Positions 1 through 64,000 of a stretch of 64,000 nucleotides of DNA are shown piece after piece. A model generated the notes under the pieces. It saw only the letters and a list, made by a program, of their open reading frames with translations. It was not told the origin of the DNA and ran no database searches. The stretch's first letter is position 1. Each line of letters opens with the position of its first letter. This stretch comes from Bacteroidota bacterium (lineage in GTDB: Bacteria > Bacteroidota > Bacteroidia > Bacteroidales > NBLH01), in NCBI GenBank assembly GCA_025361565.1, contig JANYKN010000125.1:157171-221170 (forward strand), in the 5' to 3' direction. The position numbers were made by a program, and so were the translations under genes.

Positions 1-2
1 TT

Positions 3-1259
3 CCTTTCTATAAAAGATATGCAATCAATTTTGTCAAAATTATAATGCTGGCTTTTAACGGATTTGAGAAAGATGAGTGCCCAATACGATCTTCGGCATT
101 AACTTATTTTTCTTTGCTTTCAATTGTTCCAGTTATAGCCGTAGCTTTTGCAATTTCTAAAGGTTTTGGGTTGGAACGTGTATTAGAAGATGAAATTACA
201 AAGAGTCTTGCTTCACAAAAAGAGGTGATGAACTATTTGCTCACATTTTCAAAATCAATGTTGAGTTCTACAAAAGGAGGCATTTTAGCAGTAATAAGTA
301 TTGGATTTTTATTGTATACCGTACTCAGGCTTTTCAACCATATCGAAAATGCAGTAAATACGATATGGAATATTGAAAAATCGAGATCATTTGTCAGAAA
401 ATTTACAGATTATCTTTCTATTGTTCTCATTGCCCCTATATTAATTGTACTTGCAGGAACTGCTAACATCTATATTAACACTATTTTAAAACATATTTCA
501 AAAGATAGCACTATTTATGAACTATTATCCCCTGTTGTTCTATTTTTTATAAGACTTTTTCCTTATCTTATTATTTGGCTTCTATTTACCATCATGTATA
601 TTATTATGCCAAATAAAAAAATTAAATTTATTCATGCTATGTTTGCTGGATTGGTGGCTGGTACTGCTTATCAACTTCTTCAATTTTACTACATAAACCT
701 ACAGGTAGGATTTTCGCGCTACAACGCCATTTATGGGAGCTTTGCTGCCCTTCCGTTATTTCTTGTATGGACACAGCTGAGTTGGCTTTTATTTCTTTTT
801 GGGGCTGAAATTGCAGCTGCGTTAGAAAACATACGCTCTTATGGAATTAAAAAAGATTACTTTGTTTTAAGCACTTCAAAAAAAAGACTCCTGAACTTGC
901 TTGTACTTAAAAAGATTATAAATTCTTTTAAAACTGACAATAACGCTCCAAACGTTTATGATTTGGCAAATGAAATAAGATTGCCAGTTCAATACTTGAT
1001 ACAAATCACTGATACTCTGGTGAAATCAAAATTAATTTCAAGAGTAATTGTTGATAATGAGCATATTACGGGGTTTCAACCAGCCAAAGATATTGCAAAC
1101 TTAAGCTTTGCCGAAGTGCTTGAAAAACTAGATATACTTGGTGATAATAAAATCCTGATTAATCGTGATAATGATTCGGAATCTATCGATAAAAACCTTG
1201 AAGCATTTTTGGATTTGGTAAAAGATAATTATTCCACACTACTCATTAAAGATCTTTAG
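3..1259 (+). CDS. YihY/BrkB family membrane protein, 5' end outside window
   Basis: The frame is open to the window edge, so the true start lies upstream; the ATG at 45 is an internal Met. The visible part begins with FYKRYAINFVK and the family core SSALTYFSLLSIVP. It holds about six hydrophobic segments and the late YihY motif YNAIYGSFAALPLFLVW, then a soluble tail of about 130 residues that resembles the winged-helix-like tail of Bacteroidota homologues. The family consists of inner-membrane proteins once misnamed ribonuclease BN; their transport or envelope role is unsettled. The stop overlaps the convergent GH2 stop by three bases (1257-1258 shared), so the genes end back to back with no spacer. 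Family call is firm, function unknown. Confidence 0.85.
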   Translation, partial: PFYKRYAINFVKIIMLAFNGFEKDECPIRSSALTYFSLLSIVPVIAVAFAISKGFGLERVLEDEITKSLASQKEVMNYLLTFSKSMLSSTKGGILAVISIGFLLYTVLRLFNHIENAVNTIWNIEKSRSFVRKFTDYLSIVLIAPILIVLAGTANIYINTILKHISKDSTIYELLSPVVLFFIRLFPYLIIWLLFTIMYIIMPNKKIKFIHAMFAGLVAGTAYQLLQFYYINLQVGFSRYNAIYGSFAALPLFLVWTQLSWLLFLFGAEIAAALENIRSYGIKKDYFVLSTSKKRLLNLLVLKKIINSFKTDNNAPNVYDLANEIRLPVQYLIQITDTLVKSKLISRVIVDNEHITGFQPAKDIANLSFAEVLEKLDILGDNKILINRDNDSESIDKNLEAFLDLVKDNYSTLLIKDL

Positions 1260-3613
1260 TAAACATCATATAAAGATCGCACACTTATTTTATCTTCAAG
1301 TTTTTGTTCCGGATATTCCGGAACAAATTCAGTTATTTTCTGCTCTCCTGGCAATAAATCAAAATAATTATCAGAAAAATTTCCTTTATCTTCAGGAAAA
1401 TCCAGAAAAACATTTTTGGCTAAATAATCCGTCATGATTTGAATTATAAATTTGTCTTTCTTTTTTGTAATATTGAATACAACATCAGGATCAGGCAAAT
1501 CTAAATCCTTTACTTCTTTAAAATATACATTTTCTCTAGCTATTTCAGTACTTCCTGAAAGAAGTTTAATATGGATCATTGTTTTATTTTTAACGCTATC
1601 AGCCAAAAATCTGCTTAAATCTTGACTATAAACAATTTCGCTGCTTAATGCTTTTACATTTACCTCCATATCATCTGCCCAAATTTCGTTACCATAAAAA
1701 TCTATGAGATTGATACTTAATTTCATTTTTCTAGATTTGATTTCATCCGATACTATAAATACCTTTATTGTATTGTTTTCCATTTGCCCCGAAATCAACA
1801 CAGGCGCATAAACCCTTTTCAAATAATAATGCAATGCTTTCCATCTTCCATAATAATCAATACCAGAAGGAGTTATCGCAGGCCAATAATCGTTTAATTG
1901 CTGATAAATGGTTCCCATATATTTTCCTCTTTCACTACGATAACTTTTTATTGCTCCAGCCATGTTTTCAGCTTGTAGCAATTGGCTTACATAAACATAT
2001 GGAATAATATGTCCTGGTATTTTATATTTACTAAATATGTTTTTTTGTATGAGTTCAAATCCTCCCGGATATTTTTGATGAGCTTTTAACTGATTAGAAT
2101 AACGATAGAGCTCTTTTTCTTCAATAAAACTGCGCATACTAGAAAGTAGAGGATATGACAGATTGCCATGCAAAATATATTGTCCAAAATTTTGTGGACT
2201 ATTTTCAATTTCAAAAGTGTCTGATTTTAAAGGTAAAAATGCCCTTCCACTATCGATATTTTCAACAATCTGTTTCAATAAGTCTCTTTTCAACGAATTA
2301 AGCTGAACATTGATTTGCCTATTTTCCTTATTATTATCAATAGAATTTATTTGTTCATAATCACACCATAAAGCCAAAGAAGGATGGTTTCTCAGTCTCT
2401 CTATATTTTGCATTACTTGCAATTTTAACTTCTCTAAATGAACAACTTCTGAAGTATCAAATTTTTCATATTTCATAAAATCTTGCCAAATAAGTATCCC
2501 GTTTTCATCGCAGAGATCATAAAACTCATCATTCTCATAAATGCCACCTGACAAAACTCTCAACATATTTATATTAACTTTTCTAGCACTTTGAATAAGA
2601 TGTTTATATTGGTCACTTTTCACTCGCTGTGAATAAATATCCTGAGGTAGATAATTGGCGCCTTTTATAAATATAGGAATATCATTTAGCTTAAAATAAG
2701 AACCACTTCCATGCTCAACATCTTTTTGCACAAGCTCCAGCTTTCTGAAACCAAAACGCAATGTTCTTGCATCAATAACCTTGCTTTTATGCTCAACTTG
2801 TAAATTGAAATCATAAAGATTGGCTTTACCTAAGCCATTAGTCCACCAAAATTTCGGTTTATCTATTTTTATCCTTAACTCAAAGTAATTAATGCCTTTT
2901 TTAACAACAACTGAAGTGTCAATCCAATTTTTTTCTAATCCTGATATTTTTAAATCAACATTTTGAACTATATCAGATTGCAAATTTATTTTCACCTTAA
3001 CAATTGCCCTTTCTCTGTTTAACGATTCCTGAAAAAATTGATAATCTGCGATTTTAATAACATCCCATGCTTTTATATGGATGGGTTGCAAAATTCCACA
3101 TCCAAAAAAAAGTGAATCAATATGAAAGCAAAATTGATGTGGCGAATGGAACCTTACAGTTAATATATTATGATCTCTCTTAAGGATTTTTTTACATTCT
3201 ATTATCTTTTCCAAATGTCTACTACCACCAACACTGATAACAGAATCATTCAAAATGACTATTGAGCATAAATCTAATCCGCTGAATATTAATTCAATAT
3301 GTCTTTTCATATAAAATTCTTCATTCATATTAAAAACGGTTTGATATTCCCATTCACTCTTTTTAATCCATTCAAGTCTTTCAGTATTGATCCCAAAAAA
3401 AGGATCGGAAATTTTATGATTTGCAAATAAATCAGTAACAATTGAACCAGGCACAGTTGCAAGCATTTCCTCATTTTTGCCAATCTGCTTAAAGCTCCAC
3501 CTGCTATTCAATTCTTGGTCAACAACTTCCATTTTTTCATCATTATTTCTACAACTAATAAAAGAAGTAAAAAGGACCAACAGGCATACGATATTTTTGA
3601 GTAAATGCTTCAT
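1256..3613 (-). CDS. GH2 beta-mannosidase-like lipoprotein, probably catalytically dead
   Basis: 785 aa from the ATG at 3613, chosen over an upstream TTG because a lipoprotein signal (MKHLLKN...FISC) starts there. Domain order matches GH2 beta-mannosidases: N-terminal jelly roll with ATVPGSIVTDLF and DPFFGIN, an Ig-like domain, a TIM barrel with GANYLPQDIYS and GGIYENDEFYDLCDENG, and MGTIYQQLNDYWP. The family acid/base motif WCGNNE reads WCDYEQ here (residues 416-421), so Gln sits where the catalytic Glu belongs. The nucleophile motif SEYGFQS aligns to GNLSYPL, putting Asn484 at the Glu position. I infer a surface or periplasmic mannoside-binding or scaffolding pseudoenzyme. The reading frame is intact, which argues against simple decay. 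Confidence 0.8.
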   Translation of the reverse strand: MKHLLKNIVCLLVLFTSFISCRNNDEKMEVVDQELNSRWSFKQIGKNEEMLATVPGSIVTDLFANHKISDPFFGINTERLEWIKKSEWEYQTVFNMNEEFYMKRHIELIFSGLDLCSIVILNDSVISVGGSRHLEKIIECKKILKRDHNILTVRFHSPHQFCFHIDSLFFGCGILQPIHIKAWDVIKIADYQFFQESLNRERAIVKVKINLQSDIVQNVDLKISGLEKNWIDTSVVVKKGINYFELRIKIDKPKFWWTNGLGKANLYDFNLQVEHKSKVIDARTLRFGFRKLELVQKDVEHGSGSYFKLNDIPIFIKGANYLPQDIYSQRVKSDQYKHLIQSARKVNINMLRVLSGGIYENDEFYDLCDENGILIWQDFMKYEKFDTSEVVHLEKLKLQVMQNIERLRNHPSLALWCDYEQINSIDNNKENRQINVQLNSLKRDLLKQIVENIDSGRAFLPLKSDTFEIENSPQNFGQYILHGNLSYPLLSSMRSFIEEKELYRYSNQLKAHQKYPGGFELIQKNIFSKYKIPGHIIPYVYVSQLLQAENMAGAIKSYRSERGKYMGTIYQQLNDYWPAITPSGIDYYGRWKALHYYLKRVYAPVLISGQMENNTIKVFIVSDEIKSRKMKLSINLIDFYGNEIWADDMEVNVKALSSEIVYSQDLSRFLADSVKNKTMIHIKLLSGSTEIARENVYFKEVKDLDLPDPDVVFNITKKKDKFIIQIMTDYLAKNVFLDFPEDKGNFSDNYFDLLPGEQKITEFVPEYPEQKLEDKISVRSLYDVY

Positions 3614-3794
3614 TTCAATAAAATCCAATAAATTAGAAATAATTGTTTAGTCCAAAATCAGACATTTTTACTTTTAATTGATAAATAGAAATCAAAAATA
3701 GATTATATTCGTGATTAAGAATATTTTCCAAAAAAAAACAAATCATTAAAATAATTAAAAAGGTAAACTATACAATATCAATAATTTATAATAT

Positions 3795-4382
3795 ATGCTA
3801 AAAGAATTATTAAAATTTAACAGAAGTTACCGAAGGTTTTATGAAAATGAGAATATTTCAAGTGAAACATTAGTTGAACTAATTGATTTTGCTTGCCTTT
3901 CGCCATCTCCTAAAAATTTACAAGCGTTGAAATTCATTCTTTCAAATGAAGTGAATTTAAACAACAAAATTTTTGCTACCCTGGCATGGGCAGGTTATTT
4001 GAACGATTGGAAAGGACCTGAGCCCGGTGAAAGACCATCGGCATATATTATTATTTTGGGTGATAAAACAATTTCAAAAGATTTTATTAAAGATTATCTG
4101 CCAACAGGCTCAGGAATTATTGCCCAATCCATTTTATTAGGTGCCGCTGAAAAAGGAATTGGTGGATGCATAATTGCTGCAATACAAAGAAAAAAACTCT
4201 ATGAACAATTGAATTTAAGCGAAGATTTTGAAATTATGTTGATATTAGCCCTTGGCAAACCTAAAGAAATTGTTGTAATTGACAATGTGGACGAAACGGG
4301 CAATATTGAATATTGGCGTGATGAGAACCAAATACATCATGTACCAAAACGGAAATCGGAAGATATTATAATACATCTATAA
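3795..4382 (+). CDS. Nitroreductase family protein
   Basis: 195 aa, usual size for a compact nitroreductase fold. N-terminal RSYRRF is the typical arginine-rich FMN-phosphate contact, followed by SPSPKNLQALKF, a variant of the S-P-S-x-x-N-x-Q cofactor motif. Residues 106-125 (GSGIIAQSILLGAAEKGIGG) form the usual central helix, and the family's conserved ALGKP turn follows. The enzyme would use FMN and NAD(P)H to reduce nitro, quinone or other electrophilic substrates in the cytoplasm; the real substrate cannot be read from sequence. It stands alone, divergent from the GH2 gene with a 180-base AT-rich spacer. A second, unrelated-looking nitroreductase lies at 45666. Confidence 0.85.
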   Translation: MLKELLKFNRSYRRFYENENISSETLVELIDFACLSPSPKNLQALKFILSNEVNLNNKIFATLAWAGYLNDWKGPEPGERPSAYIIILGDKTISKDFIKDYLPTGSGIIAQSILLGAAEKGIGGCIIAAIQRKKLYEQLNLSEDFEIMLILALGKPKEIVVIDNVDETGNIEYWRDENQIHHVPKRKSEDIIIHL

Positions 4383-4600
4383 AAATTAGAAATAACTCAA
4401 AATTATTATCAGTTTCCAAAAATCATTATATCAACTAAATACTACAATAAGCTTCTCATTTTCAGTTATCTAAAAAGAAGTAATGACAAATATTCTACTC
4501 ATTTTTTTCTAAATAAGATTGTTTAATAATAAATTTTCCAATTAATTTTCTTACCGTGCAACTATTCGCACTAACTTTAGGTCATATTGTTTGAAACGCT

Positions 4601-5182
4601 ATGATAAGTGAAGATCAATTAATCGACAGATGTAGAAAGAATGATCGGACTGCTCAGAAAATCCTTTACGACAGATACGCTTCCATAATGTTTGGAATTT
4701 GTCTAAGGTATGTTTTTGAACGTTCCGAGGCTGAAGATATTTTGCAGGAAGGTTTCTTGAAAATATTCACAAAAATAAATGAATTTGAAGGAAGAGGTTC
4801 CTTTGAAGGTTGGATGAAAAGGGTATTTATTAACACTGCTATTACATTATATCATAAAAATTCGAAACACAACAAAAATCATTACAACATTGATGATGTG
4901 CATGTTGTAAAAAGTGAGAAACCGGTATTTGATGATTCAGAGTTCACAAATGAAGAATTGATAAATATTATTCATAGTCTGCCAAAAGGATACAAGCTAG
5001 TCTTTAACATGTATGCTATTGAGGGATATAAACATAAAGAAATAGCAGAGATGTTAAACATTGACATTAATACCTCAAAATCGCAGTACTCAAGAGCTAA
5101 AAAGCTGATTAGAAAAAAACTTGAAATTTATGGCCAAGTTTCTATTGGAATTGATAATGATGAAGATGAAAATGAAGAATAA
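4601..5182 (+). CDS. ECF-type RNA polymerase sigma factor
   Basis: 193 aa with both sigma-70 regions of an ECF factor. Region 2 spans about residues 20-85 (LYDRYASIMFGICLRYV, EAEDILQEGFLKIF, FEGWMKRVFINTAI). Region 4 spans about 125-175 (SLPKGYKLVFNMYAIEGYKHKEIAEML, then a recognition helix with TSKSQYSRAKKLIRKKL). The tail is acidic (NDEDENEE). The next gene, 137 bases on in the same direction, encodes a membrane protein with a short cytoplasmic N-terminus, the position where an anti-sigma partner is expected. In Bacteroidota such sigma factors often regulate envelope genes, including type IX secretion; the regulon here is unknown. Confidence 0.92.
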   Translation: MISEDQLIDRCRKNDRTAQKILYDRYASIMFGICLRYVFERSEAEDILQEGFLKIFTKINEFEGRGSFEGWMKRVFINTAITLYHKNSKHNKNHYNIDDVHVVKSEKPVFDDSEFTNEELINIIHSLPKGYKLVFNMYAIEGYKHKEIAEMLNIDINTSKSQYSRAKKLIRKKLEIYGQVSIGIDNDEDENEE

Positions 5183-5319
5183 TGTGAATAACGTACAAAA
5201 ATAAAATGTCAATTATACCTTATATATCAAAACTGAAACAACGGTATACTTTGTAAAGCTATGATCATAACTTAGTAATTTGAAATAAATTAAAAACGAA
5301 TGTTATCTTGTTAATTTGA

Positions 5320-6621
5320 ATGAAAAAAGATTATAAAAATATTGAGGATTTGTTCAGTAATTCTTTAAATGGTTATAAAATTGAGCCATCAAAAGAGGTA
5401 TGGAAAAAAATAAACTTCAAACTTAATTTTAAAGAATTTTTTTCAACTGACTTTAGGACTTTTAATATCTACTACCTCACTGTATTAACCGGTTTGATAA
5501 CTAGCTTGGTATTTCTTTTTCCTGGTGAAAAACAAATTATTAAAAATAAGCCAATTACCTATGTTAACACTATAACCTCTGAAAACCAAAATATACCGAT
5601 ACTTGAAAATAATAAAGTAAAAATAATTAATAAAAAGAAAAAAGTAGCAATTTCTTATCCTACAGAAGTTTATACTCAGAATGATTTCAAAATAGCAAAA
5701 CGAAAACAAGATTCTGAGGTTTTGCCACTGCCATTAAAAAACAACTTAAAAGAGTTTTCCAGCATTTATGGCGATTCAATAAATCAAATAGGATTAATTT
5801 CAGTATTGCCCCCAAAACCAAAGTTTATTTTAGAGTCTAAAGCTGGTTGTGCTCCTTTTGAAATTAAGCTAAAAAACCAAACCGAAATGGCCCAATATTA
5901 CGAATGGTCTTTTGGTGATGGAAGCAAATCTTCTAAAATAAATCCAACATATTCTTATCAATATCCTGGTGTATACAGTATTAGACTAAAAGCAATTGGA
6001 ATTGGAGGTATTGCATATTGCATTATTGACTCCGTAATTGTTTTTGACGGACCGAAAAATAAAATTTCATTACCTTATCAATCAGAAATACTTGAAGGGG
6101 AACGTATTATCATTCAAAATGAAACTCAAAATACAACTAAATACGAATGGGATTTTGGTGATGGAACTTTTTCTACACTGAAAAAGCCTGAACATATTTA
6201 TCAAACATCTGGAAAATATTCAATTGTCTTAAAATCATGGACAGAAAAAAATTGTATGGATTCAGTGAAAATTGCAAATGTCAATGTTTCAAGACTCGAA
6301 TCCAAGATTGTTTTTCCTAACGCATTTTGTCCAATTCCAGAAGGATCATCTGATGGTAAATACTCTGGCAAGGAAGTCCACAATGATATTTTTCATCCAC
6401 TTGTTAATGGTGGAATTACAGAATATCATATAAAAATATATACCAAAGAAGGTGCATTGATATTTGAATCCAATGATGTTCAGATTGGATGGGATGGCTA
6501 TTATCAAAAACAAAGAATGCCTCAAGGAGTTTATCCGTTTGTAGTTACAGGAAAATTTGAAGGAGGTAAAAGCTTTTTGAAAAAAGGAAATGTAACCATC
6601 ATTTACAATCAGTACAACTAA
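5320..6621 (+). CDS. Membrane-anchored PKD protein with gliding-type C-terminal domain
   Basis: 433 aa. Residues 1-47 are charged and cytoplasmic, with the pattern IEDLFSNSL...EPSKEVWKKI that I associate with proteins encoded beside Bacteroidota sigma factors. One transmembrane helix follows (about 48-68, YYLTVLTGLITSLVFLF), then a linker. Two PKD domains carry YEWSFGDGS and YEWDFGDGT. A CHU_C/gliding-motility C-terminal domain runs from FPNAF through IGWDGYYQ to the end. No cleavable signal peptide is visible, which is odd because CHU_C domains normally sit on secreted type IX cargo. Inference: a sensor or anti-sigma-like partner whose periplasmic part is built from cargo-type modules. An alternative is a structural envelope anchor. 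Confidence 0.75.
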   Translation: MKKDYKNIEDLFSNSLNGYKIEPSKEVWKKINFKLNFKEFFSTDFRTFNIYYLTVLTGLITSLVFLFPGEKQIIKNKPITYVNTITSENQNIPILENNKVKIINKKKKVAISYPTEVYTQNDFKIAKRKQDSEVLPLPLKNNLKEFSSIYGDSINQIGLISVLPPKPKFILESKAGCAPFEIKLKNQTEMAQYYEWSFGDGSKSSKINPTYSYQYPGVYSIRLKAIGIGGIAYCIIDSVIVFDGPKNKISLPYQSEILEGERIIIQNETQNTTKYEWDFGDGTFSTLKKPEHIYQTSGKYSIVLKSWTEKNCMDSVKIANVNVSRLESKIVFPNAFCPIPEGSSDGKYSGKEVHNDIFHPLVNGGITEYHIKIYTKEGALIFESNDVQIGWDGYYQKQRMPQGVYPFVVTGKFEGGKSFLKKGNVTIIYNQYN

Positions 6622-6625
6622 TAGC

Positions 6626-6657
6626 AAAAAAAATCACCTGTTCAGGTGATTTTTTTT
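6626..6657. terminator. Bidirectional rho-independent terminator
   Basis: A perfect 15-base inverted repeat (6626-6640 and 6643-6657) with core ATCACCTG/CAGGTGAT and A/T-tracts on both flanks. It lies between the convergent PKD gene and LytTR gene and can serve both strands. Confidence 0.9.
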
Positions 6658-6672
6658 ATTAGGATTTCAAAA

Positions 6673-7383
6673 TTATTTAGTCATAATATTTATATTATTC
6701 ATTAAATCTTCTTTATAAGATTTAGCAATAGGGATACTTTTATTCTCACCTTTTATTTTCATAATAATGGCATTATCCTCTATCATTTCAATTTTAGCCA
6801 AATTTACAATATATGACCTGTGAACCCTTGCAAACATTTTAAGTGGGAGTTTATTGATAATAGCTTTCATCGTGAAGTGAATAGTATACTTACTAGTAAA
6901 CGTATTGATTATCACATAATTCTCCAATGCTTCAACCCATAAAATTTCTTCATATTTTAAGCGAACCAATGAGGAAGAACTGCTTTTAATAAAAATTCCA
7001 TCCTTTCCTGTAAGCTGTTCCTGAAACTCTTTGTGTTTTTTACTAGCTTTTTCAACTGCCTTAAAAAACCTGGTAAAGGAAATTGGTTTTAAGAGGTAAT
7101 CTGTTACATCATACTCAATTGCTTCAAGAGCATACTTATCTTTTGCTGAAATAACAATAACCTGTGGAAGGTTTTTTAAGGTCTTTATAAATTCTACACC
7201 GCTCATTTCAGGCATTTCGATATCTAAAAATATTAAATCGATATCATTCTCTGTCTGCATGGCGTTTAATGCATCAACCGCACTATTATAAGCGCCTCTA
7301 AATTCCAGAAATTCGGTTTTATTAACATATTTCTCAATCAATAATCTTGAAACATTATCATCATCTATTACAATGCAATTCAT
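6673..7383 (-). CDS. LytTR-family response regulator, orphan
   Basis: 236 aa from the ATG at 7383 (a TTG two codons upstream is less likely because MNCIVIDDD is the usual receiver start). The receiver domain covers about 1-115: acidic pair near residues 8-9, phospho-acceptor Asp54 in LIFLDIEMP, a serine in VISAKD, and the conserved lysine in LLKPIS. A LytTR DNA-binding domain spans about 130-230, with IFIKSSSSSLVRL, ENYVII and the hallmark FARVHRSYIVN. No histidine kinase is adjacent, so its partner is elsewhere. LytTR regulators bind direct repeats upstream of targets, often for surface or secreted products. It is convergent with the sigma/PKD pair; that adjacency may or may not be meaningful. 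Confidence 0.93.
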   Translation of the reverse strand: MNCIVIDDDNVSRLLIEKYVNKTEFLEFRGAYNSAVDALNAMQTENDIDLIFLDIEMPEMSGVEFIKTLKNLPQVIVISAKDKYALEAIEYDVTDYLLKPISFTRFFKAVEKASKKHKEFQEQLTGKDGIFIKSSSSSLVRLKYEEILWVEALENYVIINTFTSKYTIHFTMKAIINKLPLKMFARVHRSYIVNLAKIEMIEDNAIIMKIKGENKSIPIAKSYKEDLMNNINIMTK

Positions 7384-7988
7384 AGTCAATAGGTTTTATA
7401 TTTAGATGTACAGAAATAACTTAGTATTGTTAAGCCTTGAATTTAACAAAGTTAATAATCTGAAACAAATAAAGAAACTTGCAATACAATATTTTATTTA
7501 CAAAAGTTTGCAATACATTTAAACATAAATTGTAAGTTACTGAAATAATGCGAATTAAAGTATATAATTCTTACCAAATTAAATAATTATTACGATCTAA
7601 ATTAATGTGCATTAAAAAAAATGGTTGACAAAATGTCTAAAAACGATTTTGGCATATTTAAAAAATTCTTATACAATCATTAAATTTGAATTGCCAGTCA
7701 AAATTATTTGAATACTCTGCTTGGAGTAATTATTTTTCGGAAATATATGCTTACCTGAGTAAGAACATTCAAATTGCTTAAAATTTATAGTTTTAAAGGG
7801 GTTTAAATAAACTTGATAAACGTTTGTTAAGAATATTAAACTGATTCTGTTCGCAAAAATAATTAATATCTAAAATTGCAAACAAAATAAAATCTCTTAA
7901 CTTGGACATTTTGTCAAATTATACAATTTATAACCAGAATATAAGTTATAATAGAAATCTTAGAATTAAATATACAATACATCAGAGT
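7384..7988. other. AT-rich spacer between divergent genes
   Basis: About 600 bases separate the divergent LytTR and LRR genes. I see no ORF with coding character, no RNA gene and no strong hairpin. Both promoters must lie here, but I could not assign a convincing TAnnTTTG element. Confidence 0.6.
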
Positions 7989-9425
7989 ATGAAAAAGTAC
8001 ATGTTTCCATTATTTATCTCATTTTTTATTAGTTTTTTGAATGTTACCGCCCAAGATAGATTACTTGATGAAGATGAATTGGTAAATGCGGATGAATTTC
8101 TTTCACTCGATGAAGCTTTAAAAAATCCAGAAAAAGTATATAAATTGAATTTGAGTGACATGCAATTGGACGAGTTTCCAAGAGAAGTGTTACAGCTCTA
8201 TAATTTACAGATGCTCGATTTGTGGAAAAACAATATTGAAAAAATACCAGCTGATATTCAACTGTTATCACACCTACAATATTTGAATTTGGGAAATAAC
8301 AAAATGAAAGAACTTCCGAAAGAAATTGGTAGTTTGATAAATTTAATTGCACTTGATTTAGAAGATAATAAACTTGAAAAATTACCTGACGAAATTGGCA
8401 ATCTGGTTTTTATTCAAAATTTAGCTTTGGGTAATAATAAATTAAAAGAAATACCTGAATCGGTTGGCGAATTAAAAAATTTAAAAGATCTGAGCATCTG
8501 GGAAAATCAACTAGAAAAGTTACCGGAATCATTTGGGAAGCTCAAAAACCTTCAAAGTTTAGATATTTCTGAAAATAAAATAAAGAAGTTGCCAGTCTCA
8601 TTCGGATTACTTCTCAACCTTAAAATCTGCGATCTCCGTTCTAATGCACTAGAAAAATTTTCAATTCAAACAGAATTGTTAGGTTCTTTGAGATATTTTG
8701 ACTTGTCAAATAACAAAATTAATTCACTATCAAATTCCATATCAAATTTAAAAGCACTTCAAATGCTTTTTCTGCAAAATCAAATTGATGATAAACAAGA
8801 ACAATGCTTGAAAAATTTACCATCCGGAATTGGTTTTCTGAGAAACTTGCAACAAATCAACATTCGTAATACAGGTATCACTGAACTGCCAGTTGAGATT
8901 GGAGACCTTCAGGAACTTCAAATACTCGATGCCTCTGAGAATAACTTAGTTGACATACCATCCGTGATTAGTAAACTTAAAAACTTGAAAGAACTTCACC
9001 TTTCTTCAAATCAGCTAAAAACAATTCCTCCAGCATTAGGTAAATTGCCTAACCTTATAATATTAAACCTAATGAATAATTCCATCAATGAAATTTCATC
9101 ATTAATTAATAAATCTACTAATATTGAAGAGATAAACCTTTCAAAAAATAAACTTACAATTTTCCCTGAATCATTTTATCTTATGACTAATTTGAAAAAA
9201 CTTGATTTTTCGGATAATCAAATAAGGACAATACCATTGGGCATTAACAATTTAAAAAATTTAAAAGAACTGAACCTAGAAGGAAATAAACTAACAAGCA
9301 TTCCTGCTGAAATAGGAAAACTTAGTTCACTTAGTAATTTGAACCTACGAAACAATGAATTTTCTGATAACCAGATAGATGATATTAAAAAGCTTTTTTC
9401 TGAAGATGTAAATATTAGGTTCTAA
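7989..9425 (+). CDS. Exported leucine-rich-repeat protein
   Basis: 478 aa from the ATG at 7989; this start gives a clear Sec signal (MKKYMFPLFISFFISFLNVTAQ), whereas the upstream TTG start does not. After a short acidic linker the rest is about 18 LRRs of 23 residues in the bacterial/plant-like consensus L..L..LDLS.N.L..LP..IG.L. One repeat carries an insertion near LFLQNQIDDKQEQCLKNL. No capping domain, membrane segment, lipobox or recognisable type IX sorting domain is present; the protein ends abruptly at VNIRF. LRR solenoids bind proteins or glycans, so an extracytoplasmic binding role is likely, but the partner is unknown. Confidence 0.88.
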   Translation: MKKYMFPLFISFFISFLNVTAQDRLLDEDELVNADEFLSLDEALKNPEKVYKLNLSDMQLDEFPREVLQLYNLQMLDLWKNNIEKIPADIQLLSHLQYLNLGNNKMKELPKEIGSLINLIALDLEDNKLEKLPDEIGNLVFIQNLALGNNKLKEIPESVGELKNLKDLSIWENQLEKLPESFGKLKNLQSLDISENKIKKLPVSFGLLLNLKICDLRSNALEKFSIQTELLGSLRYFDLSNNKINSLSNSISNLKALQMLFLQNQIDDKQEQCLKNLPSGIGFLRNLQQINIRNTGITELPVEIGDLQELQILDASENNLVDIPSVISKLKNLKELHLSSNQLKTIPPALGKLPNLIILNLMNNSINEISSLINKSTNIEEINLSKNKLTIFPESFYLMTNLKKLDFSDNQIRTIPLGINNLKNLKELNLEGNKLTSIPAEIGKLSSLSNLNLRNNEFSDNQIDDIKKLFSEDVNIRF

Positions 9426-9830
9426 ACAAACGTGAAAATATTAATATTTAAGTATTGCATAAAAGGTATAATTTAAAAATCAATTCTGGTAATCAAGTAC
9501 CTTATTTTGATATAATTAATTCCTCATTTTTATCCCATCTAACATTTTTATTTGTCTGATATATTTAATATTTAGATTGATTATAAATTAGTTTTTAATT
9601 GGAATATTCACTTATCTCTATCTATCAAAAACCCCTTAAAAGTATTACATTTACGAAGCTTTATCTTTAAAATCATTCATAAAATATTTTCAAAGTATTT
9701 AGAGTTTTAGGCAATCTATTAAATAAGATTTAATCATATTAATATATCATTTCTTTAAATTCCACGTTTTAATAATCAATTTGAGAATCACTTCTACAAA
9801 TAATCCAATGAAAAGTACTAAACATTTATT
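9426..9830. other. AT-rich spacer
   Basis: About 400 bases of very AT-rich sequence before the heme-lipoprotein cluster. No coding ORF, hairpin or RNA signature recognised. It should contain the promoter of the downstream cluster. Confidence 0.5.
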
Positions 9831-10202
9831 ATGAAAAAAGAATTTATTTTTTATTCTGTGGTAATTGGCTTTTTTAGTGTAATCATGTATTCGTGCGTAC
9901 ATAGTTTACCAAATGCCAATGATATGGCACCAGTTTGCTTTACATCCGATGTATTGCCAATTTTCCAGGCCAACTGTGGAATTGCAGGTTGCCATAGTAG
10001 CGGAAGTGATTTAGACTTAACCAGTTACCCATCAATAATGAATAGCATAACAGCATATGATCCAAAAAACAGCCCAGCTTATCAGGCTATTATTTCAAAG
10101 TGGGTCAATGCAATGCCGCCAGACAAAGCAATCCCAGAAAATGCCCGAACGATAATTCGAATTTGGATTGAGCAAGGCGCAAAGGAGAACTGCCCTAACT
10201 AA
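9831..10202 (+). CDS. Heme-binding lipoprotein with CX4CH motif
   Basis: 123 aa. Lipoprotein signal ends at MYSC (Cys22). The mature part has SDVLPIFQANC followed by a CX4CH site (Cys49, Cys54, His55) and a possible axial methionine in NAMPPD (Met95). This resembles the short cytochrome-like domains common in Bacteroidota and Planctomycetes, where the heme site has four residues between cysteines. It is first of a co-directional set and only 20 bases before a second heme lipoprotein with a standard site. Likely periplasmic-facing electron carrier or heme-based sensor; covalent heme attachment at CX4CH is inferred, not certain. Confidence 0.78.
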   Translation: MKKEFIFYSVVIGFFSVIMYSCVHSLPNANDMAPVCFTSDVLPIFQANCGIAGCHSSGSDLDLTSYPSIMNSITAYDPKNSPAYQAIISKWVNAMPPDKAIPENARTIIRIWIEQGAKENCPN

Positions 10203-10222
10203 TCATCCCACAATTAAAATAT

Positions 10223-10603
10223 ATGAAAATGAAATATTTATTAATTCCGTTGTTCTTATTTTTTCTATTGCAAGCCTGCTTTTACGATAAAGAAGAACTT
10301 TTATATATGACAAACAATAATACTTGTGATACTGTAAATGTGACCTACAACGCCACCATTTATCCAATACTTGCAACTTACTGTTTATCGTGCCATGGAA
10401 ATACTTCTGCAGCAAGCAATGGCAATGGCATTAAGCTTGAAAACTATTCTGATCTAAAAATAAGTGTAGACAATGGTAAATTTAGAAGTGCTGTCTTTCA
10501 TGTTGGAACAGCATCGCAAATGCCTAAAAACGCTGGAATATTAAATGACTGCAATTTAAATCAGATAGACATTTGGCTAAAAGCTGGAGCACTTAACAAT
10601 TAG
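10223..10603 (+). CDS. c-type cytochrome lipoprotein with CXXCH motif
   Basis: 126 aa. Lipobox LLQAC (Cys19). A single heme c site CLSCH (Cys54, Cys57, His58) follows YNATIYPILATY, the same layout as the upstream lipoprotein. A candidate axial ligand is Met100 in SQMPKN, and the C-terminal helix ends IDIWLKAGALNN like its neighbour's IRIWIEQGAKEN. The two genes look like diverged duplicates with different heme motifs. It sits 20 bases after the first and 11 bases before the DUF5777 barrel gene, so one transcript is probable. Role: electron transfer at the periplasmic face of a membrane, partner unknown. Confidence 0.85.
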   Translation: MKMKYLLIPLFLFFLLQACFYDKEELLYMTNNNTCDTVNVTYNATIYPILATYCLSCHGNTSAASNGNGIKLENYSDLKISVDNGKFRSAVFHVGTASQMPKNAGILNDCNLNQIDIWLKAGALNN

Positions 10604-10614
10604 ATAAATATATT

Positions 10615-11496
10615 ATGAAGAAAATTATAATCCTTTTTCTGCTAAGTTTTGTAGGAATTAATATTTTGGCCCAAGATATTGATGATTTATTGAACGAAGA
10701 GTCAACTGAAACAGTCAATTATGCTGATGCAACTTTTAAATCGACCCGGATTATAAACGGGCAATCTGTAATGCAATTACACAAAGAACATCTTGATCTT
10801 AGAATTTCTCACCGTTTTGGAGTTTTGAGCAATGGAATATCAGATTTTTTTGGGCTTGACAAATCTTCTATCAGAATTATTTTAGATTATGCATTAACAG
10901 ATTGGTTAACAGTTGGAATTGGAAGAAGCTCATTTGATAAAACCTATGATGGCTCTCTTAAATTTAGAATTTTAAGACAAAGTTCAGGAAAATCAGTTAT
11001 GCCAATATCATTAAGCTATTTTACAAGTTTTGAAGCTTTTACAAGCGATTTTAATGATTTAGCGCATACAAACCATACTTCATCAAGGTTCAGTTATGTA
11101 CATCAAATGCTGGTTGCCCGTAAGTTCAGTGATAATTTTTCATTACAGTTAAGTCCTACTTTGGTTCACAGAAATTTAGTACCTACCGTATATGATATGA
11201 ATGATTTGTTAGCAGTTGGCATTGGTGGACGATATAAAATTACTAAAAGGATGTCAATTAATGCTGAGTATTTTTATTCTATCCGGTCAAAAAGAAGCCC
11301 AGTAGTATATCACGATCCACTGTCAATTGGTATCGATATTGAAACTGGCGGTCATGTTTTTCAATTTATGCTTACAAATTCATCTGTAATGTTTGATGGA
11401 GGATTTATTTCCGGCCAAAATAATGATGATTTTTTCAAAGGCGATATACATCTCGGCTTTAATATATCAAGAATTTTTTCTTTTAAAAAACAATAA
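10615..11496 (+). CDS. DUF5777 family outer-membrane beta-barrel protein
   Basis: 293 aa with a Sec signal (cleavage near ILAQ). Family landmarks are ATFKSTRIINGQSV, LDLRISHRFG, the turn FFGLDKSSIRI, TDWLTVGIGRSSF and the closing strand HLGFNISRIFSF. Alternating hydrophobic strands through the whole length indicate an outer-membrane beta barrel. Function of DUF5777 is unknown; the genomic company of heme lipoproteins before it and YceI after it suggests a role in electron transfer or in handling a lipophilic ligand across the outer membrane. Spacing is 11 bases upstream and 16 bases downstream, supporting an operon. Confidence 0.88.
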   Translation: MKKIIILFLLSFVGINILAQDIDDLLNEESTETVNYADATFKSTRIINGQSVMQLHKEHLDLRISHRFGVLSNGISDFFGLDKSSIRIILDYALTDWLTVGIGRSSFDKTYDGSLKFRILRQSSGKSVMPISLSYFTSFEAFTSDFNDLAHTNHTSSRFSYVHQMLVARKFSDNFSLQLSPTLVHRNLVPTVYDMNDLLAVGIGGRYKITKRMSINAEYFYSIRSKRSPVVYHDPLSIGIDIETGGHVFQFMLTNSSVMFDGGFISGQNNDDFFKGDIHLGFNISRIFSFKKQ

Positions 11497-11512
11497 CTAA
11501 AATTTGAACACA

Positions 11513-12070
11513 ATGAAAAAGTATATTCTAAATATTATTTTAATAGCTTTAGTAAGCAATAACATTTTTTCACAAACATCCTATTTTACAAAAAGTGGTA
11601 AAATCGATTTTTTTTCAAAAACAGCAGTTGAAAACAATGAAGCAAGTAATAACCAAGTTGTTAGTACTTTAAAAACTGAAACTGGCGAACTTAATTTCGG
11701 AGTACTCATTAAATCTTTCAAATTCAAAAATGCTTTGATGGAAGAGCATTTTAATGAGAACTATATGGAAAGTACTAAATTTCCAAAAGCTACATTTAAA
11801 GGTAAGATTACAAATATTACAGCTATAAATTTTGGTAAAAATGGAACTTACACAGCAAATGTAACAGGAGAACTTATGATACACGGAGTAACAAAAGAGA
11901 TAAGTACAACCGCCCAAATTGAAGTGAAAGACAAAACTTTTAATGCAGTATCATCTATAATAGTTAAACCTGCTGACTACAATATTCAGATTCCTGAATT
12001 AGTGAGGGAAAAAATTGCGAAAGATGTTTCAATTGACATAAACATTAACTACGAAGTATACAACAAATAA
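11513..12070 (+). CDS. YceI family periplasmic protein
   Basis: 185 aa from the ATG at 11513 (the TTG three codons earlier adds nothing). Signal peptide MKKYILNIILIALVSNNIFSQ. The lipocalin-like YceI fold is seen in KSGKIDFFSKTA, ESTKFPKATFKG, GELMIHGVTKEI and the final strand IDININYEVYNK. YceI proteins bind isoprenoid quinones or similar long-chain lipids in a barrel cavity. Following two heme lipoproteins and a barrel, it fits a module moving electrons or a quinone-like molecule through the envelope, but that link is inference. Confidence 0.9.
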   Translation: MKKYILNIILIALVSNNIFSQTSYFTKSGKIDFFSKTAVENNEASNNQVVSTLKTETGELNFGVLIKSFKFKNALMEEHFNENYMESTKFPKATFKGKITNITAINFGKNGTYTANVTGELMIHGVTKEISTTAQIEVKDKTFNAVSSIIVKPADYNIQIPELVREKIAKDVSIDININYEVYNK

Positions 12071-12170
12071 AACGATATCATTGACATTAAAAATATTGAA
12101 TCTATAAGGCGGCATAACTCATACAGTGAATATGTTGCCCATTTAATGAATAATTGTAAAATATCAGAAT

Positions 12171-12605
12171 ATGAAAAAAACATATAAAATCGCTTTAATG
12201 GTTGTTGCTTTATCGGTAATTGCTGGTTTGAGCGTAAATTACTACGTTTTTCACAAAAAGCATAAGAACACATTCGACTTAAAAGCTGAGTATACTATAT
12301 CTGCAGATAATTTGTTCAAGGAATTTGAAACAAACGAAGACAGTGCTAATTCAAAATATCTTGGAAAAATTATCGAAGTAGAAGGCAAAATTCTTGGTAT
12401 TAAGGAATTTTCAGGAAGTTACCAGATATCTTTTGTTGATGAAGTTTTTGGAGTTACTTGCATGATTGACAGCAATTATGCGGTACAGCAAAAAAAAGAA
12501 ATCTTAAATATTAAAGCGGGAAATATGATTAAAATAAAGGGCCAGTGCAATGGTTATCTTTCTGATGTAAAACTAGACAGGTGTATAATTGCAGAAGAAA
12601 AATAA
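12171..12605 (+). CDS. Membrane-anchored OB-fold (tRNA_anti-like) protein, copy 1
   Basis: 144 aa. An N-terminal uncleaved helix (about 6-26) anchors an OB-fold domain of the tRNA_anti-like family: KYLGKIIEVEGKI, then a strand to VTCMID, and GNMIKIKGQCNGYLSDVKLDRCII. Cysteines at 97, 126 and 138 lie in positions shared with the two following paralogues, which suggests a disulfide in the periplasm. This family is common in Bacteroidota and despite its name has no shown RNA role; an exported OB fold more likely binds protein, lipid or a small ligand. It follows YceI by 100 bases and is closed by its own terminator. Confidence 0.78.
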   Translation: MKKTYKIALMVVALSVIAGLSVNYYVFHKKHKNTFDLKAEYTISADNLFKEFETNEDSANSKYLGKIIEVEGKILGIKEFSGSYQISFVDEVFGVTCMIDSNYAVQQKKEILNIKAGNMIKIKGQCNGYLSDVKLDRCIIAEEK

Positions 12606-12941
12606 TTCTGCATTTAATAAATAATATATTTTTTATGAATACAATTGGGTATTCATATTTCTGACCACATCTCCTGAAAATATTAATTTAGAGCATATTA
12701 CAAGCAACCAAGGAATTGCATTGTAATATGCTTTTTCTTTTTATTTGGCCGTAGAAATATTGTGTTTGAATTTTGAGAATTAAAATGATAAATGCCAGAA
12801 AATCTATAATCATTATCAGTACTAAATGAAATATTAAATACTTTAGAATTTTTGATATATGGCTTAATAAAATCAACATTTTCATTTACTTTTGTACTGC
12901 ATACTTTACTATTAATTGAAATTTCTACAAAATCACTTTTT
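12606..12941. other. Spacer with a terminator, no gene
   Basis: 336 bases between OB-fold copies 1 and 2. It holds the hairpin at 12692-12732 and an AT-rich stretch that presumably carries the promoter for copy 2. Open frames on the minus strand here have no signal, motif or homology I recognise. Confidence 0.5.
12692..12745 (+). terminator. Rho-independent terminator
   Basis: A 12-base inverted repeat (12692-12703 and 12721-12732, AGCATATTACAA/TTGTAATATGCT) with an inner GCAA/TTGC pairing, followed by a T-rich tract. It lies 87 bases after OB-fold copy 1. Confidence 0.75.
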
Positions 12942-13334
12942 ATGAAAACAAGAAGATTAAACCTTTTCATCATTTTCAGCCTGATCCTGTTAATGGCATG
13001 TTCCTCAAATAAAATGGGACTTGATAATCCAGTAAGTGCATCAATTTTGGGTTCAGAATATTCTGCAGATATACAAAAAGGTGATAAAAGTTACAAAGGC
13101 AAATATCTGACTGTAGTTGGAGAAATTTCGCAATACTATCAAAACAAATTTCAGGAAAACATATTAATTATAATGGATAAAGATAAAAAACAAGGCGTTA
13201 AATGTACTTTAATTAAATCCAATAAGCCATTGGAGCGGCCATTTAAATTAGGAGAAACCATTAAAGTAAATGGAAAATGCGCTGGTTTTGACGAATTTGT
13301 CTTACTCAGTGGCTGTATTATTTTAAAAGATTAG
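12942..13334 (+). CDS. OB-fold (tRNA_anti-like) lipoprotein, copy 2
   Basis: 130 aa from the ATG at 12942; an upstream in-frame TTG would add 30 residues that bury the lipoprotein signal, so the ATG is preferred. Lipobox LLMAC (Cys20). The OB-fold domain has GKYLTVVGEIS, VKCTLIKSN, LGETIKVNGKCAGF and LLSGCIIL, with cysteines 88, 113 and 125 matching the three in copy 1. Here the anchor is a lipid instead of a transmembrane helix. Expression is likely separate from copy 1 because a terminator lies between them. Function unknown. Confidence 0.78.
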   Translation: MKTRRLNLFIIFSLILLMACSSNKMGLDNPVSASILGSEYSADIQKGDKSYKGKYLTVVGEISQYYQNKFQENILIIMDKDKKQGVKCTLIKSNKPLERPFKLGETIKVNGKCAGFDEFVLLSGCIILKD

Positions 13335-13822
13335 AAACCATTCTATTTTAAAATTGGAAAGCTAAGTTAAAAGTAATCAGAAATTTTTGTCGAAAGATCG
13401 TATCCTTTCATCTAAATGATAGCCGCTGATGCTTAATTTGATACTAAAATTACTACTGTAAGTAAATTTAAGCAGAAAATAATTATTGAAAAGTTGAACC
13501 TAAATCCTTGAACTTTGAATCAAGTCCGATTATAAACTTATTAACAAAAAAAAACTACAATTATTAATAAAATTTATAGTCTCAACATTATTAAATAGAT
13601 AGAAAAGAGAATGGAATTTATTTGAAAAAAGACAGTGTTAATTCGCAAGTCAATTCAATCGAATATTTTTTATTTGGCAACAATTTTGCAATACTCTAGA
13701 AGAAGAAAAAATCGCTGTAATTAGTTCTTTTATAAATATTTACGATATTGTATTTGATAACAAAAACACATTACAGCAAATTAACTTTAGAAGACATTTT
13801 GTAAAAAACAACTAGAGTATTC
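13335..13822. other. AT-rich spacer
   Basis: About 490 bases between OB-fold copies 2 and 3. No coding frame of useful length, hairpin or RNA element recognised. An ancestral fourth gene could have decayed here, but I see no residue of one. Confidence 0.45.
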
Positions 13823-14257
13823 ATGAAAAAAGCTATCCTTTATATTGTTTTATTTGTATCAGGTATTTTGATAGGATCTTTGATCTTTATTGATAAAGAC
13901 TTTCTAAAAGCCAAACTGGACCCTAAGGAAAATTCATATCTTGCAGCAAATAAACCTGTTGAACACAACCTGGAAGAGTTTAAACAATCCGCTTACCAGA
14001 TGTTGGGAAAGTCAATTATTGTAAAAGGGGATATTCTAGAAGTTTATAAAAATCAATACAATGAATCAGTAGTTTACTTAAAAGACTATAACATTCCACT
14101 GACAATTAATTGCTCATTGTATAATTCTGAAATTCAGATTAGCGAGCCATTTAGGATAGGAGAGACTATAAGCCTTCAAGGAAAATTCACTGAACTTGGA
14201 GAAGAAATGCATCTTGATGATTGCAGAATTATATCAAGAACTGAAAGGGAAAGATAA
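13823..14257 (+). CDS. Membrane-anchored OB-fold (tRNA_anti-like) protein, copy 3
   Basis: 144 aa with an N-terminal transmembrane helix (about 5-23) and an OB-fold domain: GKSIIVKGDILEVY, LTINCSLYNS, IGETISLQGKF and LDDCRII. Two of the three cysteines seen in the paralogues are kept (97 and 134), while the middle one is Phe122. Loss of exactly the middle cysteine supports pairing of the first and last. The three copies are much diverged, so the duplication is old. A terminator follows 16 bases after the stop. Confidence 0.76.
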   Translation: MKKAILYIVLFVSGILIGSLIFIDKDFLKAKLDPKENSYLAANKPVEHNLEEFKQSAYQMLGKSIIVKGDILEVYKNQYNESVVYLKDYNIPLTINCSLYNSEIQISEPFRIGETISLQGKFTELGEEMHLDDCRIISRTERER

Positions 14258-14273
14258 TTACTTTAAATTTGAC

Positions 14274-14300
14274 AAAGCCGGAACTATACCGGCTTTTTTT
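14274..14300. terminator. Terminator hairpin between convergent genes
   Basis: Stem AAAGCCGG/CCGGCTTT (14274-14281 and 14289-14296) with a 7-base loop and a T tract on the plus strand. The minus-strand PAP2 stop codon (14284-14286) lies inside the loop, so the hairpin is shared with that coding end. Confidence 0.8.
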
Positions 14301-14862
14301 GTTCCAATATCTTTTTTGAAGAAAAAATGTATGCCTGATAAGTTAAAAATCCAATAAAAATGCCAAAAAGTGCACCAACTAAAACATCAAAAGGATAATG
14401 TACACCTAAATAAATTCTAGAGTACGAAACTACTGTTGCCCAAATAAAAATAGAAATAGAAAATATTCTATTTCTAAAGAAAAGAGCAGAAAACATAGCC
14501 AATGCAAAAGTATTAGCTGCATGAGAAGAAACAAATCCAAATTGTCCCCCACACTCATTATTAATAAGGTGAATATAATTGGCTATTTCAGCATTATGGC
14601 ACGGTCTGAGACGTTGAACCGTATTTTTAAATATATGGACAGAGCCTTGATCTGCGAAAACAAGAAGCATGATTAAGAAAAACAAAGTTAAAAATCCTTC
14701 CCATTTTAATTTTCTGAAAATAAAATACAAGAGAATTGCATAAAGTGGAATCCATGTTTTGATGGCACTGATGATATACATCAAACTATCGAAAAATGAA
14801 TTGTGGTGACCATTAAAGAATAGAAACCACCGTGTATCTAGTCCAGTTAAAAAATCAATCAT
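14284..14862 (-). CDS. PAP2-family membrane phosphatase
   Basis: 192 aa, about six transmembrane helices. The three-part PAP2 signature is present: K-x6-RP as KNTVQRLRP, SSHAANTF in place of PSGH, and SRIYLGVHYPFDV (SR-x5-H-x3-D). The family dephosphorylates lipid phosphates such as undecaprenyl pyrophosphate, phosphatidylglycerophosphate or lipid A phosphates at the periplasmic face of the inner membrane; the substrate is not readable. It is last in the hpt-adk-obg series, 18 bases after obg, so probably cotranscribed. Confidence 0.9.
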   Translation of the reverse strand: MIDFLTGLDTRWFLFFNGHHNSFFDSLMYIISAIKTWIPLYAILLYFIFRKLKWEGFLTLFFLIMLLVFADQGSVHIFKNTVQRLRPCHNAEIANYIHLINNECGGQFGFVSSHAANTFALAMFSALFFRNRIFSISIFIWATVVSYSRIYLGVHYPFDVLVGALFGIFIGFLTYQAYIFSSKKILEQKKPV

Positions 14863-14880
14863 TGTTAAAAGGGTGAAAAA

Positions 14881-15870
14881 TTAACTATTGATTTCTTTCC
14901 AAATAATATCTTTTAGTTTATCGATATTTAAATTGGTCAATGAAGAAAAAAACACAGTTGGAATATCCGGTAAATTCTTTTTGATATCATCCATTATCTC
15001 TTTGTCAATTAAATCGGATTTTGAAATAGCAAGAATTCTTCTTTTATCCAATAATTCTGGATTATATTTTTCCAATTCATTGAGCAAGATGGCATATTGA
15101 TTAACAACATCATCAGCATCTGCAGCCACAACAAAAAGAAGTACAGAATTTCGCTCAATATGTCGTAAAAATCTAACGCCCAAACCTTTGCCTTCTGCAG
15201 CGCCTTCAATAATTCCTGGAATATCCGCCATTACAAAAGATCTGGCATCACGATATGAAACAATTCCCAGATTAGGCACCAGGGTGGTAAATGGATAGTC
15301 TGCAATCTTTGGTTTAGCTGCAGAAACCACTGAAAGCAATGTTGATTTACCTGCATTAGGAAAACCTACTAATCCAACATCTGCTAAAAGCTTTAATTCT
15401 AATATCTTCCAACCTTCGAATCCTTCTTCTCCGGGCTGAGAAAATCGGGGTGTTCTATGTGTGGCGGTTTTAAAGTATGCATTTCCTAATCCTCCCCTTC
15501 CACCTTTGAGTAAGATCTTTTTTTCGCCATGGGCGGAAATTTCACATAAAACCTCTCCTGTTTCTGCATCTTTGGCAATTGTCCCAATTGGCACTTCTAC
15601 CAAAACATCTTCACCTTCAGCTCCGGTCTTATTATCACCACTTCCTCCTACTCCATTCTCTGCATAAATATGTTTGCGGTATTTTAAGTGTAATAGAGTC
15701 CATAGTTGCTCATTTCCAACAAGTATAATATGTCCACCACGGCCTCCATCACCACCATCGGGCCCACCTTTATAATTTGTCCGGGTATGCAACATATGTG
15801 TTGATCCTGCCCCTCCATTTCCGGAACGGAAATATATCTTTACGTAATCTACAAAACTTGATGATGCCAT
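14881..15870 (-). CDS. obg: GTPase Obg (CgtA)
   Basis: 329 aa from the ATG at 15870, where the family N-terminus (SSFVDYVKIYFRSGNGG) begins; the upstream TTG extension is not conserved. The glycine-rich Obg fold occupies about 1-160. The G domain has G1 GFPNAGKST, G3 DIPGIIEGA, G4 as ISKSDL (Ser in place of the usual Asn of NKxD, common in Obg) and G5 near SSL. There is no extra C-terminal Obg domain, as usual in Bacteroidota. It is a ribosome-associated GTPase in 50S assembly and stress control. It lies between adk and PAP2 genes. Confidence 0.96.
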   Translation of the reverse strand: MASSSFVDYVKIYFRSGNGGAGSTHMLHTRTNYKGGPDGGDGGRGGHIILVGNEQLWTLLHLKYRKHIYAENGVGGSGDNKTGAEGEDVLVEVPIGTIAKDAETGEVLCEISAHGEKKILLKGGRGGLGNAYFKTATHRTPRFSQPGEEGFEGWKILELKLLADVGLVGFPNAGKSTLLSVVSAAKPKIADYPFTTLVPNLGIVSYRDARSFVMADIPGIIEGAAEGKGLGVRFLRHIERNSVLLFVVAADADDVVNQYAILLNELEKYNPELLDKRRILAISKSDLIDKEIMDDIKKNLPDIPTVFFSSLTNLNIDKLKDIIWKEINS

Positions 15871-15947
15871 ACTATTAGAATCCCTCTCAATCAATAAAAA
15901 AAATTGGGGTGTCAAAAAAAAAAATTGAATACCCGTTATATTTTCAC

Positions 15948-16523
15948 CTAAATTACTTTATCTATTTCTGCACAAATCCTGCTGAAAATTGTATCAATGG
16001 TACCAATTCCATCAATCAATTTAAATTTACCCTGGTTTTTGTAAAAATCAATGACAGGAAAAGTAGTTTTTCGGTAAATTTCAAGCCTGTTTTCGATGAT
16101 TTTTATATCCTTGTCATCAACCCTGTCCGATTCAAATGCTCTTCCGTTTAATCGCGTAACCAGTTCATTATGCTCAACATCCAATGCAATCATAATCGAA
16201 ACAGGAATTTTTTCACTTTCAAGCATTTTATCAAGTTCCTTTGCCTGCGTGACAGTTCTTGGAAAACCGTCAAAAATAAGACCTTTGGCATTTCTATTTG
16301 CTAAAATCTTAGCCTTTATCATTCCAATTGCAACTTCATCGGGAACCAATTCACCTTTATCCATATATAATTTTGCAATTATGCCTAAGTTGGTTTGTGC
16401 AGCTATTTCTGCACGCAAAATATCACCAGTTGAAAAATGAACAAGTTCGTATTTTTTAATAATATTTTGAGATTGAGTTCCTTTGCCTGCACCAGGAGGC
16501 CCAAATAAAATAACGTTAAGCAT
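15948..16523 (-). CDS. adk: Adenylate kinase
   Basis: 191 aa from the ATG at 16523; an in-frame TTG upstream adds seven residues before the P-loop and is unlikely. P-loop FGPPGAGKGTQ, the AMP-binding STGDILR, GFPRTVTQA and the lid start RLNGR are all present. This is the short form lacking the zinc-type lid insertion. It converts ATP + AMP to 2 ADP in the cytoplasm. It is 27 bases downstream of hpt, forming a purine-salvage/energy pair. Confidence 0.97.
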   Translation of the reverse strand: MLNVILFGPPGAGKGTQSQNIIKKYELVHFSTGDILRAEIAAQTNLGIIAKLYMDKGELVPDEVAIGMIKAKILANRNAKGLIFDGFPRTVTQAKELDKMLESEKIPVSIMIALDVEHNELVTRLNGRAFESDRVDDKDIKIIENRLEIYRKTTFPVIDFYKNQGKFKLIDGIGTIDTIFSRICAEIDKVI

Positions 16524-16550
16524 AATTTTGTAATTACTGTTCAAAATTGG

Positions 16551-17090
16551 TTAAATTGCAATTTTATAGATATCTGCCAAATTCCTTCCAAATCCATTAT
16601 AGTCCAAACCATATCCTATGATAAAATCATTCGGTATTTCCATACCAACATAATCCAATTTTAATTTTGTTTGAATTGCTTCTGGTTTGTACAATAGCGT
16701 GGCGATTTTTATTTCGGCAGGTTCATAACCCACAAGCTGTTTAGTGATATTTTCCATAGTGACTCCTGAATCAACAATATCTTCAAGAACAACAACAGTT
16801 TTCCCTAATAAATCCTCATTAATTCCTATAAGTCTTTTAACATTACCGCTGGTTGACGTACCTTGATATGATGCTACTTTCAAAAATGATATTTGCGAAG
16901 GCAGATTTATTAATTTGTATAAATCTGAAGCGAACATAAACGAACCATTTAATATTCCAAGAAAAATAACATCCTTCCCTTTTAAATCTTCATTCATTTG
17001 GTTGGCCATCTTTTCTACAGCCTGATGAATTCTTGACGCTTCAATGAAAATTTCAAAGTTTTTATCAAGTACCTTAACACTTTTTACCAC
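16551..17090 (-). CDS. hpt: Hypoxanthine phosphoribosyltransferase
   Basis: 179 aa. The PRPP-binding motif VVVLEDIVDSGVTM is intact, with the upstream hood region ILNGSFMFASDLYK and the C-terminal PNDFIIGYGLDYNG typical of bacterial Hpt. It salvages hypoxanthine (and usually guanine) with PRPP. It is first gene of the minus-strand run hpt-adk-obg-PAP2, and divergent from purE, the de novo purine gene, across a 258-base spacer that must hold both promoters. I recognise no purine riboswitch there. Confidence 0.96.
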   Translation of the reverse strand: MVKSVKVLDKNFEIFIEASRIHQAVEKMANQMNEDLKGKDVIFLGILNGSFMFASDLYKLINLPSQISFLKVASYQGTSTSGNVKRLIGINEDLLGKTVVVLEDIVDSGVTMENITKQLVGYEPAEIKIATLLYKPEAIQTKLKLDYVGMEIPNDFIIGYGLDYNGFGRNLADIYKIAI

Positions 17091-17348
17091 AGTTCTAATT
17101 ATTTAAATATGAATCGGTTAATTTTCAAATTTAAGTCTTAACCTTTATAGAATATATAAAATTATTAAATTTGAACTATAAAATATTTTAAGTTTGTAAA
17201 AGTATAAAAATAAAATCATTAAACTTGTAATTATAAAATCCGGATTAATCGGCGATAATTAAAGCATCCTGAAAAAGTAGTTAAATCATTTGAAATGTTG
17301 AAGATGAATTATTTATTTGAACTTTAAAAAACAACTTATTATAAAGCT

Positions 17349-17861
17349 ATGAAACCACTAGTAAGCATTATTATGGGCAGTACTTCCGATTTAAAAATCA
17401 TGGAAGAAGCTGCGATCATTCTCAACGAGTTCAAAATACCATTTGAGGTAAATGCATTGTCAGCGCACCGAACACCGCAGCAAGCAATTGATTTTTCAAA
17501 AAAAGCAGCCGACAGAGGAATTAAGGTAATTATTGCCGGAGCAGGTGGAGCGGCTCATTTGCCGGGAGTAGTAGCCGCTTTAACTCCATTACCGGTTATT
17601 GGTGTACCCATAAAAGCCTCCATGTCGCTTGATGGCTGGGATTCAATACTATCCATCCTTCAAATGCCTCCGGGTATACCTGTTGCCACTGTAGGTTTAA
17701 ATGCCGCCAGAAATGCAGGTATTCTTGCTGCCCAAATTTTAGGAGTAGCGGATAACCAAATTCAAGAAACAGTTAAATCATTTAAAGCCGGTCTTGAAAA
17801 GAAAATTGTTGAAGCAAATCTGGAATTAGCAAAAATCAAATTTGAATTTAAAGTGAATTAG
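17349..17861 (+). CDS. purE: N5-carboxyaminoimidazole ribonucleotide mutase PurE
   Basis: 170 aa, class I PurE. Motifs: MGSTSDLKIM, NALSAHRTPQQA with the active-site His, IIAGAGGAAHLPGVVAAL, and PVIGVPIKASMSLDG with DSILSILQMPPGIPVATV. It rearranges N5-CAIR to CAIR in purine synthesis. No purK is adjacent; it must be elsewhere or the pathway uses another arrangement. The gene stands alone with an imperfect terminator-like inverted repeat after it (17890-17945). Confidence 0.97.
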   Translation: MKPLVSIIMGSTSDLKIMEEAAIILNEFKIPFEVNALSAHRTPQQAIDFSKKAADRGIKVIIAGAGGAAHLPGVVAALTPLPVIGVPIKASMSLDGWDSILSILQMPPGIPVATVGLNAARNAGILAAQILGVADNQIQETVKSFKAGLEKKIVEANLELAKIKFEFKVN

Positions 17862-17889
17862 TATTTTAAGCAAAAACACTTTACGCTAT

Positions 17890-17950
17890 AAAAGTATAAT
17901 TCCAATAATTAGAGTTAAAACTATGCTATTGAGAATTATACTTTTTATTT
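17890..17950 (+). terminator. Probable terminator after purE
   Basis: Inverted repeat AAAAGTATAATT (17890-17901) and AATTATACTTTT (17934-17945) with a 32-base loop containing a short inner pairing (CAATA/TATTG), followed by a T-rich run. The stem is AT-only at the base, so it is weaker than the others in the window. Confidence 0.5.
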
Positions 17951-17999
17951 TTATATCTTTATAAACATAAAAAATCTAGGCTAACCAAAAGAACCTAAA

Positions 18000-18833
18000 A
18001 TGAAATACTTTACAGGCTTATTGCTGATACTAAGCTTGTTTAGTATCAGCAAAAAATCATTTGCACAGTCAGAATTTAACCAAATTGGAGGCAGGTCATT
18101 AGCTGTTTCAGGTTCTTCGGTGACTTACCAGGATGTTTGGTCGCAATACCACAATCAGGCAGGTTTGGCCTTTTTGAAAGGTATTAATGTTGGATTGGGT
18201 TTTCAGAACGCATTTTTGGTAAAGGAAATGAGCACCAAATCAATTGCCATGGCACTTCCTTTAAAATCGGGCGTTTTTGGATTAAATTATGCTTATTTTG
18301 GTTATCCCAAATTTAATGAAAATAAAATTGGACTTGCTTTTGCCAAATCTCTTGGAAAGAAAATAGCAGTTGGCCTTCAAATCGATTATCTTTTTACCCA
18401 TATTGATGGTGACTATGGCGATAAAGGAACAGCCATTGGTGAAATTGGCATTTTATCGGAGCCTATTGAAAACCTTCTTATTGGAGCTCAAGTATACAAC
18501 GTTTGGCGTTCAAAACTTTCTACAACAGATAATGAATACCTTCCAACTATTTTAAAAATTGGAGCTTCATACAGATTATACGAAATTGCATTATTAAGTA
18601 TGGAATTTGAAAAAGATTTGGATTTAGATCCAGTTTTTAAATCAGGGCTAGAATTTGAGTTGATTAAAAATTTCAATTTCAGAGCTGGTATAGCAACAAA
18701 TCCGACCGTTTTTTCATTTGGGCTCGGATATGCCTACCAATCATTCGACCTGAATATTGCATTCTCGAAACATCCTGTTCTTGGCTATTCTACTGGAATT
18801 TCAATCATTTATGTGTTTAAGGATCGATTATGA
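18000..18833 (+). CDS. PorV/PorQ-like outer-membrane beta-barrel protein
   Basis: 277 aa. Signal peptide to FAQS, then the family start GGRSLAVSGSSVTYQDVWSQ and HNQAGLAFL, as in PorV/PorQ and related FadL-like proteins of Bacteroidota. The rest is alternating beta strands ending in a strand with GISIIYVFKDRL. Such barrels in type IX secretion act as shuttles or attachment sites at the outer membrane, but many homologues have no known role. The stop overlaps the next start (ATGA at 18830-18833), so the two products are translationally coupled and likely work together. Confidence 0.75.
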   Translation: MKYFTGLLLILSLFSISKKSFAQSEFNQIGGRSLAVSGSSVTYQDVWSQYHNQAGLAFLKGINVGLGFQNAFLVKEMSTKSIAMALPLKSGVFGLNYAYFGYPKFNENKIGLAFAKSLGKKIAVGLQIDYLFTHIDGDYGDKGTAIGEIGILSEPIENLLIGAQVYNVWRSKLSTTDNEYLPTILKIGASYRLYEIALLSMEFEKDLDLDPVFKSGLEFELIKNFNFRAGIATNPTVFSFGLGYAYQSFDLNIAFSKHPVLGYSTGISIIYVFKDRL

Positions 18834-20926
18834 AAAATACCAGCTCCTTAAATGATTCTCTCTTTAAAATCGCAACCTGCTGTATTATCTTAATTGGTAT
18901 TTCAAATATCAAGCTATTTGCTCAAAACCCTGTAATTGAGCAAATAGTTGAAGAATTGGCCAGTAAATCGGACAATGATGATGAAGATTACTCCTCAGTT
19001 GTTGAAGATTTAACTTATTATTTATCAAATCCATTGAATTTAAATACCGCCAATGTTGAGGACCTTGAAAAGTTGATATTTTTAAATGAATTTCAAATTG
19101 AAAACCTCACCAATTACATTGCCACAAAAGGAAGCATGAAAACCATTTTTGAACTGCAATTAATTGAAGATTTTGATATTGGGACTATTCAAAAAATGCT
19201 ACCCTTTGTAAAAGTAATTGAAGTACAATCAGATGATAAGCTAAGACCAGAAAAAGTTATCAAATATGGAAACCAAAGGCTAATTGCCGAAACAAAATTC
19301 TTACTTCAAGATCAGAAAGGTTTTATTCCTGAAATAGATTCAGCCGGAAACAATAGCTTAATCAACAGATATCAAGGCGATAGAATGAAATATTTGATAA
19401 GGTATCGTTTCAGTTATAAAAATAAAATATTCGCTGGCATTACTGCCGAAAAAGATCCGGGCGAAGAATTGTCATTTACCAATAATCGCTACGGTTTTGA
19501 TTATTATTCTTTTCATTTTCAGATTAAAGATATGGGAATAATCAAAAATCTGGCAATCGGTGATTTTCAGGTTAAATTTGGACAAGGTTTGGTTATGTGG
19601 ACAGGATTTGGAATGGGCAAATCGTCAAGTGTTTTAAATATCAGAAAAAAAGGTCAAGGCTTGCACTTCTACAGTTCCACGGATGAAAATAATTTTATGC
19701 GGGGAATTGGCACAACTCTTAAATTCGGAAAATTTGATTACACCATCTTCTTTTCGAAAAAGAAAATTGATGCCAATTTAATTAGTGCCGATACCATAGA
19801 TAATCAAGAGGAACAAATATCAAGTTTGCAAAATACCGGCTACCATCGCACTTTAGCAGAATTAGCAGACCGGAATGCTATTGACGAAACAATATTTGGT
19901 TCTAAAATAGGCATTTCGCTAAAAAACTTTAAACTGGGAGCTAATTTTGTTGCCTATCAATTTAATGTTGATATGTTAAAGAGCGATAAACCCTATAAAT
20001 ATTACGATTTTACTGGAAAACAAAATTATAACACCAGCATAGATTATTATTACAATTACAAAAAAATAAGTTTATTTGGCGAAACCGCCATAGGTAAAAA
20101 TGGAGGAATTGCCACTCAAAATGGCTTTGTTTGCTTTATTGTTCCGCAACTGTCCTTTTCGCTACTTCACAGGTATTACCAGAAAGAATATCAGGCTTAT
20201 TATTCCAATTCATTTGCCGAAAACACCAAAATTAGCAACGAAAATGGTTTATATTATGGATTGGAATTTCATCCGGTAAGAAAATTGACCATTTTGGCAT
20301 ATGTTGACTCATACCAGTTTCCATGGCTAAAATACGGTGTTGATGCACCATCGCAAGGAAACGAATATTTTATACAAGCCAATTATGCTTTAAGCCGAAA
20401 TGTAGAAATGTATTTTAAATGGCGAAATGAAAGCAAATCAACTAACTTTTCGTCCGAAAATGCAAGCCTAAACTTACTTGAAAATGAAAAAAAAGAAAGC
20501 TACCGTTTTCATATTTCGTATCGGGTTTCGGATTTGATAAATCTACGAAGTAGGGTTGAAATTACGCATTATCAGCAAACAGATAACAATCAATATGGAT
20601 TTATGATTTTTCAGGATGTTAACTTTGATTTAACCAGCATTCCTGTATCTTTCTATTTTCGTTATGCAGTTTTCGACGCTACATATGATGCCCGAATCTA
20701 TGCCTATGAAAATGATTTGCTTTATAATTTTTCGGTCCCTGCATATTCAGGCAAAGGAAGCAGGTTTTATGCCATGTTTAAATATGGAGTTTCAGAAAGT
20801 TTTGAATTAAGATTGCGGTTTAGCCAATTTTTCTATTCTGGACAAGAAACCATTGGGACTGGATTGGACGAAATACAGGGTAATTTAAAATCGGAGATCA
20901 AACTGCAAATTGTAATGCGGTTATAA
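18830..20926 (+). CDS. Helix-hairpin-helix domain plus outer-membrane barrel
   Basis: 698 aa. Signal peptide to LFAQ. About residues 65-125 hold a ComEA-like helix-hairpin-helix region (LNLNTANVEDLEKLIFLNEFQIENL) and a second related half (FELQLIEDFDIGTIQKMLPFV). From about 140 to the end the protein is alternating amphipathic beta strands rich in aromatics, typical of a large outer-membrane barrel, ending in a strand KSEIKLQIVMRL. The gene overlaps the PorV-like gene by four bases. HhH modules bind DNA in ComEA, but the hairpin here has lost the glycine-rich GIG signature, so it may be only a structural plug. This architecture recurs in Bacteroidota without a known function. Confidence 0.75.
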   Translation: MKNTSSLNDSLFKIATCCIILIGISNIKLFAQNPVIEQIVEELASKSDNDDEDYSSVVEDLTYYLSNPLNLNTANVEDLEKLIFLNEFQIENLTNYIATKGSMKTIFELQLIEDFDIGTIQKMLPFVKVIEVQSDDKLRPEKVIKYGNQRLIAETKFLLQDQKGFIPEIDSAGNNSLINRYQGDRMKYLIRYRFSYKNKIFAGITAEKDPGEELSFTNNRYGFDYYSFHFQIKDMGIIKNLAIGDFQVKFGQGLVMWTGFGMGKSSSVLNIRKKGQGLHFYSSTDENNFMRGIGTTLKFGKFDYTIFFSKKKIDANLISADTIDNQEEQISSLQNTGYHRTLAELADRNAIDETIFGSKIGISLKNFKLGANFVAYQFNVDMLKSDKPYKYYDFTGKQNYNTSIDYYYNYKKISLFGETAIGKNGGIATQNGFVCFIVPQLSFSLLHRYYQKEYQAYYSNSFAENTKISNENGLYYGLEFHPVRKLTILAYVDSYQFPWLKYGVDAPSQGNEYFIQANYALSRNVEMYFKWRNESKSTNFSSENASLNLLENEKKESYRFHISYRVSDLINLRSRVEITHYQQTDNNQYGFMIFQDVNFDLTSIPVSFYFRYAVFDATYDARIYAYENDLLYNFSVPAYSGKGSRFYAMFKYGVSESFELRLRFSQFFYSGQETIGTGLDEIQGNLKSEIKLQIVMRL

Positions 20927-20984
20927 GAGACCAATAATTCCAGAGATTAGTACTCTGTCCAATTTAATTAAACAGGGAAATTCT

Positions 20985-21045
20985 CGCTTTGATAGGCAGC
21001 CTGCGAAACCGGTTCAAATGGTTGGCTATACAAAATGTTAGCAGT
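20985..21045. repeat. Cassette-associated imperfect palindrome R1
   Basis: Right arm GGTTGGCTATACAAAATGTT plus AGCAG matches the right arms at R2-R4; the left arm (TTTGATAGGCAGCC) is a degenerate complement. It lies just past the minus-strand VOC gene's stop. attC-like in position; see the findings. Confidence 0.55.
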
Positions 21046-21061
21046 AGACTTTCCAGGACTG

Positions 21062-21589
21062 TTATTTCGTTGTCTTACTGCCAAGCTTTTTCCCTAATTT
21101 TTCATATTCGATGTCGTTCGGTTCCCATAACTCAACTTTGTTGCCTTCAACGTCAATAATATGAACAAATTTACCATAGTCAAACGTTTCGATAGAGTCC
21201 ACAATGGTTACGCCATTCTTCTTCAACTCGGCAACAAGAGTTTCTATGTTTTCAACTCTATAATTTATCATAAAGTCTTTTGTCGAAGGTTCAAAGTATT
21301 TTGTTTTTTCAGCAAACGGACTCCATTGTGTAAATCCTTTTTTGGTAGAGTCTGCACCTTGATGCCATTCAAAAACTGTCCCATACTGGTTTGTATTTAA
21401 CCCAAGATTTGTTTTATACCAATCTCTCATTTTATTAGGGTCTTTACACTTAAAAAAGATACCGCCGATGCCTGTTACTTTTTTCATTTTTTGTTGGTCG
21501 TTAGATTGTTTTGTTATGATTGTCTTATATGCGAAACCAAAACCGAATGATGCCGCAAGTGCCAAAATTATTAATATTGCCTTTTTCAT
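21062..21589 (-). CDS. VOC (glyoxalase/dioxygenase-fold) family protein, exported or anchored
   Basis: 175 aa from the ATG at 21589; upstream codons lie in the R2 palindrome and are not native. An N-terminal hydrophobic segment (ILIILALAASFGFGFAY) precedes a single VOC domain: GIGGIFFKCKDPNKMRDWY, FEWHQG, NYRVENIETLVAELKKNG and GKFVHIIDVEGNKVELWEP with a likely metal-site Glu. VOC proteins bind divalent metals and act on small molecules; specificity cannot be told. A hydrophobic N-terminus is unusual, since most VOC proteins are cytoplasmic. It is first unit of the palindrome-bounded array. Confidence 0.82.
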   Translation of the reverse strand: MKKAILIILALAASFGFGFAYKTIITKQSNDQQKMKKVTGIGGIFFKCKDPNKMRDWYKTNLGLNTNQYGTVFEWHQGADSTKKGFTQWSPFAEKTKYFEPSTKDFMINYRVENIETLVAELKKNGVTIVDSIETFDYGKFVHIIDVEGNKVELWEPNDIEYEKLGKKLGSKTTK

Positions 21590-21642
21590 TATGTTTGAAA
21601 GTTTATTCTCAGTTGTGTAGACTTTTACATTTACCACTGACG

Positions 21643-21731
21643 GTAACTTGTAGCCGACGTTTACCCTTGTACCATGGTTTCGCAAGCGCGAAACCGCTAA
21701 AAGGGCAAATGGCCGGCTAAACAATGTTGTG
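21643..21731. repeat. Cassette-associated imperfect palindrome R2
   Basis: Long palindrome: left arm TTGTAGCCGACGTTTACCCT (from 21648), right arm AAAAGGGCAAATGGCCGGCT (from 21699) plus AAACAATGTT. In the centre is a perfect 8-bp hairpin GGTTTCGC/GCGAAACC (21676-21695). The outer boxes are GGTAAC (21642-21647) and GTTGTG. The higA stop codon lies inside the right arm. Confidence 0.7.
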
Positions 21732-22017
21732 GAGCGTTTTTCTTTATTTTTATTAGTATTTCCGCTTTATATTCTCTTTCCCATTCTATGTCATAATCAT
21801 CTTGTAATCCAAGCCAAAATTTTGCTGAATTTCCAAAATAGGAGCTAAATCTTAATGCTGTGTCCGCTGTAATCCTTCTTTTACCTTTAATTATTTGAGA
21901 AATTCGAGTCTGTGGTATCTCTATGTCCTTTGATAATTTATAAGCTGTAATCGCAAAAGGTTTTAAAAATTCCTCCAATAATATTTCTCCTGGGTGAATA
22001 TTTGCTAATTTTTCCAT
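21697..22017 (-). CDS. higA: HigA-type antitoxin (XRE family)
   Basis: 106 aa from the ATG at 22017. Starts MEKLANIHPGEILLEEFLKPF, the HigA/VapI signature, followed by a helix-turn-helix (YKLSKDIEIPQTRISQIIKGKRRI) and DTALRFSSYFGNSAKFWLGLQDDYD. It would bind and neutralise the toxin encoded just upstream and repress the operon. The last ten or so residues (QHCLAGHLPF) are encoded by palindrome R2, not by native family sequence, so the gene runs into the repeat, as cassette genes often do. It is 18 bases after higB. Confidence 0.93.
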   Translation of the reverse strand: MEKLANIHPGEILLEEFLKPFAITAYKLSKDIEIPQTRISQIIKGKRRITADTALRFSSYFGNSAKFWLGLQDDYDIEWEREYKAEILIKIKKNAPQHCLAGHLPF

Positions 22018-22035
22018 ACTGTTTTTCTCCAATTT

Positions 22036-22311
22036 TTAGTGATAATCCATAATTTCAACATCATGAGCATTATTTTCTTCCCACCTAAATACAATTCTCC
22101 ATTGATCGTTTATCCTGATGCTGTAAAAATCAGTTCCTTGCAACTTTTCAAGCCTGTTAGAAGGAGGAATTTTCAAGTCTAGCAAATTTTGGGCATTGTT
22201 AATCATTCTTAATTTTCTTCGTCCAACCTGTTGTACATCAATCGGCATATTTTTAACACGTTCTCCGTGCCAGATTTTCTCAGTATCCTTAGAACCAAAT
22301 GAAACGATCAT
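22036..22311 (-). CDS. higB: HigB-type toxin (RelE/ParE superfamily)
   Basis: 91 aa, standard length. Family landmarks: GSKDTEKIWHGER, the central QVGRRKLRMINNA, LEKLQGTDFYSIRINDQWRIVFRW and the terminal HDVEIMDYH with a catalytic-type His. HigB cleaves mRNA on the ribosome when free of HigA. Toxin first, antitoxin second is the normal order for this subtype. The frame is intact and the pair looks functional. Toxin-antitoxin pairs are frequent in integron cassette arrays, which fits the repeats on either side. Confidence 0.93.
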   Translation of the reverse strand: MIVSFGSKDTEKIWHGERVKNMPIDVQQVGRRKLRMINNAQNLLDLKIPPSNRLEKLQGTDFYSIRINDQWRIVFRWEENNAHDVEIMDYH

Positions 22312-22327
22312 GCTGATATATTAAAAT

Positions 22328-22433
22328 ACTAACGTCAAAGATAAGCAACAGGTTTCATAAAAGCAAATAGTACACGTATATTTATCAGAATGCACCACTA
22401 CGGCAAATGGACGGCTACAAAATGTTATGCAAC
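22328..22433. repeat. Cassette-associated imperfect palindrome R3
   Basis: Right arm GGCAAATGGACGGCTACAAA plus ATGTTATGCAAC (22402-22433) matches R1, R2 and R4. The left half has only CTAACG and a poor complement, so this copy is eroded. It lies between the higB start and the serine hydrolase stop. Confidence 0.5.
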
Positions 22434-22519
22434 TGTTTTTCATTTTTCTGAAAGTCATTGTGTTAAAAGGAAAATGTGTTTTCATAAATAGTCAAGCATG
22501 TTAAAAACTAGCTGCATTT

Positions 22520-24013
22520 CTAGTCTTTTAGCCTGCAAATTAATTGATTAATCAGCCGTTCTACGGGATGAGCTACATCAGAATAATTAGACAGTATCAC
22601 AACAATGTAGCCACTATCCATAAATATATCAAAATCTGAACTTACTCCAGTAAAGCCGCCATTATGGCCAATAACTTTTCCTTTTGACCCCATCCTTACA
22701 TCGAAACCATAACCATAATCCGATTTTGAATGATCTGTCCATAAAAGATCCTGAGATGCGCTTGAAACCAGTTTTCTATTAATTAAGGCAAGGGCAAAAT
22801 GATGTAGATCTCCAACAGTAGAAAAACCACCACCTGCAGGACCTCCTTTAATAACGAATTTATAGATGTTATTTTCCCATCCATATTTGTTATTGGAAGT
22901 AGGAGAATAACCAATCGCTAAATTCTCAACAGGTTGATCCATGTCGTAAGAATCGGAATTAACCATTGCAGTTGGTTTGTAAATGTTTTTTCGAATATAT
23001 TCAAAGTAGTCCATGCCTGTCGCTTTTTGAATAACTACTCCCAATAGCAACATGCCAGTATTGCTATAGCTAAAGTTTGTGCCAGGTTCAAAAGCAAGTG
23101 TGTCGCCATTAACTAATGTTTTAAAATCATCTACCATCCTAAATAATTCATGAGAGCTTTTCCAATAAGTACTATTAAAATAGTCTCCCAGTCCGCTGGT
23201 ATGTGAAAGAAGATGGCGAATGGTTACTTTATTTGTGATTTTTGTTGGCAGCCAGCTCTCATCAACATATTTACTGATTGGATCGTCAAGATTTATTATT
23301 CCTTTTTCAACAAGCTGCATAACTGCGATAGAGGTAAACATTTTATTCATTGATGCAATATTGAACTTAGTATCCAGATTATTTGCAATATGGAAGCTTT
23401 TAGAAGCTTCGCCGCAAGCTTTCTGATACAATACCTTTTCTCCTTTTGCAATTAAAATTGCCCCGGAGAATATATCTTTTTTACACAGTCTGTCAATTAT
23501 CTCGTTGGCTTTTTCTGCCAGCTCTGAATCAGAAATTATTGGTTTATTCAAATTTGAGGGCGTTTCGGCATATGAAAATCCGAACTCCTTGATTAAATAA
23601 TCTTTTTTATCAGCAAAAGTAAAAGGGAAGGAATACCATAAGTTGTATTTTTCGTCTTTAAAGATAACGACTGTTTTATCAGGTTGAGGTGAAGTAAAGC
23701 TTCTTATACTATAAAAACCTAATCCACCGGTTTGTTGATATAGAGATAAAAAGAAATCCTGATGATCCTTCATTGGGAAAATATTCTGAAAAAATGTGGT
23801 ATAATTATTTTCGATAAATTCCCTGACTTTACTTGAATCATTTTGATTTATCGTGTTGATAAAGTTTTGTAATACAACTCCCATTTTCCCTTTCGGGAAA
23901 TTAGTATCGTCGGTATACTCAGTTTTGCCAGTTTGCTGAGAGTAGCCAATTATTGGGGACAATAAAAGCATTATTAATAAACCGCTTGCTAATGATTTTT
24001 GTAATTTTCTCAT
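22520..24013 (-). CDS. Exported serine hydrolase, class C beta-lactamase/DD-peptidase fold
   Basis: 497 aa. Signal peptide to GYSQ. Residues about 40-160 form an unassigned N-terminal domain resembling an NTF2-like fold (VLQNFINTINQNDSSKVREF). From about 175 lies the serine hydrolase domain: ASMNKMFTS with the S-x-x-K nucleophile pair, SYSNTGMLL with the Y-x-N, and GHNGGFTGVSSDF as the H-x-G equivalent of KTG. Members hydrolyse esters, D-amino peptides or beta-lactams. Resistance cannot be claimed from sequence, since most such proteins are not beta-lactamases. It sits as a single-gene unit between R3 and R4. Confidence 0.9.
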   Translation of the reverse strand: MRKLQKSLASGLLIMLLLSPIIGYSQQTGKTEYTDDTNFPKGKMGVVLQNFINTINQNDSSKVREFIENNYTTFFQNIFPMKDHQDFFLSLYQQTGGLGFYSIRSFTSPQPDKTVVIFKDEKYNLWYSFPFTFADKKDYLIKEFGFSYAETPSNLNKPIISDSELAEKANEIIDRLCKKDIFSGAILIAKGEKVLYQKACGEASKSFHIANNLDTKFNIASMNKMFTSIAVMQLVEKGIINLDDPISKYVDESWLPTKITNKVTIRHLLSHTSGLGDYFNSTYWKSSHELFRMVDDFKTLVNGDTLAFEPGTNFSYSNTGMLLLGVVIQKATGMDYFEYIRKNIYKPTAMVNSDSYDMDQPVENLAIGYSPTSNNKYGWENNIYKFVIKGGPAGGGFSTVGDLHHFALALINRKLVSSASQDLLWTDHSKSDYGYGFDVRMGSKGKVIGHNGGFTGVSSDFDIFMDSGYIVVILSNYSDVAHPVERLINQLICRLKD

Positions 24014-24073
24014 GTGTTTTAATAATTATTTTATGTTCCTAACCTAAAGGACAAGACATTCTGTCGAATAGCT

Positions 24074-24171
24074 GGTAACGTAAATATGTAGCCGACGTTT
24101 GCCCTTTTACGGAGGTTTTGCTCCAGCTAAACCGTTAAAAGGGCAAATGGTCGGCTACACAATGTTAGCAA
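24074..24171. repeat. Cassette-associated imperfect palindrome R4 (best preserved)
   Basis: Left arm TGTAGCCGACGTTTGCCCTT plus TTACGG (24087-24112), right arm CCGTTAAAAGGGCAAATGGT plus CGGCTACA (24132-24159), outer boxes GGTAAC (24074-24079) and GTTAGC (24164-24169). About 98 bases overall, with an imperfect complement and a central spacer, like an integron attC in layout. Confidence 0.72.
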
Positions 24172-24327
24172 CTTGCTTATCAATTAGTTTATATTTATAA
24201 ACCGAATTATTTTTACTATTACAATTATTCATGTTTTGATATTGCTCGATTAATTCTTTATTGTATACAAATTGCTCAGTTTGATGTTATTTGTCCAAAA
24301 AATATTTCCAAAGAATTAATATTGGCT

Positions 24328-25335
24328 TTATCTACCTGATTTATGCTCAATTTTTGCTGGATCAACCTGGTTCATATTTTTAAGAGATGTTTTGGAAACA
24401 ACAATAGCATAATTCCACCATAAAGTTGTTGCGATATCAAGATCTTCATCAAGATAATATCTATCTTTCCCTTTCATTGAATAATCAGAATAGGTTTGCC
24501 CCATGCTATAAGGATCATAAACTTCATAAAAAGTTTTATTATCAACCACTTTATATCCTTTAACTACAATAAAATGACCCCACCCGGTGTCCGAAGTCGT
24601 ATAAAATTTATTAATATGATAATCATTGTTATAGGTATATGCAATATAATACATATCTAAACATAAGATAGCAATATTGCCTAAATCAATTTGTTCCCTG
24701 AGCCTTACTATTTGATCTAATGTGATAGTTTTGTTATATACCCCTTTATCATTAAGGTAATTAATAATATCACTTGTATACCACCAGCCACCAGATGGAC
24801 GATAAGTATTTCTGGCATCAACAGGATTTAAGGCAAATGATTGATTAAACCATTTTACAGCCATGGTTACAGCAGTTGGACCACAATTCACATCTGCATA
24901 AGTTCCTGAATTTAACTGGTCAAAATACCATTCATAATCTTTATTGTTACTCGCTGCAGCCTGAAGATTTAGGCCTAATCCCCAATCTAATTTATTTGAG
25001 GCTTTGATATCAACATTCACATTTGCCGTATCTTGTGAAACTCCATCACTTACGGTTAATACTATTTTAAATTTTTCATCTGTAATTAAGAATGGCATGC
25101 AGAATTTTGCAGTAGCACTATTTCCATTAGTTATGTTAATTTTATTTGAAGTAGATGACCAACTGTACGTTAAATTATCATTATCCGGATCATTTGAATT
25201 TTCTCCATGCAATTCGATGAAGTCGTTTTTAACTAAATAAAATGTAATAGCGTTTGGATTTAAGTTTAATTCTTCTTTTCTACATGAAAAAAGTAATATT
25301 AGTACAACCAAAAATAAAATATGATTTCTTTTCAT
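24328..25335 (-). CDS. C39-like cysteine peptidase lipoprotein
   Basis: 335 aa. Lipobox LLFSC (about residue 18). Residues about 40-115 resemble an Ig/PKD-type beta domain (ELHGENSNDPDNDNLTYSWS, IVLTVSDGVSQDTANVNV). From about 130 lies a Peptidase_C39_2-like domain: DVNCGPTAVTMAVKWF with the nucleophile Cys, GWGHFIVVKGYK with the catalytic His, and YEVYDPYSM with the Asp. Such enzymes cleave peptides or bacteriocin leaders; an outer-surface lipoprotein form could process or degrade extracellular peptides. It lies on the same strand as the three preceding cassette-like units, with R4 directly downstream. Confidence 0.82.
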   Translation of the reverse strand: MKRNHILFLVVLILLFSCRKEELNLNPNAITFYLVKNDFIELHGENSNDPDNDNLTYSWSSTSNKINITNGNSATAKFCMPFLITDEKFKIVLTVSDGVSQDTANVNVDIKASNKLDWGLGLNLQAAASNNKDYEWYFDQLNSGTYADVNCGPTAVTMAVKWFNQSFALNPVDARNTYRPSGGWWYTSDIINYLNDKGVYNKTITLDQIVRLREQIDLGNIAILCLDMYYIAYTYNNDYHINKFYTTSDTGWGHFIVVKGYKVVDNKTFYEVYDPYSMGQTYSDYSMKGKDRYYLDEDLDIATTLWWNYAIVVSKTSLKNMNQVDPAKIEHKSGR

Positions 25336-25363
25336 TTTATAATTTGTTTTAGATTCTGTGTTT

Positions 25364-25720
25364 TTAATAGTTGCCTAACATCTCTATATGCGAATATTCA
25401 AAGTGCAATTGCGTATATTTCCGCTTTGTCGGAAACCCGTATTTTGCTGTTCCATCCGTTTTCCAAGACTTAAAAGTAGCATTCTGTATCTTAATATCCA
25501 AAGGAATGTTTGTTTTTGTTGCTCCTGTTGTTAACCCTGCTGCCAATCGCAGTTTTCTTGGTGATGATGGTTGTTGGTTTTACCAGGCAGTTTTTTCGGG
25601 TTGTCCTAAATCGTAGCTATATACTGGAATTCCGTTTATTAATCGGTAAAAACGGATAATTGCCAATATCCATAAAATCAACTATCAAATCATTGTCGCT
25701 TAAATTTTTTGTCAAATCGC
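25364..25720 (-). pseudogene. Decayed gene remnant, family not recognised
   Basis: Reading minus strand, coding-like sequence continues across a frameshift and a stop: DLTKNLSDNDLIVDFMDIG, then RLINGIPVYSYDLGQPEKTA, a stop, then LRLAAGLTTGATKTNIP to the end at HIEMLGNY. The last uninterrupted piece (25364-25546) is about 60 codons with no ATG start. This looks like the C-terminal end of a lost protein. I do not recognise the family. Confidence 0.4.
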
Positions 25721-25751
25721 AAAATCATCACTAATTGTATCGACCTTCTCT

Positions 25752-25877
25752 ATCCGATAGGATATTTTCCCAATAAAAGTGTCGATGTTGCCAATCCGAT
25801 AGGCAATTTTCTCAATCGTATTGGCAATTTTGCCATCTGGAGTGGCATTGTTGTCGATCCAGATGGCAATGGGGGGT
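25752..25877. repeat. Six units of a degenerate 21-bp tandem repeat
   Basis: Units start at 25752, 25773, 25794, 25815, 25836 and 25857, each 21 bases. Shared core ATCCGATAGGCAATTTTC with variants. Read on the minus strand it encodes seven-residue units such as TPDGKIA, YRIGNID and TFIGKIS. It directly follows the stop of the pseudogene at 25878. Confidence 0.6.
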
Positions 25878-26340
25878 TTAAATTTTTTTCTTGGGCCTAC
25901 TTGGAAAGCGGAGCCCCAAATCGTTAGAAACATCTTTAGCACCCGGAACATTATTTTTTGCAACTTCTTTGGCCATGTTATAATAGGTCAATGATAGCTG
26001 AAGCGCTTCTATCCCTGCTTCGGTAGTGGTATCAAGAATATCCTGAAACAAAGGGCTTAATTCTGCCAATATACCGGTTAAATCCTTGAAAAGTTTGTAA
26101 TCTTTTTTCCATTCTTTGGTGTCGGTAAAGTTTGCCACAAATTGTGGAAATGTAGCCGAATAATCAATTGTTTTTTCAACAAAGGGAAGGGTTCTGTCAC
26201 CAAGTTTCATTCCACCTTTCCTGTCCTCTTCGGTTAAACTGATAAGAAACCCCATTTTTGAACGGATTGTTCAAATGCTTTTTTTATTTCAATTAAATCT
26301 GCAGCTGAAATTTCTGCCGAAACCAAATTTTTTACTGGCA
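25878..26340 (-). pseudogene. Conserved Bacteroidota hypothetical protein, frameshifted at the 5' end
   Basis: The main frame (25878-26255) gives MGFLISLTEEDRKGGMKLGD, VEKTIDYSATFPQFV, LTFYN-like LTYYNMAKEVAKNNVPGAK and a basic end RFPSRPKKKI. This matches a common uncharacterised Bacteroidota protein that normally begins with a KNLVSAEISAADL-type segment. That segment is present upstream but in another frame (PVKNLVSAEISAADLIEIKK, then AFEQSVQK), joined at a run of five A near 26255. The expected ATG is replaced by GTA. So the gene is broken at its start by one base and a lost start codon, unless the run is a sequencing error. Confidence 0.6.
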
Positions 26341-26941
26341 GAAGTATTCATGTGTTAGTTAAATTAATCCTCAAATGTAATACAATTTTATCAGCTCCAA
26401 CTTCCAACGCATACGGAGTTATTAAATGTAAATATATTCTAAAATTAAACTGAAGTTTATACCCTCCACAGCCTTTATATTCAAATGGCAAATTTTAACA
26501 TTGCCAACATAGAGGTTTTAACTAAAGTTTTGAATTAAGATGGTGGTTGTTCCAATTTTTCTATCGAAGAATACAACATTTCGCTCTGGATTGGATCCAA
26601 TACAATGAAAATTTAAGGTTAAATTCACACTAAAAATTGTTATTCAGTTATGAATAATTCTTTATTTTCTGCGTTATTTTAAAAATAGTTGATATTTTAA
26701 TTGTTGATCATCTAAAAAATAATTTGTATTATTGTTTTTAATGGATATGAATTGGTATTTTTTTAATCAACCTTTACAATAAAACGGTTATACTATAAAT
26801 AAACATACAATTAAGATTAAAATACCCACTTATTAATATGTTAATTCAAAGCGCAGAAGGTAATATTGAATCAAAAAACCTGTAAATTTTGTTCAATATT
26901 GTGGGGAACCTTTGAAAGCTTTACTAATAAAATTTAAAAAG
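26341..26941. other. Spacer with possible gene debris
   Basis: 600 bases without an intact gene. A short plus-strand frame at 26485-26616 reads MANFNIANIEVLTKVLN, a stop, then DGGCSNFSIEEYNISLWIG, which could be another decayed fragment or chance. The rest is AT-rich and presumably carries the promoter of the MORN gene. Confidence 0.4.
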
Positions 26942-27841
26942 ATGAAAAGAAACATTTTGTTTTTGATTTTAGTTTTAGGATTTTTTAACCTGTCGGCATT
27001 TTCTCAGGGTGAGAATAAATGTCTTTCGGGAGATTGCAAAAACGGTACTGGAGAAATGCTGTTTACCAATGGGGATAAATGGACCGGTAAATTTTTAAAT
27101 GGCAAACCCAATGGTGTTGGAGTTTATTTGATGGCTTCAGGTACAGTTTTCGAAGGCAGTTTTGTTAATGGGAAAATGGGCGCAACAGGTAAAATGACCT
27201 ATACAAATGGGGACGTTTACGAAGGTGCCATGAAAAATGGGGTAAAAGAAGGAAAAGGTAAACTCACTATTGCCAAAGGAGGCAGCTATGATGGAGATTG
27301 GAAAGCCAATGAAAAAGATGGAAAAGGTATATATGATATCTATACTAAAGATAAAGCTTATGGAGTTTATCAAGGCCGCTTTGTTAAAAATAAAATGGAA
27401 ACCCTTCCAAAAGATACATCTACTTTGGTTTATGCAAACGGAAGCACCTATGTTGGTGAATTTAAAGACAACAAACGGCACGGAAAAGGCAAGCTAACTT
27501 CAGGTAGCACAATTTACGAAGGCTGGTTTATTGAAAACAGGCTGGAAACTGCTCCTGGTCAAACTTCAAGCATTTCGTACAAAAATGGGGATAAATATGT
27601 AGGCTCTTTTAAGGATGGAAAAATTGACGGCAAAGGCAAATTTACCTTTGCTTCGGGCGATGTTTACGAAGGTGATTTTGTTATGGAAGCACGCACCGGA
27701 AAAGGCACCATGAAATTAGTTAAAGGCGGTGGTTACGAAGGTGACTGGCTTAATAATAAATACAACGGTATGGGAACTTTTACCAACCCCGATGGAACCA
27801 AAAAAACAGGAAAATGGGCCGATGGCCAATTTGTTGAATAA
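26942..27841 (+). CDS. Exported MORN-repeat protein
   Basis: 299 aa from the ATG at 26942 (a TTG ten codons upstream spoils the signal peptide). Sec signal ends near AFSQ. The mature protein is about ten MORN repeats of the type NGDKYVGSFKDGKIDGKGKF, with two longer linkers (KDKAYGVYQGRFVKNKMETL and the ETAPGQTSSIS region). MORN arrays form flat beta sheets that bind lipids or proteins; the exported position here suggests an envelope scaffold. No neighbour shares its strand closely; it is convergent with the MBL hydrolase. Confidence 0.9.
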   Translation: MKRNILFLILVLGFFNLSAFSQGENKCLSGDCKNGTGEMLFTNGDKWTGKFLNGKPNGVGVYLMASGTVFEGSFVNGKMGATGKMTYTNGDVYEGAMKNGVKEGKGKLTIAKGGSYDGDWKANEKDGKGIYDIYTKDKAYGVYQGRFVKNKMETLPKDTSTLVYANGSTYVGEFKDNKRHGKGKLTSGSTIYEGWFIENRLETAPGQTSSISYKNGDKYVGSFKDGKIDGKGKFTFASGDVYEGDFVMEARTGKGTMKLVKGGGYEGDWLNNKYNGMGTFTNPDGTKKTGKWADGQFVE

Positions 27842-27873
27842 TTGAAACAAAACATCAATATAAAAGCTGCTAA

Positions 27874-28947
27874 CTAATTGTTATGCAGCTTTTTTTCTGC
27901 TTTTGCCAATACAAATTCATCTCCAACTTTCGGAGTTTTAAAATGTGATTTAATATCCAGATTATTGGCAAGATCATTTGCCCACTTTTCAAGTCCGGTT
28001 TCATCCAAAGTTTCAGATTCATTATATACTTTATCCTCACGGCCACTATAATGAATTATATTAACGTGCTTAGCATCGATTTTCCGGATAAAATCAAAAA
28101 CGGAATAGCTTATATTATTCTGATGGACTTGTTCGTTCAAAAAAGTTTCAAAATAGCCATGTATCCTTTCATTGAATTCAATTGGTAAATTTGGCCTGAT
28201 TAACCAGGAAAGAAATCTGCCTTTTTCATTTAACCAATCATTAAAGAACTTTGATTCAACGTTGCCTTCAAGCCCTGCAATTGACCAATGATTACTTTTG
28301 GGATAAGGAAAGCGGTTGTTGGAATCGGTATAGACCACATCGCAACCTAAAAGTTCAAGATAATCCTGTACACGAAGCAATGGGCACAACACATCACCAG
28401 TAAAAAGGGCTTTGCGGATTTTTGACCCATTCATTAGCTTGATGTAAATCATTCCGGCACCTAAAGCACTTTCGCCATGAAAAACAGGATAAAAAACAAT
28501 TTCCAAATCATCAAATTCTTCGATAACTAAAGGTTCACCAGGCATCAATTCTTTAAACTCAACGATTTTTTCAAGTTGAGGAAAAGATTGCAGGCTCAAT
28601 TCCCAACACATTTTACTGGCATAAACAGGATATTTAGTCCCATTTGACCGAAAATGGCTTTGAGCCAACCAATCCAAAGATAATGTATGATCAATATGGG
28701 GATGAGTTAAAACGATAGCTTCGGGAATCCGGTTTTGATGCTTCATCAAAAACGGAATAGTTCCATGTCCGGCATCAATCAATAGTTCCTTATCGATTAC
28801 TTTTGAATAAAAATCTCTTTTGATAACTGAAAATGAAGCATTTGCCAATTCATCGGGATTTGTATTATTATAATAGGGATGCTGTTGGCCCAAAAAAACA
28901 GGCCACGCATTTCCCCTTCCATTTGTTCTAATAATAATTTCGGTCAT
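27874..28947 (-). CDS. MBL-fold metallo-hydrolase
   Basis: 357 aa, cytoplasmic (no signal). Metal-binding HxHxDH is seen as THPHIDHTLSLDW, preceded by LLIDAGHGTIPF. Later metal ligands are likely His in YPVFHGES, Asp in LFTGDVLCPL and His in NIIHYSGRED. N-terminal TNGRGNAWPVFLGQ resembles RNase Z/phosphodiesterase-like members that act on nucleic acids or cyclic phosphates. Substrate unknown. It is 45 bases downstream of the S46 peptidase on the same strand. Confidence 0.85.
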   Translation of the reverse strand: MTEIIIRTNGRGNAWPVFLGQQHPYYNNTNPDELANASFSVIKRDFYSKVIDKELLIDAGHGTIPFLMKHQNRIPEAIVLTHPHIDHTLSLDWLAQSHFRSNGTKYPVYASKMCWELSLQSFPQLEKIVEFKELMPGEPLVIEEFDDLEIVFYPVFHGESALGAGMIYIKLMNGSKIRKALFTGDVLCPLLRVQDYLELLGCDVVYTDSNNRFPYPKSNHWSIAGLEGNVESKFFNDWLNEKGRFLSWLIRPNLPIEFNERIHGYFETFLNEQVHQNNISYSVFDFIRKIDAKHVNIIHYSGREDKVYNESETLDETGLEKWANDLANNLDIKSHFKTPKVGDEFVLAKAEKKLHNN

Positions 28948-28992
28948 TTAAAACTTGATCCTTGATTTTTGCTTTTCACTATTAATATAAAC

Positions 28993-31152
28993 TCATCGAA
29001 CCAATGTCATTTCATCAATCAAACGCTTTGCGCCAGCCATTTTATCAATAATAAACAAGGCATAACGGATATCCAAAGAAATATTACGGCACATTTCAGG
29101 ATCATACATATAATCGCTCATTGTTCCTTCCCAGTTTCTGTCGAAATTTACTCCTATCAATTGCCCGTCACCGTTCAAAACCGGGCTACCCGAATTACCT
29201 CCGGTTGTGTGGTTCGACGCGGTAAAAGCCACATGCATTTCACCATTTTCGGCATATTCGCCATAATCCTTCTTTTCGTACAATTCTTTCAACTTTTCAG
29301 GCACTGTATAATCATATATTTCAGGATTATCCTTTTCCATTATTCCTTTTAAAGTAGTATAATATAAATATTTAACCCCGTCAAATGGATAATAATCATC
29401 CACTTTTCCATAACTTACCCTTAATGTAGAATTTGCATCGGGATATAAAACTTTATCCTTTTCAAATTGCATAACAGCTTGCATCCAAATACGGTTTAAT
29501 CTGTTCCTCATTAAATCTGAAACTTCTAAAACCGGCGAAATTGAATCCTTATACATATTTCCAAAACCAACACATAAATTAAATAATGGATCTTTGGTCA
29601 ATTTCTTATTTGATGATATTTTATAATCTTTTAAAAATTCATCAATTTTAGACTTATCGGCAAACATGGTTTTAGAATATAGATAATCAACATATTTATT
29701 GATATCACCCTTAAACTTTGAATCAATCAATTTAAGTTCATTCGGAAAAAATTTAATGTCCATTTTTTTGTAATATAACCCAATCATTGCAGTAAATATT
29801 TCCTTGTCAAGCGGCAAATAAAAGTCTTTAAAAATAGCATTTGATGAATTTGTAAGGCGACCAACATAATCCTTTATTTCGCTCTGAGTGGTTGTGTCCG
29901 TATAGGTTGACAGAGTTTTAAATCCATTTACTAACCTAATGAGATCAAGTGAATTGAAAGCTTCATTGTAATAATCAGCTGCCAATTGATATGGAGAAAG
30001 TTTTTCATAAAGTTGTTTGTAATCAGGCAACAAATCTTCAAATTTTGATTTTCTGGATGGATCGGCTTGAATCCAATTAGAGATATTTTTTTCAAATTCC
30101 TGCTTTTTTTCAATGGTCTTCAGCCTTTTTAAACCACGATTTTCGCCAATCCATTTCTTCCAGGCATTGCTTACTCCTGCATATTTATTCGCGTACTGAA
30201 TCCGAACAGCTGGACTAACGTTCATATATCTGGCCATAATGTCGATTTTTGTTTGCCTGATGTTGATTCTATGAGGATTTTGAAGCTGCGATATCATTTT
30301 AATGGCATATGATGTCAAGTATTCGTCAGTACGCCCGGGATAACCCAAAACCATTGTAAAGTCATCTTTTTTAACTCCTTTTAATGAAATCGGAAAGTGC
30401 ATTTTAGGTTTCATCGGAACATTATCAGGAGAATATTCAGCAGGTTCATTATTTTTATTGACATAAATCCTGAATAAAGAAAAATCTCCTGTATGCCGCG
30501 GCCACATCCAGTTGTCTGTATCTCCACCGAATTTCCCAATCCCTGAAGGTGGAGCCCCAACAAATCGAACATCTTTATATACTTTAGACACAAAAAGATA
30601 ATATTCATTTCCGTTGAACAATGGTTTTACTGAAGTACTGAATTTCCCATTTTCGGAATTCTGTATTACAATTCTTTGAATTTGCTTTTGAATTTCCATT
30701 TGACGCTCCAGCTCACTCATATTGTCATTAACATTAGCAAGAACCTGGCTGGTAACATCTTCCATCCGTTCCAGAAAAGTTACTGTTAACCCAGGGTTTG
30801 CAAGTTCTTCGCCATTGGACATGGCCCAAAAACCATTTGTTAAATAGTCATGTTCAAGCGAACTGTGCTTTTGAATGCTTCCATATCCACAGTGATGATT
30901 GGTTATCAGCAAGCCTTGATCCGAAATTAACTCACCGGTGCAACCGCCACCAAACATCATCACTGCATCTTTCATTGATGCCTGATTGATACTGTAAATA
31001 TCTTCGGCAGTCAACTTAAAGCCTTTGGCCTGCATATCTTTGATATTGTATTTATTCAGCAATAATGGAATCCACATCCCTTCATCAGCACGAATGAATG
31101 AGTTGTTTGTAATCAATAAAACCAATACCAATTGAATTGTTTTCTTTATCAT
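28993..31152 (-). CDS. S46-family dipeptidyl peptidase, DPP11-type specificity
   Basis: 719 aa, full family length, with a signal peptide (cleavage near RADEG). Catalytic elements: TNHHCGYGS (His86/87), HTGDFSLFR (Asp223) and GNSGSP (Ser654). In S46 enzymes the residue 18 positions after the catalytic Ser sets the S1 pocket: Arg in DPP11 (Asp/Glu-specific), Gly in DPP7 (hydrophobic). Here it is Arg672 in VNFDRNW, so an acidic-residue preference is predicted. It would release dipeptides from peptides in the periplasm, a nutrition system typical of amino-acid-using Bacteroidota. It starts 33 bases after Maf. Confidence 0.93.
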   Translation of the reverse strand: MIKKTIQLVLVLLITNNSFIRADEGMWIPLLLNKYNIKDMQAKGFKLTAEDIYSINQASMKDAVMMFGGGCTGELISDQGLLITNHHCGYGSIQKHSSLEHDYLTNGFWAMSNGEELANPGLTVTFLERMEDVTSQVLANVNDNMSELERQMEIQKQIQRIVIQNSENGKFSTSVKPLFNGNEYYLFVSKVYKDVRFVGAPPSGIGKFGGDTDNWMWPRHTGDFSLFRIYVNKNNEPAEYSPDNVPMKPKMHFPISLKGVKKDDFTMVLGYPGRTDEYLTSYAIKMISQLQNPHRINIRQTKIDIMARYMNVSPAVRIQYANKYAGVSNAWKKWIGENRGLKRLKTIEKKQEFEKNISNWIQADPSRKSKFEDLLPDYKQLYEKLSPYQLAADYYNEAFNSLDLIRLVNGFKTLSTYTDTTTQSEIKDYVGRLTNSSNAIFKDFYLPLDKEIFTAMIGLYYKKMDIKFFPNELKLIDSKFKGDINKYVDYLYSKTMFADKSKIDEFLKDYKISSNKKLTKDPLFNLCVGFGNMYKDSISPVLEVSDLMRNRLNRIWMQAVMQFEKDKVLYPDANSTLRVSYGKVDDYYPFDGVKYLYYTTLKGIMEKDNPEIYDYTVPEKLKELYEKKDYGEYAENGEMHVAFTASNHTTGGNSGSPVLNGDGQLIGVNFDRNWEGTMSDYMYDPEMCRNISLDIRYALFIIDKMAGAKRLIDEMTLVR

Positions 31153-31185
31153 AACCTAATTATTTAAAAAATTAATTAATCGAAA

Positions 31186-31770
31186 TTAGAATTTTTTTAA
31201 TTCTTCGTAAACCATCTGAATAGGAAATCCCATAACATTAAAATAGGAACCTTCAATTCTGGTAATGCCTATGTATCCGATCCATTCCTGAATACCATAT
31301 GCTCCGGCTTTATCATAAGGTTTAAAATTATCAACGTAATAATCAATCTCGTATGATTCTAAATCTTTGAAAAATACAATTGATTCGGCACTAAAACAAG
31401 ATTCGTACATTGAAGATTTGATACAAACTCCGGTAATAACTTTATGCTGTTTTCCAGAAAGACATCGTAGCATTCTAACAGCATCTACCCTATCTGCTGG
31501 TTTATTTAGAATATCATTATCAGTGCAAACAATGGTATCTGCAGTTATTATAATTGCATTATCTGCAATTTCCTGATTATATGCACTTGCTTTTTTTCGG
31601 GCTAAATAAGTGGCAACTTCACTAAAATGCATTTCTGGATCAAAATCTTCTTCGATTCCGTTTTTTACCAAAACCTTAAAATCAACACCAATTCCTTTCA
31701 GTAATTCTTGTCTTCGTGGCGACTGCGAGGCCAATATAACCTGTTTTCCTTTTAAATTCTCTAATATCAT
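31186..31770 (-). CDS. maf: Maf family nucleotide pyrophosphatase
   Basis: 194 aa. Opens with VILASQSPRRQELLKGIGVDF, the Maf signature, and contains ARKKASAY, ITADTIVCTDNDILNKPAD and KPYDKAGAYGIQEWIG. The YhdE-type pattern suggests dTTP/UTP pyrophosphatase activity, preventing misincorporation of modified nucleotides and affecting division. It begins two bases after the UbiA stop and lies in the run DUF2520-KdsC-UbiA-Maf. Confidence 0.95.
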   Translation of the reverse strand: MILENLKGKQVILASQSPRRQELLKGIGVDFKVLVKNGIEEDFDPEMHFSEVATYLARKKASAYNQEIADNAIIITADTIVCTDNDILNKPADRVDAVRMLRCLSGKQHKVITGVCIKSSMYESCFSAESIVFFKDLESYEIDYYVDNFKPYDKAGAYGIQEWIGYIGITRIEGSYFNVMGFPIQMVYEELKKF

Positions 31771-31772
31771 CC

Positions 31773-32726
31773 TTAAAATGTATACAAAAAGATGTAAGCA
31801 GCTACAAGAGAATATAGTACACCAGTAAGCATAATAATTTTTAAAAGTGCTGAGGTATAATGATAATCAATCTTTGATTTTGCACGAATTATTTTTACAA
31901 TTAAAAACAGGAAAGGCAACAGTTGTCCAACTGTAAGATAAATTAATGTAATCTCAGATCCCTCTAAAAATTTAAAGTAGATAATGATAATTGCAGAAAT
32001 TGAAATGATTGATAATATGCTAATGATAATCTTAGTGTAAAATATACCCAAAACAATTGGTAAAGTATTTCTACCAAATGCACTATCTCCTTCGAAATCC
32101 TCTGTGTCTTTAATAATTTCGCGGATTAATGTAGTAATAAATGCGAAAAAGGAGAATCCAAGAATCCAATAAAAAATAGGATATAAATTTGTATTATTTG
32201 CAATAAGAATATCAGAGTAAGCCTGGTTTAACATCGGCATTTCGAATACAATCACCATCAATGGCACCAATCCGGTAAGGATAGAAACAATAAGGTTTCC
32301 GATTAAAAATTGACGTTTGAAATTGGTTGAATAGAACCATAATAAACCAGAAACCAAAATAAAAATAAAACCAAACTTAATGTGGCCAACTCTATAAGAA
32401 ATATATAAACCTCCAATCACACCAATTATGCTCATTACAACATGAAGCGCCATAGCTGACCTTCGCGAAATTGAATGTCCAACCACTACTTCTTTCGGCC
32501 TGTTCAATAAATCCGTTTTGGTGTCGAAATAATCATTGATAACATAACCTGCAGCGGTTAGGCATACCGTAGAAAGTACCAAAATAAAAAAATCAATTTC
32601 GCTCATTTGGAGTGAAAACCCAGAAATTTTTAATATTGGCCTAATAATGGCAAATCGCATAAGATACTGCGTTGCTGCAACAATAAGCAAATTTTGTATC
32701 CTAATTAATTTCAAAAATGGTATCAT
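31773..32726 (-). CDS. UbiA family prenyltransferase
   Basis: 317 aa from the ATG at 32726, where the family N-terminus (IPFLKLIRIQNLLIV) begins. An earlier ATG at 32822 overlaps the KdsC stop and would add 32 residues; coupling from it cannot be excluded. Eight or nine transmembrane helices. First aspartate motif NDYFDTKTDLLNRP and second DTEDFEGDSAFGRNTLPI. In Bacteroidota this clade is usually annotated as geranylgeranylglycerol-phosphate geranylgeranyltransferase-like, but chlorophyll- or quinone-type substrates are also possible. Product unknown. Confidence 0.85.
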   Translation of the reverse strand: MIPFLKLIRIQNLLIVAATQYLMRFAIIRPILKISGFSLQMSEIDFFILVLSTVCLTAAGYVINDYFDTKTDLLNRPKEVVVGHSISRRSAMALHVVMSIIGVIGGLYISYRVGHIKFGFIFILVSGLLWFYSTNFKRQFLIGNLIVSILTGLVPLMVIVFEMPMLNQAYSDILIANNTNLYPIFYWILGFSFFAFITTLIREIIKDTEDFEGDSAFGRNTLPIVLGIFYTKIIISILSIISISAIIIIYFKFLEGSEITLIYLTVGQLLPFLFLIVKIIRAKSKIDYHYTSALLKIIMLTGVLYSLVAAYIFLYTF

Positions 32727-32809
32727 ATTGAAAAGTTTTTTAATGAAAACGAAAGTCAATTGTAAATCAAATATTATCAGCGATTTAGTCTTTTTACAGA
32801 ATATAATTT

Positions 32810-33316
32810 CTAAGTGAACCATTTTCCCTGAGCACGTAACACCTGCTCAATCACATCGCGCACACAACCTTCGCCACCTTTTTTATCAGAAATATAAACC
32901 GAAATGGATTTTATTTCTTCAGCAGCATCCGAAGGGCAAGTTGGTATACCTACTTTCTTCATCACTTCATAATCAGGGATATCATCGCCCATATAAAGAA
33001 CCTGACTAGGTTTAAAATCATATTTACTGATAAAATCTTCAAAATCTTCCAATTTATTGGCCGATTTAAGGTAAATATCTGTCAATCCCAAAGACTTAAA
33101 CCTAATTTTAACCGATTCTGAATTTCCTCCAGTAATAATAGCAGCTACAAAAGATTGTTTGTTTACCGCATGGTGAAGTGCAAAACCATCTTTGGTGTTC
33201 ATATTTCGCAACAATTCGCCATCTGCCTGTACAAATACGTTATTCGAAAACACGCCATCTACGTCAAAAACAAAGGCTTTTATTTCTTTTAATCGTTCTT
33301 TAAAATTATCCAACAT
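32810..33316 (-). CDS. HAD phosphatase, KdsC-like
   Basis: 168 aa, the short cap-less HAD form typical of KdsC tetramers. Motif I FDVDGVFSNN, motif II IITGGNSESVKIR, motif III lysine in the SANKLEDFE region and motif IV YMGDDIPDYEVM, followed by GGEGCVRDVIEQVL. KdsC removes phosphate from KDO-8-phosphate for lipopolysaccharide. No other KDO gene is nearby, so the specific substrate is inferred from family only. It precedes ubiA with end overlap depending on start choice. Confidence 0.88.
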   Translation of the reverse strand: MLDNFKERLKEIKAFVFDVDGVFSNNVFVQADGELLRNMNTKDGFALHHAVNKQSFVAAIITGGNSESVKIRFKSLGLTDIYLKSANKLEDFEDFISKYDFKPSQVLYMGDDIPDYEVMKKVGIPTCPSDAAEEIKSISVYISDKKGGEGCVRDVIEQVLRAQGKWFT

Positions 33317-33428
33317 CTTACCTGAGTTATTTTTCTAAATATCGACTTTTATCTAAATTTTAGCCAAATACAACAATATAAAAGTCTACAATTTCAATAT
33401 TTATAAGGTAACAAAGACTAATTAAATG

Positions 33429-34208
33429 TTATAATCTTTTGTGCTTCAAATAAATATCATCTGTTATCATTTTATAAATGGCTTGATATTCAGGCGTTGA
33501 AGATAACAATTCTAAATGTTTTTTTAGACTTTCTGAATCATTTCTTAATGCAGGGCCAGTTTGTGCTGACTTTGGATCCAATTCCAATAGTTTATGGGCT
33601 GTTTCTAATATCAATGGATGCAGGATTTTGAAATCAATGTTTGTACTTGAAATAATATCTTTTGCGACGAAATAAAGGTGGTTTACAAAATTATTGGCAA
33701 ATACCGCCGAAAGATGCAATTTCTTGCGTTGATCTGAATTAATTCTCCAAACACTATCTGAGATTTGTTTGGCCAAATCAAAAAGAAACAATTCAAACTG
33801 CTCATTATTAGCCTCAATGCAAACAGGAACCTCTTTAAAATTGACATTTCGCGATTTTGAAAAAGTTTGAAGCGGATAAAAAACACCAAAATTTTTAAAT
33901 TCTGGATTAAATACTTGAATAGAAACGCTTCCAGCAGTATGAGCAACCTTTTTGTTGCTAAAATCAAGCTGTTCAATAATTTGAGCGATAACCATATCAC
34001 TAACAGCAATAATGTATAAATCAGCACTTTTATCAAGCAATTGTATATTTGAAGTTGCTTTGGCACCGATTTGAGCTGCCAATATTTGAGCTGAACTTAT
34101 AGTGCGGCTATAAACTTGAAGAATTTCGTGATTTTCTTCTGTTAATGCTTTCGACAAATGAAAGGCCAGATTGCCTGCCCCAATCATCACTATTTTTAAT
34201 TTATTCAT
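33429..34208 (-). CDS. DUF2520 Rossmann-fold dehydrogenase-like protein
   Basis: 259 aa. N-terminal NAD(P)-binding MIGAGNLAFHLSKAL, with VYSRT after strand two, VAHTAGS, and FYPLQTFSKSRNVNF typical of the DUF2520/Rossmann-like family. The C-terminal part is helical (LSAVFANNFVNHLYFVA), as in ketopantoate-reductase relatives. Reaction unknown. It opens the minus-strand run that continues with the KdsC-like gene (112-base gap), and diverges from the C1 peptidase gene. Confidence 0.85.
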   Translation of the reverse strand: MNKLKIVMIGAGNLAFHLSKALTEENHEILQVYSRTISSAQILAAQIGAKATSNIQLLDKSADLYIIAVSDMVIAQIIEQLDFSNKKVAHTAGSVSIQVFNPEFKNFGVFYPLQTFSKSRNVNFKEVPVCIEANNEQFELFLFDLAKQISDSVWRINSDQRKKLHLSAVFANNFVNHLYFVAKDIISSTNIDFKILHPLILETAHKLLELDPKSAQTGPALRNDSESLKKHLELLSSTPEYQAIYKMITDDIYLKHKRL

Positions 34209-34325
34209 GAAATTACTGTCGATTTTAACACTTTAAAAAGTTTAAATTAAGTTGTATTTTGGCATTTAAAGATAATATTTAATTTACATTTGCGATTAAT
34301 GAAAATAATTTAAAATGAATAAAAT

Positions 34326-35522
34326 ATGAGAAAGAAAATTACAACTTTTCAGGTTTTAGCCTTGTTTTTAGCTTTGTTTATTTCGGGTTCATTAATTGCC
34401 CAGGATGGTTATAAACTTACTGATGTTAAACGACTTGGATGTACATCTGTTAAAGATCAAAACCGTTCGGGAACCTGCTGGAGTTTTTCCGGTCTGGGTT
34501 TTTTAGAATCTGAAATGATAAGATTGGGCAAAAAAGATGTTCCTGATTTATCGCCTATGTTTGTGGTAAGAAGCTGTTATGCAGACAAAGCGGTTAAATA
34601 CGTAAGAATGCACGGTAGCCTTAATTTTGGTGGAGGCGGTGCTTTCCACGATGATATTTATGTATTAAAAAACTATGGTTTGGTGCCAAACGAAGTGTAC
34701 ACTGGTTTACAGTATGGCGAAAATAATCATGTACATGGTGAATTGGACGAAGTTTTGAAAGATTATTGCGATGGAGTTATCAAAAATAACAATAAAAAGT
34801 TGTCAACTGCTTGGAAAAAAGGATTTGACGGAATACTTGATGCTTATTTTGGTGCTGTTCCTGCAACTTTCAATTACAAGGGAAAAGAGTACACCCCAAA
34901 AACATTTGCCAAAGAGGTAACCGGACTTAATGCCGATGATTATGTTACCATAACTTCATTTACACATCATCCTTATTATGAACCATTTATTCTTGAAATT
35001 CCAGACAATTGGCTTTGGGGACAAGCATATAATGTTGAATTGAACGACCTTACCAAAATTATCGACAATTCAATTGAAAATGGCTACACCGTAGCATGGG
35101 CAACCGATTGCAGCGAAAAAGGTTTTTCCTATACCGATGGTTTGGCCATTGTTCCAGGAAAAGATGCCGAAGAATTAAGCGGATCCGAACGTTTGAAATG
35201 GGAAAAATTATCAGCAGCTGAAAAAGAGAATTCGTTTTCTACTACTTCAAAACCAGGTTTTGAGAAAAATATCACCCCCGAAAATCGTCAACAAGCATTC
35301 GATAATTATCAAACTACGGATGATCATGGAATGTTGATTATGGGAACAGCTAAAGACCAAAACGGTAAGAAATACTATATTGTGAAAAATTCGTGGGCCG
35401 ATAGCAATAAATACAATGGCTATCTATATGCAAGTGAGGCTTTTGTACTGTATAAAACCACCAATATTATGGTGAATAAAAATGCGATACCTAAGGATAT
35501 TAGGGCTAAATTGAAATTATAG
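34326..35522 (+). CDS. Exported C1 (papain-fold) peptidase, aminopeptidase C-like
   Basis: 398 aa. Signal peptide to LIAQ. Active-site residues: Cys in RSGTCWSFSG with Gln in SVKDQNR as oxyanion partner, His in TDDHGMLIMG and Asn in IVKNSWAD. This layout matches bleomycin hydrolase/PepC-type C1B enzymes, common as exported forms in Bacteroidota, including a large central insertion. It likely trims peptides in the periplasm and complements the S46 peptidase upstream. A -7-like TACATTTG at 34285-34292 precedes it, with TTTG 23 bases upstream, slightly long for the consensus. Confidence 0.92.
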   Translation: MRKKITTFQVLALFLALFISGSLIAQDGYKLTDVKRLGCTSVKDQNRSGTCWSFSGLGFLESEMIRLGKKDVPDLSPMFVVRSCYADKAVKYVRMHGSLNFGGGGAFHDDIYVLKNYGLVPNEVYTGLQYGENNHVHGELDEVLKDYCDGVIKNNNKKLSTAWKKGFDGILDAYFGAVPATFNYKGKEYTPKTFAKEVTGLNADDYVTITSFTHHPYYEPFILEIPDNWLWGQAYNVELNDLTKIIDNSIENGYTVAWATDCSEKGFSYTDGLAIVPGKDAEELSGSERLKWEKLSAAEKENSFSTTSKPGFEKNITPENRQQAFDNYQTTDDHGMLIMGTAKDQNGKKYYIVKNSWADSNKYNGYLYASEAFVLYKTTNIMVNKNAIPKDIRAKLKL

Positions 35523-35536
35523 TATTGATTTTTTAA

Positions 35537-35569
35537 AGACTTTCCAAGTTTTAAAAACTTGGAAAGTCT
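35537..35569. terminator. Long hairpin between convergent genes
   Basis: Perfect 16-base inverted repeat (35537-35552 and 35554-35569; arms AGACTTTCCAAGTTTT and complement). It has no T tract on either strand immediately after the stem, so termination is probable from location but not classical. Confidence 0.5.
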
Positions 35570-35640
35570 ACCTACCAAAAAGAAAAAAAGGCCATCGAAC
35601 CAAAGTCCAACAGCCTCATAATCACATAATATAAACAATT

Positions 35641-37359
35641 TTAGTTCTGCCTGAAAGCTTCAATGTCTTTCATGGTAGTATCGGCAATATATTCTAATTT
35701 ATCTCTGTTTTCAGCCGCAGTTTTCTTAATAAATACCCTTGAGTAGGTTTTATATTCTTCGCTACGATTGGCGTTAATAAGCATTAAATGTCCCATAATA
35801 ATATTACCAGCCATCTCAACAAGCCTACGTGCATGGAAATCAATAAACTCACGGTTATCCTGTGCTTTTGATAACAGAACAGCTTCTTCAAACTGAGTTG
35901 TCATTTTGCCAAGTATTACTTTTAAGTCATTTAATTCCGCTGTTATTTCTTGTTTTTCGTACTCTCTGATTTGAGCCAGATAACCACCATTATCAACACC
36001 ACGGATAGCTGCAACCACCTGTAATTGAGAAGTTCCCTCATAAATGGAAGTAATACGAGCATCACGGTAAATACGCTCAAGTGGATAATCTTTCATATAA
36101 CCGGAACCACCCAAAACCTGAATAGCATCATATGCATTTTGATTGGCATATTCCGAAGCAAATAATTTAACAATAGGCGTAAAAATATCTGCTAATTTCT
36201 GATAGGTTTTAGCTTCGGCGCGTTCATCGTTTTCAAGTTTTCGCTCTTTCGAAACGTATCCATAAAGCTTATAAAGATCAGTATAACAAGCTGTTTCGTA
36301 TAACAGTGAACGCGATGCCAAAGTTTTTGCTTTCATGATGGCAAGCATTTCGTAAACAGCAGGAAATTCAATAATTGCCTTTCCAAATTGCTCCCGTTCT
36401 TTGGCATAACTTAATGCTTCGCGATAGGCAGCTTCGCATAAACCAACACCTTGAGCACCAATACCCAAACGGGCAGAATTCATCAAAGACATTACATATT
36501 TGATAAGTCCCATTTTACGATCACCAATCAATTTTGCAGGTGCATTGGTATAAACCAATTCGCAGGTTGGTGAACCTTTAATTCCCAATTTATTTTCGAT
36601 TCTGCGCACAACAACTGCATCGGAAGTCCTGTCGTATAAAAATAAGGATAATCCACGAGCATCAGAAGTAGCTTCTTCAGAACGGGCCAGTACCAAAGAA
36701 ATATCGGCATCACCATTGGTAATAAATCGTTTTACACCATTTAAAAACCAGGTATCGGTTTCTTTATCATAATTGGCGGATATGCTACCTCTTAACTGAA
36801 CTGCCTGTAAATCTGAACCTGCATCAGGCTCGGTCAATGACATAGCAGCAGTGGCGCCTGTACTGAATCTCGGCAAAAATGAATCCTTCAATTCTTCCGA
36901 AGCAAATTCATGAATGGTTTCAGCGCAATCCTGCAAGCCCCAAATATTGGTAAAACCTGCATCTGCTCTGGTTACCAGCTCTGCTGACATGGTAAATGCC
37001 AGCAATGGAAAGTTTAATCCATTGTATTTTCTGGGAAGCGACATTCCAATAAGGCCAGCATCTCTAAAAACTTCATGGTTTTCTTGTGTACCCTTTGCGT
37101 AAACCACATGATTATCGACCACTTTAGGGCCATCTTTATCAACAGATTCAGCATTGGGAGCAACTACATTTCCACAAATATCCCCAACTATTTCCATCAC
37201 TTTGTCGTAGCTGTCCATAGCATCTTCAAAGTTTTGAGGAGCATAATCATACTTGTCTTTGTCGCGATAATTCATCTCTTTTAAATCCACTATTTTTTTC
37301 ATTAATGGATTGTTAAGATGAAATCTTAAATCTTCGTTGTCAGTATAAAAATTAGGCAT
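35641..37359 (-). CDS. Acyl-CoA dehydrogenase with C-terminal extension
   Basis: 572 aa, longer than the 380-400 aa core, as usual for a Bacteroidota subfamily. Core landmarks: GLQDCAETIHEF, AAMSLTEPDAGSDLQA (the FAD/substrate motif), FITNGDADI, RLGIGAQGVGLCEAAYREAL, EREQFGKAIIEFPAV and QVLGGSGYMKDYPLERIYRDARI. Residues about 475-572 form an additional helical domain. It oxidises an acyl-CoA and passes electrons to the flavoprotein encoded by the two preceding genes. It starts seven bases after etfA. Chain-length preference unknown. Confidence 0.94.
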   Translation of the reverse strand: MPNFYTDNEDLRFHLNNPLMKKIVDLKEMNYRDKDKYDYAPQNFEDAMDSYDKVMEIVGDICGNVVAPNAESVDKDGPKVVDNHVVYAKGTQENHEVFRDAGLIGMSLPRKYNGLNFPLLAFTMSAELVTRADAGFTNIWGLQDCAETIHEFASEELKDSFLPRFSTGATAAMSLTEPDAGSDLQAVQLRGSISANYDKETDTWFLNGVKRFITNGDADISLVLARSEEATSDARGLSLFLYDRTSDAVVVRRIENKLGIKGSPTCELVYTNAPAKLIGDRKMGLIKYVMSLMNSARLGIGAQGVGLCEAAYREALSYAKEREQFGKAIIEFPAVYEMLAIMKAKTLASRSLLYETACYTDLYKLYGYVSKERKLENDERAEAKTYQKLADIFTPIVKLFASEYANQNAYDAIQVLGGSGYMKDYPLERIYRDARITSIYEGTSQLQVVAAIRGVDNGGYLAQIREYEKQEITAELNDLKVILGKMTTQFEEAVLLSKAQDNREFIDFHARRLVEMAGNIIMGHLMLINANRSEEYKTYSRVFIKKTAAENRDKLEYIADTTMKDIEAFRQN

Positions 37360-37366
37360 ATCTCGA

Positions 37367-38386
37367 TTATTTTGAATTCTCTTTATAATATTTAATTAAT
37401 TTGGGAATAACTACCGCCAAATCTCCAACGATGTTATAATCAGCAATATTGCTAATTGGTGCATGAGGATCATTGTTGATAGAAATTACCATGGCTGCTT
37501 TATCCATACCAACCCTGTGCTGAACTGCACCCGAAATACCGCAGGCAATATATAATTTTGGACGTACTGTAACTCCTGTTTGTCCAATTTGTCTTTCGTG
37601 CTCAAGATAACCAGCATCAACAGCGGCTCTTGAACCACCAACTTCACCACCTAAAACTTCGGCCAATTTATATAAAAGCTTGAAGTTTTCTTTAGAGCCC
37701 ACACCGTAGCCTCCGGCAACAATGATTGAAGCACCTTTTAAATTTACTTTGCTTTTTTCAATGTGTCTTTCAATGATTTCAATAACAAAATCAAAATCAT
37801 TGGTATATTTTGATACATCTAGCCTGTTGATTACACCTTTGTAATTCTCGTCGAAAACTTCCATTTTCATCACACCTTCACGCACAGTAGCCATTTGCGG
37901 GTGCATATCGGGATTGATAATGGTAGCGATAATATTGCCACCAAAAGCAGGACGAATCTGGTATAATAAATCTTTATATTCCTTATTGTCTTTTTTAACA
38001 AAGTGATCACCAATTTCGAGGCTTGTACAATCAGCAGTTAGTCCGCATTTTCTGGCTGAAGCAACCCTGGGTGCCAAATCCCTGCCAACTGAACTAGCTC
38101 CGAAAAGTACAACCTGTGGCTCATTTTCTTCGAGCAGCTTGCATACAATTGATGCATGAGGCAAGGTAGTATAAGGAGATAGTCGCTTATCGTCGGCGAT
38201 ATGAATAACATCAACTCCATATTTAAATACCTGCTTTTCGATTCCATTAAAATTGTGACCGATTAAAATGGCCTCCAATTTACAATTTAGCCTTTGTGCA
38301 AGACTTTTCCCTTTTGTAAGAAGCTCAAGACTTACATCGGCAACTGAATTATCATCTAATTCGCAATAAACAAATACATTTCTCAT
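37367..38386 (-). CDS. etfA: Electron transfer flavoprotein alpha subunit
   Basis: 339 aa. C-terminal FAD-binding region is clear: VAGGYGVGSKENFKL, GGSRAAVDAGYL, IGQTGVTVRPKLYIACGISG and HRVGMDKAAMVISINNDPHAPI. The N-terminal half has the adenine-nucleotide-like fold. With EtfB it carries electrons from the acyl-CoA dehydrogenase to the quinone pool or a bifurcating partner. It lies 36 bases after etfB and seven before the dehydrogenase, a tight operon. Confidence 0.96.
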   Translation of the reverse strand: MRNVFVYCELDDNSVADVSLELLTKGKSLAQRLNCKLEAILIGHNFNGIEKQVFKYGVDVIHIADDKRLSPYTTLPHASIVCKLLEENEPQVVLFGASSVGRDLAPRVASARKCGLTADCTSLEIGDHFVKKDNKEYKDLLYQIRPAFGGNIIATIINPDMHPQMATVREGVMKMEVFDENYKGVINRLDVSKYTNDFDFVIEIIERHIEKSKVNLKGASIIVAGGYGVGSKENFKLLYKLAEVLGGEVGGSRAAVDAGYLEHERQIGQTGVTVRPKLYIACGISGAVQHRVGMDKAAMVISINNDPHAPISNIADYNIVGDLAVVIPKLIKYYKENSK

Positions 38387-38422
38387 TGTTCCGTATTTTC
38401 GAAATATAATATATACAATTGG

Positions 38423-39298
38423 TTACCCAATGGTATGATTTTCAATTAATTCTTTAACTAAGGTATTCATATCTCCATCAGAAGCAGTAAGCACTTTTGA
38501 TTCTTTTGCTTGTAAAATTACATTTTCAATGTTTTTTACTTTGGTAGGAGATCCTGATAAACCAAGCCATTCAACATCGGCCTGAATATCATCAACAGTC
38601 CAAATTTGAATATTCAAATACTTCCTTTCTGATACCAAACTGGCTTCAATCGGGCTTGCTTCTTCAAGTTCCAATGCAGTTTTGGCATATTTAAATTTCA
38701 TCAAATGCTTTGCATTACGTGGACGACATTCAGGAGCAGAACTATGAACAGTAATTAAAACTGGCATTGGACAAGAAACTACTTCAATTCCATTTTCGAG
38801 CCTACGTTTAATTACAATTTTCTGATCGTTAATCGAAACAAGTTCCTCTGCATAAGTGATTTGGGGTATTGCAAGTTTTTCTGCAACCTGTGGGCCAACT
38901 TGTGCTGTATCACCATCAATGGCTTGACGCCCTGCAATTACAACATCATAGTCATTTATTTTTTTAACCGCTTGTGAAATGGCATATGATGTTGCCAAAG
39001 TATCTGAACCGGCAAATCTTTTATCTGTAATTAAAATGCCTTTGTCTGCTCCACGGTACATTGCCTCCCTGATAATTTCTGCTGCTCTGGGTGGGCCCAT
39101 TGTAAGAATGGTAATTTCTGTCCCTGGATTTTGATCTTTAATCCGCAATGCAAGCTCTAATGCATTTAAATCTTCGGGATTAAAAATTGCAGGAAGCACG
39201 GCACGATTAACGGTTCCGTCTTCTTTCATAGCATCTTTACCAACATTTCTGGTATCAGGAACTTGCTTTGCAAGTACTACTATTTTAAATCCTTTCAT
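38423..39298 (-). CDS. etfB: Electron transfer flavoprotein beta subunit
   Basis: 291 aa. Starts with KIVVLAKQVPDTRNVGKD and shows NPEDLNALELALRIKD, the DTLATSYAISQA helix, VIAGRQAIDGDTAQVGPQVA and the later GIEVVSCPMPVLITV. It is slightly longer than classical EtfB (about 255 aa), closer to the group associated with butyryl-CoA-type or bifurcating dehydrogenases. Whether bifurcation occurs cannot be decided. First gene of etfB-etfA-acd, with a long upstream spacer. Confidence 0.95.
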   Translation of the reverse strand: MKGFKIVVLAKQVPDTRNVGKDAMKEDGTVNRAVLPAIFNPEDLNALELALRIKDQNPGTEITILTMGPPRAAEIIREAMYRGADKGILITDKRFAGSDTLATSYAISQAVKKINDYDVVIAGRQAIDGDTAQVGPQVAEKLAIPQITYAEELVSINDQKIVIKRRLENGIEVVSCPMPVLITVHSSAPECRPRNAKHLMKFKYAKTALELEEASPIEASLVSERKYLNIQIWTVDDIQADVEWLGLSGSPTKVKNIENVILQAKESKVLTASDGDMNTLVKELIENHTIG

Positions 39299-40032
39299 TC
39301 CTGTAAATTTTTTTTAGGCTGCAAATATAAAATAAAATAAAATGTATTTATAGGCTTATCTAATTCAGAATTAATCTAAATAGTAAAACCGGAAAATTAT
39401 TAATGCTCTTGAAATATAATTAGAGTCAATGATTGCAATATAAAATGAATAATCGTCAATTCATTTTGAAAATCAAAAAATGATGTTTATTGATTGCTTT
39501 TTTTGACAAAATCCATATACATAAAAACCAGTTTTAAGAATATACTGATTCTATTTTTGCTACTTTTTCACATTTTCAATGCATTTGAATGTAAAATAAA
39601 TGCAGATTTTTACAATTTAGAAAAAATCAGATATGATTTGACAGCCAATAAATAAATCCCCGGTAATTTTCATTTGATCAAACAGGGTTCGAATTTCTGA
39701 ACATTATTGCGTGAATTACTAGCAAAAAAAGAGAATCCGATACCTTCTTATAATATGTAAATTACCAATTGAAACTTAAACGTTAATATTTTGAAACAAT
39801 GAATCAATTAATTAACTGGTTTTTAATCATTAAGCATGCAAATTGAATAAAAGTGTCTTTTTAAATTATAATCATATGTTCTAAATTCCTATTTTTGCAC
39901 GGCAAATAAAATCATGGAAATAATTAAATAAACTATTTCCATTAAAATGATTGTAGATTTTTTTTGATCTTAATAGAAATATATCTATTTTTGCAAGCCA
40001 AATTTTGAAGAAATTATTTAAAATATACGATA
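39299..40032. other. Long spacer before rpmE2
   Basis: 734 bases separate divergent etfB and rpmE2. It contains two TATTTTTGCA-type -7 elements (39890-39897 and 39986-39993), only the second with a proper TTTG upstream. A T-arm-like segment at 39683-39699 (CAGGGTTCGAATTTCTG) has no tRNA around it. The unusually long 5' region could hold an uncharacterised small RNA, but I see no defined structure. Confidence 0.5.
39963..39993 (+). promoter_or_regulatory. Bacteroidota-type promoter of rpmE2
   Basis: TTTG at 39963-39966 and TATTTTTG at 39986-39993, separated by 19 bases, match the TTTG/TAnnTTTG consensus for the main sigma factor. Transcription would start about 40000, giving a leader of some 30 bases. 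Confidence 0.75.
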
Positions 40033-40293
40033 ATGAAAAAAGGAATTCACCCAGCGGATTACAGACTAGTAGCTTTTAAAGATATGTCGAATGAACATAC
40101 TTTTATAACAAAATCGACTGCTAAAACAAGAGAGACTATGGAGATTGATGGTGTATCATATCCTTTAATCAAGCTTGAGATTTCAAACACTTCTCACCCA
40201 TATTATACCGGTAAAATGAAACTTGTAGATACTGCAGGACGTGTTGATAAATTTATGAACAGGTACAAAAAACACATGGATAATAAAAAGTAA
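40033..40293 (+). CDS. rpmE2: 50S ribosomal protein L31 type B
   Basis: 86 aa. [20 protein letters not shown] and [26 protein letters not shown] are typical of L31 type B. The zinc-binding CxxC pair of type A is absent, so this is the zinc-independent form. It is a ribosome surface protein of the large subunit. Monocistronic, with its own promoter and terminator. Confidence 0.97.
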
Positions 40294-40316
40294 TTATCTT
40301 GTTTTCAAATACTTAT

Positions 40317-40345
40317 AAAGCTTCGCTAAAACGAAGCTTTTTTTG
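40317..40345 (+). terminator. Rho-independent terminator after rpmE2
   Basis: Stem AAAGCTTCG/CGAAGCTTT (40317-40325 and 40332-40340), 6-base loop, then a T run. Confidence 0.88.
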
Positions 40346-40530
40346 TTTTAGAATAAATGATAATTTTGTATATCCTCATTATTTCTAAAAAGATTATAAA
40401 TCGAAGGATTAGACCAAATCTCATTGATATATTGAAATCTGTATCTTTTATCGTGTATACTACCATTTCAGGTTAATTAAAGACCATTGTAGACTTAGTG
40501 ATCTGATTTAAATAATTTAAAAATAACCAG

Positions 40531-41715
40531 ATGAATTGCATCTTGTTTGACCAATTTCAAAGAGAAAATCTTCTGCCATTAACATTTACAAGGCCAGTTT
40601 CAGAAATTAGGATTGGAATCCTTACAATATCTGAAAAATGGAATAGATTTTTAAATACAGAATGTTCATTCCATACTGAACCGTATTTACAAAATAAATA
40701 CAGATTAAAAACCGAAAATGATAATTATTACATAAATGGCGCTGTTATTCCTGAACAACATTTAGTTGAAGAAATAACTAATCTAAAAGACGGACAAGCA
40801 CTGTTTGCAGGCTCAGATCTTTTGGCTTGTAAAACATCTTCGACCCTTTACGATATAAGCAATGATACTTCATCTTTCGAAAAGATAAGGACCAAAACTA
40901 ATCCTTTAATTATTAATTATCCATGGGATATTTTCAGAAATAATGGAAGAGAAATTGAAAGTGACTACAAATTAATTACAAACGGAAGAATTAGCGCTCA
41001 ACTAGCCAATACCAATAAAATAATTGGTGGAAATATTTTTGTAGAAGAAGGAGTTCAGGCAGATTTTGCAACCATCAACGGAAGAAATGCATTTGTTTAT
41101 CTTGGGAAAAATACAGAACTGATGGGTGGTTCACTAATACGTGGCTCGTTGGCTCTTTGCGAAAATTCTACACTTAAACTTGGGGCAAAAATATATGGCC
41201 CTACTACCATTGGCCCAAATTCAAAAGTTGGGGGTGAAGTCAATAATTCAATCATAATAGGAAATTCGAACAAAGCACACGATGGGTTTATTGGAAATTC
41301 AGTAATTGGAGAATGGTGCAATCTTGGTGCAGATACCAATTGTTCAAATTTGAAAAACAATTATGCCAACGTCAAAGTTTGGACCTATAAAACTGAGAAT
41401 TCTATTGATACCGGATTGCAGTTTTGTGGACTCATTATGGGTGATCATTCAAAATGTGGAATCAATACCATGTTTAATACAGGAACAGTTGTTGGCGTGA
41501 ATGTGAATATTTTTGGAACAGGATTTCCGGATAAATTTATACCTTCTTTTTCGTGGGGAAGCCCTCAAGCTTTTTCTGAGTACAAACTTGAAAAAGCCCT
41601 TGAAACCATTGAAGCTGTTATGAAAAGGAAAGATATTGATTTAAATGAAATAGAAAAAAATATTCTGATTGAAGTATTTGAAAAAACAAAGAAGTATAGG
41701 AAATATGCTTCATAA
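40531..41715 (+). CDS. GlmU-like protein with left-handed beta-helix
   Basis: 394 aa. The N-terminal half begins CILFDQFQRENLLPLTFTRPVSEIRIGIL and lacks the LAAGxGTRM nucleotide-binding loop of true GlmU. The C-terminal half (about 165-340) is a left-handed beta-helix with hexapeptides such as LGKNTELMGGSLIRG and AKIYGPTTIGPNSKVGG, and acyltransferase-like ADTNCSNLKNNYANVKVW. Bacteroidota have this GlmU-family protein in addition to genuine GlmU. It may be a sugar-1-phosphate nucleotidyl- or acetyl-transferase with altered chemistry; the substrate is unknown. Confidence 0.85.
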   Translation: MNCILFDQFQRENLLPLTFTRPVSEIRIGILTISEKWNRFLNTECSFHTEPYLQNKYRLKTENDNYYINGAVIPEQHLVEEITNLKDGQALFAGSDLLACKTSSTLYDISNDTSSFEKIRTKTNPLIINYPWDIFRNNGREIESDYKLITNGRISAQLANTNKIIGGNIFVEEGVQADFATINGRNAFVYLGKNTELMGGSLIRGSLALCENSTLKLGAKIYGPTTIGPNSKVGGEVNNSIIIGNSNKAHDGFIGNSVIGEWCNLGADTNCSNLKNNYANVKVWTYKTENSIDTGLQFCGLIMGDHSKCGINTMFNTGTVVGVNVNIFGTGFPDKFIPSFSWGSPQAFSEYKLEKALETIEAVMKRKDIDLNEIEKNILIEVFEKTKKYRKYAS

Positions 41716-41974
41716 TTTTTCAAATTAGCATTAGTCATTTGACTAAAAAATTAGTAAATTAGAAACCTTAGAATCAAATAATAAATGATGATTTTTAAAC
41801 TCCATTTTGAATACTCTAAAAATTGAAAAAGCAATCAAAATCCTTTGGCATAAGTATTGACCGATAGAATTGAATTAAAATAAATAGACTGCACAAGACA
41901 AATTGGCTGAAGTCTTTATTAAAAAGCATCATTTTTACAAATAAAACCACATTATATTCAGAAAATCTGATTTT

Positions 41975-44464
41975 ATGACTTCCAATCAAAAACAAAAAAG
42001 AAAAAATAGCCTTTTTTCAGGAATAATGGACGACAACTCCGACTTTATCCCAATTATACCTGATGGAGAGGATGATAATATTAATAATTCTAAGGTACCT
42101 GAAGATTTGGCTATTTTGCCCTTAAAGAATACTGTTCTATTTTCAGGTGTGATAATTCCCATTGCGGTAGGCCGAAAAAAATCAGTTCAACTGATAAAAT
42201 CCGTTTATAAAAAAGATAAGCTAATCGGAATTGTCACACAAAAAGACTCAAAGATAGACGATCCTGCTGCAAACGATTTATATCAAATAGGTACTTTAGC
42301 CACAATTATTAAAGTACTTGAAATGCCCGACAATTCAACTACTATAATCATTCAAGGTTTAAAACGATTTAAAATAGACCATTTTATTACCGAAAAACCT
42401 TATTTTAAAGCAAAAGTGAATGAATTAATTGATATTGTACCTTTAGAAAAAGACAAAGAATTTGAAGCACTAATTAGCTCACTTAAAGAGATTTCAATAC
42501 AAATTATTGAATTATCTGCACATATTCCCAAAGAAGCCATTTTTGCATTGAAAAATATTGAAAGCCCGCGTTTTCTGATCAATTTTATTTGTTCGAATAG
42601 TGATATTGCACCAATCGATAAGCAAAAATTACTTGAAATTGATGACTTAAAATTGAGAGCCACTCTGCTTCTTGAATATTTATCAACGGAAGTTCAAAAG
42701 CTCGAATTAAAAGAAGATATTCAATCAAAAGTGAAGGTCGAAATGGATCAACAGCAAAAAGAATATTTTTTGCACCAACAAATGAAGGCAATCCAAAGTG
42801 AGCTTGGCAAAGACCCTCTTGATCTTGAAATTAAAGCATTCAAAAAGAAAGCTGAAAATAAAAAATGGAGTAAGGAGGTTGAGGAAGTCTTTCTAAAAAC
42901 CCTTGAAAAACTGGAAAGAATAAATCCTGCCTCGCCTGAATATGGAAATGAAATAAACTATGTACAAACTCTATTGGATTTGCCCTGGAATGAGTATACG
43001 GTTGATAATTTCAATCTTAAACATGCCGAAGATATTTTGGATAACGATCATTTTGGTCTTGATAAAGTTAAAGAACGAATTCTCGAACATCTGGCCGTAT
43101 TGAAATTGAAAGGAGATCTAAAAGCACCTATTCTCTGCTTGGTTGGCCCTCCTGGAGTTGGTAAAACTTCATTGGGAAAATCGATTGCCAGGGCGATTGA
43201 TAGAAAATATGCAAGAATTTCATTGGGCGGACTTCATGACGAATCTGAAATTAGGGGACACCGCAAAACCTATATAGGCGCAATGCCTGGTAGGATAATT
43301 CAGAGCATAAAAAAAGTAAAATCTTCAAATCCGGTTTTTATATTGGATGAAATTGATAAAGTTGGTAATGATTTTAGAGGCGACCCATCATCAGCCCTGC
43401 TTGAAGTCCTTGATCCTGAACAAAATAATTCATTTTATGATAATTTTTTGGAACTGGAGTACGATTTATCAAAAGTAATGTTTATTGCCACAGCAAATGC
43501 TTTAAGTCCAATAAATCCTGCTCTTAGAGATAGAATGGAAATAATAGATGTTAGCGGTTATATAATTGATGAAAAAATTGAAATTGCCCGTCGCCATTTA
43601 ATCCCAAAACAGCTCGAAGAACATGGAGTTGACAAGTCATATCTAAATTTAAATAAGGCTATTATAGAAAGAATTATAGAAGATTACACCCGAGAATCAG
43701 GAGTTAGGCAATTGGATAAAGTAATAGCAAAATTGGTTCGAAAAATTGCTAAGAAAATAGCTTTTGAAGAGAAATTCGATCCAAAACTTAGCAAAAATGC
43801 ACTTACTGATTTGTTAGGACAGGCCATTTATAATAAAGACTCATATCAGGGAAATGAATTTGCAGGTGTAGTCACTGGCCTTGCGTGGACTTCTGTTGGT
43901 GGACAAATTTTGATGGTAGAAACAAGCCTAAGCAGGGGAAATGGAAAGCTTACTTTGACCGGGAACCTTGGAAATGTAATGAAAGAATCAGCAGTAATTG
44001 CTCTTGAATACCTTAAGGCGCATAGTAATGAACTAAATTTAGATGAATCTATTTTTGACAACTGGAACATTCATTTACATGTACCTGAAGGCGCTATTCC
44101 AAAAGATGGGCCGTCAGCAGGGATTACAATGATAAGCTCCATGGCTTCAGCTTACACTCAAAGAAAAATAAGGAAAAACATTGCCATGACCGGAGAAATT
44201 ACACTTCGGGGAAAAGTATTACCAGTTGGTGGAATTAAAGAAAAAATATTAGCAGCAAAACGCACCAATATTAAAGAAATTATTTTATCAAAAGATAATG
44301 AAAAAGACATCTCTGAAATTAAAGAAATCTATCGCGAAGGTCTTACATTTCATTATGTTACTAATATTATGGAAGTGCTTGGAATTTCTTTACTCAAACA
44401 GACTGTAGCAAATGCTAAAAACCTGAATATAAAACCAAAGGATTCAAAACCTGAGCAGAATTAA
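41975..44464 (+). CDS. lon: ATP-dependent protease Lon
   Basis: 829 aa. N-terminal LON substrate domain (about 40-240, [17 protein letters not shown]), a coiled segment ([20 protein letters not shown]), AAA+ domain with Walker [10 protein letters not shown] and Walker [10 protein letters not shown], and the S16 protease domain with Ser714 in KDGPSAG and Lys757 in GIKEKIL (Ser-Lys dyad). It degrades damaged and regulatory proteins in the cytoplasm. It stands alone between two spacers with a strong terminator after it. Confidence 0.98.
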
Positions 44465-44505
44465 AATCAAAAAGCCATATTTTACTGATATGGCTTTTTG
44501 ATTTT
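44463..44505. terminator. Bidirectional rho-independent terminator
   Basis: Perfect 18-base stem (44463-44480 and 44488-44505; core AAAGCCATAT/ATATGGCTTT) with a 7-base loop and flanking A/T runs, between convergent lon and the barrel gene. It overlaps the last base or two of the lon stop codon. Confidence 0.9.
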
Positions 44506-44525
44506 ATATAACTTACCTAAAAATT

Positions 44526-45290
44526 TCAATATTGAACATCTCCAATTTCAACATTTTCCATTCGATCACCACTAATGATCCGCCCCCATCTAAAGCTAAT
44601 ATATAAGGAAAACAAAAATTGTGTATTGTGACTAGCCATTAATTCAACTTCTTTAAAAAAAACGCTCCCAACGCCACCGATTTCAAGAGCCTGCAAACGG
44701 TTATCTTTTTTGCTATACTCAAAACTTAAACCGCCTTTAAGATAGACACCTGGATCAAGCTTTATTTCATTTATACCTTTAAAAAAAGAAGATCGTCCAA
44801 TAATTGGCTGATAGGTAGTTGGATCAAATTTCTGATCCTCATAATTATCTTTAATCCAAACCTGATAATATATTGGCTTTAATAACATAATAGTAGGACC
44901 GCCTACATAGAAATATCTAACAGCAACGCCTGTTTGATCAATTTTTCGGAACATTTCCTTTTGATAACCAGCTCCTCCACGTATTTCCCAGGCAAAGTTC
45001 ATTTTACCATAAACATATTGGCTTACCTGATTTGAGCTACTTGAAATTTTGATCTCTTTAGGATGCTTGACATAATTCATATCAACTTCCCAAATAAATT
45101 TTCGAAAAGCATTTATCCTTGTACCTTTTCTGAAGTTTCCACCATAGCCATTGGTATTTATAAAAACAGCCCATGATTTTTCATTTCTGAAAAATATCTT
45201 TGGTTCATTATCTATTTCGCCCTGAGCAATCAAAGAAAAGACAAAAACCATAGAAAACAAAAAAAGTATGATAACTCTTTTCAATTTCAT
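44526..45290 (-). CDS. Predicted outer-membrane beta-barrel protein
   Basis: 254 aa. Signal peptide to SLIAQ. The mature part alternates aromatic strands and turns (SWAVFINTNGYGGNFRKG, RKFIWEVDMNYVKHPKE, AWEIRGGAGYQKE) and ends with a strand LFSLYISFRWGR before a short tail. This is a conserved Bacteroidota protein of unknown function, about 250 residues; the strand pattern supports an outer-membrane location. A 46-aa lipoprotein gene lies 41 bases upstream on the same strand, so the two may form one unit. Confidence 0.75.
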   Translation of the reverse strand: MKLKRVIILFLFSMVFVFSLIAQGEIDNEPKIFFRNEKSWAVFINTNGYGGNFRKGTRINAFRKFIWEVDMNYVKHPKEIKISSSSNQVSQYVYGKMNFAWEIRGGAGYQKEMFRKIDQTGVAVRYFYVGGPTIMLLKPIYYQVWIKDNYEDQKFDPTTYQPIIGRSSFFKGINEIKLDPGVYLKGGLSFEYSKKDNRLQALEIGGVGSVFFKEVELMASHNTQFLFSLYISFRWGRIISGDRMENVEIGDVQY

Positions 45291-45331
45291 AATCTGGTAT
45301 AATTCTGGTAAATTGGTTTAGTATATTTCTT

Positions 45332-45472
45332 TTAGTTTACTGTAGCATGATTTGCCGGAAGTTCAATCATAGAATAGGCCGGACACGGTGGAGCACTTTT
45401 AAATCCTCTGCATGAACTCATAAAAACAACAAGACCAAAAACAACCAAAACGAGATAAATTTTCTTTTTCAT
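45332..45472 (-). CDS. 46-aa lipoprotein with CPAYS motif
   Basis: Too short for standard ORF lists but well formed: ATG at 45470-45472, stop at 45332-45334. MKKKIYLVLVVFGLVVFMSSC is a full lipoprotein signal, leaving a mature peptide of about 26 residues containing PPCPAYSMIELPANH. Tiny lipoproteins ending in a CPAYS-type segment recur in Bacteroidota; I recall the pattern but no function. It lies 41 bases before the barrel gene on the same strand and probably shares its promoter. Confidence 0.7.
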   Translation of the reverse strand: MKKKIYLVLVVFGLVVFMSSCRGFKSAPPCPAYSMIELPANHATVN

Positions 45473-45665
45473 ACTTAAACAATTAAATAATTAACCTGAA
45501 AACTTTGCAAATATAATTTATTTTAATGAAAACCTAAATTAGCTAAAATTTATTGTATACCACGCAATTATTGTGCATCAATTATATTTATTTAACAAAA
45601 TAGCCAAAATTGGAAAATGTTTGTCAAATTTGAATTTAATTTGCATTTTAATTAAATAGTTGATT

Positions 45666-46424
45666 ATGGAAACTTTACAAACTATTATAAATCATAGAAC
45701 CATCCGTAAATATCAAACAACAAAAATTGAACCTGAAATTCTTGATCAGATATTAAAAGCAGGAACTTGTGCTTCAACAACTGGCAATATGCAGGTTTAT
45801 TGTATTATTGTAAGCAGTGATGAAAAAATAAAAGAAGATCTCTGGGCTGCTCATTTTAAGCAAGATATGGTAAAACAGGCACCTTTAGTACTTACATTTT
45901 GTGCAGATTTTAACAGATTTAATATTTGGTGTAAATTAAGAAATGCAAATGCAGGATACGATAACTTTTTATCCTTTTACACAGCCTCAATTGATGCATT
46001 ACTTGTTGCCCAAAACGTTGCAATTGCGGCAGAATCTTTCGGTCTGGGAATTTGTTATCTGGGAACAACCACATATATGGCAGACTCAATAATCAAAATT
46101 CTTGATTTGCCTGAAAATGTCGTACCAGTTACCACTTTGGTTATAGGTTATCCTTCAGAGATTCCTGATCTGACAGATCGATTACCACTCAATGGAGTTG
46201 TACATTACGAAAAATATAAAAATTATTCTTCGGAACAAATCAATAGAATTTATTCTGAAAAAGAAGGGTTACTGTCTACAAAAGAGCTAATTGAAATTAA
46301 TAAAACGGAAAATCTAGCACAAATTTTTACAGATAAACGATATTCTAAAAAAGACAATATAAATTTTTCAAAAAGCTATTTAAAAGTGATTGAAAACCAA
46401 GGTTTCATGAACAATGAATTATAA
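45666..46424 (+). CDS. NAD(P)H nitroreductase family protein
   Basis: 252 aa from the ATG at 45666 (a TTG two codons before is less likely). Starts TLQTIINHRTIRKYQTTKIEP, with FMN-binding arginines, CASTTGNMQVYCIIV, ASIDALLVAQNVAIAAESFGLGICYLG and the final TLVIGYPSEIPDLTDRLPLNG. A C-terminal helix tail (about 205-252) extends beyond the core. This resembles the NfsA/FRP-like group using FMN and NAD(P)H. It is monocistronic, following the divergent lipoprotein/barrel unit by 193 bases. Confidence 0.9.
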   Translation: METLQTIINHRTIRKYQTTKIEPEILDQILKAGTCASTTGNMQVYCIIVSSDEKIKEDLWAAHFKQDMVKQAPLVLTFCADFNRFNIWCKLRNANAGYDNFLSFYTASIDALLVAQNVAIAAESFGLGICYLGTTTYMADSIIKILDLPENVVPVTTLVIGYPSEIPDLTDRLPLNGVVHYEKYKNYSSEQINRIYSEKEGLLSTKELIEINKTENLAQIFTDKRYSKKDNINFSKSYLKVIENQGFMNNEL

Positions 46425-46677
46425 AAAGGAATAAGCATTTTTCTTATATTTTGATAATTCATTTTAAGCGATTTATCAAATAATATACTTGTATGAAAGT
46501 TTTTAAAATTATAATAAATAGATTAAAATTAGCGTGTTAATTGTATAATGATTATGCAATTTTATAGCTATTTTTGAACAATATCAATCTTAGCATAATA
46601 AACATATAATTAATCAAAGGAAAAGCTTAATTTGGTCAAAAGCCTAAGTCAATGGCAAGAATTTATTCTTACTTTTA

Positions 46678-47364
46678 ATGACGAATTCCTTAAATCAAAA
46701 TAAAATGGGTTGGAATATATTTAAAAAAAGTAAGGAACAGGAAATAACTCTGGAAGAGAGGGTAAATCTTGCTCTACAAAAAGCAAAAGAGGACAAAAAT
46801 CTTGCAGCTAAAGAGATAAGGGACATTAATAAATGGGCTGCAGAAGCGATTATTGATGTTTATAGTGCATTTTTTCCTAATTCAAATTTGACTTATTACA
46901 GAAATCAATATGCTGAAACAGCACTTACTGAATATAGCAATATAAAAGCAAAATATGCAAGTCAACTTGAAGCTGAAATGGCCGAAAAGTGTGATAAAAT
47001 AGTTTCCGGGTATTTAAATCAAATTCAATTGAGAGAATCAAAATTGAAACTATTTGAGAAAATTGAAGCTGATTATATGAAAACCAAGGAAAAACTCCGA
47101 ATGGCAGAGAAACAAGGACAAAGAGGCGATAAAATGCAGGAACATGAACAAAGACTTAAAAACCTTGATAATGATTCCTCAAGTTTATCAAATGCAATGA
47201 CAGAAACTTATAAGCTTGACGATCTGAAAGAAGAAATTGCAACTAAAGAAGAATATTTTAACCAACTTGAAAAACTCCATAGCCAGTTTTCTGATGATTC
47301 GGATTATAATAACTCAATTGCTTATAAAGGTGAAATTGATAAAATGCTTGAAGATATGAAATAG
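46678..47364 (+). CDS. Coiled-coil cytoplasmic protein, family unknown
   Basis: 228 aa from the ATG at 46678; an alternative start at 46705 (MGWNIFKKSKEQ) looks more like a genuine N-terminus. Nearly all helical and charged, with likely coiled coils at about 20-60, 95-165 and 185-228 (KLRMAEKQGQRGDKMQEHEQ). No signal peptide, no membrane segment, no motif I recognise. The opening GWNIFKKSK recalls PspA-type or other amphipathic membrane-contacting helices, but I do not claim that family. A strong terminator follows. Confidence 0.6.
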   Translation: MTNSLNQNKMGWNIFKKSKEQEITLEERVNLALQKAKEDKNLAAKEIRDINKWAAEAIIDVYSAFFPNSNLTYYRNQYAETALTEYSNIKAKYASQLEAEMAEKCDKIVSGYLNQIQLRESKLKLFEKIEADYMKTKEKLRMAEKQGQRGDKMQEHEQRLKNLDNDSSSLSNAMTETYKLDDLKEEIATKEEYFNQLEKLHSQFSDDSDYNNSIAYKGEIDKMLEDMK

Positions 47365-47410
47365 TTGGTAATTAGAAATTTGAAACGAGAAATTTGGAAA
47401 ATTAAGTAAC

Positions 47411-47446
47411 AAAAAAAGTCCTGTCAAAATTGACAGGACTTTTTTT
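47411..47446. terminator. Bidirectional rho-independent terminator
   Basis: Perfect 16-base stem (47411-47426 and 47431-47446; core AGTCCTGTCA/TGACAGGACT) with a 4-base loop and A/T flanks, between the coiled-coil gene and gap. Confidence 0.92.
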
Positions 47447-47462
47447 AATATCAAATAATTGT

Positions 47463-48527
<1,065 letters not shown>

Positions 48528-48624
48528 TCATAAAAAAAGACATGAAAAATCTATAAATTAATAAAACCATTCAGAAATTTGTGTATTGTAGCTATAAATA
48601 TGACATTTGTGCAAAATATAAAAT

Positions 48625-49671
48625 ATGGAGCTTAAAGAAAGAATTGATGCATTTGTGAAGTTGGGAGAATTATTGCCAAAACTTATTGATTATAAAAATG
48701 ATAAAGATAAAAATGCCATCGATTTCCAGCATTTGCTTGAGACTGTAAAAAGTTCGAATGAATGGTTTACCCTTGAAAGTCTGATTTATTCATTGACTTC
48801 GATAGCAGAAAACTTAAAAATTGACAATATTCGAAATTGGACAAACAGATATCCTTCAATTCAAAATAAAATTGAACAAAAAAGAGTAGGCCTTGTTACT
48901 GCCGGAAATATTCCGCTGGTTGGATTTCATGATGTATTGTCGGTTTTAATTGCAGGGCATGAAATTGTAATTAAACTTTCATCGAAAGACGACAAATTAA
49001 TGAAAAGGATTGTTGAATTGCTCAAAAATATCAATCATGGCTTTGACAATTTAATCTCTTTTGAAAATAACCAACTAAAAAAGTTTGATGCAATTATAGC
49101 CACAGGAAGCAACAATTCAGCAAAATATTTTGAATATTACTTTGGAAAATATCCGAATATCATCAGAAAAAACAGAAATTCACTGGCCATATTAACCGGT
49201 GATGAAACCAAAGACGATTTGGATTTGCTGGCTGATGATATTTTGCTGTATTATGGATTGGGCTGCAGGAATGTTTCGAAGATATATATTCCTGAAAATT
49301 ATAATATTGACAGGCTTTTTGAGTCGGTTTACAAATATCGCGAATACGCAAACCACAACAAATTTGCAAATAATTATAACTACAACAAGTCCATTTACTT
49401 GATGAACAAAGCATCTTTTTGGGAAAATGGATTTATGATTATGAAAGAAGACACAGGCTTGACTTCACCTATTTCGGTAGTTTATATTGAGCGATATCAA
49501 GACATTGAAAAAGTGAAAGCAAGCATTGAAGCACAAAAGGATCAAATTCAGTGTGTAGTTGCAAAAGCTGGCATTGTAGTAGGTTCTGTTTTGTTTGGAG
49601 AAACCCAAAAACCGAACCTTTGGGATTATGCAGATAATGTGGACACTATGCAATTTTTACTTTCATTGTGA
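48625..49671 (+). CDS. LuxC-like acyl-CoA reductase
   Basis: 348 aa. Pattern of the acyl-CoA reductase (LuxC) family: VGLVTAGNIPLVGFHDVLSV, IKLSSKDDKLM, AIIATGSNNSAKYF and the active-site Cys in DILLYYGLGCRNVSKIYIP. LuxC reduces activated fatty acids to aldehydes with NADPH. No LuxE-type acyl-protein synthetase or luciferase is nearby, so bioluminescence is not implied; the substrate is likely an acyl-CoA or acyl-ACP in another pathway. miaA begins six bases after its stop, so the two are cotranscribed, perhaps by chance. Confidence 0.88.
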   Translation: MELKERIDAFVKLGELLPKLIDYKNDKDKNAIDFQHLLETVKSSNEWFTLESLIYSLTSIAENLKIDNIRNWTNRYPSIQNKIEQKRVGLVTAGNIPLVGFHDVLSVLIAGHEIVIKLSSKDDKLMKRIVELLKNINHGFDNLISFENNQLKKFDAIIATGSNNSAKYFEYYFGKYPNIIRKNRNSLAILTGDETKDDLDLLADDILLYYGLGCRNVSKIYIPENYNIDRLFESVYKYREYANHNKFANNYNYNKSIYLMNKASFWENGFMIMKEDTGLTSPISVVYIERYQDIEKVKASIEAQKDQIQCVVAKAGIVVGSVLFGETQKPNLWDYADNVDTMQFLLSL

Positions 49672-49677
49672 TATTGG

Positions 49678-50580
49678 ATGAAAACGCTCATTGTAATAGT
49701 TGGTCCCACGGGCATTGGTAAAACCGATTTCGCAATTTATCTAGCCAAAGTATTGAAAACTGAAATCATTTCTGCCGATTCAAGACAAGTTTTTAAAGAA
49801 TTAAAAATTGGAACCGCTGTGCCTTCTGACCAGCAGCTGAGCGAGGTTAAACATCATTTCATAGGCAATATTTCAATACATGATTATTACAATGCGAGTA
49901 TATACGAATTTGCTGTTATTGAACTGCTTAATACACTTTTTGAGACCATGGAAACTGCTGTTTTAGTTGGAGGTTCGGGTATGTATATCGATGCGGTTTG
50001 TAATGGAATAGATGATTTGCCAGACATTGATCCTGAAATAAGGTTGTTTTTGAACGAAAAATATAAAAACGAAGGAATAGAAAGTATTCGTTTTGAGTTA
50101 AACAAGCTTGACCCGGAATATTATAAAATAGTTGACCTGAAAAACCCAAAGCGGATTCTAAAGGGACTGGAAATCTGCATGATGACAGGCAGAACTTATA
50201 CTTCGCACCGAAAAGCAATAAAAAAGGAGCGCAATTTCAATCTAATAAAGATTGGTTTGCAAATGGATCGCGAAAAGCTCTATGAAAGGATTGATAAAAG
50301 GGTTGATGAGATGTTTGAGCAGGGACTTTTGGACGAAGCCAAAACTTTTTATCCATACAAAGAAATAAATGCTTTAAATACAGTAGGTTACAAAGAATTA
50401 TACGATCATTTTGACGGTGAATATGATTTGGAAAAAGCAATAGAACTCATCAAGCGAAACTCTAGAAGATACGCCAAACGGCAGCTTTCGTGGTTTATGA
50501 GGGACAAAGAAATTAATTGGTTTGAGCCTACGGAAAAAGAAAAAATTATCGATTATATTAATTCTACTTTGGTAAATTAA
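49678..50580 (+). CDS. miaA: tRNA dimethylallyltransferase MiaA
   Basis: 300 aa. P-loop VGPTGIGKTDF, ISADSRQVFKELKIGTA with the tRNA-binding Asp, GGSGMYIDAVCNGI, LNTVGYKELYDHFDG and RNSRRYAKRQLSWFMRD. It transfers dimethylallyl to N6 of A37 in tRNAs reading UNN codons. The follow-on enzyme MiaB is encoded at 61417 in this window. Confidence 0.97.
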   Translation: MKTLIVIVGPTGIGKTDFAIYLAKVLKTEIISADSRQVFKELKIGTAVPSDQQLSEVKHHFIGNISIHDYYNASIYEFAVIELLNTLFETMETAVLVGGSGMYIDAVCNGIDDLPDIDPEIRLFLNEKYKNEGIESIRFELNKLDPEYYKIVDLKNPKRILKGLEICMMTGRTYTSHRKAIKKERNFNLIKIGLQMDREKLYERIDKRVDEMFEQGLLDEAKTFYPYKEINALNTVGYKELYDHFDGEYDLEKAIELIKRNSRRYAKRQLSWFMRDKEINWFEPTEKEKIIDYINSTLVN

Positions 50581-50969
50581 GTATATTATTGTAAGATACT
50601 GAATAATAGAAAGATAATTTAGTTAAGTCATGCTGTATGTTTTTTTACTAATAGACCAAACCTAATCACTTATTTTTCCTTTGCATTGAAGCTTTTTTTG
50701 TATCTTTAAATGTTCTGTTTTTCTTTTTTCTTTTCCTTGATGAAAAGAAACAAAAATCAAGACAAAAATATCCTTTTCAGAGCATTTACTTATGCTTGGA
50801 GCACGGCCGACGGATTTTTGTCGCAGAACGCCCATAGTCCTCTACAATTTCGACGATTAAGGTGTTTCTTTTTTTTATAGCTTCAAATGAACTATAAAAT
50901 AGTAATAGTTGATATCGAATGTAATATTTCAATATGTAAAAGTAGAATTAAGAAAAATATGACTTTAAA
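50581..50969. other. Gene-free spacer with a foreign-looking segment
   Basis: 389 bases. About 50715-50875 is distinct from the surrounding AT-rich sequence: it has CTTGAT...ATCAAG complementary ends near 50736-50761 and a GC-richer block (GGAGCACGGCCGACGG). I suspect a dispersed Bacteroidota intergenic repeat but cannot confirm it. No coding frame. Confidence 0.4.
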
Positions 50970-51437
50970 ATGCAAAACAGAGATATAAAGCAATTTACAG
51001 TTAGGGTATATGCCATTATTGTGAATGATAAAAATGAGGTACTTTTAAGCGATGAGTTTCAACTAGATAGAAAAATGACTAAATTTCCAGGCGGTGGAAT
51101 GGAGTTTGGCGAAGGAACCATTGAATGCCTTGAGCGCGAGGCCATTGAAGAGTTCGGGCAAGAATTGGAAGTTTTGGATCATTTCTACACCACCGATTTT
51201 TTTCAGCAGGCCTTGTTCAGAAGTGGATATCAAGTAATTAGTATTTATTATAAAGCAAGGTTTAAAGATGAAATTAAATTCAAATTATCATCAAAAACAT
51301 TTGATTTTACAGAATTGGTCAATGGAACCCAATCGTTTAGATGGCAGAAAATCAGCCAACTGAACGTTGATGAAATCCTTTTTCCAATCGATAAAAAAGT
51401 AGCAACGATGTTAATGGAACAATATAATAAAGCTTAA
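50970..51437 (+). CDS. Nudix hydrolase
   Basis: 155 aa. Complete Nudix box: GGGMEFGEGTIECLE then REAIEEFGQEL (G-x5-E-x7-REUxEExGU). N-terminal VRVYAIIVNDKNEVLLSDEF is the usual first strands. Substrate (nucleotide sugar, oxidised dNTP, ADP-ribose or other) cannot be told. The glycosyltransferase gene follows after one base, which weakly suggests a sugar-nucleotide link. Confidence 0.92.
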   Translation: MQNRDIKQFTVRVYAIIVNDKNEVLLSDEFQLDRKMTKFPGGGMEFGEGTIECLEREAIEEFGQELEVLDHFYTTDFFQQALFRSGYQVISIYYKARFKDEIKFKLSSKTFDFTELVNGTQSFRWQKISQLNVDEILFPIDKKVATMLMEQYNKA

Positions 51438-51438
51438 A

Positions 51439-52428
51439 ATGAAATTCAGCATAATAATACCAGTTTACAACCGTCCTGATGAAGTTGATGAGTTATTGGA
51501 TAGTCTTTGCAGACAAAAAAGTGGCGAATTTGAGATAATAATTGTAGAGGATGGCTCTGATAATAAATGTGATACGATTGTAGAAAAGTACAAAGACAAA
51601 TTGGATATCCATTATTTTTTCAAAGAAAACGGTGGCCCTGCACAAGCTAGAAATTTTGGATCCGAAAGAGCCAAATACGATTATTTCATTTTTTTTGATT
51701 CGGATTGTATTATTCCTGAAAACTATTTTTCTATTGTTAATCAACAACTTACAGATAAATTCACCGATGCTTATGGTGGACCCGATGCTGCACACGAAAG
51801 TTTTACAACCATCCAAAAAGCAATTAGCTATTCGATGACTTCATTTTTTACAACCGGCGGCATTAGGGGTGGAAATGAAAAAATGGAACAATTTAAACCG
51901 CGTAGTTTCAATATGGGCTATTCGAGAAAAGTATTTGAGACAACCCATGGATTTTCGAATATGCGCTTTGGCGAAGATGTGGATATGAGTTTGAAGATTT
52001 TGGACAATGGATTTAAAACCCAATTGATTAAAGAAGCGTTTGTATATCATAAACGGCGAACCGATTTCAGGAAATTTTTCAAACAGGTTTACAATTCAGG
52101 AATTGCAAGGATCAATCTCGAAAAAAGGCATCCGGGATCCTTAAAATTGGTACATGCTATGCCTGCTGCATTTTTGGTTGGTACTGTATTTTTATTGATA
52201 ATGGGAATCATTCATTGGATTTTCTTCACTCCTATTGCCTTTTATATTGTTTTAATATTTATTGATGCATTTTTCACAACCAAAAATCCTTCAGTAGCTT
52301 TAGCTTCTATAATTTCTTCATTTACCCAACTTTACGGATATGGCAGTGGTTTTTTGGTTTCTTTTTGGAAAAGAATAATCCTCAAAAGAGATGAGTTTCA
52401 TGCTTTTAATAAGAATTTTTATAAATAA
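51439..52428 (+). CDS. Family 2 glycosyltransferase, membrane-attached
   Basis: 329 aa. GT-A fold: FSIIIPVYNRPDEVDELLDSL, VEDGSDNKCD, GGPAQARNFGSERA and the metal motif FFDSDCII (DxD). RFGEDVDMSLKILDNG is the acceptor-side ED motif. Two or three hydrophobic segments at about 235-290 attach it to the inner membrane. It likely adds a sugar to a lipid or surface polymer. Translationally close to the Nudix gene (one-base gap). Confidence 0.92.
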   Translation: MKFSIIIPVYNRPDEVDELLDSLCRQKSGEFEIIIVEDGSDNKCDTIVEKYKDKLDIHYFFKENGGPAQARNFGSERAKYDYFIFFDSDCIIPENYFSIVNQQLTDKFTDAYGGPDAAHESFTTIQKAISYSMTSFFTTGGIRGGNEKMEQFKPRSFNMGYSRKVFETTHGFSNMRFGEDVDMSLKILDNGFKTQLIKEAFVYHKRRTDFRKFFKQVYNSGIARINLEKRHPGSLKLVHAMPAAFLVGTVFLLIMGIIHWIFFTPIAFYIVLIFIDAFFTTKNPSVALASIISSFTQLYGYGSGFLVSFWKRIILKRDEFHAFNKNFYK

Positions 52429-52439
52429 AATTGTGGATA

Positions 52440-52497
52440 TTGAGCTTGTCGCAATATATAAGTTATTGATTATTAATCTACATATCGACAAGCTCAA
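52440..52497. repeat. 12-bp inverted repeat between convergent genes
   Basis: TTGAGCTTGTCG (52440-52451) and CGACAAGCTCAA (52486-52497) with a 34-base AT-rich centre. It sits between the glycosyltransferase and thrC ends and may form a shared hairpin, though no T tract follows. Similar CGACAAGCTC palindromes are, from memory, widespread in Bacteroidota spacers. Confidence 0.5.
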
Positions 52498-52531
52498 CGT
52501 CAAGAAATCCCTTTTAGAAGCCTTTATTTGA

Positions 52532-53824
52532 TTATTTCCTACCCAAAAGAAACGCTTTAAAATCCTTAAAACTATTCTCCATTGGAATAGAGAACTTTTT
52601 CTTTTTAAGGGTAGCTTGCAAGGATTCGGGTATTTCAAGTTTGATTGACAAAGCTTCTTCAACAGTATCTTTAAATTTGGCCGGATGCGCAGTTTCAAGA
52701 AAAACGCCCACTGCATCGTTTTTTACCAGATATTGCTTTAATGCGGCATATGCCACAGCACCATGTGGATCAAGAATATAGCCTGTCCTTTTGTACATAT
52801 CGGACATGGTCTTGATTGTCTCTTTGTCCGTAAAAGAATAACCAATCAAATCACGCGTAATTCTTTCCCAATTGTGATCATACAATTCCAAAATGCGGGC
52901 AAAATTACTTGGATCGCCTACATCCATAGCATTTGAAATGGTTTGCACGGAAGGCTTGGGTAAATAAAGTGCTGTTTTTAAGTATTCCGGTACCACATCA
53001 TTAATATTCGAAGCGGCAATAAATTTGGAAATTGGCAATCCCATGTGTTTGGCAAATAATCCAGCTGTTAGGTTTCCATAATTTCCGCTAGGAACGGAAA
53101 ATATGATTTGTTTTCTAGTTTCCTTAAGCTGAGCCATGGCATAAAAATAATAAACCATCTGTGGTAAAAACCTTGCTATGCTTATGGAATTGGCCGAACT
53201 AATATGTCCTTTTTTTCTGATTTCGAAATCGGAGAATGCTTTTTTAACCAAAGCCTGGCAATCGTCGAATGTGCCATTGACTTCAAGCGCTGTAATATTT
53301 TTGCCAAGGGTTGTAAACTGCTTTTCCTGAATTTCACTCACCATGCCTTTTGGATACAAAACAACCACATCTACCCCTTCAATGCCCAAAAAGCCATTTG
53401 CAACGGCGCTTCCGGTATCACCCGAGGTAGCCACCAAAATAGTTGAGTGATAATCTGAAGTAAATTTGGCCATTAACCTAGCAGTTACCCGTGCCCCAAC
53501 ATCTTTAAAAGCAAGCGTTGGCCCATGGAAAAGCTCCAACGAATAAACATCTTCTTCAACCTGTACAAGTGGAATTTCAAAGTTTAATGCTTCCTTCATC
53601 AATTTTTGAAGCATCTCTTTTTCAATGCTATCGCCTGAAAATAAACCCATTAGATAATTACCAAGCTCGTGTAACTTTTTATTTTTAAAGGTTACAAAAA
53701 ATTCCTCGGATAATTGAGGTATTTCTATTGGGTAATACAAACCGCTATCTGGGGCTAAACCCTTTAATACAGCATCTTTAAAGGTGGTTTCATGTGTTCC
53801 ATGGTTTGTGCTGATGTATTTCAT
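52532..53824 (-). CDS. thrC: Threonine synthase
   Basis: 430 aa. PLP lysine in HGPTLAFKDVGARVTARLM, TSGDTGSAVANGF and VPSGNYGNLTAGLFAKHMG for phosphate/PLP binding. Length and N-terminus (KYISTNHGTHETTFKDAVL) match the E. coli-type class. It converts O-phosphohomoserine to threonine. Last gene of thrA-thrB-thrC. Confidence 0.97.
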   Translation of the reverse strand: MKYISTNHGTHETTFKDAVLKGLAPDSGLYYPIEIPQLSEEFFVTFKNKKLHELGNYLMGLFSGDSIEKEMLQKLMKEALNFEIPLVQVEEDVYSLELFHGPTLAFKDVGARVTARLMAKFTSDYHSTILVATSGDTGSAVANGFLGIEGVDVVVLYPKGMVSEIQEKQFTTLGKNITALEVNGTFDDCQALVKKAFSDFEIRKKGHISSANSISIARFLPQMVYYFYAMAQLKETRKQIIFSVPSGNYGNLTAGLFAKHMGLPISKFIAASNINDVVPEYLKTALYLPKPSVQTISNAMDVGDPSNFARILELYDHNWERITRDLIGYSFTDKETIKTMSDMYKRTGYILDPHGAVAYAALKQYLVKNDAVGVFLETAHPAKFKDTVEEALSIKLEIPESLQATLKKKKFSIPMENSFKDFKAFLLGRK

Positions 53825-53918
53825 AGGTATGAATTTTAATAGGTTTATATTTGTGAGTTAAGATTTTAACGTCAAAACAAGATGAAAAATATAGTTTTCA
53901 ATATTTTATCCAAATGTA

Positions 53919-54893
53919 TTAATCCATCAACCTAGCTCCCTGATCACAGATTTTGGAAACGAACAGATGATAGCTTATACCATTGTTTTTATAAGTATCA
54001 TTGAAAGCATGCTTTACTGCTTTGGCAATAGTTTCACCTTTTGAAAAAGCAAAAACAGCAGGCCCAGAACCTGCAATGCTGCAACCCAATGCACCAGCCT
54101 GAATGGCAGCGTTTTTTAATTCATAAAAATCGGGAATCAAATCTGCACGGACTGGTTCAATAATTATATCCTTCATTGATCTTCCAATTAACTCATAATT
54201 AGATTGGTAAAGCCCTGATATCAAGCCTGCAACATTTCCCCATTGAATAACTGCATTCTTTAATGCAATTTCTTTTGGTAAAATTTTCCGTGCTTCGATT
54301 GTTTTTATTTCAATCTGGGGATGAATAATAGTACAATATAAATCTTTAGGAGCATCTATTTCAATCATATCCAATGGATTGTATCCTCTTATTAGGGCAA
54401 ATTTACCTGTAATTGCTGGAGCCACATTATCGGCATGTTCCGCACCAGAAGCCAATTTTTCTCCTTGCATGGCAAAATGGACAAGCTCGTGTGAATTATA
54501 ATTCCAACCAAATAGTTTATTAATACCAAAAGCCGCACCTGATGCACTCGCAGCACTAGATCCCATTCCACTTCCAGGGTTAATCAATTTATTGATTTCT
54601 ATTTCAATGCCAAATTGCATATTTTTATCCTTCAACATTTCAATGGCAACAACTCCAGCCACATTTTTTTTAGGTTCTGTTGGCAAGTTACCTAATCCTT
54701 TTGAAATAATAGTTATCCCAAGCTTCTCCGTTTTTCTAAATATCATTTCATCGCCAATATTATGAAGTGCAAATCCAAGAATATCAAACGCACACCCAAC
54801 ATTGGCAACGGTTGCAGGGGCAAAAACTTTTATTTCATCCAACATTATTTCAGCATTGGTGTTTTTATCTATTGAGGTTTTGGTTAAATCCAT
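53919..54893 (-). CDS. thrB: Homoserine kinase
   Basis: 324 aa from the ATG at 54893; the upstream TTG adds six residues and is unlikely. GHMP-kinase motifs: VFAPATVANVGCAFDILGFAL, the ATP loop NPGSGMGSSAASASGAAFG and the C-terminal GCSIAGSGPAVFAFS. It phosphorylates homoserine. It lies 36 bases after thrA and 94 before thrC. Confidence 0.97.
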   Translation of the reverse strand: MDLTKTSIDKNTNAEIMLDEIKVFAPATVANVGCAFDILGFALHNIGDEMIFRKTEKLGITIISKGLGNLPTEPKKNVAGVVAIEMLKDKNMQFGIEIEINKLINPGSGMGSSAASASGAAFGINKLFGWNYNSHELVHFAMQGEKLASGAEHADNVAPAITGKFALIRGYNPLDMIEIDAPKDLYCTIIHPQIEIKTIEARKILPKEIALKNAVIQWGNVAGLISGLYQSNYELIGRSMKDIIIEPVRADLIPDFYELKNAAIQAGALGCSIAGSGPAVFAFSKGETIAKAVKHAFNDTYKNNGISYHLFVSKICDQGARLMD

Positions 54894-54929
54894 TGTATGA
54901 TTTCCTTTCAATTTCTTTGTTGATTTGTA

Positions 54930-57377
54930 TTATTCGTTAACAATTGACATGATATCGGCAAAAACCCCCGAAGCTGTAACTTCGGCGCCTGCTCCGGCAC
55001 CTTTTACAATTAACGGTTGTTCCTTATAACGTTTGGAATAAACCATTACAATATTATCTTTTCCATCCAACTGATAATAAGGGGCTTCCTTGCCGACACT
55101 TAAAAGTGCAACGCTTGCTTTGCCTTGATCAAAAATGGCAGTTACACGTAGTTTTTGACCCAGAGATTCAGATTTCTTGCGTATATCTTCAAAGAAATCC
55201 CTGTTTTTCTTAAGTGCTTCAATGAATGCTTCTTTGGGTTCAACTTGCAATATTTCTTCGGGTATGAATTTTTCGTTTCGGATATCTTCAATTTCCATGG
55301 CACATCCAGATTCCCGAGCCAAAATCAAAATTTTCCGCATTACGTCGATTCCGCTTAAATCAATCCGTGGATCCGGCTCGGTATAGCCTTCTTCCATGGC
55401 TCTTATTACCACTTCATCAAAATTACTTTGAGCATTAAAGTTGTTGAATATAAAATTCAGGCTGCCTGAAAGTACGGCTTCAATTTTTATAATTTTATCG
55501 CCACTCTTAATCATATCCCTAATTGTTTTTATAACCGGAAGTCCAGCTGCAACATTGGTTTCATAAAGAAATTTGACATTCTTTTTGGTAGCCAATTCAT
55601 TCAAATAACGATAGTTTTTATAGGCTGATGAAGCAGCAATTTTATTAGAAGCAACAACTGAAATACTTCCTTGCAAAATACTGGAATACAAACCTGCAAT
55701 GTCAGCACTTGCCGTATTATCGATAAAAACGCTATTGCGAAGGTTCAATCCCTTCATTGTTTTCACAAATTTTTGAGCATCCATTTGCTCGCCTTTTTCC
55801 ATTAAATCCTTTTCCCACGAATCTAATTTAATAAAACTGCTCTCAAATAACATTTTACGGCTGTTGGCTAAACCAACTATTCGGATTTCAAGTTTAAACT
55901 CTTTCTTCAGATAATCAGATTGTTCATTAAGTTGCATCAAAAGTTTGTTTCCGACATTCCCCACACCAATAACAAACAGATGTATTTTTTTTAATTCTGA
56001 TAAGAAGAAGCTTTCATGCAAAACATTCAATGCTTTTTTAACATCGTCTTTTTTGATAACTATCGAAATATTCCGCTCGGTAGAACCCTGCGCTATTGCC
56101 CTAACATTGACCCCATTGGTACCAAGGGCATGAAATGTTTTTCCGCTCAAACCGATTGATTCCTTCATATTATCTCCAACCAAAGCAACAATTGCAAGTT
56201 TTTCATCCACATGAACCTCATCAATTTTATTCAACTTCATTTCAGAAGCAAATTCAATATTCAGAACTTCAACTGCATTATCTACATTACTTTGATTGAT
56301 ACCAATTGTGATTGTATGTTCCGAAGAAGCCAGAGTAATAAAAATAACATTGATTTTGTTCTGCGAAAGCGTTGAAAACAAACGAGATGCAATGCCACTA
56401 ACTCCAATCATGCCACCGCCGGTCAAAGTCAAAAGAGCAACATCATCAATATGTGAAAGTCCTTTAACATCCCTTCCGGTTGGATCAATTTCTTTACTGA
56501 TTAGAGTACCTTTTTCATCAGGAGCAAAGGTGTTTTTAATCAAAACTGGTATTCCTTTTTTCATCACAGGCTGAAGGGTTGGCGGATAAATAACCTTTGC
56601 CCCAAAATGCGAAAGTTCCATGGCTTCCTCGTACGAAAGCCGTTCCAAGGTATAAGCACTTGAAACAATATTTGGATCAGCTGTCATTACGCCATTCACA
56701 TCAGTCCAGATTTCGAGCACGCTTGCATTTATGGCCGAAGCGATAATGGCTGCGGTATAGTCAGAACCGCCCCTTCCCAAAGTGGTGGCTCTTTTTTTTG
56801 ATGACAGGGCTATAAATCCATTTACAATGACATTTTTACGCAAGCCAATCAGTCTTTCCCTGATATTGTAATAGCTTAAATCAAAATCAACATTGGCATT
56901 TCCAAAATTTTCATCGGTGATAATCAGATCCCTGGCATCAATATGCACAGTTTCAATTCCTCTTGAGTTAAAGGCTTGGGCAATAATGATTGCAGATAAT
57001 CTTTCGCCAAAACTAAGCAAGTAATCTTTTGTTTTTAAGGATATTTCATTCAGTAAATAAATTCCATGACAAATGTCTTTGAGTTCAGTAGCCAGACTTT
57101 TTATCTCACCTATAATCTCGCGAAGCTTCCCATTATCAATTAATTGTTGAGCAGTTTCAATATGTTTGGCTTCAATATCATAGACTTTCATTTCGTATTT
57201 TAAATCGCGGGCCAATGCCAATTGTCCACATTCCACAATTGAATTTGTAACACCACCAAACGCGGAAACAACAGTCAATACATTGTCATCGTGTATCTTT
57301 CCTTTTACTATATCAATTACCTTTAGAATGTTGGTGGGATTTGCAACAGAAGTTCCTCCAAATTTTAATACCTTCAT
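54930..57377 (-). CDS. thrA: Bifunctional aspartokinase/homoserine dehydrogenase
   Basis: 815 aa. Aspartokinase part starts KVLKFGGTSVANPTNILKV, with TTLGRGGSDYTAAIIASA. Two ACT-like regulatory stretches occupy about 310-460 (VALLTLTGGGMIGVSGIASR and VALVGDNMKESIGLSGK). The homoserine dehydrogenase part starts near 467 with LFVIGVGNVGNKLL and has the catalytic GSLNFIFNNF and EGYTEPDPRIDLSGIDVMRK. It runs the first and third steps from aspartate towards threonine, and is probably feedback-regulated by threonine through the ACT domains. First gene of the thr operon; no leader peptide attenuator recognised upstream. Confidence 0.97.
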   Translation of the reverse strand: MKVLKFGGTSVANPTNILKVIDIVKGKIHDDNVLTVVSAFGGVTNSIVECGQLALARDLKYEMKVYDIEAKHIETAQQLIDNGKLREIIGEIKSLATELKDICHGIYLLNEISLKTKDYLLSFGERLSAIIIAQAFNSRGIETVHIDARDLIITDENFGNANVDFDLSYYNIRERLIGLRKNVIVNGFIALSSKKRATTLGRGGSDYTAAIIASAINASVLEIWTDVNGVMTADPNIVSSAYTLERLSYEEAMELSHFGAKVIYPPTLQPVMKKGIPVLIKNTFAPDEKGTLISKEIDPTGRDVKGLSHIDDVALLTLTGGGMIGVSGIASRLFSTLSQNKINVIFITLASSEHTITIGINQSNVDNAVEVLNIEFASEMKLNKIDEVHVDEKLAIVALVGDNMKESIGLSGKTFHALGTNGVNVRAIAQGSTERNISIVIKKDDVKKALNVLHESFFLSELKKIHLFVIGVGNVGNKLLMQLNEQSDYLKKEFKLEIRIVGLANSRKMLFESSFIKLDSWEKDLMEKGEQMDAQKFVKTMKGLNLRNSVFIDNTASADIAGLYSSILQGSISVVASNKIAASSAYKNYRYLNELATKKNVKFLYETNVAAGLPVIKTIRDMIKSGDKIIKIEAVLSGSLNFIFNNFNAQSNFDEVVIRAMEEGYTEPDPRIDLSGIDVMRKILILARESGCAMEIEDIRNEKFIPEEILQVEPKEAFIEALKKNRDFFEDIRKKSESLGQKLRVTAIFDQGKASVALLSVGKEAPYYQLDGKDNIVMVYSKRYKEQPLIVKGAGAGAEVTASGVFADIMSIVNE

Positions 57378-57884
57378 AGTGATTTATTTTTTCTGAATAT
57401 TTTTATAAAAATACGAATCAAACATCATTTGTTTGATATTTTCAGGAAATAAATTCCCAACCTTGGATTATATGAAAAGATTTAACCCCTAAGGGTCGTT
57501 GTTGTTGATGTAAATGTAGTGGAAAAGGATAGAGAGCAAACATAAATAAATACAGAAAAACAAGCAAAATGATTTTTCTGATTGGAATATGAAAGCGATA
57601 TATTGTTTTTTGACTTCAATTTCGTTTTATTTGGGTGCTAAATTAGTTATTTTATTATTACGACCAAACTAATTGCTGTGATTTTTAGGATTTATATGTT
57701 TCAATATCGCAAAAAAATAAATTTAAAGTGCTGAATTAGTATATTTTATCTAAATATTTCAAAACCGATTAAAATATTTATATCTCAAAGCAGAACTATC
57801 TTATCAAAGGGTTCATGGTAACCTACAGATTATAAAGTGTATTATAAGCATTATATAAAATATTTTTCCTTAAGGTTCATTCTG
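57378..57884. other. Spacer between nhaA end and thrA start
   Basis: 507 AT-rich bases. A short frame at 57589-57672 (plus) would encode a 27-aa hydrophobic peptide (MKAIYCFLTSISFYLGAKL...), but nothing supports it. No riboswitch or terminator recognised; the thrA promoter should be here. Confidence 0.45.
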
Positions 57885-59036
57885 CTATTCATCCACAATT
57901 ATATTGTTTTTTAAAACTATTTTCAAGCCAATAAATCCAATGATCCCTGCGGCCAATGAAGAAAGTAGGATTACAAATTTTGCATTGTTTATTATTGTAT
58001 AGTCGTCAAAAGCTAGCAAAGTGATAAATATGGACATGGTGAATCCAATTCCACCTAAAAACCCAACTCCAAGAATAGATTTCCAATTTAAGTCGTTTGG
58101 TAATTTGCACAGGCCAAAGCTTACAGCTAAAAAACTCAATAAAAAAATCCCTAAAGGTTTTCCAAAAATAAGTCCTAATGCAATTCCCAAACTATAATTC
58201 TGGGTTAATGTTTCACCAATATTTGAGCTCAAAACGATTGCTGTGTTGGCCAAAGCAAACAATGGAAGTATAAAAAAAGCAACTGGGTTGTGTAAAAAAT
58301 GCTGCATAATATACGAAGGAGATTTTTCGTCCCCACTACCAAAAGGTATGGCAAAGGCCAGTAAAACTCCTGTAATAGTGGCATGAACCCCAGAGTTGAG
58401 CATAAAATACCACATAGCAACTCCACCAATTAAATAAGGAATTAAGTTCTTTACTTTGAGCCTGTTCAAAGCAATTAAAAGCGCAAAAATTCCCATTGCT
58501 ATCAATAAGTTTGACCATAAAAGGGTTTTGGTATAGAAAATTGCAATAATTAGAATGGCCCCCAAATCATCGATTACAGCTAGAGCAGTTAAAAATATTT
58601 TAAGAGATACTGGAACTTTATTGCCTAACAATGATAATATTCCCAATGCAAAAGCAATATCTGTGGCCATTGGGATTCCAGCACCTGATTTAGTTTCTGC
58701 ACCAAAATTCAAAAGTAAAAAAAGACCTGCGGGAACCAACATACCTCCCAACGCACCAAAAATCGGCAACAAAGCATCCTTGATTTTGGATAACTCGCCC
58801 AGGTATATTTCTCTTTCCAATTCCAGACCGATTAACAAAAAGAAAATCGTCATCATCCCATCATTAATCCAATATTCAATTGAATTTCCACTAATTTGAG
58901 TGTGCCAAAAATGAATATATTCAGTTCCGAAATTCAAATTTGCAATAACTAAAGAAAAAATGGTGCAACCGATTAGTATCAATCCGCCAGCTTTTTCACT
59001 ATCAAAAAATTCTTTAAATAATCCTGTAAATTTCAT
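57885..59036 (-). CDS. nhaA: Na+/H+ antiporter NhaA
   Basis: 383 aa, about 12 transmembrane helices. Landmarks: WINDGMMTIFFLLIGLELERE, the ion-binding PMATDIAFALGILSLLG and LTALAVIDDLGAILIIA (paired aspartates), and GVGFLGGIGFTMSIFI. It exchanges Na+ for H+ at the inner membrane, for salt and pH homeostasis. Monocistronic. Confidence 0.97.
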   Translation of the reverse strand: MKFTGLFKEFFDSEKAGGLILIGCTIFSLVIANLNFGTEYIHFWHTQISGNSIEYWINDGMMTIFFLLIGLELEREIYLGELSKIKDALLPIFGALGGMLVPAGLFLLLNFGAETKSGAGIPMATDIAFALGILSLLGNKVPVSLKIFLTALAVIDDLGAILIIAIFYTKTLLWSNLLIAMGIFALLIALNRLKVKNLIPYLIGGVAMWYFMLNSGVHATITGVLLAFAIPFGSGDEKSPSYIMQHFLHNPVAFFILPLFALANTAIVLSSNIGETLTQNYSLGIALGLIFGKPLGIFLLSFLAVSFGLCKLPNDLNWKSILGVGFLGGIGFTMSIFITLLAFDDYTIINNAKFVILLSSLAAGIIGFIGLKIVLKNNIIVDE

Positions 59037-59199
59037 TCTTTAATATTGTTGTTATTATGGATATTCGCGGCTAAAGTATTGAGAACTTTATTTTCAAACT
59101 ATCCGAAATCCTTATAATATTTATAGTACCTTGAAGGTGGAGTTATATTTTCAATTGATAATTTAGTCTAAGCAATTTCAAATATTCCTAAACAGCTTT

Positions 59200-59637
59200 T
59201 TAAAATAGGAATGGGATTATCCTTTTGGTGTGTTTAGAATATGTAGCATAATCGTCATAAGTCAACAATAATGATTTTTCTTCCAATATCATTCTCATAA
59301 AAAGTCCTCCGGTTATTAAAAAAACAGCTGCAAATGTCTCAATAAAAGGATAAGAAATTACAGACGCCCATGAAAAATAAATAATCGCAGCATAAATCGG
59401 ATGTCGAAGAAAACGATATGGTCCGGTGGTTACAAGTTTTCCTTGCGTAGTATCTGCTGTAGCATTAAAACTCCGAAGCCCAAATGTTAAACGTGCCCAA
59501 ATCATAAAAGCAACAGAACAAATTTGAATTAGGATTGAAATAGGATTTTTTGAAAGAATGTAATTTTTTTCCAGTAGAAAAACCAGACCAAGTAGTGCTA
59601 TTCCAAATCCAATTAATGAAAAGATTTTTGAATTCAT
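59200..59637 (-). CDS. Isoprenylcysteine carboxyl methyltransferase-like membrane protein
   Basis: 145 aa from the ATG at 59637 (TTG start upstream rejected: it adds 26 residues before the first helix). Four hydrophobic segments. The C-terminal half carries the ICMT/PEMT signature TGPYRFLRHPIYAA and a terminal EEKSLLLTYDDYATYSKHTKRIIP. Bacterial members methylate small or lipid substrates using SAM; the target is unknown. It stands alone between nhaA and the deoxyribosyltransferase-like gene. Confidence 0.88.
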   Translation of the reverse strand: MNSKIFSLIGFGIALLGLVFLLEKNYILSKNPISILIQICSVAFMIWARLTFGLRSFNATADTTQGKLVTTGPYRFLRHPIYAAIIYFSWASVISYPFIETFAAVFLITGGLFMRMILEEKSLLLTYDDYATYSKHTKRIIPFLF

Positions 59638-59756
59638 TTTTTTTGATTTAATAATTATCAATTCACATAAACTCAATTCCAGAACCTGGCAGGCATGTTG
59701 ACCAAGAAGCAACAAAACCTTTAAATTAAGCCAAATAGCTCAATTTGATTACGGAT

Positions 59757-60209
59757 TTAAAAAGAATGTTCCTTAATGTTCTCAATTAAATTATATAAAT
59801 TTTCAACCTGTGGAATTTGATATCTTCGGCAAACAATATCAACATTACCTTTTTTCCAATAACCTTTGGGGCAACAAACCAACATCTTTTTTGTTTGGGC
59901 AAACAATCCAAGCTCCAATAACGAAATGGGCGACTGTGTTTTAGGATCAAAATACATTACAATTAAATCAGCTCTCTCCTGGCCTTTCAATTCCCATTCT
60001 ACTTGTTCGAAAAAAAGTGGGTTTTCAATTTCTTCTTTCCAACTTTCATCCCAATCTTTCCTTCTTGGATTCAATATAATAACATCTTGATTATCTATAT
60101 GTTTCATTAGATTTTCTTGCCAGTTTTCAGCATGATCTTGTTCAATGCTTCCAGCAAGAAAAATAGTATTTCCCTTTTCGGGGATTGGGTTTGGAGGATA
60201 GATTATCAT
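59757..60209 (-). CDS. Nucleoside 2-deoxyribosyltransferase-like protein
   Basis: 150 aa. Motifs of the Nuc_deoxyrib_tr_2 group: NTIFLAGSIEQDHAENWQ, VIILNPRRKDWDESW, LKGQERADLIVMYFDP and SPISLLELGLFAQTKKML, with the nucleophile-type Glu in the LLELG segment. The family cleaves or exchanges bases on deoxynucleosides or 5'-phosphates; DNPH1-like nucleotide hydrolases look similar. Exact activity open. Confidence 0.85.
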   Translation of the reverse strand: MIIYPPNPIPEKGNTIFLAGSIEQDHAENWQENLMKHIDNQDVIILNPRRKDWDESWKEEIENPLFFEQVEWELKGQERADLIVMYFDPKTQSPISLLELGLFAQTKKMLVCCPKGYWKKGNVDIVCRRYQIPQVENLYNLIENIKEHSF

Positions 60210-60284
60210 GATATTAGAATTTAGTCATTAGAAATTAGAATTTTGATATTTGTTCATCCATAAACTCAAAAAATAAAAACATTA

Positions 60285-60377
60285 AGCCACTAATGCACGA
60301 ATAAATATGGTTATATGAGTTTGAATATCATATAATTGAACTCAATAATTTAATCATAAATTCGTGCATTAGTGGCT
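60285..60377. repeat. 18-bp perfect inverted repeat
   Basis: AGCCACTAATGCACGAAT (60285-60302) and its complement (60360-60377) with a 57-base centre that has an inner GAGTT/AACTC pairing. A large stem-loop between the yebC stop and the minus-strand deoxyribosyltransferase-like start. CACTAATGCACGAAT is, from memory, a dispersed Bacteroidota intergenic sequence. Confidence 0.6.
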
Positions 60378-60485
60378 AAAAAATATTTTGTGGATGCACA
60401 TTAATTAGAATTTAGACATTAGATACTTATTGGTTTTTCATTTTTTAATTTCCAGTTTCCAATGACTAATTTCTTTTTTAATTAT

Positions 60486-61232
60486 TTATTCCTGAAGCTC
60501 TTTCTCCAACTCATCCGTCATTTCCAAATCGTGGAAAACGTTTTGTACATCATCGTCGTCTTCGAGCATTTCAATCAATCTCAATACTTTATGAGCTGTG
60601 GATAAATCTACAGTTTTAGTAGTGTTCGGAATTCTTTGAAGTTCAGCATTTTCGGCTTCAATGTTCATCTCTTCCAATTTCTTTTGCATTTTACCAAAAT
60701 CTTCAAGAGCAGTAGTAATAATAAAATGATCCTCAGTTGTTTCAATATCTTCTAAGCCTGAGTCAATCAGTTCCAGTTCAATTTCTTCAATATTTAAATT
60801 ACCTTTTGCAATGGTAAAAATCCCTTTCCTGTCAAATAAAAAGGATAGTGATCCATTTTTGCCCAATGTACCACCTCGTTTAGAAAAAATTGATCGAACA
60901 TTGCTTACCGTACGTTGATTATTATCAGTGAGGCATTCAACAAAAATTCCAACACCTCCGGGACCTGTTCCTTCAAAGGTGGTTTCACTGTAATTTTCAC
61001 CTGCCCCTTCTCCTTTGGTAATTGCCCTTGCTATTACATCTTTAGGCACATTGGCACCTTTGGCATTTTGAATTGCACTTTTCAATCTGGGATTCATTTC
61101 GGGTGAATTGCCTCCACCCTCCTTTACTGCAATGGTTATTTCTTTTGCAATCCTTGAAAAAATCTTCGATCTTTTGGCATCAAGCGCCCCTTTCTTCCTT
61201 TTAATGGTAGACCATTTACTATGTCCTGACAT
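60486..61232 (-). CDS. YebC/PmpR family transcriptional/translation regulator
   Basis: 248 aa from the ATG at 61232; upstream in-frame codons are not conserved. SGHSKWSTIKRKKGALDAKRSKIFS, NPRLKSAIQNAKGANVPKDVI and GPGGVGIFVECLTDN are the family signatures, ending EDDDDVQNVFHDLEM. Members bind DNA in some species and, in others, act on ribosomes stalled at proline runs. No C-terminal fusion. Divergent from miaB. Confidence 0.95.
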   Translation of the reverse strand: MSGHSKWSTIKRKKGALDAKRSKIFSRIAKEITIAVKEGGGNSPEMNPRLKSAIQNAKGANVPKDVIARAITKGEGAGENYSETTFEGTGPGGVGIFVECLTDNNQRTVSNVRSIFSKRGGTLGKNGSLSFLFDRKGIFTIAKGNLNIEEIELELIDSGLEDIETTEDHFIITTALEDFGKMQKKLEEMNIEAENAELQRIPNTTKTVDLSTAHKVLRLIEMLEDDDDVQNVFHDLEMTDELEKELQE

Positions 61233-61372
61233 AAATAATTGTTTCGTTTTTGGATTATATTGATTTATCACAAAATTGCAAAAAAAATACAAATTATTGG
61301 TCAAATTTGTGGCATTTCGCTAAAATTCTGTATAAAAGATAAAGAAGTCTTTTATTTTAGCCAAAATTCTTC

Positions 61373-61380
61373 TAATTTTG
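61373..61380 (+). promoter_or_regulatory. Possible -7 element of miaB promoter
   Basis: TAATTTTG, matching TAnnTTTG, 37 bases before the miaB start. No good TTTG at the -33 position (TTTTAG there), so confidence is low. Confidence 0.35.
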
Positions 61381-61416
61381 TAGCAATAAAATGAAACCGA
61401 AATTAGAGGAGAAAGC

Positions 61417-62805
61417 ATGGCTATTGAACTAGATATCAAGAAATTAACAGGACTGCAACCAATCATTGTAAAAGCCAATCCAGCAGCACATTCCAAGATG
61501 TACATCGAAACTTATGGATGCCAGATGAACGTTGCCGATAGCGAAGTGGTTGTTTCTATCCTGGCCCAAGAAGGTTTTAGCCTGACAGAAAACTATAAAG
61601 AAGCTGATTTAATTCTGATCAATACCTGCTCCATCAGGGATAATGCAGAACAGCGCATATTTAACCGACTAAACGAGTTCAAAAGCCTAAAGAAACAAAG
61701 AAAAGGTTTGTTGGTGGGCATTATTGGCTGCATGGCCGAGCGCTTGAAAGAAGATTTATTGGAAAAAGTAAAATTGGTCGATTTAGTAGTTGGTCCGGAT
61801 GCATACCGTGATTTACCAAAATTGGTGCGGGAAGCAGAAGGAGGACAGCGTGCAATCAACGTATTGTTATCTCGCGAGGAAACTTATGCAGAAATTAGTC
61901 CCGTAAGGTTGGATAAAAATGGAGTATCCTCATTTGTTTCAATTATGCGCGGTTGCGACAACATGTGTGCCTTTTGTGTAGTGCCATATACAAGAGGAAG
62001 GGAACGTAGCCGAAATCCCGAAACCATTTTAAACGAAATAAGGGAATTGCTGGAAAAAGGTTATAAAGAAGTTACCCTTTTGGGTCAAAACGTGGACAAA
62101 TATAACTGGAACAATAGCGAGGTTAGTTTTGCCCGATTACTTGAGATGACTGCTTTGTTGACACCTGATCTAAGAGTTAGATTTTCAACATCTTACCCGC
62201 AAGATATGACCGATGAAGTTTTGTATACGATTGCTAAATATCCAAATATTTGTAATTATATTCACCTACCGGTTCAATCCGGAAGTACTGAAATACTAGA
62301 AAAAATGCGCCGAGGTTATACCCGTGAGTGGTATATGGACAGAATTAGTGCCATCAAAAGGATTATCCCGGATTGCGCCATTTCATCCGATTTTATAACC
62401 GGTTTTTGCAACGAAACAGAAGAGGATCACCAACAAACCCTTTCGTTAATGGAATGGGTAGGTTTTGAGTATGCCTACATGTTTAAATATTCCGAAAGAC
62501 CAAACACCTTTGCCGCCAGAAAAATGCCCGATGATGTGCCCGAAGAAGTCAAAAGCCGTCGCCTGGACGAAATCATGGAACTTCAACACAAACTATCACA
62601 CCAAAGCAATTTGAGGGACATTGGAAAAACATTTGAAGTACTGGTTGAAGGCATTTCAAAAAAATCGGATGAACGCTTATTCGGCCGAAACCAACAAAGC
62701 AAAGTGGTGGTTTTTAACAAAAAAGATAAAAAGATTGGCGATTATGTGATGGTTAAAATAACTACTTGTACATCGGCTACTTTACATGGGGAGATTGTGG
62801 GGTAA
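61417..62805 (+). CDS. miaB: tRNA-2-methylthio-N6-dimethylallyladenosine synthase MiaB
   Basis: 462 aa. N-terminal UPF0004 domain with [14 protein letters not shown] and conserved cysteines in [11 protein letters not shown] and [10 protein letters not shown] (second Fe-S cluster). Radical SAM core [18 protein letters not shown] (CxxxCxxC). C-terminal TRAM domain near [14 protein letters not shown]. It adds methylthio to i6A37 made by MiaA. Preceded by a purine-rich GAGGAGAAAG, an unusually good Shine-Dalgarno for this genome. Confidence 0.98.
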
Positions 62806-62827
62806 TCCAAAAGTTGAAAATGATTTA

Positions 62828-62915
62828 GATCATAGCTTATCACAATCTTGATTATAAGCTATAACTAAGTTGATCATAGCCTGTAATTGGTTTCATCATA
62901 GCTTATTTTTTCATT
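62828..62915. repeat. Four units of a 22-bp tandem repeat
   Basis: Starts at 62828, 62850, 62872 and 62894, exactly 22 bases apart. Units share GATCATAGCTTAT with variants (GATTATAAGCTAT, GATCATAGCCTGT, CATCATAGCTTAT). It lies in the spacer between miaB and the HU-like gene, both ending here. Confidence 0.7.
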
Positions 62916-63051
62916 GATTATTCCTTATTAATAAGGACTTGAAGTGTATAAAATATTGGCAAGGAAGCCTAAGATTTGATTTCTACCATCAAAGAAAAAG
63001 CAGCAACATCATAAAATGCCACTGCTTTTTAAACCCAAATGATTAGAAGAA

Positions 63052-63744
63052 TTATATCACCTTCAATAGAGCCGATAAAAGGAAGCTCTTCATAGTCAAA
63101 TCTTTCTTATTGGTCTTGTTCCTGATTTCTAGTTGGTATTCACCCGGACTTAATGTGGTGGGTATATTAAAAATCAGGTCCGATGGCAAGTTGCGCATAA
63201 TTAACTGCACTTTTGTGGCATTGCCACCGTTGATAAAAAACAAACCTTGTAAAGGATCTTCTGTATCTATTTTTAACAATTCACCATTTATTTCAGCTGC
63301 ACCGCCAGGAGTAACCGTGTCATTCTCTTCCTGAGTTGAATAATCGAAAATACGTTCAATAAATGGAGTTGCAATCGCATATTTTACTTTTTCGAGTGCA
63401 ATATTACTTGAATTAACATTAATGTCCCTACCAACAAGACAGTTGATTTTGATGCTATGCCGCAAAGGATCAAAAACATCGTCTTTATTTGTAAATACAC
63501 CTCCAATGGATGGGCGCAAACGAACAAAAGGGGTATCAATTGCTTTTCCACTACTCAAAACTTCAATCATGGTGTAAGTAAGCTCCTTAACAGCGCTGGT
63601 CAGTTCGGTATCCGTAAGGGTAAGTCCCCTGCGGGTAGCCATTTTAATCAACTCATCGTAACTTACGGTTTCCTGTTGTGTAACTTTGGCCACACAGTCA
63701 TCCGGGTTCTGGGTAATGTGGTTCGAATACAAAAAATACTTCAT
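63052..63744 (-). CDS. HU-like DNA-binding protein with DUF4469-type C-terminus
   Basis: 230 aa. Residues about 1-120 resemble the HU/IHF-related domain of Bacteroidetes (TQQETVSYDELIKMATRRGLTLTDTELTSAVKE, then PFVRLRPSIGGVF). From about 160 an Ig-like beta domain (NINGELLKIDTEDPLQGLFFI-type strands, TLSPGEYQLEIRNKTNKKDL) matches the DUF4469 arrangement. Family members are abundant nucleoid- or phage-linked DNA-binding proteins; the role of the Ig-like part is unknown. Starts with a clear ATG at 63742-63744. Confidence 0.8.
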   Translation of the reverse strand: MKYFLYSNHITQNPDDCVAKVTQQETVSYDELIKMATRRGLTLTDTELTSAVKELTYTMIEVLSSGKAIDTPFVRLRPSIGGVFTNKDDVFDPLRHSIKINCLVGRDINVNSSNIALEKVKYAIATPFIERIFDYSTQEENDTVTPGGAAEINGELLKIDTEDPLQGLFFINGGNATKVQLIMRNLPSDLIFNIPTTLSPGEYQLEIRNKTNKKDLTMKSFLLSALLKVI

Positions 63745-64000
63745 GGTGTTTTAATTTTAGTTAATAAAAATGTTTAGAAAAACATTGATTGAGATAAATC
63801 CCCACCAGTCAATGTATACTCATAACGCTAAAACAATTAAAAGACACTTGGATAAGACTGACTATAATTAAGACTATTTCTATGACTGTTTCTATGGGTC
63901 AAATACGTTAGAGTTAAATTAGAGGTAGTTGCTGTATATATTTTGATAGCTATTTTGTCAATTTTCTCTTTTCATAATTTAATATATTTAAAATTAATAA

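Follow-up and report, generated by a model that had tools for sequence, protein, structure and literature searches.

Four closely spaced genes of this Bacteroidota genome, which encode two heme lipoproteins, a DUF5777 outer-membrane protein and a YceI-family protein, probably constitute, together with an optional OB-fold protein, a conserved module for electron transfer in the outer membrane and periplasm; we hold this reading with moderate confidence. The redox role of the module is well supported; its quinone role, the direction of electron flow and its purpose we infer. In the window (the whole stretch of DNA analysed, 64,000 nucleotides), the genes lie on the + strand in the order CytA (9831..10202), CytB (10223..10603), DUF5777 (10615..11496), YceI (11513..12070), OB1 (12171..12605), OB2 (12942..13334) and OB3 (13823..14257). 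The original prediction had placed seven exported or anchored proteins in a row at 9831-14257, with tight spacing confined to the first four genes, and both statements held: all seven ORFs were found with the same positions and strand, and CytA and CytB, CytB and DUF5777, and DUF5777 and YceI (counted from the ATG at 11513) are separated by 20, 11 and 16 bases, the gaps widening downstream to 100 (YceI-OB1), 336 (OB1-OB2) and 488 bases (OB2-OB3). The family names fared unequally, as DUF5777, YceI, OB1 and OB2 are above the Pfam cut-off, whereas OB3, CytA and CytB are below it. OB3 is followed by a weakly called terminator-like hairpin with a T run (14274..14296, + strand), the only one on the + strand of 9400-14400; both strands of this region hold three such sites, compared to 1.4 (sd 1.2) in shuffles.

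Among 296 Bacteroidota genomes, 115 carry DUF5777; the 14 control genomes have none. From the 149 places found, 100 were fetched with flanks (including two from the source genome); with 17 named loci and the window, these yielded a set of 118, chosen by score and genome spread and not at random, in which Aquimarina contributes nine of the 17 named loci, so that these are not independent. Loci without a DUF5777 gene under the simple ORF caller (L078, L099, L117, L149 and L150) or judged marginal (L151 and L152) were dropped, leaving a final set of 111. Random variation of the DUF5777 neighbours had been named beforehand as one refutation of the original prediction; when these neighbours were counted, the association recurred for the carriers, YceI and the OB protein. 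A YceI gene lies within five genes of DUF5777 in 92 of the 111 loci, a heme lipoprotein gene likewise in 92/111 (one of them, L110, spotted by hand), and an OB gene is found beside DUF5777 in a third of the loci. Some short genes escape the ORF caller; in L087, a cytochrome may lie in a gap of 360 bases. Conversely, 15 genomes selected from those with DUF5777 encode 85 YceI and 17 tRNA_anti-like genes, of which 30 and 14 are within 5 kb of DUF5777, for expected numbers of 0.4 and 0.08 respectively. That these genes are neighbours by chance, or through shared export only, would agree with the 336- and 488-base gaps that separate OB1, OB2 and OB3; however, the association is far over expectation and spans deep branches of the DUF5777 tree, and with these counts covering the cytochromes, DUF5777, YceI and OB1, we find this explanation hardly credible. 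For OB2 and OB3, a chance neighbourhood is possible. COX1 is present in all 115 DUF5777 genomes and in 170 of the 181 others, but its co-occurrence with DUF5777 is uninformative because 285 of the 296 genomes encode it.

CytA and CytB are predicted lipoproteins (Cys22 in CytA; Cys19, within CFYDKEEL, in CytB). CytA carries a CX4CH motif at residues 49-55 (bases 9975-9995) with a candidate axial ligand, Met95 (MPP), downstream, and CytB a CXXCH motif at residues 54-58 (bases 10382-10396) followed by a Met-Pro as candidate axial ligand. Judging from the motif and the candidate Met ligand, both are predicted monoheme c-type cytochromes, each of which would bind one c-type heme; a CcsA-type assembly gene and COX1 were both found in the source genome. 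Neither protein scored over a Pfam cut-off (best matches PSCyt1, E=0.004, and PccH, E=0.006): PSCyt1 (PF07635) reached 18.2 bits on CytA for a curated cut-off of 22, and LIC11213_lipo matched CytA (E=4e-5) and the two-domain relative in L055 (1e-14) under the curated cut-off. The proteins resemble PSCyt1 and LIC11213-type lipoproteins in these sub-cut-off matches but differ from them in the CX4CH spacing, which is frequent near DUF5777. A single profile, seeded with CytA, covered both cytochromes and comprised 115 proteins encoded near DUF5777 genes, 111 of which have CX2CH and/or CX4CH (CX4CH only in 33, both spacings in 14); the four members devoid of a heme motif (L013, L014, L017 and L020) resemble an L010 protein named Lipoprotein_15 by Pfam and were treated as false. 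An iterated profile seeded with CytB drifted onto DUF5777 proteins and was discarded.

Among the 19 loci that lack a heme lipoprotein, a Rieske protein or a cupredoxin stands in its place in 12; cytochrome, Rieske and cupredoxin are all absent in 7/111. Because these proteins replace the heme lipoprotein, its job is very likely electron transfer, and CytA and CytB would act as one-electron carriers for which Rieske and cupredoxin proteins substitute elsewhere. A cytochrome is present in one of 10 Rieske loci compared to 91 of the 101 other loci, a contrast that was not significant in a phylogeny-aware pair test (5 pairs, median p 0.5), the independent events being few. Pfam names the Rieske and the copper-binding domains, in one example each, and the Rieske ligand motif is present in 9/10. 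The first profiles for the cupredoxin, a DOMON protein and a 544-residue protein gave 30–32 matches each, probably via the T9SS tail; remade without this tail, they matched 5, 7 and 2, respectively. The L116 cupredoxin, six genes away, was included in the locus counts. A second exchange concerns YceI, which is found in none of the 15 loci with NrfD/Fe-S/EB_dh or diheme genes and in 92 of the 96 others (4 pairs, median p 0.25, not significant); the NrfD loci are confined to one clade of the DUF5777 tree. In L112, the one NrfD/Fe-S locus scanned, the best NCBIfam matches were DsrO and DsrP, with the menaquinone reductase subunits QrcC and QrcD scoring lower, all sub-cut-off; tetrathionate and arsenate reductase subunits outscore QrcC on the Fe-S protein, and a hydrogenase subunit outscores QrcD on NrfD. 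The likeness to DsrOP and QrcCD is distant and limited to this YceI-less clade, such genes being absent from the window cluster. As Rieske, cupredoxin, diheme and NrfD/Fe-S proteins share the DUF5777 neighbourhood, a redox role of the module is supported, and the replacement of the cytochrome by Rieske or cupredoxin makes it directly testable.

The DUF5777 protein of the window has a signal peptide and matches the Pfam family (PF19089) over its full length (317 bits for a cut-off of 23.1, E=8e-95). Its model is a 12-strand barrel with a mean pLDDT of 73, the first 50 residues averaging 41–53. His66, His247 and Arg286 are near-invariant: both histidines are kept in 110 of the 111 loci at a median identity of 32%, and by residue alternation the three side chains seem to be lipid-facing, on neighbouring strands 11, 12 and 1. 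DUF5777 would be the membrane partner of the carriers, with these three residues as its putative functional site. All 10 copies lacking the histidines have no carrier in their gene run, whereas 92 of the 111 other copies have one; the gene-run rule (same strand, gaps <450 bases) is stricter than the five-gene count, so that for some of the 19 copies scored as lacking a carrier one is encoded close by. The copies without the histidines resemble one another and may stem from a single event.

The electron- or quinone-handling route through the envelope that had been proposed for the cluster is supported as to its redox role by the partner swaps, but not as to "through", the barrel having only 12 predicted strands. 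The MtrAB conduit is a barrel of about 26 strands that encloses a multiheme cytochrome. MtrCAB and other porin-cytochrome conduits have heme proteins and an outer-membrane barrel in common with the module; however, a predicted 12-strand barrel (model pLDDT 73) and single-heme domains appear unsuited to such a conduit, and an MtrAB-like reading was rejected because of the predicted number of strands. No MtrB-type entry was present among the 50 matches listed for each structure comparison, which proves nothing alone. These comparisons matched the barrel model to the COG4313 channel, KdgM/NanC porins and FadL-type channels, among many others, which would suit a pathway in which a hydrophobic compound enters through a DUF5777 small-molecule channel, is carried in the periplasm by YceI and passes electrons to the cytochromes on oxidation. 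However, autotransporters and FapF match equally well, so that the barrel fold says little on function, and no recurring oxidising enzyme was recognised among the identified neighbour clusters, some clusters being unnamed; we consider this pathway very unlikely.

The window YceI protein matches PF04264 at 64 bits (cut-off 23.7, E=3e-17) over model positions 24-149 of 150, with distant solved relatives only (1y0g, E=4e-5). It belongs to a divergent, DUF5777-linked subfamily of secreted proteins: all three matches of the linked-YceI profile in the source genome sit at its two YceI-type DUF5777 clusters, and a fourth YceI protein, of the ordinary type, is encoded elsewhere. YceI proteins are reported to bind isoprenoids or ubiquinone-8 (PMC9113575, PMC8981238, PMC8981235). 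Based on this family biology and on the NrfD/Fe-S loci without YceI, which form one clade, we infer that YceI may hold a prenyl quinone or a related isoprenoid for oxidation or reduction by the carrier at the barrel. An iron-limitation study of Riemerella, which lists a single YceI gene as regulated, does not bear on this point. We tentatively suggest, while judging it unlikely in this full form, that DUF5777 is a new redox-coupled outer-membrane protein in which His66, His247 and Arg286 provide a site, for docking or for a cofactor, at which a monoheme carrier and the YceI-held prenyl quinone come together, electrons of the menaquinone level being exchanged at the outer membrane without a multiheme conduit. 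If YceI carries quinone, the module would offer quinone electrons an outer-membrane route independent of large porin-cytochrome conduits.

Two systems likewise place YceI beside an envelope heme protein: BcnA-LcoA of Burkholderia, proposed to be antioxidant (PMC9113575), and YceJ-YceI of Shewanella, for which a path from menaquinone via YceJ and YceI to the outer membrane, with YceI as periplasmic mediator, was proposed from co-expression (PMC8981235). As presented in the available text of these papers, both differ from the module in using an inner-membrane b-type cytochrome, and no barrel, c-type heme lipoprotein or Rieske/cupredoxin swap is described there. By analogy with BcnA-LcoA, the cluster could protect outer-membrane lipids, a YceI-bound quinol quenching lipid peroxyl radicals, with the lipoprotein cytochromes as electron sink or source. 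The cluster does pair YceI with heme carriers; BcnA is itself a YceI protein with genetic linkage to a cytochrome b561, and mutants have raised lipid peroxidation (PMC9113575). However, in place of an inner-membrane b561 the partners here are c-type heme lipoproteins, Rieske proteins and a barrel of the outer membrane, and the NrfD/Fe-S genes of the related clade, like the Crp-type regulator that accompanies the C47 cluster of the source genome, look respiratory and not repair-related; lipid protection is thus possible but, in our estimate, not the likely function. A Pfam scan of nine genes at 6673-14254 gave no match to a b561-type family. Comparable too is Cbp2D of Cellvibrio japonicus, in which a YceI-like X158 domain is fused to c-type cytochrome domains, one of which, X183, can reduce LPMOs (PMC8981238). 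Unlike the cluster proteins, Cbp2D also has a carbohydrate-binding module and functions in the use of cellulose, the available text describing no barrel gene (PMC8981238). In the open-licence literature, where absence weighs little, we found no description of the conserved module, no mention of DUF5777, no combination of YceI with c-type cytochrome in Flavobacteria and none of these two with a Rieske protein in Bacteroidota. The module points to undescribed electron handling in the outer envelope, and provides a testable functional context for DUF5777, the exported tRNA_anti-like proteins, the linked YceI subfamily and the CX4CH lipoproteins.

In many carrier lipoproteins, the lipid Cys is followed by acidic residues (e.g., CYYDNEEELY), with a mean of 2.19 in eight positions compared to 1.65 in other lipoproteins of the same loci, a pattern whose resemblance to the Bacteroidetes lipoprotein export signal (PMC5080379) is suggestive only. 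The carriers might accordingly lie in the outer leaflet and exchange electrons with extracellular, T9SS-secreted cupredoxin or DOMON partners: T9SS sorting domains were found on the L075 cupredoxin and on a DOMON-like neighbour in L090 (DOMON under cut-off), one scanned of each, and for Shewanella, the reduction of extracellular dye via YceI has been proposed (PMC8981235). However, the acidic peaks are at +4, +7 and +8 with no general Lys at +3, whereas the optimum of the signal is C-X-K-(D/E)2-X (PMC5080379); DOMON and cupredoxin proteins occur in only 7 and 5 loci; and a 12-strand barrel is probably too narrow for an MtrAB-type conduit. We therefore regard such a surface outlet as doubtful, and the electron-transfer module of outer membrane and periplasm remains the reading that we prefer.

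In this electron-transfer module, OB1 may serve as an accessory assembly or stabilising factor. OB1 and OB2 match tRNA_anti-like (PF12869, cut-off 23.5 bits) at 79.7 (E=2e-22) and 50.1 bits (E=3e-13), respectively; OB3, more divergent, stays under this cut-off (15.8 bits, E=0.011) and was caught by the same iterated profile. OB2 is called a lipoprotein, and an N-terminal membrane helix is predicted in OB1 (from the model) and OB3 (from the sequence). The CcmE heme chaperone has its heme-binding His conserved in the C-terminal tail. Structure comparison of OB1 gave 3f1z as the best match (Z 12.2), CcmE (Z 8.9) being tied with the OB domains of tRNA synthetases; the likeness in fold is unspecific and none of the His residues is conserved across 25 aligned OB sequences, so that a CcmE-like function of OB1 was rejected. 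The invariant or near-invariant residues of this alignment are M1, L48, G72, C97, K123, G124, C126, G128 and C138. Three OB-fold proteins are present, as originally described, and OB1 recurs beside DUF5777; however, OB2 and OB3 lie outside the conserved core and are extra copies of the source genome, not a general part of the module.

Seven exported proteins are encoded in a row on the + strand between positions 9831 and 14257, as the original prediction had proposed: two heme lipoproteins, CytA (9831-10202) and CytB (10223-10603), a DUF5777 barrel (10615-11496), a YceI protein (11513-12070) and three OB-fold proteins, OB1 (12171-12605), OB2 (12942-13334) and OB3 (13823-14257). The tight spacing claimed for the first four genes was also recovered, with intergenic gaps of 20, 11 and 16 bases; spacing is looser before OB1 (100 bases), OB2 (336) and OB3 (488). 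The sole + strand terminator-like hairpin in a scan of 9400-14400 lies 3' of OB3, at 14274-14296, a weak indication given 3 sites on both strands versus 1.4 in shuffles. Downstream, on the opposite strand, are a gene for what we take, from sequence, to be a PAP2-like protein and then presumed housekeeping genes. Just 5' of the cluster, 7989-9425 encodes a 478-residue secreted protein with leucine-rich repeats and no apparent relation to the cluster.

Across our phylum sample, the pattern is a conserved core of DUF5777 and a carrier, usually with YceI, in which other one-electron proteins can take the carrier's place. We sampled 100 of 149 DUF5777 places in 296 Bacteroidota genomes, together with 17 named loci and the window, yielding 111 usable loci. 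YceI lay within five genes of DUF5777 in 92/111 loci, as did the CytA/CytB family in 92/111 (one identified by hand), and an OB gene in 38/111. Among 111 cytochrome-family genes, 97 were 1-5 genes upstream of DUF5777, 14 downstream and none beyond. YceI genes (n = 109) were found within five genes upstream (75), within five downstream (22) or further away (12), and OB genes (n = 49) were distributed likewise (34, 7 and 8); nine of the 12 distant YceI genes and all 8 distant OB genes belong to loci with a second DUF5777. Rows labelled as having both YceI and a cytochrome are found on deep branches of the DUF5777 tree and, by visual count, in 19 family groups. Conversely, in 15 whole genomes picked from DUF5777-bearing ones (34 DUF5777 genes), 30 of 85 YceI genes and 14 of 17 tRNA_anti-like (OB-type) genes lay within 5 kb of DUF5777, versus 0.4 and 0.08 expected.

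The cytochrome profile had 115 members near DUF5777: 64 with CXXCH, 33 with CX4CH, 14 with both and 4 without motif, the last treated as false. Common features of this family are a Met-Pro downstream of the heme motif and a W-I/V...GA stretch at the C terminus, and 91/114 members are called lipoproteins by a simple rule. As CX4CH and CXXCH domains are fused in a single chain at some loci (e.g., L055, 237 residues), the CytA/CytB pair looks like a split form. A lipoprotein of 529 residues at L009:5798-7384 carries five tandem heme-motif domains (four CXXCH, one CX4CH), and at L011:6624-7412, L082:5499-6323 and L067:7767-9242 cytochrome domains are fused C-terminal to what appear by eye to be repeated extracellular-type domains.

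We regard the replacement of the lipoprotein by other carriers as the best indication that it works in electron transfer. A cytochrome was present in 1/10 Rieske loci versus 91/101 others (Fisher 1.7e-7), and in 3/15 Rieske-or-cupredoxin loci versus 89/96 others (5e-9), both p values overstating the significance as the rows are related. One example of each substitute was scanned with Pfam, giving a Rieske domain (E=1e-9) and a copper-binding domain (E=2e-8). On the tree, Rieske requires at least 5 changes; an independent-pair test of Rieske versus cytochrome (5 pairs) gave opposite change in 2.2 on average and no difference in 2.8 (median p 0.5).

The YceI half of the module is variable as well. 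YceI was found in 0/15 loci where NrfD, Fe-S, EB_dh or diheme cytochrome genes are neighbours versus 92/96 others. The NrfD loci fall within a single ten-member clade (100/100), at whose base is the third DUF5777 of the window's own genome (contig C47). At the one locus scanned, L112, NCBIfam matches below cut-off ranked DsrO, tetrathionate/arsenate reductase subunits and menaquinone reductase QrcC for the Fe-S protein, and DsrP, a hydrogenase subunit and QrcD for the NrfD protein. From these matches and the absence of YceI, we infer that the module's other half may be something handling quinone, the NrfD part of this reading coming from one clade. Most DUF5777-linked YceI appear to form a divergent subfamily, since 28 of 30 scored 42-71 bits against the Pfam model (the other two 112 and 170), whereas 42/55 unlinked YceI exceeded 71.4 bits. 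By analogy with solved YceI relatives and GNA1030, which hold prenyl quinone according to PMC9113575, YceI would hold prenyl quinone, and the carrier would exchange electrons with it at the DUF5777 barrel. A Shewanella path from menaquinone through YceJ and YceI to outer-membrane reductases has been proposed from co-expression (PMC8981235), lending support in principle to the idea that YceI mediates electron transfer. The module could protect lipids and quinones, as proposed for BcnA-LcoA, or connect to respiration or to partners at the surface. A Crp/Fnr-like gene directly precedes DUF5777 at four loci and a Crp-type regulator adjoins the C47 cluster, which agrees weakly with redox control.

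An AlphaFold2 model of DUF5777 (27 sequences) predicted a 12-strand barrel (mean pLDDT 73, pTM 0.71) resembling many barrels, among them FapF (Z 17.7, rmsd 3.7, 212 aligned), NalP, KdgM and the COG4313 channel; these likenesses speak to the modelled architecture, not to function. Across the 111 loci, with pairwise identity of 32% (median) and 18% (minimum), His66 and His247 are retained in 110 and Arg286 in 108; residue alternation would place all three in the lipid-facing phase of strands 1, 11 and 12. The exception, L130, resembles nine more DUF5777 copies adjoining full clusters in named genomes, and all ten are without both His and Arg. A carrier accompanied 0/10 of these His-less copies in the gene run versus 92/111 copies with both His; the His-less copies may represent one event. 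In Aquimarina and Flavivirga (L007, L008, L010, L012-L014, L017, L020 and L022, around 1800-4900), there is a second set of OB, YceI and DUF5777 genes that has no carrier of its own and is divergent from the full cluster; its DUF5777 has neither the conserved His pair nor the Arg. A Lipoprotein_15 gene (secreted repeat, function unknown) adjoins the cluster at L010:5706-6551, and other Aquimarina loci have genes like it. The pairing of YceI with a redox partner is already known. Our literature search returned nothing on DUF5777 or this set of genes and, as far as it reached, no description of the barrel at the outer membrane, the pair of c-type lipoproteins, the exchange of carriers or the His-less paralogue.

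OB1 was modelled confidently (pLDDT 92.7) as an OB fold with an N-terminal helix; among solved structures 3f1z was best (Z 12.2), and CcmE (Z 8.9) tied with tRNA synthetase domains. The OB family conserves cysteines and no His. OB2 and OB3 appear to be additional copies, since the second YceI-type cluster of this genome, on contig C169, has a single OB gene, directly beside the cytochrome. That cluster (C169:14000-33000), of order OB-Cyt-YceI-DUF5777-YceI, is followed by a gene of 1065 residues with regulator-propeller and SpoIIE domains. At C47:44000-58687, the third DUF5777 gene and a heme lipoprotein precede a tandem array of Fe-S/NrfD genes along with small cytochromes, the Crp-type regulator and a multiheme protein; ~15 kb from this cluster, an open frame of 1039 codons has a CcsA-type cytochrome assembly match. 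Finally, an exported ankyrin-repeat and DOMON-like gene pair stands beside the module at seven loci (L090:4824-6096, L069, L079, L083, L087, L091 and L107), the L090 DOMON-like protein bearing a T9SS sorting domain.
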